NCBI GenBank assembly: GCA_028282195.1 | Contig: JANQII010000044.1 | Span: 1-51,376, forward strand | Length of the DNA: 51,376 bases | Source of the DNA: Prolixibacteraceae bacterium | GTDB taxonomy: Bacteria > Bacteroidota > Bacteroidia > Bacteroidales > Prolixibacteraceae | Reading direction: 5' to 3' | Shown: positions 1 through 51,376 of the stretch, one piece after another | Layout of the letters: each line of letters starts with the position of its first letter | Position numbering within the stretch: position 1 is the first letter of the stretch | The notes under the pieces: generated by a model | Database searches by the model: none | What the model was told of the DNA's origin: nothing | What the model saw: the letters and a program-made list of their open reading frames with translations, nothing else | Program-made: the position numbers and the translations under genes

Positions 1-80
1 TCAATGACCAGTATCGAGCATCCAGCAACCAGTATCCAGGTTCAAGGATCAAGAATCAAGTTCCCCGTATCCAGGATCAT
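1..80. repeat. Degenerate ATCCAG-type short repeats
   Basis: The first 80 bases are built from imperfect repeats of the words CATCCAG, AACCAG, TATCCAG and ATCAAG. No reading frame or other signal is visible between 1 and the stop codon of the next gene at 222. Similar purine-rich degenerate repeats recur at 17157, 17647, 20505 and 51200, so this is probably a genome-wide repeat style rather than a gene remnant. Confidence 0.5.
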
Positions 81-221
81 AAATTCAACAAAGTTACCCA
101 CCCGAATATTGCAGTGATCCTATTTTCTTATCGAACTAAACACCAAATGCTTATAAAAAGAATAGGATTGCCATAAACATACTGACAATCCTAATTCCTT
201 TTCTAAATTTATATCCTGGTT

Positions 222-1220
222 TTAACCGTCGAATTCAACGCTTACATTTCCACCTGATGCCCGCATATAGACCGGAATACCTCCGTTGTTCATGGCTCCA
301 TTTATTCTGCTCTTTTCAGATTTACCCGAGAAATTATGCAGGTCAATATTTACCCTGCCACCTCTTAAGTCGAGATCCATTCCCAAATTTTCGCCATTTT
401 TAATTATTGCACTTACCCCACCGCCACTTGAGGTCAAACGAAGTTCTTCACTTAGCCCGTCAATAGTTGCCCGAACTGAACCTCCACTCGATTTGGCCTT
501 TACATAAGTACAACTTCCTGAAACACTAACACCGCCACCACTACTACTGGCTTCTACTCCACCAATTATACTGCTTAATTTCACACTACCTCCAGAGCTT
601 GTGGCATAAACATTCCCTTTTGCTTTTTCGAGAGAAACCCCACCGCCACTCGAACTTAAGCTGATATTGCCTTTGTGTTGGTAGGCTTTAACGCTTCCCC
701 CGGATGATTTAGCCTTGGTCATTCCGGCTGTATTTTCCAGTTTGACCCCTCCTCCGCTACTTGAAAAGGTATGGGTTCCTTCTACTCCTGCTATTTTTAA
801 GCCACCACCGCTTGATGATACATTACACGACATCTCCCGGGGCACAATTATTTTAAAGTAGATCCCGGTGTTATTCCAAAAGTTACTACGCATTTTTCGT
901 TTGGCATAGGCCGTAATTGTAGTTCCATTTTTTTCTATTTCCAGTTCATAGTTATCCAAAACCTCATCTACATCAGGATCAGAAGGAGATAAGACCCTTC
1001 CTCTTTTTCGCACAAACACCTTTACAATTACTTCCGGATGCTCGTGTGTGCTAACCGTAATTCCACCGCCAGATGACGAAGAATTTAATGTTCCCGGCTC
1101 ATTCATTTCGAATGTTTTTGTGATGGTTGCTTTCTTGTTTTCTTCTGCAAATCCAATCATCGATATAAGTGCTACTAACACAAGCACCAAATACATTTTT
1201 CGATTCATTTTTGTTTTCAT
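222..1220 (-). CDS. DUF4097-like exported beta-repeat protein
   Basis: A 332-residue protein with an N-terminal signal peptide (hydrophobic core YLVLVLVALISMIGFA, cleavage near residue 25). From about residue 45 to the end it carries about ten copies of an SSGG motif, spaced about 18-20 residues. The copies tend to alternate between SSSGGGV and SSGGSV forms. This is the signature of DUF4097/adhesin-like right-handed beta-helix proteins of Bacteroidota, which are exported and of unknown function. It is the last minus-strand gene after the permease array, about 280 bases beyond permease 1 and separated from it by a perfect 16-bp hairpin, so it is probably transcribed separately. Nothing indicates an enzymatic role. 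The family is clear from the repeats; the function is unknown. Confidence 0.75.
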   Translation of the reverse strand: MKTKMNRKMYLVLVLVALISMIGFAEENKKATITKTFEMNEPGTLNSSSSGGGITVSTHEHPEVIVKVFVRKRGRVLSPSDPDVDEVLDNYELEIEKNGTTITAYAKRKMRSNFWNNTGIYFKIIVPREMSCNVSSSGGGLKIAGVEGTHTFSSSGGGVKLENTAGMTKAKSSGGSVKAYQHKGNISLSSSGGGVSLEKAKGNVYATSSGGSVKLSSIIGGVEASSSGGGVSVSGSCTYVKAKSSGGSVRATIDGLSEELRLTSSGGGVSAIIKNGENLGMDLDLRGGRVNIDLHNFSGKSEKSRINGAMNNGGIPVYMRASGGNVSVEFDG

Positions 1221-1397
1221 TTTATGGTTTTCTAAAAGTTAAGTTTTTACTTTTTCGTATGACTTGCTTTATGAACTTTTGCGATGTGAGAACATGAAAA
1301 TACATGCTGCTATTTAAGTGACGCATAAAAATCTAAATAGTTACTTATCAAGTACTTTTTAATCGAAATTTTTGAAAAAAGAAGTGTATGCTCTCTT

Positions 1398-1432
1398 TAG
1401 TCATCGGATCACTTTGAGTGATCCGATGACTA
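1398..1432. terminator. Perfect 16-bp hairpin downstream of permease 1
   Basis: Left arm 1398-1413 and right arm 1417-1432 pair perfectly around the triloop TTG. The apex reads CACTTTGAGTG. It lies just past the 3' end of the minus-strand permease array and could end that transcript. There is no strong T-run. Two other hairpins in the window (41692 and 44474) share the ACT-NNN-AGT apex with different stems, so it may instead be a dispersed repeat family. Confidence 0.55.
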
Positions 1433-1468
1433 TTTGTATTTGTATCGAAGTGCCTCCATCCACGAGTT
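1430..1468 (-). pseudogene. Orphan permease 3' tail (degenerate)
   Basis: The minus strand reads NSWMEALRYKYK followed by a stop, matching the permease C-terminus RNPVEALRYE in the correct orientation, just beyond permease 1. It has no upstream coding sequence. It looks like the remnant of a lost permease copy. The match is only about nine residues, so chance resemblance is not excluded. Confidence 0.4.
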
Positions 1469-1497
1469 CTCGGCCCCGAAACATCGGGGTCACGTCA

Positions 1498-3897
1498 CTA
1501 CTCGTATCTCAACGCTTCGACAGGATTTCTGGTTGCAGCTTTCCAGCTTTGAAATGACACGGTTAGCAACGCAATTCCTAGCGCCAACACCCCTGCCAAG
1601 GCAAAAATCCACCAGCTTAAGGTGGTTTTGTAGGCAAAGTTCTCCAGCCATTTATTCATGGCGTAGTATGCAATTGGGCAGGCTATTACAAAAGCAATGG
1701 CAACCCATTTTACGAAGTCTTTATTAAGCATTGCCAATACCTCAGAAACTTCAGCACCGTTCACTTTGCGGATGCCGATTTCTTTAGTGCGGTTTTCAGA
1801 TAAAAATGATGCCATTCCAAAAAGGCCTATTCCTGAAAGAAAGATTGCAAAGAAGGAAAAGATTGAAATTACTTGTCCTAACTCTTGTTCTGATTCATAA
1901 TTTTTAAAATAAACTTCCTTAACATCCATGTTTATAAATGGAGTTTCCGGGAACATACCAGTCCATGTTTCTTCAAAAAACTTCAGTGTAGCTTCCTTTT
2001 GTTCAGGGTTTATTCTGAATGTCAGGAAGGCAGGGAAACCATTGTGTTGCCCGTAACGAAACACCATTGGAGGAGTTGCATTTTTAAGCGTTGTTGTGGT
2101 AATATCTTTAAGCACACCAACAACAGGGAAAGAATTCCCCTCATGACTAAAGCTTAAAAACTTATTGTCAATGTTATCCCAACCAAATTTCTTCATTGCA
2201 GTTTCATTGATAATAAAAGCTTGTTTATCAGTCGCATAATCCGGTGAGAAAAACCGTCCATGAGCCAACTGAACTTTATAAACATCCAAATAGTTTTCAT
2301 CAATAGCAGTAGATATAACTTTGCATTCATCAATTTTCGAATCCTGAGGATGAATAATAAAGTTGTTTTGAAAATAGTAACCTGGAACATTTTCGGTAAT
2401 AGCTCCTTGTCCAAAACCATATTTTGATCCGTATTTTTCCAATTCAGCTCTAAACAATTTAGCTTTGTTATATTTCTCGTGATACGCTGCCTCAATTTGA
2501 CTTACCCCAATTGATGTCAGATTATTGTTATCAAATCCTGGATTAGCATTCTTCATGTCACTAATCTGCTTATAAACAAACATCTGAGCGGTTATTAAAA
2601 TAATAGTTAACCCAAATTGAAAAATAATGTAACCACCCCTGGCTTTACCTTTACCGCCCATCATACGCAAGTTATTTCTAATAACCTGGATTGGTTGGAC
2701 TTTGGAGAATACAACGCCCGGGATAATTCCTGAAAAAAAGGCTAATAATATGCTAACTGCTAATACTCCGCTCCAGACATATAAATTTCCAAATTGTGGT
2801 TGCACTGTACGATTTACAAACGATTCAAAGTATGGTAAACAGAACCAACATAATGGAACTGCAACCAATAATGCAATAATTGTTGTAACCAAAGAAAATT
2901 TTAATTGTTTTCCGATAATTTGCCATGGACTTGCACCAGATATTCTACGAATACCACTATCTATATTAAGTTGATGGGATTGTGCTGTAGAAAGACTAAC
3001 AAAATTAATTACAGCAATAAACAGAGTTAGCAAAGCAATCACTCCTAAAATAACAAGGTATGTTTTTGAAACTGGCTCAACCAATCCTCCGAGCAACGAA
3101 CTATCAAAATGGAGCTCCTTAAATGGTTTCACATAAAAGTTGTTTTGACTTTTGAGGAAACTGGGATAATATTTTCCAGGAATTTGATTTAAATGTGCTT
3201 CAAAGTCTTTCACATTTGTTCCATCTTGTAAAATAACAAATGTATTCGTTCCAGATGACCACCATGCAACAGGGAATCTATCCCAAATAACTTTATTAAG
3301 TTTTTCAGAAAAAAGAATATCAAAATTCAAAGAAGAGTGTTCGGGGAGGTCTTGAAAAACCCCACTTACTGTGAAAGAATATTTGTCCCATGTCAATTCT
3401 TTCCCGACCGGATTCTCTAATCCAAATATTTTTTGCGAAGTACTTTCTGAAATAACAATCTTATTGTGTACATCAAGCACACTTTTGACTTCACCCAGAA
3501 TGAGTTGAAAATCAAACATTGAAAAGATATCTGTATCAACAGCAGCTCCTGTTAAACCAAAATATGAAAGATCCTGATACTTTATCTCCGCTTCTTCATG
3601 AAGCATTAAGTTTACACCGACCACTTCTTCTACCTCAGGAAAATCATTCTTGAGGGTCTGAGGTAATGGATTTGGGGTATATGCCTTGCAGCTTCCATCT
3701 TGCTTATCTTGCATGCAAATACTTACTATCTGCTCAGATTTCGAATGAAACTTATCAAATGAGATTTCAAAATTCAGCAACATCACTATTAAGGTTGTCA
3801 AACACAATCCCATTGCCAGTCCCAATATATTTAGAACAGTATACTTTCCTGAATTCTTAAGCTGTCTTATAATACTTTTTATCGAGTAGAATATCAT
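1498..3897 (-). CDS. FtsX/MacB-family ABC permease 1
   Basis: A 799-residue integral membrane permease of the type used by ATP-driven tripartite efflux or lipoprotein/macrolide-type exporters. It has one N-terminal helix (about residues 20-42), a large periplasmic MacB_PCD-like domain, an FtsX block of three helices (about 280-420), a second TM helix near 430, a second periplasmic domain, and a C-terminal FtsX block containing TKEIGIRKVNGAEVSE. This doubled architecture and length are normal for Bacteroidota. It is the most distal of four paralogues served by one ATPase gene at 12794. The final 95 residues are almost identical to those of its paralogues while the N-terminal domains differ widely, so substrates probably differ. 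The substrate is unknown. Confidence 0.9.
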   Translation of the reverse strand: MIFYSIKSIIRQLKNSGKYTVLNILGLAMGLCLTTLIVMLLNFEISFDKFHSKSEQIVSICMQDKQDGSCKAYTPNPLPQTLKNDFPEVEEVVGVNLMLHEEAEIKYQDLSYFGLTGAAVDTDIFSMFDFQLILGEVKSVLDVHNKIVISESTSQKIFGLENPVGKELTWDKYSFTVSGVFQDLPEHSSLNFDILFSEKLNKVIWDRFPVAWWSSGTNTFVILQDGTNVKDFEAHLNQIPGKYYPSFLKSQNNFYVKPFKELHFDSSLLGGLVEPVSKTYLVILGVIALLTLFIAVINFVSLSTAQSHQLNIDSGIRRISGASPWQIIGKQLKFSLVTTIIALLVAVPLCWFCLPYFESFVNRTVQPQFGNLYVWSGVLAVSILLAFFSGIIPGVVFSKVQPIQVIRNNLRMMGGKGKARGGYIIFQFGLTIILITAQMFVYKQISDMKNANPGFDNNNLTSIGVSQIEAAYHEKYNKAKLFRAELEKYGSKYGFGQGAITENVPGYYFQNNFIIHPQDSKIDECKVISTAIDENYLDVYKVQLAHGRFFSPDYATDKQAFIINETAMKKFGWDNIDNKFLSFSHEGNSFPVVGVLKDITTTTLKNATPPMVFRYGQHNGFPAFLTFRINPEQKEATLKFFEETWTGMFPETPFINMDVKEVYFKNYESEQELGQVISIFSFFAIFLSGIGLFGMASFLSENRTKEIGIRKVNGAEVSEVLAMLNKDFVKWVAIAFVIACPIAYYAMNKWLENFAYKTTLSWWIFALAGVLALGIALLTVSFQSWKAATRNPVEALRYE

Positions 3898-3952
3898 CTG
3901 TAATATATTATTTGTTTAATGTTTCTTGTACCTATCAATTTCAAAATAGCCT

Positions 3953-4018
3953 TTATTCATACCTCAACGCTTCGACTGGATTCCTCGTTGCTGCCCTCCT
4001 GCTTTGCCAACTAATTGT
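3953..4018 (-). pseudogene. Orphan permease 3' tail after GxxExxY copy 1
   Basis: The minus strand encodes TISWQSRRAATRNPVEALRYE and a stop, a duplicate of the last 20 or so permease codons with no permease in front of it. The stop codon of the adjacent GxxExxY gene (4011-4013) lies inside this tail in another frame. Together with the intact tail of permease 2 on the other side, the GxxExxY gene is bracketed by direct repeats of the permease 3' end. Confidence 0.8.
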
Positions 4019-4406
4019 CAGAACTTTGATTTGTTTGATTGGATGAAGGATTTGATTCTTTATTCATCACCCGTTTAAATTCCAAACTTTTACTTCCGAA
4101 ATTGATTAACAGCCCAACTTCCATTTTGTATGCCTCTAAATAATTAATTGCCTGGGCAAGGTGCACATCTTCAAGCTGGATTATTGCTTTTATTTCAACC
4201 ATCACTTTCTCTTCAACGAAAAAATCTACCCTTCGGCTTCCGATGCTATTCCCTTTATATTCCAGGGGCAATCCAAATTCAACGGCCAAAGCTCTTTGAT
4301 AAACCACCTCTTGAAAGCCATTTCCCAAATGTTTGTGCACTTCCATTGCACATCCAATTATTTTGGATGTCAATTCTGAATAGTTGTATTTTTCATTGGT
4401 GTGCAT
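4011..4406 (-). CDS. GxxExxY protein, PD-(D/E)XK-like (copy 1, internal deletion)
   Basis: A 131-residue member of the GxxExxY family. The name motif is GFQEVVY at residues 30-36, and the nuclease-like core is D61 followed by E71-I-K73. The family (PDDEXK_3-type fold) is widespread in Bacteroidota and lacks an established function. Compared with copy 2 at 12148 it lacks eleven residues (QGIDFKREFEM) just before the core, an in-frame 33-base deletion. The start matches all three copies and follows a 62-nt leader directly after the permease 2 stop codon. The last residues (SSDN) and the stop are read from a duplicated permease tail, so the natural C-terminus appears replaced. The rest of the reading frame is intact. 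Confidence 0.85.
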   Translation of the reverse strand: MHTNEKYNYSELTSKIIGCAMEVHKHLGNGFQEVVYQRALAVEFGLPLEYKGNSIGSRRVDFFVEEKVMVEIKAIIQLEDVHLAQAINYLEAYKMEVGLLINFGSKSLEFKRVMNKESNPSSNQTNQSSDN

Positions 4407-4468
4407 ACTTCTTTTATTTCATTCTTAATCACAGTTTTCAAACCATCATTCAATCAAAGTTCAAGACT
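4407..4468 (-). repeat. 62-nt GxxExxY leader, copy 1
   Basis: This spacer runs from the permease 2 stop codon to the GxxExxY start codon. Copies of exactly the same length lie at 9514-9575 and 12577-12638. The permease-proximal 43 or so bases are identical in all three apart from one base. Being more alike than the flanking permease coding sequence at synonymous sites, it may be a cassette end, promoter or recombination site. Confidence 0.8.
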
Positions 4469-6862
4469 TTACTCATATCGCAAAGCCTCCACCGGGTTTT
4501 GTGTAGCTGCCCTCCAACTTTGCCAACTCACCGTCAATAAAGCTATACCTAATGCTATCACACCTGCCAATGCAAATATCCACCAACTTAATGTGGTTTT
4601 GTATGCAAAGTTCTCAAGCCATTTATTCATAGCATAGTATGCAATTGGGCAGGCGATTACAAAAGCAATGGCGACCCACTTTACAAAGTCTTTGTTGAGC
4701 ATAGCAAGTACCTCTGATACTTTGGCTCCGTTTACTTTGCGGATGCCGATTTCTTTGGTTTTTCGGAGGATAGTAAAAAGACTAATCGCGTATAATCCAA
4801 AGCAGGCTATTACAATTGAAATAACAGACAATAGAAATAACAACTTCTTTGCCTGCTGGTCTTTGGTATATTGCATGGCAAGTACTTCATCGTGAAATGT
4901 ATAATTTAAGGGAAATGGAACTTTGTGTTTAGCCCAATGCTCCTTTAAAATCCCTAGAACTTCTGAAGTCTGGTTATTCCTGAATTTGATTGTTACATTT
5001 CCAAAATTATTAATTCGCTTGATTACCAAAGGCTGTATTCGGTGGTGCAACGAACGAAAATTAAAATCTTTTACTATACCAATCACCTTGAAAGGTTTAT
5101 CAGACAATAATATGTTCTTGCCAATCAATGAACCTTGTCCGGAATACTCTTTAAGGGCTGTTTCATTCAAAATCACTGACTCAAAATCCGTTTGCCTTTC
5201 CTTGTCAAAAAAACGCCCCTCCTTCATCTCAAGATTAAAAGTATTCACGAATTCATCATCAACAGGAAGGACACTTGTGTGAAAAAAGTTTTCTTCTGCC
5301 TTAGATTCAAAATATCCGCTGCTCATGCCAAAGTCCTCTCCAAAATACACGTCACTCGTTGAAACTGATTCTATAGTAGTGTGAGATTTTAAATCTTCAA
5401 TGAAACTCTTACGTGCATTTGGATGCATATCCCACATGGAAAGCATCAATACATTTTCTGAATCATATCCTCTTTCTTTGTTCACAACATGGTTAATTTG
5501 TTTTTGTACAATAAAGGAGCAAAGTATGATTAACCCGGAAAGGGCAAACTGCAAAATCACGAAACTATCTTTTACCGAAAATCTGTTCTTTGTCTGATTT
5601 TTTTCTTTTACAAACCATAATACTTTTCTATTTGACATAACAGTGATTGGTATAATATTAGCTACCATATTGAATCCTAACAAGCCAATAAATAAAAAAA
5701 GTATAATTTTAAACAACTCGGTATTGGATAATACTATCTCGAAGCCAAGGTATTGTCTAAGCGGTTTTGCTGCAATCTGGTAAAGAATCACTGCCAATGA
5801 AAAACCAATAGACCCAAAAATGAACGACTCATACAAAAACTGAAAAACTATCTGTTTATTGAATGCTCCGGTTATTTTTCGTATACCAATCTCTCTTAGG
5901 CGGGTTGATAAGTTGGCAATAGTAAGGTTTATGAAATTTATTGAGGATATTAGCAATACAAGCAGTGCTAAAATTACAGCTCCATAAACATACCTTTTAT
6001 CTGAAGTTACAGCATTGTTAAATTTGTGCTTACTAAAGTGAATATCGGCTAAAGGTTCAGCATTGTAAAAAATATAGGTATTGTCATTGTATTTTAAATC
6101 CTCCCAGTTTTTTGCAAGGTTACCATTTATATACTCATCATTAGAGTGAGAATAAACCGTTTTTGTAAGTTTAAAGTTTAATGCGTTGATATCAATATTG
6201 GTGACATTTGTTTTTATATAAGTTGAGTAGATTTGTGACCAACCATCCAATTCAGGATTCACTTTATGTATGGACTGTATAACTTTTGCTTGCAAATGAA
6301 AATTAGCAGGAAAATCATTAAACACTCCAATTATAGAACATTTATCTCCATGCAATAGCACAATTTCACCCAGCGCATTTTCAACCGAACCGAAATGTTG
6401 TAATGCCAAACTTTTGGAAATGGTAATGTTATTTTCAGAATCAAATGGGTTTTGGATTGTTGTTTGAATATTGATTCCGAAGAAATTAAAAAATTGATTG
6501 TCAGCAAACAATAAAGGTCCGGCTTCAATAACTTTATTCTCATGGTATATAGTCGCCTGTCCTCTAAATCTTAAACAAGTTGCATTTGTAATTTCAGGAA
6601 TCTCATTTAAAACTGCTTCTGCCATGAGCGAACTTGTCACAGCAAAATCAGCCTCCTTCCCATCAAGTTTTCCTTGCATAGTGCAGCGAAAAATTTTGTT
6701 ATAGTCAGGAACACACTTGTCAAAACTTGTTTCGTAATATACGTATCCTGTGGCGAACAAAACTACAGCGAATGAAACACTTATACCAAAAAGTTTTGCA
6801 AAAGATAAAACGCGGTTTTTTCGCGCATTCCTAAAAGCTATTTTAAAATTATTCGATAACAT
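4469..6862 (-). CDS. FtsX/MacB-family ABC permease 2
   Basis: A 797-residue double-FtsX permease: N-terminal helix (about 20-40), periplasmic MacB_PCD-like domain, three-helix FtsX block (about 290-410), second periplasmic domain, and C-terminal FtsX block with TKEIGIRKVNGAKVSE. It sits third in the minus-strand array, after permease 3, with a 115-base gap. Its last 95 residues match permeases 1 and 4 almost exactly although many codons differ, which indicates strong constraint or old gene conversion. It would pair with the ATPase at 12794 and the HlyD/TolC pair. The substrate cannot be read from sequence. Confidence 0.9.
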   Translation of the reverse strand: MLSNNFKIAFRNARKNRVLSFAKLFGISVSFAVVLFATGYVYYETSFDKCVPDYNKIFRCTMQGKLDGKEADFAVTSSLMAEAVLNEIPEITNATCLRFRGQATIYHENKVIEAGPLLFADNQFFNFFGINIQTTIQNPFDSENNITISKSLALQHFGSVENALGEIVLLHGDKCSIIGVFNDFPANFHLQAKVIQSIHKVNPELDGWSQIYSTYIKTNVTNIDINALNFKLTKTVYSHSNDEYINGNLAKNWEDLKYNDNTYIFYNAEPLADIHFSKHKFNNAVTSDKRYVYGAVILALLVLLISSINFINLTIANLSTRLREIGIRKITGAFNKQIVFQFLYESFIFGSIGFSLAVILYQIAAKPLRQYLGFEIVLSNTELFKIILFLFIGLLGFNMVANIIPITVMSNRKVLWFVKEKNQTKNRFSVKDSFVILQFALSGLIILCSFIVQKQINHVVNKERGYDSENVLMLSMWDMHPNARKSFIEDLKSHTTIESVSTSDVYFGEDFGMSSGYFESKAEENFFHTSVLPVDDEFVNTFNLEMKEGRFFDKERQTDFESVILNETALKEYSGQGSLIGKNILLSDKPFKVIGIVKDFNFRSLHHRIQPLVIKRINNFGNVTIKFRNNQTSEVLGILKEHWAKHKVPFPLNYTFHDEVLAMQYTKDQQAKKLLFLLSVISIVIACFGLYAISLFTILRKTKEIGIRKVNGAKVSEVLAMLNKDFVKWVAIAFVIACPIAYYAMNKWLENFAYKTTLSWWIFALAGVIALGIALLTVSWQSWRAATQNPVEALRYE

Positions 6863-6891
6863 TTTTCAGTATTTAGTTTTTTGTTCAATTC

Positions 6892-6915
6892 TTCATACTT
6901 CAACGCTTCCAATCC
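6892..6915 (-). pseudogene. Possible orphan permease tail
   Basis: Between permeases 3 and 2 the minus strand reads GLEALKYE, resembling the VEALRYE terminus in the right orientation but without an immediate stop. The match is eight residues and is listed mainly because every junction of this array has a similar fragment. Confidence 0.3.
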
Positions 6916-6977
6916 CGATTGTTTGTTTTCGGAATTTTCGTTCTCAAATTCGACAAACAATACATCGGATTTCAGCC

Positions 6978-9344
6978 TTACTCATAGCGTAAGGCTTCCA
7001 CCGGATTCCTTGTAGCTGCCCGCCAACTTTGCCAACTCACAGTTAAAAGCGCAATACCCAAAGCTAACACTCCAGCCAGCGCAAAAATCCACCAGCTTAA
7101 ATTGGTTTTATAGGCAAAGTTTTCGAGCCATTTGCTCATGGCGTACCACGCAACAGGGCATGCAACCACAAAGGCGATGGCTACCCATTTTATAAAATCT
7201 TTGTTGAGCTCGGCAAGGATTTCCGATATTCTTGCGCCATTAACTTTTCGAACACCAACTTCTTTGGTTCTTTGAGTGATTGCATAAGATGAAAGTGCAA
7301 ACAAACCGACGCAAGACAAGGCAATAGCTATCAATGCAAACCAGCTAAAAACCTTATTGATTTTTACATATTCTTTGTAATGATTATTTATTTTTTCATC
7401 TGCAAAAAAATGTGTTACAGTTGTGCCTGGGGCAGTTTCCTGCCATTTCTCATCCAGCAACTTCATTACATTTAAACTTGCCCCGGGCTTGGATCTCACT
7501 GATAGATATTGCCAGTCGGATAAATTGTCATTTTCAGTGAAAAAATGTGCTAATGGCTCATTTTCCAATTGTACCCCCTGGTAACTAAAGTCATCAATAG
7601 TGCCAATCAATTCATTGGGAGAACCAGTTTCAGAGCTTTCACGAAGGATTTGACGAGAAGCTTCTTTATAGCCTAACTTCTGCATAGCTGCTTTATTAAG
7701 CACCATTGAGCCTTTGTAAGATTTTAAATCATCACTAAATCCAGCTCCGTTAACAAACTCTATCCCAAAGGTTTTAAAATAGTTTCTTCCTACATAGGCT
7801 TTGCGAAGACGGATTCTTTCAACTTCAGCGGATTCTTCAGGATAAAATGTATTGTAATTATGATGGTATATACCTGGAATATTTTGGGAAAAGCTGACCG
7901 ATTGCACATAAGGACTTGATTTCAACTCATCCGCAATAAGTTTAAATTTTTGAGAAGCAGCAGATAAATCTTCATATTGCCAGGTATCTAATTCGGCAAC
8001 AATTACATTTTCTTTGTCAAATTTGGGATCTTTATCAATCATATGATTGACCTGTTTTTGAACAGCAAAAGTTGCTGTAACAAGGACTATAGCAATCGTA
8101 AATTGTAATATAATTAACGAGTATCGGTATATGCCGGATTTGTTTCCTTTAAGGATGTTTCCTTTTAGGCTTTCGGTGAGTTTTGTGCGAATCCAAAACA
8201 AAGAAGGAATAAGTCCGGAAACAAAACCAACTACGACCCAAATGCCCAACAAAGCAGGAAGTAAAAGTTTGTTTTCGAATAAACTAAATTGAAGGCTTGT
8301 TTCAAATAAACTGTTAAAAGATGGTAAAAAAACAATACAAATCAGGCAACCAAGAATCATTCCAAAAAAGCTTACAATCAATGATTCGGTCATCACCTGA
8401 CGAATCAAATGACTTTTTGATGCACCAATTACTTTCTTTAAACCAATTTCCTTAATCCGGGTCAATGAACTGGTTATACTTAAATTGATAAAATTAAAAA
8501 TGGCAATCCCGATAATAGCAAAAGCAATAAGACTCAAAATTACGATTAGCGATTTTTTTGACTCGTATTGAGCATGCTGTTTTTTAAAAGGAAATAAGTT
8601 TAGATCAGTCTTATTCTTACCTACAGGAATGAAATAAGCTGAAACGATATCCTGAAGTTTATTATCAATTGAGTCCTTATCAACACCATCATGAAGCATT
8701 ACATAAGAATCTGAAAATGTATTGTACCAATCATGGACCCCTTTGATCCAGGGAGATATGGATTCCCCTGTTTCATAGGAAGAAACAATATCAAACTTGA
8801 TTGAAGAATTTTCAGGGATATCAACTACTCCATTGACCTGCAAAAAGGTGTTATCGAATTTAACCTGTAATTTCTTGCCTAAAGCTGATGATTTGCCAAA
8901 ATACTTCTCTGCGAACTTACGGCTAATAACAACTCCGAATTTTTCATGAATACAGTTAGAAGCATCACCTTCAATAAACGGGAAAGTAAATATGGAAAAG
9001 AACCCCGTGTCTACATAGTGAACATTTTCAGGGAAAGCTACATCTCCATGACTCATTCTATAACCATCCCAAGTAAATATACGAGTCCCATTTTTTACCT
9101 CAGGAATTTGTTCAATCATTTTTGGAATTACCAATCCTTTCGTTTGCAGCCCTTCTCCTTCCCTTACCCGATATATACTTTGAAGATTTTTATTGAATTC
9201 ATTATAAGACAGGTCATTATATATGAAAAGAGATAGCATTAAAAATGAAGCTATTCCAACACCCATCCCTAAAACATTTATTAGCAAATAGTTTTTATTC
9301 TTTAAAAGAACACGAAAGCTGTTTTTGAAATGTAAAAAATTCAT
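6978..9344 (-). CDS. FtsX/MacB-family ABC permease 3
   Basis: A 788-residue permease with the same plan as its neighbours: one N-terminal helix, periplasmic domain, FtsX block (about 275-410) with the motif RIKEIGLKKVIGAS, a second periplasmic domain, and a C-terminal FtsX block with TKEVGVRKVNGARISE. Its C-terminal 95 residues are the most divergent of the four (for example AWYAMSKWLENFAYKTN), so it probably split earliest. It follows a truncated GxxExxY fragment by only 16 bases. It likely forms a homodimer or heterodimer with another array permease on the shared ATPase; this is inference. Confidence 0.9.
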   Translation of the reverse strand: MNFLHFKNSFRVLLKNKNYLLINVLGMGVGIASFLMLSLFIYNDLSYNEFNKNLQSIYRVREGEGLQTKGLVIPKMIEQIPEVKNGTRIFTWDGYRMSHGDVAFPENVHYVDTGFFSIFTFPFIEGDASNCIHEKFGVVISRKFAEKYFGKSSALGKKLQVKFDNTFLQVNGVVDIPENSSIKFDIVSSYETGESISPWIKGVHDWYNTFSDSYVMLHDGVDKDSIDNKLQDIVSAYFIPVGKNKTDLNLFPFKKQHAQYESKKSLIVILSLIAFAIIGIAIFNFINLSITSSLTRIKEIGLKKVIGASKSHLIRQVMTESLIVSFFGMILGCLICIVFLPSFNSLFETSLQFSLFENKLLLPALLGIWVVVGFVSGLIPSLFWIRTKLTESLKGNILKGNKSGIYRYSLIILQFTIAIVLVTATFAVQKQVNHMIDKDPKFDKENVIVAELDTWQYEDLSAASQKFKLIADELKSSPYVQSVSFSQNIPGIYHHNYNTFYPEESAEVERIRLRKAYVGRNYFKTFGIEFVNGAGFSDDLKSYKGSMVLNKAAMQKLGYKEASRQILRESSETGSPNELIGTIDDFSYQGVQLENEPLAHFFTENDNLSDWQYLSVRSKPGASLNVMKLLDEKWQETAPGTTVTHFFADEKINNHYKEYVKINKVFSWFALIAIALSCVGLFALSSYAITQRTKEVGVRKVNGARISEILAELNKDFIKWVAIAFVVACPVAWYAMSKWLENFAYKTNLSWWIFALAGVLALGIALLTVSWQSWRAATRNPVEALRYE

Positions 9345-9360
9345 ACCGAAGATTTTTAAG

Positions 9361-9513
9361 TTAATCTATATATCGTAGCCGGCATTCAACATCCAATGCC
9401 TGTTGATAAACAACTTCCTGAAACCCATTTCCCAAATGTTTGTGTACTTCCATTGCACATCCGGTTATTTTAGATGTCAATCCTGAATAGTTGTATTTTT
9501 CATTGGTGTGCAT
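9361..9513 (-). pseudogene. Truncated GxxExxY gene (copy 3)
   Basis: The minus strand from the ATG at 9513 encodes MHTNEKYNYSGLTSKITG and continues through GNGFQEVVYQQAL, matching residues 1-40 of copies 1 and 2. It then runs into LDVECRLRYID and a stop. The nuclease core (D, ExK) is missing, so this copy is dead or a 50-residue fragment. The 62-nt leader in front of it is preserved. The break point falls where a VExxLRY sequence resembling a permease tail begins, suggesting a recombination joint. Confidence 0.85.
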
Positions 9514-9575
9514 GCTTTACTGTTTTATTTTTTAATCACAGTTTTCAAATCATCATTCAATCAAAGTTCAAGACT
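9514..9575 (-). repeat. 62-nt GxxExxY leader, copy 3
   Basis: Same length and nearly the same sequence as the leaders at 4407 and 12577. It joins the permease 4 stop codon to the truncated GxxExxY start. It differs from the other two mainly in the dozen bases next to the GxxExxY ATG. Confidence 0.8.
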
Positions 9576-11921
9576 TTACTCATAACGTAACGCCTCCACT
9601 GGATTTCGCGTAGCTGCTCTCCACGATTGCCAGCTTACGGTAAGCAACGCAATTCCTAATGCCAACACACCCGCCAATGCAAATATCCACCAGCTTAATG
9701 TGGTTTTGTAAGCAAAATTCTCCAGCCACTTATTCATAGCATAGTAGGCAATTGGGCAAGCAACGACAAACGCAATGGCTACCCATTTGACAAAGTCTTT
9801 ATTAAGCATGGCCAATATTTCGGATACTTTAGCGCCGTTTACTTTTCGGATGCCTATTTCTTTGGTGCGAAGTTCAATCATTAAAGCTGCAAATGCCAGT
9901 AGGCCAACGAGTGCTACTAAAATTCCAAGAAAAGTGCCCAGGTAAAATATTCGTCTGAGAGCATGCTCTGTTGCGTACATATAAGAAAGCTCTTTGTCAA
10001 AATGAGTAAAAACTATACGGTAATTCGGATCAAATTTTTTCAAAATTTTATTCGTCTGTTTGATTATTTCCTGATCATCGCTCCCATCGGTTTTTATAGA
10101 AATTGTATAAATATCATTTCTATAGTTGGTAAGCATTAAAGGGGCAATCTTACTTTTTAATGAATGGTAATTATAATCATTAACAACTCCAATAATTTGT
10201 ACTTTTCCATCATCGGTATATCCATTATCAAAATGTAAAAACTTTCCTACTGGATTTTTTATACTTAATTCCCTAACAGCTCTTTGATTTAAAATAACAG
10301 CATTTTTCTCGAGATTTTGATTATTGAAGAAACGACCTTCTGCAAGTTTTAACCCGAAAACTTCGAGGTAACCTGATTGGACCCTTGCCTCATTGATTGA
10401 AAACATTGGAGAGCCGTTATAGCTCACACCCTGACCGGAACCTCCGGTACCCGGGTAAGAGTGCGAACCTGTTACTTCAACTACATAAGGAATAGACCGA
10501 AGTTCATTAGCTACCGTATGCCACTTATCAGTTAACTTATTGGTTATGCGCTTATAATTGATTACATTTTCAGAAGAAAATCCTTTTGGCTTGTTTTCAA
10601 TGTAGCTTATTTGCGTATGAATTGTCAGAATGCCTATAAGCATGAAAGAAATCAATGAAAACTGGAACACCAATAAATACTTTTTCCCATGTTTTCGATA
10701 TGATTCCGGCCTACCAGGATGTCTAAGGGACAAATTACAAATTCTTCCCAGGTTTAATGCAGGAACCAAACCTGCAATTAATAGCGTGAAAATTAATGTA
10801 CAGATTAAAAGAACATATACAGAAGGGGTCTGCCACAAATTTATAATGAAATTGATACCAATATAGTTTGCAATATGTGATTTCACCAATAAAAAAAGGA
10901 ACAAAGCCAAAATAAAAGATGAGACGATTACTATTGCAGATTCATTAAAGAAAAGAAAGATACTTTGCTTAAGGTTGCTTCCCAATACTTTTTGGATAGA
11001 AACATGTTTAATAAAGTTTTCCTTTCGTGCCGAAAACAAGTTGATATAGTTGGTAATTGAAATGATCAATATCGTTATCGCCAAAACAATCAGAAATATA
11101 ATAAGGGTAATATTTCCGTTTTCCTTAAAGTCAAAATCTGCCACAGTATATAAATGAATATCTGCTATTGGTTCAAGCCTGGCATCAGCAATAAAATCGT
11201 AAGATTTGAATCGTTCTCCCAAGACATTGATTACATGATCTTCACATTTCTTAGTTGCTTCAGGCAAATCAGAATCTTTCTTAAATAGAATGTAGGTAAA
11301 GAACTCAAGACCTCTATATTGAGCAACATTTGATGAAATCGGTTTCAGTACATCGAAATAAAAGTGGGTATTATCAGGAACATTTTCAATAACTGCACTT
11401 ACTGTAAATGGTTTTTCATCAACAACAACTTCTTTTCCAACAGGATTTCTATTACCAAAAACTTTTTGTGCAGTTTTTTTACTGATGACAATTTTATTGG
11501 GAGAATCAAGGGCTCCATCAATCAACCCGTAAATTGGTTTTAATTTAAATACTTTCAAAAAATTTGGAGTGACTTGAAAAGTAGGGTTGTTCGCTATTAC
11601 ATGATCATCAAGCTTGAAATAACTATCCCCGCCCCTGTATATTTGTGTAACTTCCTCTACTTCAGGAATATTATCTTTCAATTGCAAAATGCTTTCATTT
11701 AGGTTAATTGGAAGTATTTCAGTTTTATTTCCTTCATGCCAAATAGAAAGCAACCTGTATATTTTTTCATGATTAGGGATGTGTTTATCGTAGCTTAACT
11801 CCTGCACAATATAAAATGCCAGAAAAATAGTAGAACATAAAGCTATCATTAATCCAAAGATGTTGATCAAAGCAAGACCTTTGCTTTGATTAAGTCGCCG
11901 TAATATGAGTTTTAAAAACAT
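9576..11921 (-). CDS. FtsX/MacB-family ABC permease 4
   Basis: A 781-residue permease, the first intact one downstream of the ATPase. It has an N-terminal helix (about 15-38), a periplasmic MacB_PCD-like domain, an FtsX block (about 270-390), a second periplasmic domain, and a C-terminal FtsX block with TKEIGIRKVNGAKVSE. The final 95 residues are nearly identical to permeases 1 and 2, while the sequence before residue 690 is quite different. The shared end coincides with the point where GxxExxY cassettes are attached. The substrate is unknown; a role in ATP-driven export with HlyD and TolC is inferred from the operon. Confidence 0.9.
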   Translation of the reverse strand: MFLKLILRRLNQSKGLALINIFGLMIALCSTIFLAFYIVQELSYDKHIPNHEKIYRLLSIWHEGNKTEILPINLNESILQLKDNIPEVEEVTQIYRGGDSYFKLDDHVIANNPTFQVTPNFLKVFKLKPIYGLIDGALDSPNKIVISKKTAQKVFGNRNPVGKEVVVDEKPFTVSAVIENVPDNTHFYFDVLKPISSNVAQYRGLEFFTYILFKKDSDLPEATKKCEDHVINVLGERFKSYDFIADARLEPIADIHLYTVADFDFKENGNITLIIFLIVLAITILIISITNYINLFSARKENFIKHVSIQKVLGSNLKQSIFLFFNESAIVIVSSFILALFLFLLVKSHIANYIGINFIINLWQTPSVYVLLICTLIFTLLIAGLVPALNLGRICNLSLRHPGRPESYRKHGKKYLLVFQFSLISFMLIGILTIHTQISYIENKPKGFSSENVINYKRITNKLTDKWHTVANELRSIPYVVEVTGSHSYPGTGGSGQGVSYNGSPMFSINEARVQSGYLEVFGLKLAEGRFFNNQNLEKNAVILNQRAVRELSIKNPVGKFLHFDNGYTDDGKVQIIGVVNDYNYHSLKSKIAPLMLTNYRNDIYTISIKTDGSDDQEIIKQTNKILKKFDPNYRIVFTHFDKELSYMYATEHALRRIFYLGTFLGILVALVGLLAFAALMIELRTKEIGIRKVNGAKVSEILAMLNKDFVKWVAIAFVVACPIAYYAMNKWLENFAYKTTLSWWIFALAGVLALGIALLTVSWQSWRAATRNPVEALRYE

Positions 11922-11965
11922 AATCTTGAGTTAAAATTCTATAATTAAATTTTGTTTAGGAGAAA

Positions 11966-11995
11966 TCATTCATATTTCAATGCCTCCATCCCGTT
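11966..11995 (-). pseudogene. Orphan permease tail upstream of permease 4
   Basis: The minus strand reads NGMEALKYE followed by TGA, matching the permease terminus in orientation and position. It is followed (12004-12089) by a GC-rich stretch with the imperfect hairpin CTCCTCGCC-AACT-GGCGGAGGAG and CCCCCTC/GAGGGGG ends, which looks like repeat debris. Confidence 0.45.
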
Positions 11996-12089
11996 TCACG
12001 AGGATTTCTGTTTGTCGTCCATTTGACCCCCTCTTTTTTTCTCCTCGCCAACTGGCGGAGGAGTTCCCGAACCTGAGAGGACGAGGGGG

Positions 12090-12155
12090 TTATTCATACC
12101 TCAACGCTTCAACCGGGTTTCTCGTTGCTGCCCTCCAGCTTTGCCAGCTAACTGT
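12090..12155 (-). pseudogene. Orphan permease 3' tail after GxxExxY copy 2
   Basis: The minus strand encodes TVSWQSWRAATRNPVEALRYE and a stop with no permease body. It repeats the arrangement at 3953: the GxxExxY stop (12148-12150) lies within this tail in another frame. It is thus a second independent instance of a GxxExxY gene bracketed by permease ends. Confidence 0.8.
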
Positions 12156-12576
12156 CAGAACTTTGATTTGTTTGATTGGATGAAGGCTTTGATTTTTTAT
12201 TCATCACCCGTTTAAATTCCAAACTTTTACCCCCAAAATTGATTAACAGTCCAACTTCCATTTTGTATGCTTCCAAATAATTAATTGCCTGGGCCAAATG
12301 TACATCCTCAAGCTTGGAGACTGCTTTTATTTCCACCATCACTTTCTCTTCAACGAAAAAATCTACCCTTCGGCTTCCGATGCTATTCCCTTTATATGCC
12401 AGGGGCATTTCAAATTCACGTTTAAAGTCAATGCCTTGTAAGCCAAATTCAACAGCCAAAGCTCTTTGATAAACCACTTCTTGAAACCCATTTCCCAAAT
12501 GTTTGTGCACTTCCATTGCACATCCAATTATTTTGGATGTCAATTCTGAATAGTTGTATTTTTCATTGGTGTGCAT
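12148..12576 (-). CDS. GxxExxY protein, PD-(D/E)XK-like (copy 2, complete core)
   Basis: A 142-residue GxxExxY family protein, the most complete of the three. The GFQEVVY motif is at residues 30-36 (E33). The PD-(D/E)XK-type core is D72 with E82-I-K84, and a later QAINYL helix motif is present. Family members are predicted nuclease-fold proteins without proven activity. The gene has the same 62-nt leader as the other copies and lies between a 48-codon permease remnant and an orphan permease tail, into which its last residues (SSDS) and stop codon run. It interrupts the ATPase-permease operon on the same strand. Confidence 0.85.
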   Translation of the reverse strand: MHTNEKYNYSELTSKIIGCAMEVHKHLGNGFQEVVYQRALAVEFGLQGIDFKREFEMPLAYKGNSIGSRRVDFFVEEKVMVEIKAVSKLEDVHLAQAINYLEAYKMEVGLLINFGGKSLEFKRVMNKKSKPSSNQTNQSSDS

Positions 12577-12638
12577 ACTTTTTTTATGTCATTCTTAATC
12601 ACAGTTTTCAAATCATCATTCAATCAAAGTTCAAGACT
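12577..12638 (-). repeat. 62-nt GxxExxY leader, copy 2
   Basis: Joins the stop codon of a truncated permease (12639) to the GxxExxY start (12576). It equals the leaders at 4407 and 9514 in length and is almost identical in its permease-proximal part. Confidence 0.8.
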
Positions 12639-12782
12639 TTACTCGTATCTCAACGCTTCAACAGGATTTCGGGTAGCCGCCCGCCAGCTTTGCCAGCTTA
12701 CAGTTAACAATGCAATCCCCAAAGCCAAAACCCCTGCCAATGCAAATACCCACCAGCTTAATGTGGTTTTGTAGGCAAAGTT
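12639..12782 (-). pseudogene. 48-codon remnant of a permease
   Basis: The minus strand reads NFAYKTTLSWWVFALAGV and continues to RNPVEALRYE and a stop, the last 47 residues of an FtsX permease. Just upstream the frame shows a stop where the intact genes encode the WLEN sequence. The ATPase stop codon is only 11 bases away. The rest of this permease, probably the original partner directly behind the ATPase, has been deleted. Confidence 0.85.
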
Positions 12783-12793
12783 TTAGAACCATT

Positions 12794-13492
12794 CTAGAGT
12801 AGCACCTCTCCCAATTCCTTCTTCATTTCCTCGGTAATAATTTGTCCATCAAATAAATTAATAACCCGATGCGCGTATTCTGAGTCGCGTATGGAGTGGG
12901 TTACCATAACAATAGTTGTTCCTTCCCGGTTAAGCTCGGTAAGCAGGTTCATTACTTCCAAGCCGTTTTTGGAATCGAGATTACCGGTTGGCTCATCTGC
13001 AAGAATTAGCTTTGGGTTTGCCACAACAGCCCGGGCAATTGCAACACGTTGCTGCTGACCTCCTGAAAGCTGCTGCGGGAAGTGCTTTTTACGATGGCTG
13101 ATCTTCATTCGTTCCAGCACCTTTTCAACCATTGCCTTACGCTCACGGGCTTTTAATTTCAGGTAAATCAACGGGAGCTCTACATTTTCGTACACATTAA
13201 GCTCATCAATCAGGTTGAAGCTTTGAAAAACGAAACCAATGTTACCTTTCCGAAGTTGGGTACGGTTTCGTTCTTTTAACTGACCTACTTCCTGCCCATC
13301 AAAAAAATACTTACCATCAGACGGGTTATCGAGTAAACCAATAATGTTCAATAAGGTTGATTTGCCACAACCTGATGGTCCCATTATCGCAACAAATTCA
13401 CCTTTTTTTATATGAACGTTTACCTGGTTCAAGGCACTGGTTTCAATTTCTTCTGTGCGAAATACTTTGGTTAGATTCTCTGTTTTAATCAT
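12794..13492 (-). CDS. ABC transporter ATPase, MacB/LolD type
   Basis: A 232-residue cytoplasmic ATPase that would power the FtsX permeases. Visible motifs are Walker A GPSGCGKST (38-46), Q-loop Q90, signature LSGGQ (142-146), Walker B LILADE (162-167) with the D-loop NLD, and switch H199. The length and the sequence DEPTGNLDS place it with LolD/MacB/FtsE-like enzymes. It is the only ATPase gene in the island, against four intact permeases. It lies between a four-helix-bundle gene and a permease remnant, so the original ATPase-permease coupling has been disrupted, though the reading frame is intact. Confidence 0.95.
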   Translation of the reverse strand: MIKTENLTKVFRTEEIETSALNQVNVHIKKGEFVAIMGPSGCGKSTLLNIIGLLDNPSDGKYFFDGQEVGQLKERNRTQLRKGNIGFVFQSFNLIDELNVYENVELPLIYLKLKARERKAMVEKVLERMKISHRKKHFPQQLSGGQQQRVAIARAVVANPKLILADEPTGNLDSKNGLEVMNLLTELNREGTTIVMVTHSIRDSEYAHRVINLFDGQIITEEMKKELGEVLL

Positions 13493-13514
13493 AGCGTATG
13501 AATATGCGGAGAAA

Positions 13515-13522
13515 GGAGACCG
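13515..13522. repeat. Inverted repeat arm flanking four-helix-bundle gene 1
   Basis: GGAGACCG here is matched by CGGTCTCC at 13985-13992, on the other side of the four-helix-bundle gene. The similarity extends a few imperfect bases inward (GGAAAATGA against AGAATGTGA). Short purine-rich repeats also flank the second four-helix-bundle gene. Confidence 0.5.
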
Positions 13523-13556
13523 GAAAATGAAAACCGGACTTTTCCTCCAATATTTA

Positions 13557-13922
13557 TTATTTAAATTTTTCTTTTCGTGTTTTTATTAATTGATAAAGTT
13601 GAGCTGAAACTTTTCTTGAGGCCTCAAGCAAATCAGCATAATCAGAATCTGTAATGCAATTTAGTTGATTTGCAATATACAACTGTGTTCTAAGCTCTCC
13701 GTTCGAGCCTTTCGCGATAAACAGGTACTGAATAAATTCTTTGTTGTATTGTCTTTCAAATCCTTCAGCAATATTAGACGGAACAGAAACTGATGCCCGA
13801 CAAATCTGATCTTTGAATCCAAAGTCCTTACACGGTTGGAATATACTGTAGATTTTTATACTCAAATCAATCGCATTTTGCCAAACATTTAAATCCTCAA
13901 ATTTTTCAACTTTACTTTTCAT
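13557..13922 (-). CDS. Four-helix-bundle protein (23S rRNA-IVS family), copy 1
   Basis: A 121-residue protein of the family first found inside 23S rRNA intervening sequences (PF05635-like). Diagnostic sequences are LNVWQNAIDLS near the N-terminus, the central SVPSNIAEGFER, and FIAKGSNGELRTQLYIA. Members form four-helix bundles and oligomerise; relatives act as accessory proteins in diversity-generating retroelements, but no reverse transcriptase is present here. The gene is inserted between the HlyD and ATPase genes on the same strand. It is bracketed by an 8-bp inverted repeat (13515 and 13985), which suggests insertion as a cassette. Its cellular role is unknown. Confidence 0.9.
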   Translation of the reverse strand: MKSKVEKFEDLNVWQNAIDLSIKIYSIFQPCKDFGFKDQICRASVSVPSNIAEGFERQYNKEFIQYLFIAKGSNGELRTQLYIANQLNCITDSDYADLLEASRKVSAQLYQLIKTRKEKFK

Positions 13923-13984
13923 TTTAGATAATTTTAGGGTGAATAAACTTCAATATACAAACTATTCACCTCTAATCACATTCT

Positions 13985-13992
13985 CGGTCTCC
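13985..13992. repeat. Inverted repeat arm flanking four-helix-bundle gene 1
   Basis: CGGTCTCC, the inverse of GGAGACCG at 13515-13522. It lies between the HlyD stop codon and the four-helix-bundle start. Confidence 0.5.
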
Positions 13993-14013
13993 CTGTTCCG
14001 TCCTTCGTTTTCC

Positions 14014-15270
14014 TTATCGAAAGATGAGCTTATCATTATCCCCAAACAGGTCATAGCTTGAAGTAATGACTTTCTCCCCCACTTTAAGGCCTTCCAGTAC
14101 TTCATAAAATTGTGGGTTCTGCTTTCCAATCCTGATACTCCTTTTTTCTGCTTCTGTTTCATTTTCATTCAACACGTAAACCCACTGCCCGCCTGTACTT
14201 TGAAAAAATCCTCCACGAGGAATAAGAACGGCATCTTCAGATTCACCTAATTCAAGCCGGATATGATAGGTTTGTCCTGTACGAATATTTTCAGGTTTGT
14301 CCCCTTCAAAAATCATATCAATCTCAAATTGTCCATCGCGTACTTCAGGGTAAACCTTTTTAACATTCAAGCCATAATCGACACCACTACGGTCAAAAGC
14401 TGCGGGAAGATGGCGCCGGACCCGGTCGATATAATGCTCATCAATTTGTGCATTAACTTTGAAATCCGTTAAAATATGAACCAGCCCAAGTCGCTGCCCG
14501 CGGGAAATTGATTGGCCTATCTCAGCATCTAACAAACCAAGCTGCCCATTAACCGGAGCTTTTACATTAAGGTTCTCTAAACGCTTTCTGGCCATCATCA
14601 AATTTTCATTCATATTTTCCAGGCTTTCATCCATGTTCAAGCGTTGATTTGCACGAAATATCGAATCTTGTTTTAATTTTTGATAAGTCAATTCCTGTTC
14701 TTTTAATGAAAGTTCATAATCTTCTTTGGCTTGTAAATAATCTTCTTTGGCTATAAGTTCTTCCTTATAAAGCCTTTCATTCTGTGTAAATTTTCTTTTT
14801 GCCTGAATAACCCTAAGATCAATCTGAAGTGTTTGCCGCCTGTTCTGGATTTGTTGTTGCTCAATTGTTATTTGTGTATTTCGTAATTCATTGGAATGAT
14901 AGGCCATATTGGATTCGATATTCATAATTTGCGTGTTCAGATCGTTGTTCTTCAACTTCAAAATCACATCTCCTTCTTTAACCATTTCCCCTTCTTCAAT
15001 GTATATCTCTTCAACTTTTCCACCTTCTTCCACATCAAGGTATATGGTTGAAATAGGCTCTACCTGCCCAATAATTGTAATATAATCATTGAAAAGACCA
15101 TCCTTAACATTACTAATGGTTAGCTTATCTTTTTCTACCCTGTATACCGATTGAGATTCGGCAAAAACAATTTTGTACAGCAAGAATAAAATAAATAAAG
15201 CTCCTATTCCCCAAATAATATGTTTTGGTTTTAAGCCTTTCTTTTTTTCTATAACCTTGTCCATTGACAT
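14014..15270 (-). CDS. HlyD/RND-type periplasmic adaptor
   Basis: A 418-residue membrane-fusion protein linking the inner-membrane transporter to TolC. It has a single N-terminal anchor (about 18-38), a barrel/lipoyl half with VEPISTIYLDVEEGGKVEEIYIEEGEMVKEGD split over residues 65-105, a long coiled-coil hairpin (about 110-230), the second lipoyl half near VKAPVNGQLG, and a C-terminal beta-barrel region with VLIPRGGFFQSTGGQWVYV. The length is normal. It follows tolC and precedes the ATPase, as in MacA-type systems. A MITE-like element begins only 7 bases upstream of the start codon, so its ribosome-binding region may derive partly from that element. Confidence 0.92.
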   Translation of the reverse strand: MSMDKVIEKKKGLKPKHIIWGIGALFILFLLYKIVFAESQSVYRVEKDKLTISNVKDGLFNDYITIIGQVEPISTIYLDVEEGGKVEEIYIEEGEMVKEGDVILKLKNNDLNTQIMNIESNMAYHSNELRNTQITIEQQQIQNRRQTLQIDLRVIQAKRKFTQNERLYKEELIAKEDYLQAKEDYELSLKEQELTYQKLKQDSIFRANQRLNMDESLENMNENLMMARKRLENLNVKAPVNGQLGLLDAEIGQSISRGQRLGLVHILTDFKVNAQIDEHYIDRVRRHLPAAFDRSGVDYGLNVKKVYPEVRDGQFEIDMIFEGDKPENIRTGQTYHIRLELGESEDAVLIPRGGFFQSTGGQWVYVLNENETEAEKRSIRIGKQNPQFYEVLEGLKVGEKVITSSYDLFGDNDKLIFR

Positions 15271-15276
15271 ATTAAC

Positions 15277-15622
15277 AACCTCCTTTAACCCCTCCCAGGG
15301 AGGGGAATTTAGAATTAAACTTTTTATTTCACTTTTGTCCGGGTAAAATTTGTTAATCCACTACGTGGAATGATTTACTTCCTTTTTACCTTGTTTTACA
15401 ATACGTTATCCGCTACGCGGAAATTCTATGCAGGAGATAAACTATTGTAAAAATGTTGGCCCCTTATCAACATATACCCCGTAGGGGTTAGGCTAATAAA
15501 GAAGCATAGCGGTCTCACCATATTTTACCTGGACACTCCTGTTTTTATTTAATAAAACTTTATTCATTTATATCTTAATTACTCCCCGTAATTCTCCCCT
15601 TTAGGGGAGTTAGAGGGGGCTT
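15277..15622. mobile_element. MITE-like non-coding element between tolC and hlyD genes
   Basis: About 346 bases with no convincing gene. The two ends are imperfect inverted repeats (13 of 20 positions match): AACCTCCTTTAACC at the left, and at the right GGTTA-like purine sequence ending GGGGGCTT. Each end also contains its own hairpin: CCCCTCCC-A-GGGAGGGG at 15289-15305 and CTCCCC-TTTA-GGGGAG at 15594-15609. Inside are three mini-hairpins with the same triloop: TCCAC-TAC-GTGGA (15357), TCCGC-TAC-GCGGA (15409) and ACCCC-GTA-GGGGT (15476). The right end supplies the last codons (SPL) and stop of tolC. No transposase is present. Confidence 0.6.
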
Positions 15623-16974
15623 ATTTTCCAAAATCTGACACCCATATAAAAATCAAGTATTTTGTTCTTGATTTGCCATTGTGTTTTCGATCTTAATAGT
15701 TGGCTTTGTGAGCTTGCAAGGCGGTTTTTAACGGTTAACAACTCAATCACATCAATAATTCCTTCGTCGTATTTTCTTTCAGCAACCCTGTAGGCAAAAT
15801 TATCCGCTTCAACCTGCTTCTTTGTTTGGTGATATTCCCTGAAAAGTGCTTTAATTTCACGGGTATCATTCTTTAGTTCAAAGTAAACTGCTTTTCTGAA
15901 ATTTTCTACCCGGGTCGAAGCTTGCTCTTTTGCAATTTTTGCTTTTCTAACATCACTTCTAATTTGATTTCTTGAAAAAACCGGAATAGATAAAGATGCC
16001 CCAACATACTGATTCATATTATTATCTATCTGATCCTTAAAAGGAATGGTTTTTCCGTCATTCCCTCTATTTGTTTCTGAATAACCTGTATTCATATTTG
16101 CATTAAGTGAAAGTGAAGGAGAAAATCGCCCTTTTGCTATTGCCAGGTTTTTTTCTTCAGCCCTCAATTCGGCATTTGCCATTTTAACATAGGGAGAAAA
16201 TTCAACAAAGGAATAGAAAAGGGAGTCTGCCTTTATGGGATAATCGAGAACCGTGACAGACCCCTCATCATCATCAAAATTAAAACTAACTAAACTACCA
16301 ATGGGTAAATTCATCTGTTGGCTAAGGTTAAGTTTAACCTGCTCCAACATATTTTCAGACTGAATAAGGTTTAACTGTTCTTTTTCATAAATAGCCTGCA
16401 TCTCTGCTAAATCTGCTTTTGCTTTGAGGCCTGTTTCTATTTGTGTTTGTGTTTTCTTCAAATTAAAACCCGATAAATCAAGTTGTTCATTAGCAATTTC
16501 TACCAAGCCTTTATAGTAAACAACATCATAATAAGCCATCATAATATTAAACGCAAGATCATCTTCATAATTGATCTTTTGCCACTTAGCTGCCTCATGA
16601 CGGTATTTATAAAATGTAATCCTGTTTAACTGGGTAAAACCATTAAAGAGATTAATGTTTGAATTCAATCGGTAGGAATTACCAAAAGTCTGTGTATCTA
16701 TTTTATACGGATCACCGTTGGAATCCAAACTAACCTGTTGCCCAAAATTAAAGCCAGCACCTGATGATGCTGATACTGCAGGCAATAGGTTAAATTTTGC
16801 TTGTGTAGCATCAATTTTTGCTGATTGCTCACTAAGCTCAAAAGTTTTGTGATCCAAATTATTTTCAATCGCAAAATCAATGCATTTATTCAAATTCCAG
16901 CTTTCCTGTGCTACTCCACTATCAAACAGCAAAAACAATGTAATCGTTAAAATATGTATCTTCTTCAAAAACAT
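15610..16974 (-). CDS. TolC-family outer-membrane efflux protein
   Basis: A 454-residue outer-membrane channel with an N-terminal signal peptide (KIHILTITLFLLFDSGVAQ) and two OEP repeats. The first begins at WNLNKCIDFAIENNL, a typical TolC opening in this phylum. The second half carries LAIAKGRFSPSLSLNANM and the final helices (KNRLASSQSQLLRSKTQW). It would form the exit duct for the HlyD/ATPase/FtsX machinery downstream. It is the first gene of the minus-strand efflux operon, and a -24/-12 promoter match sits 25-40 bases upstream. The last codons (SPL) and stop belong to a repeat element, so the native C-terminus has been altered by a few residues. Confidence 0.93.
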   Translation of the reverse strand: MFLKKIHILTITLFLLFDSGVAQESWNLNKCIDFAIENNLDHKTFELSEQSAKIDATQAKFNLLPAVSASSGAGFNFGQQVSLDSNGDPYKIDTQTFGNSYRLNSNINLFNGFTQLNRITFYKYRHEAAKWQKINYEDDLAFNIMMAYYDVVYYKGLVEIANEQLDLSGFNLKKTQTQIETGLKAKADLAEMQAIYEKEQLNLIQSENMLEQVKLNLSQQMNLPIGSLVSFNFDDDEGSVTVLDYPIKADSLFYSFVEFSPYVKMANAELRAEEKNLAIAKGRFSPSLSLNANMNTGYSETNRGNDGKTIPFKDQIDNNMNQYVGASLSIPVFSRNQIRSDVRKAKIAKEQASTRVENFRKAVYFELKNDTREIKALFREYHQTKKQVEADNFAYRVAERKYDEGIIDVIELLTVKNRLASSQSQLLRSKTQWQIKNKILDFYMGVRFWKISPL

Positions 16975-16998
16975 TTCTGATTTTTTGGCATATTAATA

Positions 16999-17014
16999 AG
17001 CTAATCTAATGCCA
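16999..17014 (-). promoter_or_regulatory. Candidate sigma-54 promoter for tolC operon
   Basis: The minus strand reads TGGCATTAGATTAGCT, with GG and GC separated by exactly ten bases as in the TGGCAC-N5-TTGCA consensus. It would start transcription about 14 bases before the tolC start codon. The response regulator gene beside it belongs to the sigma-54 activator family, which makes functional use likely. The -12 half is imperfect (TAGCT). Confidence 0.5.
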
Positions 17015-17086
17015 AATTCACAACACACTAACAACCTGCCACTTAACTATATTACAATTCTGGTTCATGTAAAATATATTGACATC

Positions 17087-17111
17087 AATCTGTAAATATT
17101 TTTGACAGATT
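17087..17111 (+). promoter_or_regulatory. Promoter box within an inverted repeat before the regulator operon
   Basis: TATTTTTG at 17097-17104 fits the Bacteroidota -7 consensus TAnnTTTG. It lies in the spacer of a 7-bp inverted repeat AATCTGT-N11-ACAGATT (17087-17093 and 17105-17111), so a bound protein could block it. The resulting leader would be about 170 bases. The rest of 16975-17284 shows only the repeat at 17157. Confidence 0.45.
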
Positions 17112-17156
17112 CTTGTATTCATCTTCACCCAATTCTAACTTTGAAATAAAAACATT

Positions 17157-17171
17157 GAGCTAAGCGCAGAG
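17157..17171. repeat. Direct repeat flanking four-helix-bundle gene 2 (left)
   Basis: GAGCTAAGCGCAGAG, repeated with two mismatches at 17647-17661 on the other side of the four-helix-bundle gene. It lies in a purine-rich stretch of about 40 bases. Confidence 0.55.
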
Positions 17172-17284
17172 TGCTTAGGGCGAAGGGAAGAGATTCAAAA
17201 ACTGAAAAAGAAGCGATAATGGAAAGTTGAACACAAAATAATTCATAAATTGTAAGTTAATAGAAATCCCTAAATTTTAAACAC

Positions 17285-17653
17285 ATGGTTCAGTTTAGAT
17301 TTATGAATTTGGAAATATGGAAAGATGCTATCTCTTTGAATGATCAATTCTTTGATTTAGCAGACAAGATTGAAAATGCCAAGCAATTTAGATTTGCAGA
17401 ACAACTACGTGCAGCTTCTTTAAGTGTTTCTAATAACATTGCCGAAGGTTCTGGATCTTTTTCAACAAAGGATTTTGCAAATTTCCTGAATATTGCCAGA
17501 AGATCGGTTTTTGAAACTGCAAACATCTGTTTTGTAGCTTCTCGTAGAAATTTTATTGACGAAAATCAATTAAATCAGTTATTAACTAATCTTGACATAT
17601 TGAGCAGAAAGATTACAAATTTTAGAAAAACGATAATACGGGCAGAGAGCTAA
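17285..17653 (+). CDS. Four-helix-bundle protein (23S rRNA-IVS family), copy 2
   Basis: A 122-residue member of the same family as the gene at 13557 but clearly diverged. Recognisable parts are LEIWKDAISL, the central LSVSNNIAEGSGSFSTKDFANFL (the AEG turn typical of the family) and FETANICFVASRR. It sits between the efflux promoter region and the response-regulator gene on the plus strand. The 15-bp repeat GAGCTAAGYGCARAG occurs on both sides, and the right copy contains the last codon and stop (AES-stop). Its function is unknown; context suggests a cassette inserted into the regulator leader rather than a component of the two-component system. Confidence 0.9.
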   Translation: MVQFRFMNLEIWKDAISLNDQFFDLADKIENAKQFRFAEQLRAASLSVSNNIAEGSGSFSTKDFANFLNIARRSVFETANICFVASRRNFIDENQLNQLLTNLDILSRKITNFRKTIIRAES

Positions 17654-17661
17654 GTGCAAAG
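17647..17661. repeat. Direct repeat flanking four-helix-bundle gene 2 (right)
   Basis: GAGCTAAGTGCAAAG, the partner of 17157-17171. It overlaps the stop codon of the four-helix-bundle gene. More degenerate repeats (GAGCAGAGTG, CCCTAAGCTAAATG) follow up to the regulator start. Confidence 0.55.
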
Positions 17662-17718
17662 AGCAGAGTGACTTTTTCATTCTCTATGCACTATGCACCA
17701 TGCCCTAAGCTAAATGAC

Positions 17719-19083
17719 ATGCCAAAAGGGAACATACTTATAGTTGATGATAATAAAAGCGTTTTAAGTGCGCTTGATATTTTACTTTCCCCGGAATTTG
17801 ATCAGGTTACCTGCATTTCAAATCCGAACCTGATTTTGAATGAACTTTCAAAGTCTTCATACCAGCTGGTACTACTGGATATGAATTTTAAAGCAGGTGT
17901 AAATACAGGTAATGAGGGGATTTTTTGGCTTCAGCAAATTAAGGAGAAATACAACGATTTATCCGTGGTTTTAATCACGGCCTATGGGGATGTTGAGCTC
18001 GCAGTAAAAGCATTAAAAGCAGGGGCAACCGACTTCATCTTAAAACCCTGGGAAAATGCAAAACTTATTGCAACCATACGTTCAGCTATTCAGTTGAGCA
18101 TGTCGCGCGAAGAAGTAAAGCATTTACGCCAAAAAGAAAAAGAATTAAAAAAGGTAATCAACCGGGAAGAAAAATTTATCATCGGTTCATCGCCGGAATT
18201 GATGCAGGTTTTAAAGATTGTACGAAAAGTAGCCAAAACCGATACCAATATCCTGATAACCGGGGAAAATGGAACAGGGAAAGAACTCATTGCCCGCGAA
18301 ATACACAGGCTTTCATCAAGACATAATGAAATGCTGGTGAATGTAGATATGGGTGCAGTAACTGAATCCTTGTTTGAAAGTGAGTTGTTTGGGCATGTAA
18401 AAGGTGCTTTCACAGATGCCAAAGAAAATAGGGCTGGTAAATTTGAATTAGCACACAAAGGCTCATTGTTTCTTGATGAAATTGGAAACCTGTCATTTCA
18501 TCTACAAGCCAAATTATTGGCAGTTTTGCAAAACAGGGAAATCACAAGAATCGGGTCGAACCAACAAATACCCGTTAATATCAGATTGATTTGTGCCACC
18601 AATAAAAACCTGGAAGAACTGGTTGAAAAAGGATTGTTTCGTGAGGATCTTCTCTACCGCATAAATACCATTCATGTGGAAGTTCCACCTCTTCGGGAAC
18701 GGGGTGATGATATTCTGGTACTCGCAGAATTTTTTCTGAAAAAATACGCTTATAAATACGATAAGCCTGCTATAAAACTGAATAACCAGGCTCAGCAGAA
18801 ACTGCTAAAATATCAATGGCCCGGGAATATTCGTGAACTCGAGCACAGTATCGAAAAAGCCGTAATTTTAAGCGAAAACAATGTGCTTAAAGCTGACGAC
18901 TTTTTCCTGAAACCAGTAAGTAGTTCCAGAATTGACACTGAATCTTTGAAATTAGAAGAAATGGAGAAAAACCTGATCTCTATCGCACTCTCCAAGAACC
19001 CGGGAAATATTTCTGCTGCAGCGGAACAGCTTGGTATTACCAGGCAAACACTTTATAACAAGATGAAAAAATTTGGTATTTAA
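17719..19083 (+). CDS. Sigma-54-dependent response regulator (NtrC family)
   Basis: A 454-residue activator with three domains. The receiver has acidic pair D10-D11 and phosphoacceptor D54 in LVLLDMN. The AAA+ domain has Walker A GENGTGKE, a GAFTDA loop (GAFTGA in the classic version) and GSLFLDEIG. The C-terminal Fis-type helix-turn-helix ends with NISAAAEQLGITRQTLYNKMKKFGI. The start is placed at 17719 because the receiver domain begins there; an upstream in-frame ATG would add 17 residues made of repeat sequence. Its stop overlaps the kinase start by one base. It probably acts on the sigma-54-like element ahead of tolC. The D in the loop is common among related Bacteroidota regulators. Confidence 0.95.
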   Translation: MPKGNILIVDDNKSVLSALDILLSPEFDQVTCISNPNLILNELSKSSYQLVLLDMNFKAGVNTGNEGIFWLQQIKEKYNDLSVVLITAYGDVELAVKALKAGATDFILKPWENAKLIATIRSAIQLSMSREEVKHLRQKEKELKKVINREEKFIIGSSPELMQVLKIVRKVAKTDTNILITGENGTGKELIAREIHRLSSRHNEMLVNVDMGAVTESLFESELFGHVKGAFTDAKENRAGKFELAHKGSLFLDEIGNLSFHLQAKLLAVLQNREITRIGSNQQIPVNIRLICATNKNLEELVEKGLFREDLLYRINTIHVEVPPLRERGDDILVLAEFFLKKYAYKYDKPAIKLNNQAQQKLLKYQWPGNIRELEHSIEKAVILSENNVLKADDFFLKPVSSSRIDTESLKLEEMEKNLISIALSKNPGNISAAAEQLGITRQTLYNKMKKFGI

Positions 19084-20432
19084 TGAGACGTTCATTTCAA
19101 ATCAACATCATCTTCAGGATTTTTTTAATCATTCTTTTTACATTGGGATTAGGATGGTCGGTTTTTACATTTCAATCAATTTTTTACGCATCAATCTGTT
19201 TTTTCTTCTTAATCATAAGTGTTGTAAGCTTAGTACAATACCAAAACAAGGTAAATGAAAAAATCACTTACTTTTTTGAAGCCGTAAAAAATGAAGATTT
19301 TAGCCAGGCATTCCCAGAGAAAAAGGGGGATGTAATTATTCGTGAACTAAATCGAAATTTGAACGAGGTTAATAAGCAAATTCAACAAATAAAAATTGAA
19401 AGCCAGCAGCAAGAACAATATTTTCAAGCATTGATTGAGCATGTAGGGACAGGAATACTCACACACAATGAAACCGGATTTGTAATACATGCTAACAGTG
19501 CTGTGAAAAAGATGCTGGGCTTAGGTCAATTCACTCATCTGAAACAGCTTGAAAAAGTTGATAAACAGCTCGTCCACACATTTGAGAATATACCACAAAA
19601 CGGACAAAAGCTAATTTCGTTTAATGGCAAACAGGGGCATATAAACCTTTCTATTAAATCTACCATTTTCAAAAACAACAATAAGAACCTTTCCCTTATT
19701 TCGGTTCAGGATATTAATCAGGAATTAGATGAAAAAGAATTGGATTCATGGTTAAGGCTTATTCGGGTATTGACTCATGAAATTATGAACTCAATTGCTC
19801 CAATCACATCTCTTTCTGAGAGCATATCAGGATATTTTCAAAAAGATGGAGAATCTGTTTCCCCTGCCGAACTTTCTGAAAAAACAATTTCAACAACGAT
19901 ACGCGGTCTGGAAATTATCCGACAGCAGGGCAAGGGGCTTATCAGCTTTGTTGAATCCTACCGAAAATTGACCAGGTTACCAAAACCTGAAAAGAAAGAA
20001 ATTAACGTTATAAACTTATTGGAAAGCCTTGTAACATTAAATAAACCGGAGCTGGATGAGAAAGGGGTTTCAATTTCAATCGCTAAAATCAGCGCTGATC
20101 TTACAATCGTTGCTGATGAGAAGATGATCGCGCAGGTGTTAATTAATTTAATAAAGAATGCCAAAGAAGCTTTGGCGGAGACTGAAAATGGAAAAATTGA
20201 ACTACTCTCAGGAATAAACAAACAAGGCCGGACTGAAATTTGTGTAAAAGACAACGGCCCGGGAATTCCTGATGAATTGTTAGATGAGATCTTTGTTCCA
20301 TTTTTTACTACCCGCGAAAGTGGATCGGGGATTGGACTTAGTTTATCCAGGCAAATTATGAGGCTTCATGGTGGTGGTTTATCGGTTCGTTCAGAACCCA
20401 ACGAACAAACAATATTTTGTCTAAAGTTTTAG
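19083..20432 (+). CDS. Sensor histidine kinase
   Basis: A 449-residue inner-membrane kinase. Two N-terminal helices (about 8-30 and 34-52) leave only a very short outer loop, so the signal is probably sensed within the membrane or cytoplasm. A PAS-like domain covers about 112-210. The phosphorylated histidine is H232 in LTHEIMNSIAP, and the ATP-binding domain shows NLIKNAKEAL, DNGPGIPDE and FFTTRESGSGIGLSLSRQI. It is translationally coupled to the response regulator (TAATG overlap). Such pairs next to FtsX/HlyD/TolC genes are common in Bacteroidota and likely control the efflux system. The signal is unknown. Confidence 0.95.
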   Translation: MRRSFQINIIFRIFLIILFTLGLGWSVFTFQSIFYASICFFFLIISVVSLVQYQNKVNEKITYFFEAVKNEDFSQAFPEKKGDVIIRELNRNLNEVNKQIQQIKIESQQQEQYFQALIEHVGTGILTHNETGFVIHANSAVKKMLGLGQFTHLKQLEKVDKQLVHTFENIPQNGQKLISFNGKQGHINLSIKSTIFKNNNKNLSLISVQDINQELDEKELDSWLRLIRVLTHEIMNSIAPITSLSESISGYFQKDGESVSPAELSEKTISTTIRGLEIIRQQGKGLISFVESYRKLTRLPKPEKKEINVINLLESLVTLNKPELDEKGVSISIAKISADLTIVADEKMIAQVLINLIKNAKEALAETENGKIELLSGINKQGRTEICVKDNGPGIPDELLDEIFVPFFTTRESGSGIGLSLSRQIMRLHGGGLSVRSEPNEQTIFCLKF

Positions 20433-21239
20433 TTTTTCAGCAAGCCAACCTTTGCCATTAAACGATCAGTTTAAATTTCCGGTGGATTTCTTTTTTACCT
20501 AAAGAGTCAAGAATCAGAAACCAAGAGCGAAGATGCAAGGTACCTGTTGCATCTTACAAATAAAAGAGCAACAAAAGGGGCTGTTTTACTATCTTCCAAT
20601 TCTTATATCCTTCCATTCTCCTCTTCTTCCATTCTCCCACAAAGCTGCCAAAACAAAAAAAGGCAGGAAAAATTCCTAACCTTTTCAAAAATGCTACTTA
20701 ACTATTTAGTTATTGTTAAGTTTAAAAAGACCATATTCATTGAATGGTATAGCCATAAAAACCCTTTGAAAAGTAAAAAATATGAAAACAAGGGGTTACC
20801 TTTTTACTGTAAACAGAATAAATTTAAATAGGTAAAATTACCACCCTGGCCATGTAGTTATAAATACAAATAATGGGTGATTTCCGAACCCTGTAGTAAA
20901 GGGAAAAGGATTATTAAAACATCAATGATTGAACAATAGACGTTTAAGGGCATATATTACCATATCGAAAACAATGTTATGAGTTTAATTATTTGCAACA
21001 GTATAAACCGTTTCATATAGTAGGCCGCACCGGACTTAAAGCACCCTGCCAGGCCTGAGAACTTTGCCGGGTATGACCTGCCGGTGTGACCAAAAAGTTG
21101 GAGCCTTTCCTTCTTTCAATGGGTCATCCCTGTCTTGGATATTTTAAATCCTACAGGATAAGACTTATATGGTAGCACGGAGCTGCATAAAAAGCTTGCA
21201 ATAATCCATGAAGTTATCCAATTTTTAAAAAATATTATC
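20433..21239. other. Long non-coding stretch with a GC-rich structured core
   Basis: About 800 bases without a supportable gene. Degenerate purine repeats occur near 20505-20540. A GC-rich island at 21023-21095 stands out from the AT-rich surroundings: CACCGG (21028) can pair with CCGGTG (21081), ACCC (21043) with GGGT (21069), and the palindrome CAGGCCTG lies at the centre (21050). This could be a small RNA, a leader for the next gene or an old repeat. No promoter box was convincing. Confidence 0.4.
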
Positions 21240-21662
21240 ATGAAAAAAATTATACGTTTTATTAGCAACTCTGAAATAGTTAACTCTGATGAATTGACAT
21301 CAAATGATAAAACGATGCTTATTTCCACTGCCGCAACTTTAAAATACTTTATCTCTGATTTTAAAACATTGGTCCTATTTGTTGCTGAAAACTATGGTAC
21401 TAATCTTAAAAGAAGTTTTCTTTCTAAGTTATGGAAGGGGGTGAAGAAAGTTGTGTCAGCTGTAGTTTCTGTAGTGGTGAATGTTGTTGTTAACATAGTT
21501 ACATCTGCTACATCAGGTTATTCTGATGGTCAAGTTATGGTCCCTTTTTGTGCAGTGGCAGGTGCGGTCACCGGTTTTTTTGAAGGACCTGATAAAGGGA
21601 TTGATTGCAAAGCTTTTGATTTTAAATATATTTTAAAAAATTCACAAGAAGGAGGATGTTGA
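21240..21662 (+). CDS. Small amphipathic protein, function unknown
   Basis: A 140-residue protein I do not recognise. Residues 1-55 are polar and mixed. Then comes a basic segment, SKLWKGVKKVV, leading into a strongly beta-branched stretch, SAVVSVVVNVVVNIVTSATSG, and a second apolar segment with small residues, MVPFCAVAGAVTGFFEG. There is no signal peptide. The protein ends EGGC and has three cysteines. The basic-then-hydrophobic profile resembles membrane-active or bacteriocin-like peptides, but no leader, immunity or export gene is visible nearby. The next gene starts 3 bases after its stop, so the two are probably co-transcribed. Confidence 0.6.
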   Translation: MKKIIRFISNSEIVNSDELTSNDKTMLISTAATLKYFISDFKTLVLFVAENYGTNLKRSFLSKLWKGVKKVVSAVVSVVVNVVVNIVTSATSGYSDGQVMVPFCAVAGAVTGFFEGPDKGIDCKAFDFKYILKNSQEGGC

Positions 21663-21665
21663 TTC

Positions 21666-22367
21666 ATGAAAAAACAACTTTTAATTGTAAGCATTTTATG
21701 TTTTTCTTTTTTGACTGAAGCCCAAGAACCGGGGAACCTAAGATCTGTAGGTTTATTCGGAACAGGTGGGGTGCATTATTTTTCAAACATTTCACCCATA
21801 AATGATGCCCTGAAAGCAGAAGGGCTTCCAGTTTTATTAAATCACGTGCCAGCCTATCATGCAGGGATAAACTACAGTGTAAACCGTTTTTTATTTCAGT
21901 TTAGTGAACGGGAATATGAGCTTCCTGTAAAAACAAAAGGACAATTTGAATTAAGTGCGACCGGGGAAGGGTATGAAATTAAGTTTGGTTATGACCTCCT
22001 GGCAAACCCAAAAGTAGATTTAACCCCATATGTTGGGCTTGGAGCCCATGAAATACTATGGAGAATTGACAGAGGGGATCCTGTTGAGTTAAAAACTGCT
22101 TTGAATACTTTGCCTCAGTATAGCTATCAGTTGTCAGTAAAAGATGAACAAATTGCATCAATAGGAATGATATTGAATTTCCACATGTTTAGTTTCTCAA
22201 GAGATCAATTCGATTTTTTTTTAGGTGGAAATGTTCACTATTTGTTTAGCGATAGTGGAAGGTGGTATTTAAATAATCAACTTATAAACATAGACAATGT
22301 GGATTTGGGAGGTTTATCATTTATGGTTAACATTGAGGTGCAGGTAAATCTGTCCAATATATTCTGA
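21666..22367 (+). CDS. Exported protein, probable outer-membrane beta-barrel
   Basis: A 233-residue protein with a signal peptide (KKQLLIVSILCFSFLTEAQ). Alternating aromatic/polar strands end in a typical barrel terminus (SFMVNIEVQVNLSNIF, last residue Phe). The size and the DLTPYVGLGAHE strand pattern fit small porin-like or OmpW/OprF-barrel proteins of Bacteroidota. It follows the small amphipathic protein by 3 bases. A 16-bp perfect hairpin 70 bases downstream likely ends the transcript. I cannot assign a ligand or partner. Confidence 0.65.
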   Translation: MKKQLLIVSILCFSFLTEAQEPGNLRSVGLFGTGGVHYFSNISPINDALKAEGLPVLLNHVPAYHAGINYSVNRFLFQFSEREYELPVKTKGQFELSATGEGYEIKFGYDLLANPKVDLTPYVGLGAHEILWRIDRGDPVELKTALNTLPQYSYQLSVKDEQIASIGMILNFHMFSFSRDQFDFFLGGNVHYLFSDSGRWYLNNQLINIDNVDLGGLSFMVNIEVQVNLSNIF

Positions 22368-22437
22368 GTGTATATTTTTCCCGAACTTTGGTTCTTCCAT
22401 ATCAGGGAGATTTCCCCCCAAAGGTGCTTTCTTTAAA

Positions 22438-22471
22438 CCAACTTGAAAAATCACATGATTTTTCAAGTTGG
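22438..22471. terminator. 16-bp perfect hairpin
   Basis: The arms CCAACTTGAAAAATCA (22438-22453) and their exact inverse (22456-22471) enclose CA. It follows the beta-barrel gene and could terminate it; no T-run follows. A second inverted repeat, ACTTATCA/TGATAAGT (22526 and 22557), lies just past the end of the opposing PspC operon. Confidence 0.55.
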
Positions 22472-22593
22472 AATTCATTAAGAAATATGTTTCTCTACGC
22501 GAGAAGTCGGATATTTGGTAATGAGACTTATCACATTTTGTTGCGATAGGCAAGCATGATAAGTTTTATCGGTAATATTTAAATAGCTTTTTA

Positions 22594-22788
22594 TTATGCT
22601 GTTTTGGGATAAGGCATCGCAAATGCCAAAATCAAATAAACCAACAGCATAAAAGGATTAAATAATGTGATTACGACAAAGGCGATCCTCATTAATAGCG
22701 GATCAAGTTCCGGATTTATATATTCGGATATTCCGGCACAAACACCGGCAATTATCCTGTCATATGATTTTGTTAATCGTTTTACCAT
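22594..22788 (-). CDS. Small PspC-domain membrane protein
   Basis: A 64-residue protein consisting almost only of a PspC domain: KRLTKSYDRIIAGVCAGISEYI, then PLLMRIAFVVITLFN and one or two membrane helices. Stand-alone PspC proteins of this length are common in Bacteroidota. PspC domains are known from the phage-shock envelope response. It is the last gene of the PadR-led operon, 11 bases after the DUF4252-like gene. The same operon contains a 534-residue protein with a second PspC domain. Confidence 0.9.
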   Translation of the reverse strand: MVKRLTKSYDRIIAGVCAGISEYINPELDPLLMRIAFVVITLFNPFMLLVYLILAFAMPYPKTA

Positions 22789-22799
22789 GGCTTCAATTT

Positions 22800-23294
22800 T
22801 TAATCGTTTGAAAAGCTTAAGCCGATCTCCTTAATTCCATCGGCATCATTCACATCAAAATCTCCAAAAAAGGAAATCAGAAAGTGCCTGTCATTAGGCG
22901 ATTCATTTTTTATGAATACATGAAACTCGGTGACTTTCTTTTTGTTTCCGAGCTTCCATATAACTGCATCATTATCATCACCTTCCAGCTTCAATCTATC
23001 GTATGCCGAAGGTAATAAACCGGTAGCTTTATTTATAAAAGAAGGACCAGAAAAGCTTCCCTTTTGGGGATTATACGATAAGAATTTAATCTCGTGTAAA
23101 TCACCGGTTATGGTTTCATCGTCCAGGTCAATATTGAATGCATCTTTCATGCTTTTATTAAAGGCAAAGTAAGTAAAGCCATCTTTATTTCGAAAAGCAT
23201 CAAAAAGCTTATCCGATTTGCTTTGCCCGAAAAGGCCGGAAGCTGCTGCCATCAGGCAAATAATCAATAGTGTTATAATTGAACTCTTTTTCAT
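22800..23294 (-). CDS. Exported DUF4252-like protein
   Basis: A 164-residue protein with a signal peptide (ITLLIICLMAAASGLFGQ). The start of the mature region, SKSDKLFDAFRNKDGFTYFAFNKSM, resembles DUF4252 proteins, which are small exported proteins of unknown role in Bacteroidota. The assignment is by overall pattern and is moderate. Its start overlaps the preceding small membrane protein by 4 bases, indicating translational coupling in the PspC operon. Confidence 0.6.
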   Translation of the reverse strand: MKKSSIITLLIICLMAAASGLFGQSKSDKLFDAFRNKDGFTYFAFNKSMKDAFNIDLDDETITGDLHEIKFLSYNPQKGSFSGPSFINKATGLLPSAYDRLKLEGDDNDAVIWKLGNKKKVTEFHVFIKNESPNDRHFLISFFGDFDVNDADGIKEIGLSFSND

Positions 23295-23500
23295 TTTCTT
23301 GTAAATGCTATTAGTAAAAAAAACAAGCTAATAATTAATACAGGGATATTGGGTATCATTACTTCAGCCCAATTCATATTGGCTAATCCACTTTTCCCCA
23401 TTTGATAACAAAACGTAGCTCCTATTCCTGTCCACAACACTATAAAAGATAAGGTGATGTAAACTAATTTGTGTTTTTTTATCGAAAGGCTTTTATTCAT
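23291..23500 (-). CDS. Small two-helix membrane protein
   Basis: A 69-residue protein with two predicted helices (about 13-33 and 45-66) and a positively charged N-terminus (NKSLSIKKHKL). I do not recognise a family. It sits 19 bases after the long PspC gene and overlaps the DUF4252-like gene by 4 bases, so it belongs to the same operon and probably to the same envelope-stress function. Confidence 0.7.
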   Translation of the reverse strand: MNKSLSIKKHKLVYITLSFIVLWTGIGATFCYQMGKSGLANMNWAEVMIPNIPVLIISLFFLLIAFTRK

Positions 23501-23519
23501 TTTTAATCAAAATTGGTAA

Positions 23520-25124
23520 TTAGTCTTTATCATGTTCCAGCCCAAGATCTGTCATTTCCCAGTATTTGCCTACCATGTCACCATCCCAGGTATTCGATAC
23601 ATTCTCAATGTCGTAGATGATTTTGATCAGCTCATCATCAAGATAAACACGTTTTCCTTCGGGTATCTTTACAGTAATATCTACCTCCTGATCAAGCCAT
23701 CGGCTTCCTTCTTCAATTGTGAAATATGGATCAAAGTAGAGCGTTGAATCGTTCTGCGTAAAGTTATAGACAATCTCTTCTACGTTTTCTTTTGCTGCTT
23801 CCTGGCTACTTCCCCGTGATCTTTTACGAATCATAACAATAAAGTCTTTAGAGCTACTCCGCTCTACATCCAACCTCGGCTGGCCCAGCAAAATTACTTC
23901 CCCATCTTCAGAGACAACTTTCATTCGGTCAAGATCTATTTCGTATCCCGTGTTATCGTAGTAATTATCATCCCCCAATTCTAAATATAATGTTCGACAA
24001 TCCTGGCATTCTACAACCTGACTCTGATTTACACTGGTTCGTTTACTGTAATCTTTTATTTGTCCTACTGAAACAATAATTACCACAACTAATGAAACAA
24101 GCCAAACCCCAAACGCTCCCAGAAAGATCAGTTTATTATTGGTTTTATATCTGAATATCAATTTGGTTCCTATAAATAGAATTGTAAGTAATGGTATTCC
24201 AATTAAAAAAGCTGATGCAACCATTAATACAGTCCAAGATCCCGGACTCATGAAGTAATTTGCAAATCCTGACATTTGAAAATCAGGCACAAACCATGGA
24301 GTGACAGAAGCTGAATCAAAAACTGAGTGCCCTACCACCATAGAAGTTAGGAAACTAACTAAGCCAACAAATCCTATTAAAATCATCAAAGCACCAACGA
24401 GGATTACAAAGACTTTGAGTGCTACTCTAAATACACTGTAAACAACCTCTCCAAACTGAGACATTTGTTCTTTTCCTTTGTTGTAGGAATCAGAATCTTT
24501 AAACTTTTTGTAGCTTTCTTTTACGTCCTTAACTTCTTCTTTAATCGATTTTTCAATATTTGAAACCGTTGCTTCACGCCCACGCATCTCCAAACGTTGT
24601 GCTGTTGTACGGGCTTTAGGAACAGCTATCCACAACAAAAGATATACCGGGATAACAATTCCACCTGTAATCCAAATCAACACAAAGAAAATAATACGCA
24701 GTACAACCGGGTCAATACTGAAGTAAGCCCCCATTCCACCACAAACACCGCCAAGGACCCTGGAATCAGGATCACGGTACATCCGGCGTTTTACTTTTCC
24801 AGTCGATGTAGTTGCTGAGGTTTTTTCTTCGCTAACTTCTTGCTCATCTTCCTCTTCTCCTTCTATGAAGTCTTCTGGTTTCCCCATTCGCTCAATAACA
24901 TCGTCAACCCACTCTTCGAGAATTACATCTTTTTCTTCTGATTGTTTTTTTTCGTTGAACAGTTCTGCAATCCGGGCTTCTATATCTTGAAGAATCTCTC
25001 TACCTTCTGCATTTGCTCCAAAGTGGGAACTAAGCATTTGAAGGTAGTTTTGCAGTTTTTCATAAGCATCTTCATCGATGTGAAAAACGCTGCCACTTAT
25101 ATTAATTGTGAATGTCTTTTTCAT
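23520..25124 (-). CDS. PspC-domain membrane protein with N- and C-terminal extensions
   Basis: A 534-residue inner-membrane protein. The N-terminal part (1-100) is soluble and acidic, with TFTINISGSVFHIDEDAYEKL. A PspC domain follows at about 110-172 (RMYRDPDSRVLGGVCGGMGAYF), then a charged linker and several helices (about 235-275, 295-320, 340-365). The C-terminal soluble domain (about 380-534) is likely outside the membrane. This long form is typical of Bacteroidota and is regularly found behind a PadR regulator, as here (46 bases). A role in envelope stress is inferred from the domain and operon; the ligand is unknown. Confidence 0.88.
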   Translation of the reverse strand: MKKTFTINISGSVFHIDEDAYEKLQNYLQMLSSHFGANAEGREILQDIEARIAELFNEKKQSEEKDVILEEWVDDVIERMGKPEDFIEGEEEDEQEVSEEKTSATTSTGKVKRRMYRDPDSRVLGGVCGGMGAYFSIDPVVLRIIFFVLIWITGGIVIPVYLLLWIAVPKARTTAQRLEMRGREATVSNIEKSIKEEVKDVKESYKKFKDSDSYNKGKEQMSQFGEVVYSVFRVALKVFVILVGALMILIGFVGLVSFLTSMVVGHSVFDSASVTPWFVPDFQMSGFANYFMSPGSWTVLMVASAFLIGIPLLTILFIGTKLIFRYKTNNKLIFLGAFGVWLVSLVVVIIVSVGQIKDYSKRTSVNQSQVVECQDCRTLYLELGDDNYYDNTGYEIDLDRMKVVSEDGEVILLGQPRLDVERSSSKDFIVMIRKRSRGSSQEAAKENVEEIVYNFTQNDSTLYFDPYFTIEEGSRWLDQEVDITVKIPEGKRVYLDDELIKIIYDIENVSNTWDGDMVGKYWEMTDLGLEHDKD

Positions 25125-25170
25125 TGCTATCTGTTTTTATGCTTGAGTGCTTTTGTTTTTCAATTTATAC

Positions 25171-25503
25171 TTATGATTTTGAAGACTTAATTGTCCCAAC
25201 TGCATTAACTAATTCTTCCCAGGAATTTCCTAATTCTTCAACAAAAGTTTTTCCGGTCCCGGTCAACTCATAATACTTTCGAGGTGGTCCCTGAGTAGAT
25301 TCTTCCCAACGGTATCCTAATAGACCTGCATTTTTTAACCGGGTTAATAACGGATATAATGTTCCTTCAACGACAATCAATTTAGAATTTTTCAACTCGT
25401 CAATGATGTCACTAGCGTAAAGGGGTTTACCATCCAGTACTAATAATATACAGTACTCTAAAACCCCTTTTCGCATTTGTGCTTTTGTATTCTCGATTTT
25501 CAT
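25171..25503 (-). CDS. PadR-family transcriptional regulator
   Basis: A 110-residue winged-helix repressor. Typical PadR sequence includes MRKGVLEYCILLVLDGKPLYASDI, EGTLYPLLTRLKNAGLL and GPPRKYYELTGTG. The short C-terminal helix is the dimerisation helix. It stands directly in front of the long PspC gene and probably controls this operon, including itself. The effector is not predictable. Confidence 0.92.
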   Translation of the reverse strand: MKIENTKAQMRKGVLEYCILLVLDGKPLYASDIIDELKNSKLIVVEGTLYPLLTRLKNAGLLGYRWEESTQGPPRKYYELTGTGKTFVEELGNSWEELVNAVGTIKSSKS

Positions 25504-25557
25504 AGTATTCCCGTTTAAGCGACTGTTTTCATTTTCCCTTCCTTTTGACTGCTATAG

Positions 25558-26034
25558 TTATAGCGTCCAGTATTCATCATCAACCATCCATCCTTCAATT
25601 TCCAGGCTCTTGTCCATATCATGGGTACTGTAATTCGTAAAGTGAGCGTCACTTTTCATCCAGTTTTCCAGTTCAAGAGCAGGTTCGCTTGCAGGTTGCA
25701 AAGCTTCATTTAAAGCTCCAAAGTAAACATCATTTGTCATCCAGTTTTCTAATTCAAGTGATTCATCGGTTGCTTGCTCTATATAAAAATATGTATCTGC
25801 AGGCAATTCGTTATTTGTCCCACTTGCGTCAGCTGCATAATCAGCTTCAGATTCCTGAACCATCAACATAGCCATTTCGCCAAAACTGTTGTTGGTCAAT
25901 AATTGTTTCCAAAATCCTTGTGCACTTACAGTGAAGCTTATTAAAACAAAGCTAATAATAACTGCTGCACTTCTCAACAATACTTTTTGAATTTGATTGT
26001 TTTTGTCTGTTTGTTTTGTGTTTTGTGTTTTCAT
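25558..26034 (-). CDS. Exported or anchored protein with LELENWM repeats
   Basis: A 158-residue protein with one N-terminal hydrophobic segment (VLLRSAAVIISFVLISFTVSAQ, probable signal peptide after a 20-residue polar start). The acidic mature part contains three copies of a short repeat: LELENWMTNDVYF, LELENWMKSDAHF and LEIEGWMVDDEYW, about 30 residues apart. The repeat is conserved enough to suggest a binding motif. I know of no named domain for it. The gene precedes padR by 54 bases in the same direction and may belong to the same transcript. Confidence 0.7.
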   Translation of the reverse strand: MKTQNTKQTDKNNQIQKVLLRSAAVIISFVLISFTVSAQGFWKQLLTNNSFGEMAMLMVQESEADYAADASGTNNELPADTYFYIEQATDESLELENWMTNDVYFGALNEALQPASEPALELENWMKSDAHFTNYSTHDMDKSLEIEGWMVDDEYWTL

Positions 26035-26762
26035 GGTTTGAGCCTCCTGCTTGTTTTTGTTTTCTGTTTCTGTTGTTTAATTGTTTTTAATTGCTTTGAG
26101 AACTTGTTTTGTTTTCTGTTTCTGTCTTTAAGACGATTGTTTTTTTGTTTCGTTACACTTATATAGAACTTTTTTAAAACTATTTCCTTTTTTTACCTTG
26201 AAATATGCATTACAAATATATAAACAAAAAACAGTACCATGCAACACATAGTAGTATATTTTTAAAAAAATTTTGTTTATTTTCAAATTAAATTACTTAT
26301 AAACAAATACTTATATTGAATAAAATTTTTGATATTTTTTTTGAATATTTTTTTATTCTGCAAAAATCTTATTTTTATTGTTAAATTAAAAGGTTGTTTT
26401 GTGAAAATATTTTTGAGTAAAAATGGAGATCAACTTACAATCTTCAATTTTTGATGGCTTTTTATAATTTCAAGATTAAAAATCCAGGTCATCACAACTG
26501 AATATTATTCATCTTTTAAATTGATATTAAAAAATACTGAATTATTCCTCCCTACATTCAGAATACATATCATAACTATAAACATACTTAACACCCAATT
26601 AATGCATAGATAAACTTTGTAAGCTTAATTTGTTTTGTGTTATCCATATATTATATGTTTATAATTTGTTTATAATAATTTTAAAAACAAGACATCAACC
26701 CTATAATTAAAATTATTGAATTTTATAAATTGAAACAGACTTTACAACCAAATTTTTATTCT
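26035..26762. other. Very AT-rich divergent intergenic region
   Basis: About 730 bases between divergent genes, with no gene visible. Contents: an exact 19-bp direct repeat, TTTTGTTTTCTGTTTCTGT, at 26055-26073 and 26107-26125 (52 bases apart); a minus-strand -7 box, CAAATATA read as TATATTTG, at 26213-26220 that could serve the LELENWM gene; and a plus-strand TATTTTTG at 26408-26415 that could serve the TonB receptor with a leader of about 340 bases. Both promoter calls are tentative. Confidence 0.4.
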
Positions 26763-29465
26763 ATGAAAACACAACTTTTTAAAAGAATTGCCTTGTTTGC
26801 AATTATGGGGCTCTTTGCCTTTAGTGCTTTCTCACAAGGGACAGTAACTGGTACAATTGTTGATTCTGAAACGAATGAAATTCTCATTGGAGCAACAATA
26901 GTACAAGTTGGGACTACAAATGGAACTACAACTGATGCCGATGGTAATTTCTCGCTTTCCCTTACGGGAGGACAACAAAAAATTATCGTTTCTTTCATTG
27001 GTTATACGACTCAGGAATTTGATGCTAAAGCAGGTAATTTGGGAACAATAATGATTGACCAAAGCTCAATTTCAATTGGTGAATTACTGGTTATTGGAAA
27101 CGGAGTAATAGATATTGCTCAAGACAGGGAAACTCCTGTGGCAGTTTCAACAATTAAACTTGCTCAAATTCAAACAAAATCAGGTAATCTTGAATTCCCT
27201 GAAGTAATGAAAAACACACCATCTGTTTATGTTGCCAGTCAGGCAGGGGGTTATGGCGATTCAAGAATTAACATTCGTGGTTTTGATCAGGAAAATTTAG
27301 CACTGCTTTTTAACGGTCAACCTGTAAACGGTATGGAAGATGGGAAAGTGTATTGGTCAAACTGGCAGGGATTATCAGAAATTGCAAATGCAATCCAAAT
27401 CCAGCGCGGCCTCGGTTCTTCAAAATTAGCTATTTCATCAGTAGGTGCAACTATTAATGTTGTAACTAAAGCTACAGATGTTAAAGAAGGTGGTAGGGTT
27501 TCAGTACTTATGGGTAATGATAAATATCAAAAATATACTGCATCATATTCAACCGGATTAAATGACAAAGGCTGGGGTATGAGTATTCTGTTGTCACATT
27601 GGGAAGGTGATGGATACAATGACGGTACTCAGGGACAAGGCCAAACATACTTTGTTTCAGTAGGATATAAACCTTCAGAGAAACATTCTTTTAATTTCTC
27701 TGCAACTGGTGCTCCTCAATGGCACAACCAAAACTATAGCAAAAAACTTTCTGATTACGATAGAGATGGAGATGGAGATATAACGAATGATGAGCAACGC
27801 TATAACAGTAACTGGGGTTATAAAAACGGAAAAGTTTGGACATGGAGAAAAAACTTTTACCATAAACCTGTTGCTAACTTGAACTGGGACTGGAACATTA
27901 ACTCTAAATCATCTCTTTCAACTGTTTTCTATGCTTCAGTAGGACAAGGTGGTGGAACTGGTCCTTTTGGACGAGGATCAACTTCTTATATATATGATAG
28001 CGATGGACAAATTGATTTTGATCAAATTATTTCAAACAATAAAGCGATTGATAGTTCTGGTGAAGATTTTAATATTCCAGGAAAAACAATCGGTAAATAT
28101 GGAACTGGATCTTTTCGTCGTGCATCTATGAATTTACATAAGTGGAAAGGTCTGGTAGCTAATTTTAATCATGAAATCAATTCTAACCTTTCATACAATG
28201 TAGGTGCAGACTTTAGAACTTACTACGGACAGCATTTCCGTCAAGTTGATAATCTTTTAGGATTGGATGGTTATTGGGACAATAATTTCAATGGCACGGG
28301 ATTTCAAGAGAATTATCCGGGAGGATATGTATATACTGTTGAAAATGGTTCTTCCCCTTATATGTTTTGGAAAGACAGGAACAGAGAACAAGAAGCTAAA
28401 CTGGATTATCATAACAACGAACGTATTTCTTATTCAGGAATTTTCGGACAATTGGAATATAAAAATGAAATTGTTTCTGCTTTTGTTCAAGCTGCTCTTT
28501 CAACTCAGCACTATCAACGATTTGATTACCACACCTATTCAGATCCGGATGAGATCGAATCTGAAAAATTAAATCACGAAGGGTTCAACTTAAAAGCAGG
28601 TGGTAACTACAACATCAATGATCAACACAATGTATTTTTTAATACCGGTTATTATTCACGTCAACCATTCTTTGATGATTTATTCCTGAACTATACCAAT
28701 GAAGTAAACGAAGATGTAGGCAACGAAGGAGTTCTCGGACTGGAAGCTGGCTATGGTTACCGTAGCAATACTTTTGATGTAGACGTTAATGCTTACTATA
28801 CAAAATGGACAGATCGTCAAATCCGCCAAACAGGCGATTTCGACAATGATGGAGAACGTGACGATGTTGCACTTTTTGAAAATGTAGGACAAAACCACCT
28901 TGGTATTGAGATTGAATTTGAAGCCAGACCAACGCAAGATTTAACAATTGGTGGTTTTGCATCAATTGGCAACTGGGAATTCAGTGGCAACGTTGAAGCA
29001 AATATTTGGGATGAAAACCGAAATCCAATTGGTGGTGAAAATCAAACTTTGTATTTAGATGGTGTAAAAGTAGGAGATGCTGCCCAAACCTCATTTGGCA
29101 TTTTAGCAAACTATAAAATCAGTAAAGGCTTATCGGTAGATGCTGATTATCGTAATTACAGCAATTTATATGCACGAATTGATCCATCATCATTTGGAGA
29201 AGTTGATCATAAAGGCTCATTGGAATTACCATCTTTCGGACTTGTAGATGCAGGTGTATCATACCGTTGGTACATGAAAAATAACAGTGTGATGAAGTTT
29301 CGGGTAAATGTCAACAACGTTCTGAATAAACAATTCATTTCTCAATCTGATACAAACATTCATGCTGAATCTGGTGATGATACCTGGGAAGGTATTAACA
29401 TGGATAATAAAGTATTTTTTGGAAATGGAACAACATGGAATGCTTCGGTTAGTTTAAGTTTTTAA
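26763..29465 (+). CDS. TonB-dependent receptor with CarboxypepD_reg-like domain
   Basis: A 900-residue outer-membrane receptor. The signal peptide (KRIALFAIMGLFAFSAFSQ) is followed by a CarboxypepD_reg-like domain (GTVTGTIVDSETNEILIGATI), a plug domain (VYVASQAGGYGDSRINIRGFD, RGLGSSKLAISSVGATINVVTK) and a 22-strand-type barrel ending in NASVSLSF. The start is placed at 26763, where the signal peptide begins; a TTG 33 bases upstream is less likely. No SusD-like partner follows, so it is not a standard glycan-utilisation pair. The substrate is unknown. A strong terminator follows directly. Confidence 0.92.
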   Translation: MKTQLFKRIALFAIMGLFAFSAFSQGTVTGTIVDSETNEILIGATIVQVGTTNGTTTDADGNFSLSLTGGQQKIIVSFIGYTTQEFDAKAGNLGTIMIDQSSISIGELLVIGNGVIDIAQDRETPVAVSTIKLAQIQTKSGNLEFPEVMKNTPSVYVASQAGGYGDSRINIRGFDQENLALLFNGQPVNGMEDGKVYWSNWQGLSEIANAIQIQRGLGSSKLAISSVGATINVVTKATDVKEGGRVSVLMGNDKYQKYTASYSTGLNDKGWGMSILLSHWEGDGYNDGTQGQGQTYFVSVGYKPSEKHSFNFSATGAPQWHNQNYSKKLSDYDRDGDGDITNDEQRYNSNWGYKNGKVWTWRKNFYHKPVANLNWDWNINSKSSLSTVFYASVGQGGGTGPFGRGSTSYIYDSDGQIDFDQIISNNKAIDSSGEDFNIPGKTIGKYGTGSFRRASMNLHKWKGLVANFNHEINSNLSYNVGADFRTYYGQHFRQVDNLLGLDGYWDNNFNGTGFQENYPGGYVYTVENGSSPYMFWKDRNREQEAKLDYHNNERISYSGIFGQLEYKNEIVSAFVQAALSTQHYQRFDYHTYSDPDEIESEKLNHEGFNLKAGGNYNINDQHNVFFNTGYYSRQPFFDDLFLNYTNEVNEDVGNEGVLGLEAGYGYRSNTFDVDVNAYYTKWTDRQIRQTGDFDNDGERDDVALFENVGQNHLGIEIEFEARPTQDLTIGGFASIGNWEFSGNVEANIWDENRNPIGGENQTLYLDGVKVGDAAQTSFGILANYKISKGLSVDADYRNYSNLYARIDPSSFGEVDHKGSLELPSFGLVDAGVSYRWYMKNNSVMKFRVNVNNVLNKQFISQSDTNIHAESGDDTWEGINMDNKVFFGNGTTWNASVSLSF

Positions 29466-29486
29466 ATAGTAACAAAATATTGCATT

Positions 29487-29514
29487 AAAGGCCGGGAATA
29501 CCGGCCTTTTCTTT
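29487..29514 (+). terminator. Rho-independent terminator after TonB receptor
   Basis: The stem AAAGGCCGG / CCGGCCTTT (29487-29495 and 29501-29509) has loop GAATA and is followed by TCTTTT. It lies 21 bases after the receptor stop codon and is the clearest intrinsic terminator in the window. Confidence 0.9.
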
Positions 29515-29527
29515 TCATTTTATCCGT

Positions 29528-29535
29528 TATTTTTG
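29528..29535 (+). promoter_or_regulatory. Promoter -7 box for the endonuclease gene
   Basis: TATTTTTG fits the TAnnTTTG consensus and lies 21 bases before the endonuclease start codon, just after the terminator of the preceding gene. No clear -33 element was seen. Confidence 0.55.
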
Positions 29536-29556
29536 TGATAACCTAAATGCTCATTT

Positions 29557-30489
29557 ATGCGAAATTTCATTTCAAGCTGGTTCGCTGTTGTCGCTTTTAT
29601 ATGTTTTTCATCAGCAATCAATGCCCAACCTGTTGGATATTATAATGGAGTTGAGGGTAAGTCGGATAATGAACTAAAACAAGTGTTAAATGAAAAAATT
29701 AGTGGGCACGTTGATTTTTCATATAGCTTCTCAAAAAATATTATCAATTATAGTGACAGTGATCCGGCTAATGGGCAAAATGTCATCCTTTTTTACTTAC
29801 AAGAATCGAGAGATGCGTCCAACTATGGAACTGGTGGTGATTATATAAACCGTGAACATGTCTGGGCAAAATCGCATGGTGACTTTTCAGGAATCCGCCC
29901 AATGGATAGTGATGCCCATAATTTGCGCCCTGCGGATGCATCAGTAAATCAAGATAGAAGCAATAAAGACTTCGACAATGTTTATCCTAACGGAACCCAA
30001 CATAAAGAAGCTACAGCTTGCTGGTACAGCACAGGCGCCTGGGAGCCTGGTGAGGCAACAAAAGGACAGGTAGCAAGAATCCTTTTCTACATGGCAACCC
30101 GTTACGAAGGTATTCAGGGCGAAACAGATCTTGAACTTGTTGATAAGCTATTCACAGCTCCGGATGCAGAACATGGAAAACTATCAACATTACTTGAATG
30201 GAACAGAAAATATCCTCCCTCTGACTTTGAAAGAAGAAGAAATGAACGACTTTACAGCATTCAGCAAAACAGAAACCCTTTTGTTGACCACCCTGAATTT
30301 GCCAACTTTATTTGGAACGATGAAAAACCTTCAGGACCACAATTCAGTAATTTTAAAATAAATCCTGAAATATGTTATCCCGGCGATCAAATAAACCTAT
30401 CCCTGGATATAACCCATAATAACACGATTGAAAATGTAAAACTTTTTTGGGGAACGAATTTAATTCCGAAGATAACCAGGTGGCCATGA
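29557..30489 (+). CDS. Secreted endonuclease I family protein, N-terminal part (frameshifted)
   Basis: A 310-residue frame with a signal peptide (SWFAVVAFICFSSAINA) and an endonuclease I / NucM-like domain (about 25-250). Active-site landmarks are REHVWAKSHGDF, the DAHNLRPAD sequence with its His and Asn, and SVNQDRSNKDFDNV. The family cuts DNA and RNA non-specifically outside the cell, often for nutrient use. The catalytic domain is complete. After residue 295 the frame runs off into LIPKITRWP and stops, whereas the natural continuation lies in the -1 frame (30447-31460). The switch falls at a run of six T followed by four G (30443-30452), a typical place for an indel or a sequencing error. 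Confidence 0.88.
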   Translation: MRNFISSWFAVVAFICFSSAINAQPVGYYNGVEGKSDNELKQVLNEKISGHVDFSYSFSKNIINYSDSDPANGQNVILFYLQESRDASNYGTGGDYINREHVWAKSHGDFSGIRPMDSDAHNLRPADASVNQDRSNKDFDNVYPNGTQHKEATACWYSTGAWEPGEATKGQVARILFYMATRYEGIQGETDLELVDKLFTAPDAEHGKLSTLLEWNRKYPPSDFERRRNERLYSIQQNRNPFVDHPEFANFIWNDEKPSGPQFSNFKINPEICYPGDQINLSLDITHNNTIENVKLFWGTNLIPKITRWP

Positions 30490-31460
30490 GTAAAAATGGA
30501 GACAATTTTTCTGCCATGATTTTACCTGAAGGTTTTAAACCCGAAGAAATGATTTACTTCTCTGTTCAAACGACCATTGCTGATTCTACTTACTCATGGA
30601 GTGCCAGTCATCTTTTCCCGGAAGACATTGACTCAAATTTAATTACCCCCATTCATGATGTGCAGGGAACAGGTGATGAAAGCCCTTTAAAAAATCAGGA
30701 AGTAGTTATTTCAGGAAGAGTAACGGCCAACTATGATCATTCTTTTTATATGCAAACTACCGGTGATAAACGAAATGGGATTAATGTATACAATACCTTT
30801 TTCAGGGGAAAAATTGGTGATAGCCTGGTTGTTCGGGGAAAAATTGATGAATATAATAACCTGACAGAATTATTGGATGTGACTTACTTATACAATTTTA
30901 AAAAGAATAATCCCATTGAACCAAAAATAATAACAACCAATGATTTTAACGAAGATAATGAAGGGATACTTGTTACGTTAAAAGGTGTAACTTTTACAAA
31001 TGGAGGGAAAGTTATTCCTGAAGAAAATGCATCTTACATTTTTAATGACCAGTACGGTTCAGGTGTTGCATTTATTTCATACAGTTCAAGATTGGCCGGG
31101 AAATATCTTACATCAGGGAAAGCAGATATTACAGGCATTTTAAGCCAATATATGAATACTTACCAACTACTTCCCCGGAATATTGATGATATAAAAATTG
31201 TAACTAAAAGCCATGAATTTACAGATCAGCAAAACTCAGTATCGTTTTATCCTAATCCGTTTAAAAATGAATTACACATTGATTCTAAAGAAAAAATAAA
31301 ACAAATCAACATTTACAATTCATCCGGTCAACTAATTTTGAATGAAACTGACAAATTAAAAACGATCAATACCAATTCCCTTAATTCAGGCTTATACATA
31401 CTTGAAGTAATTTTTGATGATTTCAAAACCTCAAAATCCAAGATTGTAAAGCTGGATTAG
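30447..31460 (+). CDS. Endonuclease I C-terminal part: OB-like domain and type IX sorting domain
   Basis: This frame continues the endonuclease after the shift and has no good start codon of its own (it begins at TTG within the overlap). It encodes the end of a beta-sandwich region, an OB-fold-like nucleic-acid-binding domain (about 70-245, with NQEVVISGRVTANYDHSFYMQ), and a C-terminal secretion domain of about 75 residues (VSFYPNPFKNELHID through GLYILEVIFD). The last domain directs cargo through the type IX secretion system. The intact protein would be about 630 residues, as expected for secreted Bacteroidota nucleases. If the frameshift is real, the nuclease domain would be made without its sorting signal. 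Confidence 0.85.
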   Translation: MGNEFNSEDNQVAMSKNGDNFSAMILPEGFKPEEMIYFSVQTTIADSTYSWSASHLFPEDIDSNLITPIHDVQGTGDESPLKNQEVVISGRVTANYDHSFYMQTTGDKRNGINVYNTFFRGKIGDSLVVRGKIDEYNNLTELLDVTYLYNFKKNNPIEPKIITTNDFNEDNEGILVTLKGVTFTNGGKVIPEENASYIFNDQYGSGVAFISYSSRLAGKYLTSGKADITGILSQYMNTYQLLPRNIDDIKIVTKSHEFTDQQNSVSFYPNPFKNELHIDSKEKIKQINIYNSSGQLILNETDKLKTINTNSLNSGLYILEVIFDDFKTSKSKIVKLD

Positions 31461-31462
31461 TA

Positions 31463-31831
31463 CTACTTCGATTTAAAATACCTTCTTAATAAAACCTTTT
31501 TGAGATCACGGAAGATTATCTGATGAGCGATTAGCTCAACCTCATTGTATTCGGGGAATTCAGCATGAGTTTTTTCAATATCTTTCCGACTGATATCAAC
31601 CTGGTACAAGACCGACATCAGCAGTTCCGTTTTGTTCTCCAGCAAAAATCCTACCTGGTCAACAAGCTGATGATGTAATTCATCATATGCTTCATCTGTA
31701 TTTCCGGAGAAATGAACCTCAACACCAAACATGGCAAAGTCTTTCTGGATTTGTGCTATTGTTTCCAGAATAATCTCTTTCTTATTAAGAAAGCTTTGAA
31801 TGTTATTTGCTTGAATATTGGGAAGGTTCAT
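31463..31831 (-). CDS. Conserved-looking small protein next to metF, function unknown
   Basis: A 122-residue, mostly helical, soluble protein with no signal peptide or known motif (for example NKKEIILETIAQIQKDFAMFGV, ISRKDIEKTHAEFPEYNEVELIAHQII). It follows metF on the same strand by 77 bases and ends only 2 bases from the convergent endonuclease frame, leaving no room for a terminator. I do not recognise the family. Its position suggests co-transcription with metF but gives no role. Confidence 0.7.
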   Translation of the reverse strand: MNLPNIQANNIQSFLNKKEIILETIAQIQKDFAMFGVEVHFSGNTDEAYDELHHQLVDQVGFLLENKTELLMSVLYQVDISRKDIEKTHAEFPEYNEVELIAHQIIFRDLKKVLLRRYFKSK

Positions 31832-31908
31832 TTCTCGTTACATTTTTAAAAATTAGGGATGCCACCTTTCAAAAGTAATGACATCCCTATTCCCCGAGTA
31901 AACTATTT

Positions 31909-32862
31909 TTAAAATACCGCTTCTACAATTTTGCGTGTATTATCTGAAACACCGTATGTGTAAATATGCAAGCTGGGAACCTTATTAGCCACCAGATCTT
32001 TTGATTGGTGAATTGCCCATTCTGTTCCTACAATCTTAGCTTCATCATTGTTCTTACATTTTGCCAGCTCATTTGATAGCTCCCGGGGTAAATCAATGCT
32101 GAATATTTTTGGAAGGACGGTCAGTTGATTTTTGAGGTTGATAGGCTTAATTCCCGGAATAATCGGAACGGTTATTCCGGCCGCTCTGCATTTATCCACA
32201 AAATCATAATAAATCTGGTTATCAAAGAACATCTGGGTAACAATATAGTCAGCTCCAGTATCCACTTTTTGTTTCAGGTACACCATGTCTGAATCGAAGT
32301 TTGGAGCCTCAAAATGTTTTTCGGGATAACCAGCTACACCAATGCAAAAATCAAGCGGTGAGTTGTTTTTCAAATCTTCTTCCAGGTATTTACCGTTCCG
32401 AAGATTAACGATCTGCTCAACCAGTTCATTCGCGTTAGCGTGTCCGTTTGGCTCTGACCGGAACACATGATCAGTCTTCAATCCATCACCCCTCAACGCA
32501 AGCACATTATTAATGTCCATAAAATTAAGATCGATCAAAACATGCTCTGTTTCACTCCTGGAAAAACCACCACACAAAATATGGGGAACAACCGGAATAC
32601 CATATTTATGCTGAATTGCCGAAGCTATTGCAACAGTCCCGGGGCGTTTGCGAACGGTCCTTTTCTCAATTGTTCCATCAGGCAACTCTTTAAAAACCAT
32701 CTCATCCCGGTGTGTAGTAATGTTGATGTACTTTGGGTCAAAATCAACCAAACTTTCGATTGTCTGGTAGATTTTGCTTGTATCATTCCCTTTTAAAGGA
32801 GGAAGTAATTCAAAAGAAAAAACAGTTTTATCACTGCTGCTTATAATATCGATAACCTTCAT
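31909..32862 (-). CDS. metF: Methylenetetrahydrofolate reductase
   Basis: A 317-residue FAD enzyme that reduces 5,10-methylene-THF to 5-methyl-THF, the methyl donor for the MetH encoded 5 kb away. MTHFR hallmarks are FSFELLPP near the N-terminus with the catalytic Glu, NITTHR, ALRGD, CIGVAGYPEKHFEAP and DYIVTQMFFDN. The length matches bacterial MetF (about 290-320). A TATTTTTG box on the minus strand (32881-32888) lies about 20 bases upstream of the start. No riboswitch was seen here, unlike the metH operon. Confidence 0.95.
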   Translation of the reverse strand: MKVIDIISSSDKTVFSFELLPPLKGNDTSKIYQTIESLVDFDPKYINITTHRDEMVFKELPDGTIEKRTVRKRPGTVAIASAIQHKYGIPVVPHILCGGFSRSETEHVLIDLNFMDINNVLALRGDGLKTDHVFRSEPNGHANANELVEQIVNLRNGKYLEEDLKNNSPLDFCIGVAGYPEKHFEAPNFDSDMVYLKQKVDTGADYIVTQMFFDNQIYYDFVDKCRAAGITVPIIPGIKPINLKNQLTVLPKIFSIDLPRELSNELAKCKNNDEAKIVGTEWAIHQSKDLVANKVPSLHIYTYGVSDNTRKIVEAVF

Positions 32863-32979
32863 CTATTTTAAATTTTTTTACAAAAATAACTTCATCTCGA
32901 TTTTTTTGTCCCCCGGAAGTAAAGAAAAAAAGAAAACGGACAAAAAATTAATCCAAAGTTTTTAAATCAAATAGCTCTA

Positions 32980-35190
32980 CTAAAGATTAATCAATTTAAT
33001 TGCTTTTTCCAGTAATTCATCGCGGTTCTCCATTATCCCTTTAATTGTTGGTTTTAACTCAATATCCGGAATTATTCCTATTCGTTGTGTTTCACTTCCA
33101 TCAGGATAGTAAACTCCTATTCCTGTAATTGCTGTTTGAATATTGCCAGGGAAGACGATTCGGGAAACATTACCGTCAGCGGCAGCTGTTGTACTTCCTA
33201 CCACGATGGCATTAGGTGCCACCCTTAAAGCCATTGTAGTATATTCTGCCTGACTTAATGTTGTTTCATTGATCAGAATAATTACTTTCCCTTTGTAATA
33301 TTTTTTATTTTTTTTACCCACTTTCAGCATCTTTCCAAATTCAAATTTTCCAGGCCACAAAATTGATCCTGTCGTAAACTGAACGAATTCAGTTGGTTCA
33401 GGCATCAGATACTCCCCTAAGCTAAACACGATGAAATCTGAGGGATAGCACCTTAAATCAACTATCAATCCCTTTGTTTCAGAGAACTCATTCATAATAT
33501 CATGAATTTGGTTTTTGCGCAACTTACCGGGGTATATGTAACCAATATTCCCACTAATTAACCGATGTGAAACTTGTGAATTCGTTTTAAACTGAAATGA
33601 ATTGGGTCGTTTACATTCTAATTTTGTATTAAATTCCTCTCCTTCTCTAACTAATTTCAGTTCTATCCAGTCTTTATCAGTTCTTAATAGCTTCTTACAA
33701 AGGTCACTATTTTGTCGTATCTGGTTGGAAGCAGGAATATACTTCCGCTTTTGTCCCATTAGTTTAAGTACATCAACTCCATTAATGCTTTTAATAACAT
33801 CTCCTTTTTTCAATTCTCCAACAGCAGAAGCAGTAATATCTTTTACTATAACCTGATCTTCTACCCAGCAAACTTTTACCGGAGGGGATTTTATCCCCCA
33901 AAATTCTGTTGCAAGAATCTTACTTCTAACATTGGCATGAGTATCCTGAACTTTTCCGACTAATTCAAGTAATAGCAGGTTATATGAAAGTTCATCGTCT
34001 CCCTCAACCATTCTGGGAATAAAATCCATAAGCACACTATTCCAATCATGATCAATTAAATACCGATAAGGAAAGTAATAATTGATGATATTCCAATACC
34101 TGAAGAGGCTTAAAAGCTTGAATCCATCATCATCGTATTTCATATTAGGATAAGCCCTCTCATTTTCAAAATTTGGATTGTTAACACCGTTGTTAAGACT
34201 AACATAATGGTTTGAAAACGGGCGTTTTGCTTTTCTTAACTCAATTAATGTCCGACTAAGATTCCCATTCAGATAACTGTTGTCATAAATCCATTGAATT
34301 TCAGGATTTAGCTTTACTTTTTGATTTTGAGATTCAGCTAATGAATTCTCCTTTTCAATCTCTCCCAGACTATTGATCCAACCTGTTAGCAAGTCATCCA
34401 GTTTCTCATTGCTTTTAACTGCCAAAATTCCCGGCAAGATCCGGAATAATTCATAGTCGAAATTTATGTTCCCTAGCGCAACATTTGGGTGATGATACTT
34501 AACAAAGCCCCATATTTTGCATAACCTATGCAAGCCCTGTATTTGAAAATCATTAAGTTGTTCAATTTGAATATCAGATCCATGATCGAACTCTGTATCC
34601 TTCTCAGCAAGTGGTATTTCCCTTTCAATTGGTTCCAACAAGTCAATGTTCACATCATCAATAAATACTTGAAAGTGATCAAACCAGGCTTTACCCTTCC
34701 CTACAAGAATACCCCCTACATAAATACGCTCAGCCTTTGGGGAGAAAGCTAACTCAGTAATATATTCTGTCCAACCATTCGTTCCTACAACCCCTCTGTT
34801 GTTCATATTGTCAAATGCAAGGGTATTCCCTTTACCATCTACCCGCAGTAATAAGCCGGCATACCCATCCTCGACATTTTCTGTCTTAATGTATCCCTTC
34901 AACGTAATTTTATTACCTTCAAAATTTGCTGGCAATTTATAAGCAAGACATCCAAAACTATTGCCTTTTTCAACCTTGGGATATATCAAACCCGAAGTTT
35001 TGCCACTAACTGAAATACTATCAATGGTTGTTTCATATTCCGGCATCCCCCATTTTATCCAACCAACTGGTTTTTTACTATTACCATCAATATTTTCAAA
35101 ATCAAGATTGTTCCTGGATTCTACAGGAAGGTTTGTACATCCAACAATAGTTAGTAAACTAAAAAGTGTAAGTATTAAAAATGTTTTCAT
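32980..35190 (-). CDS. S41-family peptidase lipoprotein
   Basis: A 736-residue protein with a lipoprotein signal (TLFSLLTIVGC, lipidation Cys near residue 18). A beta-sandwich/carbohydrate-binding-like region covers about 25-185. A PDZ-like domain lies around 440-500 (VIVKDITASAVGELKKGDVIKSING). The C-terminal S41 peptidase domain has the likely nucleophile in TTLSQAEYTTMAL, then GSTTAAADGNVS and GIGVYYPDGSETQRIGI. The GADGN-type ending is common in Bacteroidota S41 enzymes, although the lysine of classic C-terminal processing peptidases is not obvious. It probably acts at the cell envelope. It stands alone between metF and the excisionase-like gene. Confidence 0.88.
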   Translation of the reverse strand: MKTFLILTLFSLLTIVGCTNLPVESRNNLDFENIDGNSKKPVGWIKWGMPEYETTIDSISVSGKTSGLIYPKVEKGNSFGCLAYKLPANFEGNKITLKGYIKTENVEDGYAGLLLRVDGKGNTLAFDNMNNRGVVGTNGWTEYITELAFSPKAERIYVGGILVGKGKAWFDHFQVFIDDVNIDLLEPIEREIPLAEKDTEFDHGSDIQIEQLNDFQIQGLHRLCKIWGFVKYHHPNVALGNINFDYELFRILPGILAVKSNEKLDDLLTGWINSLGEIEKENSLAESQNQKVKLNPEIQWIYDNSYLNGNLSRTLIELRKAKRPFSNHYVSLNNGVNNPNFENERAYPNMKYDDDGFKLLSLFRYWNIINYYFPYRYLIDHDWNSVLMDFIPRMVEGDDELSYNLLLLELVGKVQDTHANVRSKILATEFWGIKSPPVKVCWVEDQVIVKDITASAVGELKKGDVIKSINGVDVLKLMGQKRKYIPASNQIRQNSDLCKKLLRTDKDWIELKLVREGEEFNTKLECKRPNSFQFKTNSQVSHRLISGNIGYIYPGKLRKNQIHDIMNEFSETKGLIVDLRCYPSDFIVFSLGEYLMPEPTEFVQFTTGSILWPGKFEFGKMLKVGKKNKKYYKGKVIILINETTLSQAEYTTMALRVAPNAIVVGSTTAAADGNVSRIVFPGNIQTAITGIGVYYPDGSETQRIGIIPDIELKPTIKGIMENRDELLEKAIKLINL

Positions 35191-35250
35191 AGCTTATTTT
35201 TTCTGTTTTTGTTAACTATTCTTTTCTCCTGAAATAAATAATTAAATTGC

Positions 35251-35451
35251 TCACAGGAATTCACCAAACTTATCATCAAAATGTTGATCAAACCATTTAT
35301 CGATTACCGATTTTTTAAAGCGCCATTCTTTCCCAAGTTTAACGGCAGGTATTTTTTTTTCCTGCGCCCAGGTATAAATGGTCTGTGGTTTCATGCGTAA
35401 GTACCCGGCAACTTCTTCTAAAGTTAATATGTCATTCTTTTTATTTTCCAT
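35251..35451 (-). CDS. Excisionase-type helix-turn-helix protein
   Basis: A 66-residue DNA-binding protein of the MerR/excisionase type: LTLEEVAGYLRMKPQTIYTWAQEKKIPAVKLGKEWRF. Its start overlaps the end of the upstream membrane-protein gene by 11 bases, so the two are co-translated. Despite the family name there is no integrase nearby. In Bacteroidota such proteins often accompany unrelated genes and probably act as small regulators. Confidence 0.88.
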   Translation of the reverse strand: MENKKNDILTLEEVAGYLRMKPQTIYTWAQEKKIPAVKLGKEWRFKKSVIDKWFDQHFDDKFGEFL

Positions 35452-36181
35452 TTGACGTATCAGTATCCTCTTCTTTTATTGCTTTCTTTCCTTCTGTATC
35501 TGCATCTTCATGCTGTTCATGGTTGAACATTCCGGCAACTGATTGAGTGATCGCTAAATAAAAATTACCTTCTTTTTCCCGGAAAAGTTCAAACGGAAGT
35601 TCTTTCGCCCCAACAAATGGCCTTAAATTCCAGGCCAGTTGCACTCCGACAAAAGCAAAAATAACAACCCAAAATTTAAAAATTTTTATGCCTTTTTTCG
35701 GATAAATATTGGACTTCTCACAAGAATATTTAAGTGCATCAAGGATAATTTTCATGCCAAAAATACTTGAAAAACCAATGATGCCAACATGTAACAGTTT
35801 TAAAAAACTGTAATTGTTTCCTGTAATCATAAAAAATATAACAATGGGAGCAAAAGAAAGCATTATGGTTGACTGGACCACAAATCCGGATAAAATCATA
35901 TTTATCATTTGAAACAAAGACATTTTAGAACCCAGCATGTATTGGATCACATAAAATACCGGAAAACAAATTAATAACGACAGGAAAATAAGCCCGGGTA
36001 TTTTTAGTCCGGTTACCAATGCCTGGAGCCAACTGTTATAACTACCCATTACTATTCCATACAAAAAAGAAAAGAGTAGAATAACACCAAACTGCAAAAG
36101 AAGATACCTGCTACCTTCCTGTTTATCACTTAGTTTCTGAAAATAAGTCTCGCGTTCCTGAAATACTTTAAATACAACCAT
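35441..36181 (-). CDS. Multi-pass membrane protein (Yip1-like topology)
   Basis: A 246-residue protein with about five membrane helices (about 28-48, 60-82, 95-125, 130-150, 165-190) and an acidic, charged tail (EDADTEGKKAIKEEDTDTSNGK). The N-terminal cytoplasmic motif FKVFQERETYFQKLSD and the helix pattern resemble Yip1-domain proteins seen in this phylum. The assignment is by pattern only. It overlaps the excisionase-like gene, forming a two-gene unit. Confidence 0.6.
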   Translation of the reverse strand: MVVFKVFQERETYFQKLSDKQEGSRYLLLQFGVILLFSFLYGIVMGSYNSWLQALVTGLKIPGLIFLSLLICFPVFYVIQYMLGSKMSLFQMINMILSGFVVQSTIMLSFAPIVIFFMITGNNYSFLKLLHVGIIGFSSIFGMKIILDALKYSCEKSNIYPKKGIKIFKFWVVIFAFVGVQLAWNLRPFVGAKELPFELFREKEGNFYLAITQSVAGMFNHEQHEDADTEGKKAIKEEDTDTSNGK

Positions 36182-36274
36182 AATATTGTTTTTTACTGTT
36201 TATTATGGTTTTATAACGTTTATTATTTTATGATGTTGCATCTTAAGGAAAAAATTTCCTTTTTTCAAAAGGAA

Positions 36275-36315
36275 AACCTTGAAATCCTAAAATTAAACTT
36301 TAGATTTTCAAGGTT
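36275..36315. repeat. Palindrome copy 1 downstream of the AAA_14 gene
   Basis: Arms of 17 bases (15 pair), beginning AACCTTGAAATCCTAAA, flank a 7-base spacer. Copies 2 and 3 lie upstream of the ATPase gene at 37748 and 37801 with the same arm core TTGAAATYCTAAA and the same spacer length. Confidence 0.75.
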
Positions 36316-36353
36316 CATGTATACGAATAATACAAAACGAAACTGAATGAACA

Positions 36354-36543
36354 ACCCCGCTGCAAGCTGACGGGGTATCAGCTAAGGAATTATTCATATA
36401 ATCGCCCCAAGGGACAGGGAACCTGACTGCCGTCAGGATTTCCTCCCGATAGGGATGGCAAGTTAAAACCCAAAGATCCCGGTCGCAGGGCTGACCGGGA
36501 TCAGTTCGACTTAAATAATTTCAGCTCTCCGGCGGCTGCCGGA
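36354..36543. repeat. Cluster of GC-rich hairpins
   Basis: Five hairpins lie within 190 otherwise non-coding bases: ACCCCG/CGGGGT (36354 and 36371), CCTGAC-TGCC-GTCAGG (36422), TCCC-GATA-GGGA (36444), GATCCCGGTC/GACCGGGATC around an 8-base loop (36475-36502) and TCCGGC-GGCT-GCCGGA (36528). They sit between the AAA_14 gene and the membrane-protein gene. The local GC content is far above the surroundings. It may be a structured RNA or a composite repeat; no coding potential is visible. Confidence 0.55.
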
Positions 36544-36567
36544 TCCTCAAATTATGGTCTCACTGAT

Positions 36568-37710
36568 TTAAAGCTCAAAGCCTGATAATAAACTTACAGG
36601 TAAAAGCCTAATCTTTTCTTCTAAGTCAAATTCATGCCGTCCCTGATAAACTATGAATAAGGTATCTAATCTCAAATCATCAATAGCTTGCCTCATTGAC
36701 CGGGTAGTCTTAGGTGAATCAGAATATTTGATCTCAAAACCAACCCGTTTCCCACCTCTAAACACCAACAGGTCAAGCTCAACTCCGGTATGGGTCCTCC
36801 AGTAATAATAATCCCGTGTATCAATTTTCTGTAAAATCTGTTCTATGACAAAACCTTCCCACGATGCACCTGCTTTAACATGTGTAACAACCTGATCGTT
36901 TTGAAGGGATAAGAGCGTATGCAACACCCCACTGTCGCGAATATAAATTTTAGGTGACTTTACTTGTCGCTTTTTTAAATTCTCATGCCAGGGCTGAATT
37001 TGCCGGACCAAATACGCTCCAGACAAAATATCCAGGTACTTTTTTACAGTTGGTTCCGAAACCCCTAAAGAACGTGCAAACTCAGATCCTTTCCAAATTT
37101 GCCCATGGTAATGGGCCAGCATAACCCAAAATCTTCGAAGTGTTACCGGAGGAATATTAAAGCCTAAAAGATTAATATCCCGTTCAAGAAATGTACGGAT
37201 GAAATCTTCTCTCCATTGATAGCTTTTTGTATTGGATGCTGCAAGAAAAGAACGTGGGAACCCCCCTCTTAACCACAATTTCTGAAAGTTCCCCTGTCCT
37301 GTTTCTTCAATTTTAAATCCCGTTAAATCAACAAAACCGATCCTTCCTGCTAAACTTTCAGAAGAGTTTTTTATCAAATCGGGCGAAGCACTTCCTAAAA
37401 GCAGAAACCTTCTCCCGGAATCAGCCTGATCAGCCAAAACACGAAGAACAGGGAACAGTTCGGGCATCCTTTGAACTTCATCAATTATAATTAAACCGCT
37501 TTGTTGCTCCAGAAAGTTTTTTGCTGAAGCAGATAAAAGATCATAATCAACCGGATCTTCCATATCCAACAGCACTGAATCAAAATCTTTTGAAATTTTC
37601 CTCGCAATTGTCGTTTTTCCACACTGACGAGGGCCCAAAATTGCGGTTACAGGATTCAATTGAATTGAATTGATGATTTTTTGTTCAAATGTTTCCCTGT
37701 TTATATACAT
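36568..37710 (-). CDS. AAA_14/DUF4143 ATPase
   Basis: A 380-residue protein with an N-terminal AAA_14 ATPase domain (Walker A GPRQCGKTT at 26-34, Walker B LIIIDE at 73-78, then GSASPDLIKNSSESLAGRIG) and a C-terminal DUF4143 region with a nuclease-like fold (WRTHTGVELDLLVF and FEIKYSD, resembling a PD-(D/E)XK D...ExK core). The family is very widespread, usually as single, patchily distributed genes, and its function is not settled. Both sides carry related palindromes (36275, 37748, 37801), so it may be a self-contained unit or regulated by a palindrome-binding protein. Confidence 0.9.
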   Translation of the reverse strand: MYINRETFEQKIINSIQLNPVTAILGPRQCGKTTIARKISKDFDSVLLDMEDPVDYDLLSASAKNFLEQQSGLIIIDEVQRMPELFPVLRVLADQADSGRRFLLLGSASPDLIKNSSESLAGRIGFVDLTGFKIEETGQGNFQKLWLRGGFPRSFLAASNTKSYQWREDFIRTFLERDINLLGFNIPPVTLRRFWVMLAHYHGQIWKGSEFARSLGVSEPTVKKYLDILSGAYLVRQIQPWHENLKKRQVKSPKIYIRDSGVLHTLLSLQNDQVVTHVKAGASWEGFVIEQILQKIDTRDYYYWRTHTGVELDLLVFRGGKRVGFEIKYSDSPKTTRSMRQAIDDLRLDTLFIVYQGRHEFDLEEKIRLLPVSLLSGFEL

Positions 37711-37747
37711 TTTATTCGTTATTAGAAATACAAATGTATGAATAAAA

Positions 37748-37782
37748 ATTGAAATTCTAAAGTTATGATTTAGAATTTCAAT
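37748..37782. repeat. Palindrome copy 2 upstream of the AAA_14 gene
   Basis: Perfect 14-bp arms, ATTGAAATTCTAAA and its inverse, around the spacer GTTATGA. It starts 38 bases upstream of the ATPase start codon. Its centre is 53 bases from that of copy 3, about five helical turns. Confidence 0.8.
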
Positions 37783-37800
37783 GTTTATATTGAATTTTTT

Positions 37801-37836
37801 ATTGAAATCCTAAAGTTATAGTTTAGATTTTCAAGG
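37801..37836. repeat. Palindrome copy 3 upstream of the AAA_14 gene
   Basis: Arms ATTGAAATCCTAAA and TTTAGATTTTCAAG around the spacer GTTATAG; same design as copies 1 and 2. The rest of 37837-37997 contains a longer imperfect inverted repeat (GATTTGGTTTTG near 37892 and CAAAACCAAATT near 37951) just beyond the metH stop codon. Confidence 0.75.
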
Positions 37837-37997
37837 TTATATTTGCAACGATTACTAAAATTAGAAACAGATACTGAAACAAGTTGCCAATGACAGATTT
37901 GGTTTTGAACCACTAAGTGCGTTTGCAAAACTATCATTGCCCCATTGTGCCAAAACCAAATTTTGATGACCTCTCAGCATGAGGGTATCATTCGCCG

Positions 37998-40900
37998 TTA
38001 CACGCCTTTATAATTCAAATTAACCGGTAAGAACTTTTCTACTGTTTCAGAAGAAATACCTTTGCGTTTAGCGTAATCATCAACTTGGTCTTTGCTCACC
38101 TTTTCCAAGCTAAAATAACGCGATTCAGGATGTGCAAAATACTGTCCGCAAACAGCAGCTGTCGGATACATGGCATAATGCTCGGTCAATGAAATACCAA
38201 TTTTTTCAGCACCAAGAACTTTAAAAAGATTTTCTTTTTCGTGGTGCTCAGGACAGGCTGGGTAACCCATTGCCGGGCGAATCCCCTGGTAACGAATCTT
38301 TAAAATATCATCCCAGCTCAAATCTTCATCAGGTGCATATCCCCAATACTCCTGGCGTACTTTTTCATGTAGTAATTCTGCAAAAGCTTCAGATAAACGG
38401 TCGGCCAAAGCTTCAAGCATAATCGCATTATAATCATCATGATCAGCCTTAAACTTATCCATCCATTTTTCAATTCCAATTCCTGCCGTAACTGCAAAAG
38501 CACCACAATAATCCGTCAGGCCGGTTTCACGTGGAGCGACAAAATCTGAAAGACAAAAGTTTGGAGAACCTTCTTTCTTTTGCTCTTGCTGGCGTAAATG
38601 ATAAAATCTTCCCAGCTCTTCAGAACAACTGTCATCCTTGTATAGAACAATATCATCTACATCTGCTTGTGCAGGCCAAATTCCATAAATTCCATTCGCC
38701 TGAAGCATTTTCTTTTCGATGATCTCGTCCAACATTTTTTGGGCATCAGCATATACTTTCCGGGCTTGTTCCCCTTGTCTTTCATCATCTAAAATATCAG
38801 GGAACTTGCCTTTCAGTTCCCAAACAAAAAAGAAAAAGTTCCAGTCGATATACTTTCTTAATTCTTCAATCGGAAAATCAATTAGCTCAAAAATGCCGGT
38901 TTGTTTCGGCTTGTAAATGTCATTTTCAGACCAATCAATTTTGAATTTATTTGACCGTGCTTCATCCAAGGTGAGATATTGCCTGGCTTTTTTCTGACCA
39001 TGAAATTCACGAATTTTAGCATAATCATCTTTTACCGATTGAATGTATTCCTGATTATTGGCAAACAGATTAGCCACAACATTTACAGTCCGGCTGGCAT
39101 CTTTCACGTAAACCACAGGACTAGAATATTGTGGTTCAATTTTTACTGCGGTATGGATTTTTGAAGTGGTAGCCCCTCCAATCAGCAATGGCAGATTCAT
39201 TTCCTGCCTTTCCATTTCTGCAGCTACATTCACCATGATTTCAAGAGAAGGAGTGATCAAGCCACTCAAACCGATCATATCTACATTTTCTTCTTTGGCT
39301 TTTTGCAAGATTGTTTCGGTTGGAACCATTACGCCAAGATCAATCACCTCGTAATTATTACATCCAAGCACAACTCCAACAATGTTTTTACCAATGTCGT
39401 GAACATCGCCTTTGACAGTGGCCATAAGCACTTTTTTCTGCTGGGTCTGCTGATCTTTGAATTTCTCTTTATCTTTTTCAATGTGAGGTAATAAATGGGC
39501 TACTGCCTTTTTCATAACCCTTGCCGATTTAATTACCTGCGGAAGGAACATCTTCCCGGAACCAAACAAGTCACCAACAACGTTCATCCCATCCATCAAC
39601 GGGCCCTCAATGATATTTAAAGTTGGTACATATTTGGGAATGGCTTCCTCTAAGTCTTCTTCCACATAGTCTGGAATACCTTTAACCAAAGCATGCTCTA
39701 AGCGCTTTTCCAATGGCAACTCTCGCCATTCATCCTTCTTAACAGAATTTCCTTCTTCCTGTTTCAGGGTTTGGGCAAAATCAAGCAAACGTTCCGTTGC
39801 ATCCGGTCGTTTATTCATCACCAAGTCTTCGATATATCCCAACAAGTCTTTTGGAATTTCATCATAAATCTGCAACATTCCGGGGTTTACAATACCCATG
39901 TCCAACCCAGCTTTAATGGCATGAAACAGGAACACGGAATGAATAGCTTCACGTACAACATTGTTCCCCCGGAAAGAAAATGAGACGTTACTTATTCCAC
40001 CACTGGTTTTTGCTTTTGGAAGCTTGGTTTTAATCCAGCGAACCGATTCAATAAAATCAACAGCATAGTTGTTGTGCTCTTCCATTCCTGTGCCAATCGT
40101 AAGAATATTTGGATCAAAAATGATGTCCTCAGCCGGAAAGTCAATTTTTTCAGTTAGGAGCTGGTAGGCACGTCCACAAATTTCTTTACGTCGTTCCAAA
40201 TTATCAGCCTGACCCGTTTCGTCAAAGGCCATAATCACAACCGAAGCACCATATCTTTTTATCTTTTTTGCCTGTTCAAGAAATTGCTCCTCTCCTTCTT
40301 TTAAGCTGATTGAATTTACAATAGCCTTGCCCTGCAAACATTTTAAGCCGGCTTCAATCACTTCCCATTTGGAAGAATCCACCATAATTGGCAGCTTTGC
40401 AATATCAGGTTCAGCCATAAGCAAGTTTAGAAATATTACCATTTCTTTTTGGGCATCCAGCATGGCATCATCTACGTTCACATCAATCACCTGAGCACCA
40501 TTCTCAACCTGGTTACGGGCAATTGCAAGCGCTTCTTCGTATTTTTCTTCGCGGATTAAACGGGCAAATTTTCGCGAACCGGATACGTTACACCGTTCAC
40601 CGATATTTACAAAGTTGGTATCCTCGGTAATAGTTACCGGTTCCAGTCCGCTAAAGCGGGTCAGGCCATCATTTTTAGCTTTAATATGCGGCTCAGCTGC
40701 TTCAGCTAATTTTACTAATTTGCGTATGTGATCAGGAGTTGTTCCACAACAACCGCCAATTATATTGACAAAATGGTTATCTAAAAAATCTTTTACCTGG
40801 GCAGCCATTTCTTCCGGCGTTTCATCATACTCACCAAACTGATTTGGAAGCCCGGCATTTGGATATGCACTAATATAAAACGGAGCTTTGTTAGCCAGTT

Positions 40901-41675
40901 CTCTCAGGTATGGACGCATGTCTTTCGCTCCCAATGAACAGTTCAAACCAATGCTCAACAAATCAATATGCCGCATGGAGTTCAGGAAAGCCTCAACAGT
41001 TTGCCCGGAAAGTGTCCGTCCACTGGCATCGGTAATTGTTCCTGAAACCATTACCGGCATGTTAATTCCCCGTTCATCCAGAACTTCTTCAATGGCAAAC
41101 AACGCTGCTTTGGCATTCAGCGTATCAAATATGGTTTCAACAAGAAGTAAATCAACGCCACCATCCAGCAAACCTTCCACTTGCTCCTTGTATGATCCTT
41201 TAACCAAATCAAATGTAGTTGCCCTGTAGCCAGGATCATTTACATCCGGTGAAAGCGATAATGTTTTATTGGTTGGCCCCAAAGCACCTGCAACATAACG
41301 AGGTTTATCCGGATTTTTTTGGGTGAATTTGGCTGCAACTTCCTGAGCAATTTCAGCCGAAGCTTTATTCATTGCATAAACCCACTTTTCTGTTTGGTAA
41401 TCAGCCTGCGAAATACTTGTTGCATTAAATGTATTGGTTTCAATAATATCAGAACCAGCATCCAAAAATTCAGTATGAATTGCCTTTATGATATCCGGAC
41501 GTGTTAACGAAAGAATATCATTATTTCCCTGCAATTCATTTTCCAATACAGCTAATTCATCATTTCTGAAATCTTTCTCTTTAAGCTTATACATCTGGAT
41601 CATGGTACCCATTGCACCATCCAGCACCAACACTTTTGATTTAAGTTTTTCCCGTATATTTTTTTTAATTGTCAT
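37998..41675 (-). CDS. metH: Cobalamin-dependent methionine synthase
   Basis: A 1225-residue modular enzyme that transfers the methyl group of 5-methyl-THF to homocysteine via B12. All four modules are present: a homocysteine domain with zinc cysteines in GLNCSLG and [10 protein letters not shown] (about 10-325); a pterin domain (about 350-610, [31 protein letters not shown]); a cobalamin module with DVHDIGKNI supplying the lower-ligand His (about 650-890); and the C-terminal reactivation domain with [15 protein letters not shown]. It is the last gene of a SAM-riboswitch-led operon, 57 bases after a UPF0280 gene, with a 13-bp hairpin in the gap. No separate cobalamin riboswitch is visible. 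Confidence 0.98.
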
Positions 41676-41691
41676 TTCAGTATCTTTTTAA

Positions 41692-41720
41692 TGAGCGTAT
41701 GACTTAAAGTCATACGCTCA
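41692..41720. repeat. 13-bp hairpin with ACT-NNN-AGT apex, between UPF0280 and metH
   Basis: The arms TGAGCGTATGACT and their exact inverse enclose TAA. It lies inside the operon, 16 bases before the metH start, so if it worked as a terminator it would attenuate metH. The apex matches the hairpins at 1398 and 44474 while the stems differ. Confidence 0.6.
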
Positions 41721-41732
41721 CTTTCTTCTATT

Positions 41733-42482
41733 CTACTTCAATAATTTCATTTCAAATTCGCCACGGATACCAATCTGGTCTTCGCAAATCATCACTGCAG
41801 CAATAATTTCTTCATGAGTTTCCGTTCTTTTGAGAACCTTCTCAATGTCTGACGGTTTTTTAATCAGATTGCCAAATCCTGTCGCAAAGGCATCAGCTAA
41901 AGCTGTTTCTTTACAAATAATCATTACAGCGTCAGCTTTTCCAAAACTTCGTGATGGTCCAACTGTCCCGGCCGATGTACATACCCCGCAAGGTGTTTTT
42001 TCAGGCTCTATCTCCAGCCCAACCACCCCTGATAGCGGCGATTCTCCAGCAAAAATGCTCAGGACTAAAGGAGCTTCAATTCTCAAAAAAATGTCACCGC
42101 CGTTTTCAATAACCAATTCGTTAATCGAAAAGTTCTCTAAAAGTTCTTTCCCTATCGTTTCGCTAAAAATACCTGCTACAGCAGCCATTGGTCCTACGCC
42201 CGATCTTTCAGCAACAACAGCCATTTGCTTTGCCAGTTCAGGAGCGCCTTCCATCACCGGACAAGGTTTCAGGCTTTTCTTAAAGAAAGAATCCTTTGCA
42301 ACATACGCCTCCAGCTCATCTCGTATTTCCTTTAGCTTATCCAAAGCAAAATCAGCCATTTTTTTTTTATAAGAAAGTGGATCAATACCAACCCATAAAT
42401 CTGAATCTTTGTAGGTAATCACAAACGATTCAAACCGTTCTTTTGAAAAACTATTTCGATATGTTCTGGGCTCTATTATCAT
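41733..42482 (-). CDS. UPF0280 (ApbE-like) protein
   Basis: A 249-residue UPF0280 protein, related in fold to the flavin transferase ApbE. Typical parts are MAAVAGIFSETIGKELL, LVIENGGDIFLRIE and GVCTSAGTVGPSRSFGKADAVMI. In methanogens and some anaerobic bacteria the gene is found with DUF39 and NIL-ferredoxin genes of homocysteine synthesis, as here (44 bases behind the ferredoxin). A role in maturing or flavinylating that system is plausible but unproven. Confidence 0.85.
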   Translation of the reverse strand: MIIEPRTYRNSFSKERFESFVITYKDSDLWVGIDPLSYKKKMADFALDKLKEIRDELEAYVAKDSFFKKSLKPCPVMEGAPELAKQMAVVAERSGVGPMAAVAGIFSETIGKELLENFSINELVIENGGDIFLRIEAPLVLSIFAGESPLSGVVGLEIEPEKTPCGVCTSAGTVGPSRSFGKADAVMIICKETALADAFATGFGNLIKKPSDIEKVLKRTETHEEIIAAVMICEDQIGIRGEFEMKLLK

Positions 42483-42526
42483 CTTCGTTTTTTGTACGTC
42501 ATCCTGATTATCTAGCTATAGTTTTT

Positions 42527-42937
42527 CTATTCCCTAAAATCAATTTCAAACAAGTTAAGTGGGCAAGCCGGAACACACAATTCACAAACAATACATTTTT
42601 CAGAATTGAAAGAAAGCTCCCAGTTGCTGTCCATTTTTAATGCTCCTGAAAAACACACAGCTGTACAATTCCCGCAATTGATACACTTCTGCTCATTCCA
42701 GTGAATCTTTTTATTCAGAGGTTCGCAGCTTACATTGTTTTCTTCCAGCCAGGCAATCCCTTTTTTTAAATTTTCAGAAGTCCCTTTCAGTTCAAGGACC
42801 AAACTCCCGGTTTTGCCGGGACGAACTTCTGCCTTTAAAATATTGATACGGATATCGTAATCTTTTACCAGGTGATAACTTAGTGCTTTATCGCCACTTT
42901 TTGCAGGAAACGTTAATATGTATCTTTTTTTTCTCAT
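42527..42937 (-). CDS. NIL-domain ferredoxin with two [4Fe-4S] clusters
   Basis: A 136-residue protein with an N-terminal NIL domain (about 1-75) and two C-terminal ferredoxin motifs, CINCGNCTAVC (about 86-96) and CIVCELCVPACP (about 116-127). The Methanosarcina counterpart (MA1822 type) works with a DUF39 protein to make homocysteine from aspartate semialdehyde with sulfide, supplying electrons. Here it starts 2 bases after the DUF39 stop codon, which strongly supports a joint function. It is cytoplasmic. Confidence 0.92.
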   Translation of the reverse strand: MRKKRYILTFPAKSGDKALSYHLVKDYDIRINILKAEVRPGKTGSLVLELKGTSENLKKGIAWLEENNVSCEPLNKKIHWNEQKCINCGNCTAVCFSGALKMDSNWELSFNSEKCIVCELCVPACPLNLFEIDFRE

Positions 42938-42939
42938 GA

Positions 42940-44091
42940 TTATTCTACTTCTTTTAGGCCATTCAAACTTGTATTTGATGGAAACATTTTTACCGGTTGT
43001 TGAAGCTCGAATTCCCCTTTTTGAACCTGTTCTTTCAACAAGTCTGCAATCTTACGTGCTTTTGCCAAACTAGCAACAGGTGCTGTTCGAACTTTTTTCC
43101 CTTTCACCTTAATAAACCCAGATCGAAGCTGTTCATAATTTACTCTTCCTAAAGCAGGAGTACCCTCCTTCCCGTAATCTAAAACCATAGTCTCAATTTG
43201 TTCGTTTCGAATGGAAAGCCGTTGAGCCATATCTTCATCTAAAACCGGGACAGGAACACCAATTCCAACAAATAAACTGATGCCATATTTTTCGTAATAA
43301 GCTGCTTGTAGGTATTCGGAACTCATTTGTTTTAAGTCTCCAATTACAGCAATAGTTGCAGCATTACTCATTGGAACACCGTGCTCATTTTTAGGTTTAC
43401 TGGTGTTGAACTGTGTGCCGGGCCAGCTTACAAAACCTTCAGTTCCCCCTAAAAATATTCGGGTACCAAGTCCAATTGTCCGAAAATCAGGATCGTTCAA
43501 CAAAGGGCTTAATTCACCAGAAGTCGAATAAGTTGCATTCCGCATATTTGGAAGTAACGAGCCCATATAGGTGTATTTTATTTTCTCTGTTGAATTGACG
43601 GCAACATTGTAATTCTGATATGCATTTCGTGGATTAAAAAGAAACATTTCGTTCACTGTTTCCTTGCTGATTTTTGTTTTGATGTGCTTGCGCGGATAAC
43701 AATCAGTGCCTTTTCCCCAGGCTTCCAGCTCCAATTCTTTCCCTTCTACCAAATCCTGAATAACATGTGCACCGCCATATTGCGGATTATCCGGATTGCA
43801 GGCAGTTGCTCCAACATAAGTATCAACCGCAGCCAAACCTTCATAAACCGGGACTCCATTTAAACGAATTCGTTCCATCCGGATTGGAGGGTTGGCGTGT
43901 CCAAAATTGATAAATGCCCCACTTGAACACATTGCCCCAAAAGTAGCGGTGGTCACTACATCTACCTTTTTAACTATTTCTGAAGGTGAAAGTTCCTTGC
44001 TCATTGCTGAAACTTCTTCAGCTGTAAACACAACCGCTTTTCCTTTCTTAATTTTCCCGTTAATTTCTTCGTATGATTTTTTGATAGCCAT
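42940..44091 (-). CDS. DUF39 homocysteine biosynthesis protein (aspartate semialdehyde sulfurtransferase)
   Basis: A 383-residue COG1900/DUF39 protein. Archaeal members (MA1821 type) act with a NIL-ferredoxin to convert aspartate semialdehyde and sulfide into homocysteine, bypassing the acyl-homoserine route. The conserved stretch TTATFGAMCSSGAFINFGH carries Cys55, a likely persulfide cysteine; further cysteines occur in GATACNPDNPQYGG and GTDCYPRKH. The protein is shorter than archaeal versions with extra CBS domains. It is the first gene of the operon behind a SAM-I riboswitch and is followed by the ferredoxin, UPF0280 and metH, a coherent homocysteine-to-methionine unit. The enzymatic role here is inferred from family and context. 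Confidence 0.9.
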   Translation of the reverse strand: MAIKKSYEEINGKIKKGKAVVFTAEEVSAMSKELSPSEIVKKVDVVTTATFGAMCSSGAFINFGHANPPIRMERIRLNGVPVYEGLAAVDTYVGATACNPDNPQYGGAHVIQDLVEGKELELEAWGKGTDCYPRKHIKTKISKETVNEMFLFNPRNAYQNYNVAVNSTEKIKYTYMGSLLPNMRNATYSTSGELSPLLNDPDFRTIGLGTRIFLGGTEGFVSWPGTQFNTSKPKNEHGVPMSNAATIAVIGDLKQMSSEYLQAAYYEKYGISLFVGIGVPVPVLDEDMAQRLSIRNEQIETMVLDYGKEGTPALGRVNYEQLRSGFIKVKGKKVRTAPVASLAKARKIADLLKEQVQKGEFELQQPVKMFPSNTSLNGLKEVE

Positions 44092-44277
44092 CTTTTTGGT
44101 TTTTCATTTTTTAAGACTAAACACAACTTTTCCATTCCGCTTTGCAGAATAGTTTTATCTGAAATATGGTAATGATTACAAGCGCATCAGCGCATATAAC
44201 TGTTGGAAAAGTGCATTTGGCTAAGCCTGAAAAGCAATAAGCTTTGTTTTTTCTTGTTCGTCATTGTTTCGGTTTTA

Positions 44278-44378
44278 ATTATAATTCCGTTTCCGGCCGG
44301 GTTTTGGCACCTTTTCCGCCTGCTATGGTTGGTTGCCAGGGTTTCTCAGAGCCCGATCTCTCCACCCTTCGTTATAAT
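44278..44378 (-). promoter_or_regulatory. SAM-I (S-box) riboswitch aptamer
   Basis: On the minus strand the conserved S-box blocks appear in order: P1 ATTATAA (44378-44372); GAAGGGTGGAGAGAT with the kink-turn; CTGAGAAACCCTGGCAACC; AAAGGTGCCAAAACC; a P4 hairpin CCG-GAAA-CGG; and the P1 return TTATAAT (44284-44278). The DUF39 start lies 187 bases downstream. Binding of S-adenosylmethionine should lower expression of the homocysteine/metH operon. The expression platform is unclear: GCGC-TGAT-GCGC and ATTCTGC-AAA-GCGGAAT are the only small hairpins seen before the start codon. Confidence 0.92.
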
Positions 44379-44473
44379 CAAAAACCCCAAATTGGTGGGA
44401 TCATTTGATAATCTGTTGCAAATGTAAGATCAAAAGTGATAATTATCAAATTATATGCACAAAAGACCTGTAA

Positions 44474-44518
44474 CCTTCTATTGAGAGCCTCACTTCGAGT
44501 GAGGCTCTCAATAGAAGG
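44474..44518. repeat. 21-bp perfect hairpin between divergent operons
   Basis: Arms 44474-44494 and 44498-44518 pair perfectly around TCG; the apex reads CACTTCGAGTG. It lies between the riboswitch-led minus-strand operon and cysS, where neither strand has a transcript to terminate. It is therefore better seen as a repeat or a regulatory structure. Confidence 0.7.
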
Positions 44519-44526
44519 AAATTTCC

Positions 44527-44534
44527 TACCTTTG
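44527..44534 (+). promoter_or_regulatory. cysS: Promoter -7 box for cysS
   Basis: TACCTTTG fits TAnnTTTG and lies 18 bases before the chosen cysS start codon, right after the hairpin. It supports the start at 44553 over upstream in-frame starts. Confidence 0.6.
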
Positions 44535-44552
44535 CAGAAATTTAGAAAACCG

Positions 44553-46031
44553 ATGGAGAATCAGCTACAGATATACAATACATTAAGCAGAAAGAAAGAA
44601 GTTTTTAAACCTATTAACGAGGGAAAAGTAGGTTTGTATGTTTGCGGGCCAACTGTTTATGGTAAAGCTCACTTAGGTCATGCGCGCCCAGCAGTTACCT
44701 TTGATTTGCTCTTTCGCTATTTGCAGCACTTAGGATATAAAGTTCGCTATGTGCGCAACATTACCGATGTTGGCCATTTGCAAAATGATGCTGATGAAGG
44801 TGAAGATAAAATTGCAAAAAAAGCCAGGCTTGATGAATTGGAACCGATGGAAGTTGTTCAGATTTACACGAATGACTACCACAAAAACATGCAAAAGCTG
44901 AATATTCTTCCTCCAAGTATCGAGCCACGTGCAACTGGTCATATTTTGGAACAAATCGAAGTTATTGAAAAAATTCTGAAAGCCGGGTACGCTTACGAAA
45001 GTAAAGGTTCAATTTATTTTGATGTAGAAAAATATTCCCAGGATTATCCATACGGTGAGCTTTCCGGTCGTAAAATTGAAGATTTGCAAGCCAATACCCG
45101 AGAGCTTGACGGACAGGATGAGAAACATTCACCGCTTGATTTTGCAATCTGGAAAAAAGCTGCACCCGAACACATCATGCGCTGGAAGTCAAAATGGAGC
45201 GACGGTTTCCCGGGCTGGCATTTGGAGTGTACTGCAATGGGTTCAAAATATTTAGGTGAACGTTTTGATATTCATGGTGGTGGAATGGATTTAACTTTCC
45301 CACACCACGAAGCGGAAATTGCCCAGGCGAAAGCAGCATTCGGACATCAGGCTGTAAATTACTGGATGCATAACAACATGGTTACCCTGAATGGTCAAAA
45401 GATGGGAAAATCGTTGGGTAATGCCATCTCTTTGGATGAATTTTTCGATGGAAATCATGAACTATTGGAGCAAGCTTATTCTCCTATGACCATCCGCTTT
45501 TTCATGCTTACGGCTCAATATCGAAGCACGCTTGATTTTTCCAATGAAGCTTTGCAGGCATCGGAAAAAGGCATGGAACGACTGTTGAAAGCAGTTGAAA
45601 CATTGGAAACTATTAAAGCGAAAGGCCAATCCAGTATTCAGGTAACTGACTTAAGCGACAAATGCTACGCTGCAATGAATGACGATTTAAACAGTCCGGT
45701 TGCCATAGCACATTTGTTTGATGGAGTAAAAATAATCAACTCAATTGCTGATGGTAAAGAAACTATTTCAGAAGCAGATTTAACTGGGTTGAAAAAGCTT
45801 TACTCAATATTTGTATTTGATCTTTTCGGACTTCAAAAGCAAGAAGACTCTGGCTCTGTTGATAATAATAGCGCTTTTGAAGGTGCAGTCAATCTTTTAC
45901 TACAACTTCGCATGGAAGCCAAAGTAAATAAAGACTGGGGTACAGCCGATAAAATTCGCGATGAACTAGCGAAACTTGGTTTTGATATTAAAGATACCAA
46001 AGATGGCTTTGACTGGGAGCTGAAGAAATAA
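44553..46031 (+). CDS. cysS: Cysteinyl-tRNA synthetase
   Basis: A 492-residue class I synthetase that charges tRNA-Cys. The HIGH-type motif is HLGH in [19 protein letters not shown]. Zinc-site and specificity sequence follows in [14 protein letters not shown] and [17 protein letters not shown], and the KMSKS loop reads KMGKSLGNA. The frame is open for 39 more codons upstream, but these cross a perfect hairpin and a promoter box, so the start at 44553 ([18 protein letters not shown]) is preferred; it also matches the family's beginning. It is transcribed away from the methionine operon. Confidence 0.97.
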
Positions 46032-46165
46032 AAGTATAGCCACTCAATATGAAAATTCTATATTATCATGTGGAATTTTTTTATACCTAAAATGAAAACA
46101 TTGGTAAACCTCTTTGGCTAACTATTGTTTAATTGATAGGATTTCAACCCATTAAAATTTCTACC

Positions 46166-46639
46166 ATGAAGAAAATTTTCGTATTCATATTTTTCATTAG
46201 CAGCATTGCTATTAGTCAAAAAAGTTTTGCCCACTGTGAAATACCGTGTGGGATTTTTGAAGATTCTGTTCGTGTTCAATTGATTTATGAACATATTTCT
46301 ACCATTGAAAAATCAATGAACCTGGTTAATGAACTTTCAAAAGCAGGTGATAAAAATTACAACCAATTGGTTCGTTGGGTAATTAACAAGGAAGAACATG
46401 CTAAAAAGATTCAGTACATAATTAGCCAGTATTTCCTGCACCAACGTATTAAACCTGTTGATCCTGCAAATGTTGAAGCATACGCTAAATATACGAATCA
46501 ACTGGCTTTGTTGCATCAACTGCAAATTTTGTCAATGAAGTCCAAACAAAGTACTAATTTGGAGCTTATTGGAAAAATGAAGAAAGTGTTACATAAATTT
46601 GAACACAGCTATTTTCATAAACACGATCATAAACACTAG
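46166..46639 (+). CDS. sodN: Exported nickel superoxide dismutase
   Basis: A 157-residue precursor. The signal peptide (FVFIFFISSIAISQKSFA) is predicted to be cut just before His23, giving a mature N-terminus HCEIPCGIFED. This is the nickel hook HCxxPCG of Ni-SOD: His1, Cys2 and Cys6 bind nickel. Position 9 is Phe instead of the usual Tyr. The helical body with RWVINKEEHAKKIQYIISQYF matches the four-helix Ni-SOD fold. The mature length (about 135) exceeds the usual 117 because of a His-rich tail (HSYFHKHDHKH), perhaps nickel-holding. Signal peptidase would replace the SodX protease used for propeptide forms. The start at 46166 is preferred over an upstream TTG. A NikR-like regulator follows. 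Confidence 0.88.
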   Translation: MKKIFVFIFFISSIAISQKSFAHCEIPCGIFEDSVRVQLIYEHISTIEKSMNLVNELSKAGDKNYNQLVRWVINKEEHAKKIQYIISQYFLHQRIKPVDPANVEAYAKYTNQLALLHQLQILSMKSKQSTNLELIGKMKKVLHKFEHSYFHKHDHKH

Positions 46640-46641
46640 AT

Positions 46642-46684
46642 TATAATAAGAAAAGCTCCTGTATTTGGAGCTTTTCTTATTATA
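46642..46684. terminator. 18-bp hairpin after sodN
   Basis: Perfect arms 46642-46659 and 46667-46684, core AAGAAAAGCTCC/GGAGCTTTTCTT, loop TGTATTT. The T-rich right arm gives a plausible intrinsic terminator for sodN, separating it from the downstream regulator gene. Confidence 0.8.
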
Positions 46685-46767
46685 GATCACTGGATTCTCA
46701 GATAATCAGATTCTTGATTAATTATAAAAAGGGATTTTAAAAATCTGATCATCCAAAAATCTTTTTT

Positions 46768-46795
46768 GTTACTTTTACCAGTCGTAACACTTTTT
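46768..46795 (+). promoter_or_regulatory. Candidate regulatory site before the NikR-like gene
   Basis: GTTACTTTTA (46768) and CACTTTTT (46788) recur in the same order before the TonB receptor gene at 47234 and 47257. Here an inverted repeat TGTTAC-N11-GTAACA is also present. The first block resembles a TAnnTTTG box, so part of the match may simply be promoter. Confidence 0.35.
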
Positions 46796-46812
46796 GTAAA
46801 AAAAATAACACC

Positions 46813-47214
46813 ATGGCCGTTACCCGTTTTGGCGTTTCATTGGAAGAAAATCTACTAAAAGCTCTTGATGAGTATGTAAAAGAAAATGCTTTTGCAAACC
46901 GCTCACAAGCACTTCGCTTTTTGGTAGAGAAAAACCTGGTGGAAAAAAAATGGGAATGTGATAACATTGTTGCCGGAGCAATTACACTTGTCTACAATTT
47001 TCATAAAAAAGACATTCGAACAAAATTGATGGAAATCCAAAGTGAATTTCAGGATGTTGTTCTCTCATCGCAATATTTTCATATAAATGCAGACAATTGC
47101 CTTGAGATTGTTGCTGTAAAAGGCCCATCGTTTAAGCTCACGAAGTTGTCTGATCAACTTATTGCTGTTAAAGGGATTCAGCATGGTAAGCTATTGATGA
47201 GCAAGGTGGAATAA
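46813..47214 (+). CDS. NikR-like metal-responsive regulator
   Basis: A 133-residue NikR-family protein: an N-terminal ribbon-helix-helix (RFGVSLEENLLKALDEYV, ANRSQALRFLVEKNL) and a C-terminal ACT-like metal domain. Of the four high-affinity nickel ligands of classic NikR (His, His, His, Cys), only H90 and C96 remain in YFHINADNC. The other two positions are Ser77 (IQS instead of IQH) and Tyr88. It may bind nickel differently or sense another metal. Its place between Ni-SOD and a TonB receptor argues for nickel control. Confidence 0.9.
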   Translation: MAVTRFGVSLEENLLKALDEYVKENAFANRSQALRFLVEKNLVEKKWECDNIVAGAITLVYNFHKKDIRTKLMEIQSEFQDVVLSSQYFHINADNCLEIVAVKGPSFKLTKLSDQLIAVKGIQHGKLLMSKVE

Positions 47215-47233
47215 AATTTTTTGACCCAATCGT

Positions 47234-47264
47234 GTTACTTTTAGTTTTGTTTGTGTCACTTTTT
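47234..47264 (+). promoter_or_regulatory. Candidate regulatory site before the TonB receptor gene
   Basis: Shares GTTACTTTTA and CACTTTTT with the site at 46768, the gap being three bases longer. GTGTTAC and GTGTCAC form direct repeats 21 bases apart, two helical turns. The site could bind the NikR-like regulator. Confidence 0.35.
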
Positions 47265-47275
47265 ATTTTATAATA

Positions 47276-49405
47276 ATGAAAAAAATAAGTCTTTTTGTAC
47301 TACTGGTTTTTGGAATTCAATCTTTTGTAAACGCACAGTCAATAACCGGACAAATTACGAATGCCCTGGATGGAACTCCGCTGCCAGGTACCAGTATTTC
47401 AATTACTGAAAAAAATAACGGAACGATTGCTGATGAGAATGGTTTCTTTAATCTAAAACTGGCTGAAGATGGGGAATACAATCTAAAAGCCAGCTTTATT
47501 GGTTTTGAAACAAGAACATTTCTTTTTTCTGTAGCAGGTTCAGAAACTAAAAAAGTAAATATTCAATTGAAGCCTAGTTTCATTTTGCAAGAAGAAATTA
47601 TTGTTTCGGCAAATAAAATAAATACTTCCAGAGATCAGGTCCCGTTAACAATCAGTGTTATCAATGAAAAGCAAATTGAGCAAAGTTCAGAATCTAATGT
47701 TCTGCCCGTAATTAGCAGCCAGGTACCCGGACTTTTTGTTACCGAACGCGGAATTTCCGGCTTTGGTCTGGCTCCCGGGTCTGCAGGAAAAATCAGTATC
47801 AGGGGTGTTGGTGGCTCAGGAAGTTCTTTTCCTGTCTTAGTTTTAATCGATGGCCAGCCTCAGTTTATGGGTATTTTTGGCCATCCAATTCCCGATAGTT
47901 ATGCTTCGTCTGACATTGAAAAAGTGGAAGTAATAAAAGGCCCCGCTTCAATTTTGTATGGCACAAACGCCATGGGAGGTGTGATTAACATGATCACCAA
48001 AAAGAACAAAGAAGACGGCCTTCATTTTAAAGGAAGAGGAATGCTTGGTAGTTATTCCACGTGGAAACTAAACGGATCTGGTTCTTATAAAAAAGACAAA
48101 TTCTCTGCTTTCGCTTCGTGGAACCATGATGAAACCGATGGACACCGAGCGAATTCAGCTTTTAAAATAGATAATGGTTTCGTTAAACTCGCTTACGAGT
48201 TGAGTGATCATTTTTCAGTTTCTGCCAATATTAACAGAAGTGACTTTAAAGCCTACGATGCCGGTTCTATATATGCTGAAGATCCTTCGATTTACGATAA
48301 TAACGCCTATTATGTAGATATTGTAAGAACAAACACTTACGCCACCATTTCCAATAAGTTTGATAAAATTGAAGGAGGGTTAAAACTTTACTACATGCAC
48401 GGCGACCACTTGGTTACCAATGGGCCAAGCCCTGACTGGAACTCAATTGATGAAAATATTGGTTTAAGTTTTTACCAGGGAATCAGACTAGTTGAAAATA
48501 ACCTGATCAGCATTGGTGTTGATTACAAAAAATATGGAGGAAAAGGGTCACCAGTGATGATTCCCAGGTTCGAAAATGGTCAACTTGTTGGAATGATTCC
48601 TTCTGCATATAACAACAAATGGGTTAGCATTAATGAAACAGGTGCCTACATGATTGTGCAGCATCAATTCAACCGGTTGACTTTAAACTCAGGAGTAAGA
48701 ATAGACAACCACAGTTTGTATGGAAATGAAGTTGTTCCTCAATTCGGGCTTGCATACAATGCATCAGATAATACAAAACTGAAAGCTTCTGTTTCAAAAG
48801 GTTTTCGCAATCCGTCAATTCGTGAATTATACCTCTTCCCTCCCGCCAATGCCAATCTTGACCCTGAGCGAATGTGGAATTATGAATTGGGTTGGACACA
48901 ATACTTTTGGGAGAAACGACTTAGCTTTACAACCAACGTTTATCTGGCAAAAGGAGATAACCTGATAATGACTTTGCCAAATCCATCCCCTCCTCCAGCG
49001 GTTTTAAACGTAAATTCAGGCGATTTTACGCACAAAGGCTTTGAAATTGACTCGAAGTACAGGATAACCAATAAAGTCAATTTACACGCCAGCTACAGCT
49101 ATTTAAACATGGACAATCCCAAAATAGCTTCTCCTGAACATCAATTATTTGTTGGAGGAAGCTATCATTTGTATCCTTTTGATTTCAATTTACAGGTTCA
49201 ACATATTGGTAATCTTTACACCAATATTAATCCGGAAAGTATACAGGATTATACGCTTTTAAATGCTAAAGTGAATTACCATATTAATAAAAACATGAAC
49301 GTTTTTGTATCGGGTGAAAACTTATTTGATGTGAAATATGAAGTTCAACACGGATATCCAATGCCAGGAGCAACTGTATTTTCAGGAATTGAGGTGAACT
49401 TTTGA
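47276..49405 (+). CDS. TonB-dependent receptor, probable metal (nickel) importer
   Basis: A 709-residue outer-membrane receptor. The signal peptide (SLFVLLVFGIQSFVNAQ) is followed by a CarboxypepD_reg-like domain (ITGQITNALDGTPLPGTSI), a plug (VSANKINTSRDQVPLTISV to VEVIKGPASILYGTNAMGGVINMIT) and a 22-strand barrel ending TVFSGIEVNF. The length suits a small-ligand or metal-chelate receptor rather than a large-glycan SusC. It lies 61 bases after the NikR-like gene, which suggests a nickel or nickel-chelate substrate. That assignment is by context only. Confidence 0.9.
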   Translation: MKKISLFVLLVFGIQSFVNAQSITGQITNALDGTPLPGTSISITEKNNGTIADENGFFNLKLAEDGEYNLKASFIGFETRTFLFSVAGSETKKVNIQLKPSFILQEEIIVSANKINTSRDQVPLTISVINEKQIEQSSESNVLPVISSQVPGLFVTERGISGFGLAPGSAGKISIRGVGGSGSSFPVLVLIDGQPQFMGIFGHPIPDSYASSDIEKVEVIKGPASILYGTNAMGGVINMITKKNKEDGLHFKGRGMLGSYSTWKLNGSGSYKKDKFSAFASWNHDETDGHRANSAFKIDNGFVKLAYELSDHFSVSANINRSDFKAYDAGSIYAEDPSIYDNNAYYVDIVRTNTYATISNKFDKIEGGLKLYYMHGDHLVTNGPSPDWNSIDENIGLSFYQGIRLVENNLISIGVDYKKYGGKGSPVMIPRFENGQLVGMIPSAYNNKWVSINETGAYMIVQHQFNRLTLNSGVRIDNHSLYGNEVVPQFGLAYNASDNTKLKASVSKGFRNPSIRELYLFPPANANLDPERMWNYELGWTQYFWEKRLSFTTNVYLAKGDNLIMTLPNPSPPPAVLNVNSGDFTHKGFEIDSKYRITNKVNLHASYSYLNMDNPKIASPEHQLFVGGSYHLYPFDFNLQVQHIGNLYTNINPESIQDYTLLNAKVNYHINKNMNVFVSGENLFDVKYEVQHGYPMPGATVFSGIEVNF

Positions 49406-49451
49406 TTTAGTTAGCCACAAGGTTCAAACTCACCAATAACTGATTATTTAT

Positions 49452-49459
49452 TATTTTTG
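49452..49459 (+). promoter_or_regulatory. Promoter -7 box before the truncated protease-like gene
   Basis: TATTTTTG matches TAnnTTTG and lies 18 bases upstream of the ATG at 49478. The promoter seems intact although the gene behind it is truncated. Confidence 0.5.
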
Positions 49460-49477
49460 TAATACAATATTGAAAGC

Positions 49478-49612
49478 ATGAGACAAATTTTTGACGAAAC
49501 AATTAAAGAAACCCTAAATTACAGACTCCGTAAACTCGAGGAATATTTTAATGCGGATGTGATTTTTCATTATGGGGAAATACATCTTGTACATTCAAGA
49601 GTATTTTTCTAA
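49478..49612 (+). pseudogene. Truncated serine dehydrogenase proteinase (SDH_sah)-like gene
   Basis: A 44-residue frame, beginning MRQIFDETIKETLNYRLRKL and containing DVIFHYGEI, resembles the N-terminus of ClpP/SppA-like SDH_sah proteins, which are normally over 200 residues. It stops after HSRVFF, before any catalytic region. The following gene lies in the same frame 12 bases further on, so an internal deletion of the protease body is likely. The assignment rests on remembered family sequence and needs a search. Confidence 0.5.
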
Positions 49613-49624
49613 TTTTATATTAAA

Positions 49625-49861
49625 ATGGAAACAAAAGTAACTGAAAAACTTATTGAAGTAATTTCAAAAGAATCAAAGGTTTTTGCTGAAAAAGATAGCA
49701 AATTGAAAGGATCATTTACAAAACTCTCTAAAATGGGAATTAATGAAAAATCGACCTATACTCTTCCTTTGAAAGATACTATTGGTCGTATATTTAGAGA
49801 ACAAACTCAATTTACTACATCCTCAGAAAACCCAGTGGTTAACACAGGCTATATGCAATAA
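49625..49861 (+). CDS. Small soluble protein, function unknown
   Basis: A 78-residue charged protein (KLIEVISKESKVFAEKDSKLKGSFTKLSKMG followed, after a break, by STYTLPLKDTIGRIF), without a signal peptide or membrane segment; the N-terminal half is probably helical. It stands 12 bases behind the truncated protease-like gene and in frame with it, so it is probably that gene's usual small partner. I do not recognise a domain. The 230 bases downstream to tdh hold no other gene. Confidence 0.55.
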   Translation: METKVTEKLIEVISKESKVFAEKDSKLKGSFTKLSKMGINEKSTYTLPLKDTIGRIFREQTQFTTSSENPVVNTGYMQ

Positions 49862-50065
49862 GGGTTTCTGTGCGAATTCAGGCTGTTATTCCTGCGTAAG
49901 TTGCAATTGCAAAGATTTTTATTCCGCAATTCTTTACAACACAATACATATAGCCAAACCGTTAATACGAAGATTTTTCTAAAAGATCAAATTCCTAACT
50001 TTTACTTTGCTTTTAATTTTAAAAGATGACATCCCTCAAACTACATCTTCAAAAATGGCCTTAAC

Positions 50066-50089
50066 TTGCATTCATAAAATTGAATGTAA
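50066..50089 (+). promoter_or_regulatory. Inverted repeat just before tdh
   Basis: TTGCATTCA-TAAAAT-TGAATGTAA, nine-base arms with one mismatch, ends 4 bases before the tdh start codon. It could be an operator or an RNA hairpin that masks the start. Confidence 0.35.
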
Positions 50090-50092
50090 ATC

Positions 50093-51121
50093 ATGAAGGC
50101 AATTGTAAAAAGTAAAGCTGAAAGAGGCCTTTGGATGGAAGATGTCCCCATGCCAAAAGTTGGTCATAACGATGTATTGATTAAGGTAAAAAAAGCAGCA
50201 GTTTGTGGTACTGATCTTCATATTTATAAGTGGGATGAGTGGGCGCAAAATACCATAAAAACCCCAGTGGTAATTGGCCATGAATACATGGGTGAAGTTG
50301 TAGAAATTGGCTCAGAAGTTGACCGGGTTGCAGTTGGCGAACGAGTAACCGTAGAAGGACATATTGCTTGTGGTTTTTGCAGAAATTGCCGCAGGGGGCG
50401 TCAGCATATTTGCGACCACACCATTGGAATTGGTGTTCAACGTGATGGTGGCTTTGCAGAGTATATTTCTGTTCCGGCCAAAAACGTATTAAAAGTTGAT
50501 ACAAGAATTTCAGATGAAATCATGGCAATTATGGATCCGCTTGGTAATGCAACCCATACTGCTTTATCCTTCCCTATTTTGGGTGAAGATGTGATAATCA
50601 CTGGTGTTGGTGGTCCCATTGGAGCAATGGCAACAGCTGTTTGCCGCTTTGCCGGGGCTAGGCACATTGTGGGCACGGATATATCAAAATATCGTAGAGA
50701 CCTGGCAAGGCAAATGGGCGCTACAAAAGTTATCGATCCATTGAATGACAGTATTCCTGAAGCAATGAAAAGATTGGGAATGCTTGCCGGTTTTGATATT
50801 GGCCTGGAATGCAGTGGTTCGCCAATTGCCTTTAATGATATGGTTGAAAACATGTATAACGGCGGAAAGATTTCCCTTCTTGGCTTGTTACCAACCGACA
50901 CCAAAATCAATTGGAGTAAATTGATTTTCAAAGGATTAACATTAAAAGGGATATACGGCCGTGAAATGTATGAAACCTGGTACCACATGGAAATGATGCT
51001 AACAACCGGTCTTGATATTTCCCCTGTAATTACACACCGAATGAAAGCTGATGACTTCCAAAAAGCTTTTGATATTATGGAAGAAGGAAACTGCGGAAAA
51101 ATAATCCTGGATTGGGAATAA
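50093..51121 (+). CDS. tdh: L-threonine 3-dehydrogenase
   Basis: A 342-residue zinc alcohol-dehydrogenase-family enzyme oxidising threonine to 2-amino-3-ketobutyrate with NAD+. The catalytic zinc site is C38 (VCGTDLHIY), H63 and E64 (GHEYMGEVVEIG); the structural zinc cysteines are C93, C96, C99 and C107 (CGFCRNCRRGRQHIC). The nucleotide-binding glycine motif is GVGGPIGAMA, and later GLECSG and GLTLKGIYGREMYETWY are typical of Tdh. The length equals the E. coli enzyme. The partner ligase gene (kbl) is not next to it in this window. Confidence 0.95.
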   Translation: MKAIVKSKAERGLWMEDVPMPKVGHNDVLIKVKKAAVCGTDLHIYKWDEWAQNTIKTPVVIGHEYMGEVVEIGSEVDRVAVGERVTVEGHIACGFCRNCRRGRQHICDHTIGIGVQRDGGFAEYISVPAKNVLKVDTRISDEIMAIMDPLGNATHTALSFPILGEDVIITGVGGPIGAMATAVCRFAGARHIVGTDISKYRRDLARQMGATKVIDPLNDSIPEAMKRLGMLAGFDIGLECSGSPIAFNDMVENMYNGGKISLLGLLPTDTKINWSKLIFKGLTLKGIYGREMYETWYHMEMMLTTGLDISPVITHRMKADDFQKAFDIMEEGNCGKIILDWE

Positions 51122-51199
51122 AACTAAAACATTATGCACTGGAAGTACATCGATTTAAGATTGAATGAAATTCATGAACAATACAGTTGACAAAACAAG

Positions 51200-51227
51200 G
51201 CTGGAAGACAGAAGCTGGAAGTCGGAA
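51200..51227. repeat. 14-bp tandem repeat
   Basis: GCTGGAAGACAGAA is followed at once by GCTGGAAGTCGGAA (two mismatches). It lies in the 255 bases after tdh, which hold no recognisable gene. The style resembles the purine-rich degenerate repeats at 17157 and 20505. Confidence 0.6.
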
Positions 51228-51376
51228 GGAAGACAAAACAGATCGAAAAACTTCTAGTGTGAAGATTGTTAATTAAACGAATTAAAATTTTTGATGGTAT
51301 TTTTCTTTGTTCAAGGCAAGTTTTACAGGCATAGCCACAGCTACGGCGAAAAAACTTAACGCAGAAGAAAGGAAAA

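Follow-up and report, generated by a model that had tools for sequence, protein, structure and literature searches.

GxxExxY genes in a permease array

The window analysed here, a 51,376-nt stretch of contig JANQII010000044.1 from a member of the Prolixibacteraceae, contains three copies of a GxxExxY gene, all on the minus strand: two ORFs (12148-12576 and 4011-4406) and one 5' remnant. Copy a (12148-12576; 142 amino acids, PF13366/TIGR04256, with a predicted PD-(D/E)XK fold and the residues D72, E82 and K84) lies in an element (12154-12637, minus strand) of which the left arm, GTCTTGAAC..., runs from 12637 downwards and the right arm, ...GTTCTGAC, ends at 12154. The 62-nt leader of this copy (12577-12638, minus strand) contains the left inverted-repeat arm. 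Copy c (4011-4406; 131 amino acids, with an internal deletion of 11 residues relative to copy a) is preceded by a 62-nt leader (4407-4468, minus strand) and belongs to an element that extends from left arm to right arm over 4017-4467 (minus strand). Behind both of these copies, as a first-pass annotation of this DNA had pointed out, there is a duplicate of the last 21 or so permease codons, in which the GxxExxY stop codon lies (tail' a, about 12090-12153, and tail' c, 3953-4016, both on the minus strand). Element b (9345-9574, minus strand) consists of a left arm, a leader and the 5' remnant of GxxExxY, the ATG of which is at 9511-9513, and it ends just short of the start of the next permease gene; no right arm or tail' was seen there. 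FtsX-type permease genes are located 5' of element b (9576-11921) and of element c (4469-6862), and two other permease genes (6978-9344 and 1498-3897) have no cassette 3' of them, all on the minus strand.

The first-pass annotation had each GxxExxY gene begin exactly 62 nt after a permease stop codon. The leader is indeed exactly 62 nt long in all three window copies (permease-tail stop codons at 12639-12641, 9576-9578 and 4469-4471), but what precedes copy a is not a whole permease gene: it is an orphan tail, some 46 codons long (12639-12785, minus strand; match 12642-12806), immediately after an ABC ATPase gene. A feature absent from that annotation is that the window elements end in imperfect inverted repeats (GTCTTGAACTTTGATT... 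and ...AATCAAAGTTCTGAC). Compared with shuffled left arms, these reach p values of 0.006 and 0.002 in the two full window copies and 0.98 in the truncated one; taken alone, the arms of the window copies are weak, being no better than random window stretches. GxxExxY is the sole ORF with a family match in the element, where no recombinase or integrase gene was found, and three opposite-strand ORFs of 63-130 amino acids have no Pfam match up to an E value of 1.

The leaders of the window copies are 85-95% alike (59/62 for a versus c, 53/62 and 54/63), and the similarity has its left edge at the stop codon: the upstream permease tails (66 nt) agree at only 51/66, 51/66 and 52/66 positions and have only 10-11 of 22 third positions in common, so that the leaders are more conserved than the tails are at silent sites, as had been claimed. 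The ORFs of copies a and c are 87% alike. Tail' a is nearest to tail' c (59/66) and then to its own upstream tail (54/66), and tail' c matches its own upstream tail at 48/66 positions and other window tails at up to 51/66. With the two tail' copies closest to one another, and tail' c closer to other tails than to its own, a fresh local target duplication at each window copy is not supported; copying inside the permease array explains the close likeness of the window copies.

The GxxExxY protein

In profile searches the two window ORFs scored 144.3 and 116.4 bits against TIGR04256 (cut-off 35) and 138.9 and 106.7 bits against PF13366 (cut-off 22). D72, E82 and K84, which the first-pass annotation had assigned to a PD-(D/E)XK core, are invariant across 60 relatives, and the structure model of the window protein (pLDDT 90) has this fold. 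Foldseek matched the model to PD-(D/E)XK enzymes, the top one being 4ic1 (SSO0001; E value 2.7e-5, TM-score 0.46 by query length), of which four chains, and no others, pass an E value of 0.001; no relative by sequence was found among solved chains at E values up to 1. The modelled GxxExxY protein is a PD-(D/E)XK-fold protein with a D...(D/E)xK core and a putative nuclease. It has its fold and catalytic pattern in common with the branch that includes Cas4, lambda exonuclease, MGME1 and the R2 endonuclease, from which it differs in being a small stand-alone protein encoded between repeats. Substitution rates (dN 0.032 and dS 0.24 between copies a and c; in Pedobacter, a median dN/dS of 0.07 for GxxExxY genes) indicate that the ORF is under purifying selection. 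The literature searched, which was mainly open-access, yielded no description of the function of GxxExxY or of arm-bounded GxxExxY elements.

Inverted arms across bacteria

Inverted arms around the GxxExxY gene exceed a mismatched-flank null at 85 of 125 loci at the 95% level, 52 at 99% and 10 at 99.9%, versus 12, 2 and 2 of 339 mechanically listed control ORFs. The 40 loci below the 95% level, at which arms are weak alone, include the window copies and another locus (C33). In a later set of 21 loci, one of which (L413) is an earlier locus (L096) over again, 18 were above the same score, compared with 11.7% of that set's own null. Arm similarity drops as protein distance rises (r = -0.42 for left and -0.45 for right arms, 84 loci), whereas for host sequence further out at these loci r is -0.10, a slight correlation in the control too. 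The arms are element-specific and co-vary with the protein. One subclass, to which the window copies belong, has TGTC(T)TGAACxxTGATT at both ends (21 of 149 loci, or 20 of 148 without the duplicate; 0 of 337 controls), and 19 of its 21 loci encode the protein motif LGNGFQ, found at 39 of all 149. Members of this TGTC subclass are located elsewhere 3' of hsdR, hsdM, hsdS and NADH-dehydrogenase-like genes, and in the window's own genome 3' of a cas4-like gene.

Arm mismatches comprise 248 G-U, 282 A-C and 1145 others; there being no excess of G-U over A-C, the arms carry no sign of RNA pairing being maintained, and an RNA base-pair signature was rejected. Concerted evolution of the arms within Pedobacter was likewise rejected (median score 26.5 for an element's own left and right arms, 25 for cross comparisons and 48 for left with left). 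A REPIN-like flood of free palindromes was not seen in a 400-kb sample of one genome (G035), which contains only five free inverted repeats with a score of at least 34 and arms separated by no more than about 250 nt.

Operon junctions and tail duplications

Outside permease arrays, GxxExxY genes are found 3' of hsdR, hsdM, hsdS, mutA, ftsY, sufB and others. The neighbours on both sides are co-directional with the gene at 103 of 129 loci, and both are reversed at 9. The first-pass annotation had proposed the FtsX-permease tail as the attachment site of the cassette. FtsX is absent among the families listed (25 of 132, each with at least three members) for 109 co-directional upstream neighbours from genomes other than the window's own, so permeases can be at most a few of these neighbours. 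Nor does the leader recur in related genomes as had been expected: in a DNA search of 61 genomes including the window's own (best 13 or fewer candidates each), the full 62-nt leader was found in the own genome alone, and the longest tail-plus-leader matches outside it were partial (about 115 nt at 75% in G001 and 79 nt at 80% in G009). Upstream families and leader search together do not support the permease tail as a general attachment site.

Three junctions (mutA-mutB, ftsY-rimO and sufB-sufC) occur both with and without the gene, and palindromes without a gene are present at the same junctions. The mutA-mutB junction may hold GxxExxY, or instead an IVP gene, which is unrelated and of the four-helix type, or neither of the two, and where it is gene-free the flanks are too divergent for a target duplication to be read. 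The ftsY-rimO element appears to be vertically inherited in Pedobacter. No two strains were found that differ in the presence of an element while their flanks are otherwise identical. A location in rRNA was rejected, as the neighbours are protein genes and no Rfam match, rRNA included, was obtained in the 20 loci scanned out of 80 named GxxExxY loci.

Copies of the preceding gene's tail that adjoin the arms measure 18 nt (17 alike) at L422, 54 nt (48 alike) at L114 and about 63 nt at the permease copies; those at L114 and L422 are HsdR ends, and a weaker one at L097 is an HsdM end. Within the TGTC subclass, a tail copy adjoining both ends is above the 99% null in 4 of 24 entries, three of which are permease copies of the own genome, and above the 95% point only at L097 and L021; the duplications are uneven in length and absent in most of these entries. 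Long direct repeats surround the gene above the 99.9% null at 28 of 124 loci, but by eye most of them are a hairpin-like or arm-like repeat flanking the gene rather than host sequence, and they are therefore not counted as target duplications. What endures of the earlier proposal is a small, apparently undescribed cassette that lies at gene 3' ends, encodes a predicted nuclease-fold protein and is sometimes followed by a second tail (of permeases and HsdR, more weakly of HsdM).

Copies in the own genome and in relatives

The genome from which the window comes has 13 distinct GxxExxY copies, of which seven are linked to permease tails. The four that lie beyond the window show that the pattern exceeds chance, but are less tidy than the three within it: one (C216; arm p 0.046 versus shuffled left arms) has a tail, a leader of a length other than 62 nt and a second tail; in another (C72; p 0.032) the second tail has decayed; and on C242 (p 0.47) one copy follows a short tail remnant and a second forms a fusion with a permease fragment. 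Order-wide, GxxExxY is present in 39 of 61 genomes, the own one included, with a maximum of 17 family matches per genome, and GxxExxY loci are also found under the names of many other phyla. Phage or viral carriage found no support, as phage records and two pattern-based scans of viral contigs gave no match; among plasmid records only 7 of 72,556 had one.

The empty sites that the first-pass annotation had called for exist, permease tails without a cassette being frequent in arrays from 14 other genomes. By eye, a genome of the same genus (G003) has, at almost the same junction, a different GxxExxY gene with other arms, flanked by a permease tail on one side and a second tail on the other; gene-less arms come after permease tails in G001 and, in G022, after a tail remnant. 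Permease 3' ends, although not the general target that had been supposed, are thus a recurrent place in this lineage. Other palindromes in permease arrays likewise have short second tails 3' of them.

Possible origin and spread of the elements

That these small genes often lie between matching inverted ends at operon junctions suggests that they are not ordinary genes but minute mobile elements. GxxExxY is probably the only recognisable gene of such an inverted-repeat-bounded element, of which one unit with a captured tail would have spread in the permease array of the window. Each window GxxExxY gene would, with its imperfect inverted repeats, constitute a mobile element of about 0.45-0.5 kb that enters an operon junction at a gene 3' end, mostly along the direction of transcription and often with an arm at or near the stop codon, and that sometimes leaves a copy of the gene tail 3' of itself. 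In the own genome, one insertion may have taken a permease tail onto its right end, after which the unit of leader, gene and tail' would have been copied to further permease 3' ends and several copies would have decayed. We infer movement of the whole element as one unit, the PD-(D/E)XK protein making the nicks or breaks and host repair closing the gaps, which could account for tail duplications of uneven length. No element was seen to move; orthologous junctions were seen both occupied and unoccupied.

A purely local event, in which homologous recombination between near-identical permease tails produced several copies of a single GxxExxY gene lying next to such a tail and nothing is mobile, would fit the position of the copies in the permease arrays of one genome, the short second tails of other array palindromes, and the 59/66 agreement of tail' a with tail' c, closer than to any window tail. 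The tandem duplication that the first-pass annotation named as its main alternative does, as array copying, account for the likeness of the window copies, but recombination between tails sits poorly with a similarity that begins at the stop codon and is higher in the leaders than in the tails, and it does not explain why, in other bacteria, the gene is framed by the same end motif within unrelated operons or why a different element occupies nearly the same junction in G003. As a whole account it is already insufficient, and we regard it as unlikely. The cassette specific for permease tails, as first proposed, is very unlikely: seven own-genome copies are linked to such tails, and the arms in G003, G001 and G022 come right after permease tails or remnants, but elsewhere the genes upstream belong to other families, the attachment sequence differs among insertions, the leader beside permeases of other genomes is found only as partial matches, and no integrase family was detected on any element ORF scanned. 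Purifying selection on the ORF, vertical inheritance at ftsY-rimO and gene-less palindromes at the same junctions could instead reflect a resident regulatory module, in which junction hairpins control mRNA ends or translation, the small protein being retained with them as a house gene; such a module is distinctly improbable given arms that vary between loci yet follow the protein clade, the many junctions that are empty or decayed, and as many as 17 family matches in one genome.

GxxExxY and IVP are unrelated genes with one anatomy at one site, so the mover may be something else. The arms of IVP genes of relatives are above their own 95% null in 24 of 39 cases, and one junction, mutA-mutB, is common to both genes, the IVP gene lying there in other species. 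These facts, together with the co-directional placement (103 versus 9) and the precedent of the Coxiella intervening sequence (IVS) with its S23p ORF and RNase III excision (PMC4990558), are what an RNA-level element would predict, the arms pairing in the operon transcript and being cleaved, by RNase III for instance, which would keep the neighbours expressed, GxxExxY and IVP genes being alternative passengers, and spread occurring perhaps via RNA. The lack of G-U excess in the arms and of Rfam matches in the 20 scanned loci speak against it, and we consider it rather unlikely. Tentatively, and as a possibility short of probable, the elements might instead form a new self-moving class, in which a single PD-(D/E)XK nuclease recognises its own arms, which are inverted and built of repeats, and opens transcribed junctions along transcription, host repair copies or pastes the element, and IVP genes use like ends and compete for sites; this group of one-gene "junction elements" would have been overlooked, since the genes are annotated as hypothetical.

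Comparison with known elements

Intergenic palindromes are known from REPIN-RAYT, ERIC and Correia elements, which resemble GxxExxY elements in that palindromes or inverted sequences lie at operon junctions, or in that a small gene is bracketed by inverted repeats. The GxxExxY protein differs from RAYT in being predicted to have a PD-(D/E)XK fold and not to be a Y1 (HUH) transposase, and free inverted repeats are few, at five in 400 kb of the one genome sampled. The 23S rRNA IVS with an S23p/IVP ORF (four-helix, PF05635) is, like the GxxExxY element, a short single-ORF insertion; in Coxiella the S23p ORF follows tandem heptamers, RNase III excises the IVS and the element is termed selfish (PMC4990558). 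GxxExxY elements differ in lying between protein genes, with no rRNA in 20 loci, in encoding a predicted PD-(D/E)XK protein rather than S23p/IVP, and in having arms without an RNA-pairing signature. In the window itself, by the test applied to the GxxExxY copies, one IVP gene (IVP1) has no significant arms and the other (IVP2) is borderline.

If the elements are mobile with the PD-(D/E)XK protein as their sole gene, this would be an unusual engine of DNA mobility; many operon-junction palindromes would be explained, and the intervening sequences of 23S rRNA would be tied to a wider group. Junctions with and without the gene (mutA-mutB, ftsY-rimO, sufB-sufC and the hsd operons) make mobility directly testable.

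GxxExxY elements resemble insertion sequences and MITEs in the outer ends TGTC...GACA conserved in one subclass, in arms that follow the protein clade, in internally deleted copies and in the presence of several copies per genome. As in transposons, the terminal inverted repeats belong to the element at the family level, although weakly for the window copies alone. The GxxExxY elements differ from these in that no DDE, HUH, serine or tyrosine recombinase family was found on the ORFs scanned, in tail duplications that are uneven and mostly absent, and in a strong orientation bias. This bias (103 versus 9) would not be expected of an ordinary transposon with inverted repeats.

Inverted repeats bounding GxxExxY genes

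GxxExxY, from a small nuclease-fold gene family (PF13366/TIGR04256), is the single recognisable gene of a unit that is bounded by arms (the inverted repeats on either side of the gene) and located at operon junctions; the arms track the protein. The left 200 nt of each of 125 loci (from the genome of the window, from its relatives, and from the best 80 of 567 named loci, which represent many phyla by title) was aligned to the reverse-complemented right 200 nt, with mismatched flanks as the null. Of these loci, 85, 52 and 10 scored above the 95, 99 and 99.9% points, as opposed to 12, 2 and 2 of 339 control ORFs listed mechanically from the same sequences; 40 of the 125 stayed below the 95% point. 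In a later set, 18 of 21 loci exceeded the same score, as did 11.7% of that set's own mismatched null. Many arms are composed, by eye, of imperfect 8-10-nt units (CGCAGATTA.., CACAGAGA.., CACAAAGAC..). Such arms are not background in the complete genome G035, because a 400-kb sample of it contains only five inverted repeats with a score of at least 34 and arms at most ~250 nt apart. Across 84 loci, arm similarity decreases with protein distance (r = -0.42 for left arms, -0.45 for right arms), versus r = -0.10, nominally significant too, for control host sequence 100-145 nt further out; the left-arm score averages 31.6 over the 43 pairs with a protein distance below 0.35 and 12.9 over the others (host sequence, 14.6 versus 11.0). 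The arms are thus part of the element. At six loci (L138, L195, L181, L182, L200 and L211), hairpin-like junction sequence is present both before and after the GxxExxY gene; the repeat of L138 includes the following ribosome-binding region, and the arrangement resembles a cassette with a copy of one and the same junction on either side.

Among 129 loci with neighbours on both sides, both neighbours are co-directional with the gene in 103, both reversed in nine, and mixed in 17; other adjacent ORF pairs of the same loci have the same direction in 210 cases and different directions in 70. The left arm begins no more than 20 nt from a co-directional upstream stop codon in 44 of 85 arm-bearing loci, and in 111 of 142 entries outside the window's own genome an upstream ORF of the same direction lies no more than 350 nt away. 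The 109 of these that were scanned for families include N6_Mtase (7), Methylase_S (6), the HsdR C terminus (3), sugar-nucleotide enzymes, NADH-dehydrogenase-like proteins, methylmalonyl-CoA mutase, among others; the FtsX family is not among the upstream families listed (25 of 132) for these 109 ORFs.

Junctions with and without the gene

The mutA gene was identified in 53 of 61 genomes, and 29 of 30 fetched mutA|mutB loci were readable: GxxExxY is present in five, an IVP gene (four-helix S23p family, PF05635/TIGR02436, known from intervening sequences, IVS, of 23S rRNA) in nine, an internally deleted IVP gene in one, and neither in 14, the tightest junctions without either gene being an overlap of 4 nt and gaps of 1, 12 and 29 nt. 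This one operon junction (loci L331-L360) holds GxxExxY, an IVP gene or neither across related species. In Pedobacter, where rimO was identified in 96 of 99 genomes, 30 fetched ftsY|rimO loci comprise 12 with a full-size insert (seven yielding an intact GxxExxY ORF), four with a 3' remnant, two with arm remnants only (by eye), and 12 with no trace, one of which (L282) was read only in part. The arms at this junction look inherited, not renewed. Between sufB and sufC of six Wenzhouxiangella, two have GxxExxY and four have palindromic repeats (by eye) without the gene; the names ftsY, rimO, sufB and sufC are our presumptive assignments from the translated sequences.

GxxExxY copies of the window and its genome

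In the window, four FtsX-type ABC permeases (11921-9576, 9344-6978, 6862-4469 and 3897-1498, all on the minus strand) form an array behind an ABC ATPase (13492-12794, minus). Situated among them are three GxxExxY copies, also on the minus strand: copy a (12148-12576), behind an orphan permease tail; copy b, a remnant at ~9.4 kb truncated immediately ahead of the next permease; and copy c (4011-4406), with an internal deletion of 11 residues. The first-pass annotation had placed these copies 62 nt past permease stop codons, two of them with a second tail, and the coordinates bear this out: the leader from the permease-tail TAA to the GxxExxY ATG is exactly 62 nt in all three, and a second tail of ~64 nt follows copies a and c. 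A permease tail does precede each copy, although at 12148 it is an orphan of ~46 codons and not a whole permease. Two IVP (TIGR02436) four-helix-bundle genes are located in or beside the same transporter operon, of which one (17285-17653) has borderline inverted flanks and the other (13557-13922) has none by the same arm test. Positions 1-80 of the window are an imperfect tandem heptamer-like array (CCAGTATC-GAGCATC-CAGCAAC...) that resembles IVP-gene arms by eye.

The window copies belong to a subclass with ends like TGTC(T)TGAACxxTGATT. Its motif, GTC[0-2]GAA(C/T)xxGAT (xx being two or three free bases), occurs at both ends of 21 of 149 loci (20 of 148, as L413 is L096 refetched), including both full window copies, and of 0 of 337 control ORFs; the protein motif LGNGFQ is found in 19 of the 21 and in 39 of all 149 loci. 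Taken alone, the arms of the window copies are weak (p = 0.006 and 0.002 for the two full copies versus shuffled left arms) and score no higher than random window stretches; the claim for them rests on class membership, not on local score. At L112 (~2940-3560), a TGTC-type element is apparently inside another GxxExxY gene whose middle is missing.

The 15 PF13366 matches of the genome are read as 13 distinct copies, because contigs C242 and C115 both have matches that are split. A permease tail is linked to seven of them: the three window copies, one on C216, one on C72 with a decayed second tail, and two on C242, one behind a short tail remnant and the other fused to a permease fragment. The other six are located on C246 (beside what we take to be an L21-like gene), C109 and C130 (between presumed secretion ABC and HlyD-type genes), C250 (presumably between mutA and mutB), C33 (with apparent cas4- and cas1-like genes on either side) and C115, these names being assigned from translated ends. 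Inverted repeats are visible by eye at five of the six, C115 having none; the arm score test was passed by C246, C109 and C250, and not by C33. The C33 element (L021), between the cas4-/cas1-like genes, has ends of the TGTC type, each with the 6-nt repeat AATGAA on its outer side.

Duplicated gene tails

Duplicated gene tails around GxxExxY elements are exceptions. When 24 entries of the TGTC subclass were scored (L096 and L413 are the same locus, and L114 lies outside the pattern used), four passed the 99% point of the tail-copy null, three of them permease copies of the window's genome; L097 and L021 reach only the 95% point, and 18 pass neither. The duplication spans ~63 nt in permease-linked copies, 54 nt of an HsdR end (48 alike) at L114, and 25 nt of an HsdM end (19 alike) at L097; at L422, an element behind an HsdR gene is flanked by ATTAGCAGCTTATGA(A/G)TA (17 of 18 alike), with the next start codon within the right copy.

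In the window, the second tails of copies a and c are alike at 59 of 66 positions; that of copy a matches its own upstream tail at 54 of 66 and the other two cassette-bearing tails at 50-52, and that of copy c matches its own at 48 of 66. The leaders are pairwise alike at 59/62, 53/62 and 54/63, and the upstream tails at 51-52 of 66. From these likenesses, the unit copied was most likely leader, gene and second tail, with its left edge at the stop codon; they speak against both a new tail duplication at each window insertion and plain homologous exchange across the permease tail. In a genome of the same genus (G003), a different GxxExxY gene with other arms is situated between tail and second tail at almost the same position. 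In two further genomes (G001 and G022), arms that lack the gene follow tails or a tail remnant. Duplicated tails are not confined to GxxExxY, because other array palindromes precede short second tails too. Permease arrays (L361-L380; window 1480-1500, 6890-6970 and 11960-12080) have many different palindromes directly past permease stop codons, often followed by a short repeat of the permease end (EALRYE), and each of 13 tail matches in G035 has a different sequence behind the tail.

The GxxExxY protein

An AlphaFold2 model from 60 sequences (pLDDT 90, pTM 0.81) predicts two helices, a beta sheet that bears D72 and E82-x-K84, a helix and two strands. The best Foldseek match is SSO0001 (4ic1), presumably a Cas4 protein (E = 2.7e-5, TM-score 0.46 by query length), and only its four chains have E below 0.001; next are an Argonaute-associated Cas4-family protein, viral-type exonucleases and MGME1, and weaker matches include an R2 endonuclease domain and a Holliday-junction resolvase. 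By sequence, the protein matches no solved chain. Window copies a and c differ with dN 0.032 and dS 0.24, and Pedobacter GxxExxY genes have a median dN/dS of 0.07 (19 usable of 36 pairs of nine ORFs, two of which are the same locus); on these substitution rates the ORF is under purifying selection.

Possible mechanism and known relatives

We infer that the unit moves and that its nuclease-fold protein does the cutting. The most economical route would be nicks at the arm ends and at the end of a transcribed gene, followed by host repair; nicks at uneven distance would make the tail copies differ in length. Selection may explain the 103-to-9 orientation, if the gene needs the operon transcript, as may a transcription-coupled or RNA step. 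Arm mismatches have no G-U excess (248 G-U versus 282 A-C), which counts against maintained RNA pairing in the arms, although an RNA step may nonetheless be involved.

No account that treats GxxExxY genes as mobile elements turned up in the literature searched. The unit is filed here as a new form of small inverted-repeat element, kept apart from IVS, REPIN-RAYT and known transposon families, since each of these has a defining feature that was looked for here and not found. Nearest by anatomy are the IVS of 23S rRNA with an S23p/IVP ORF; in the Coxiella IVS, the ORF is behind tandem GACAGAT heptamers and RNase III cuts the element out (PMC4990558). Arms of this same kind surround the IVP genes of relatives, of which 24 of 39 score over their own 95% null.
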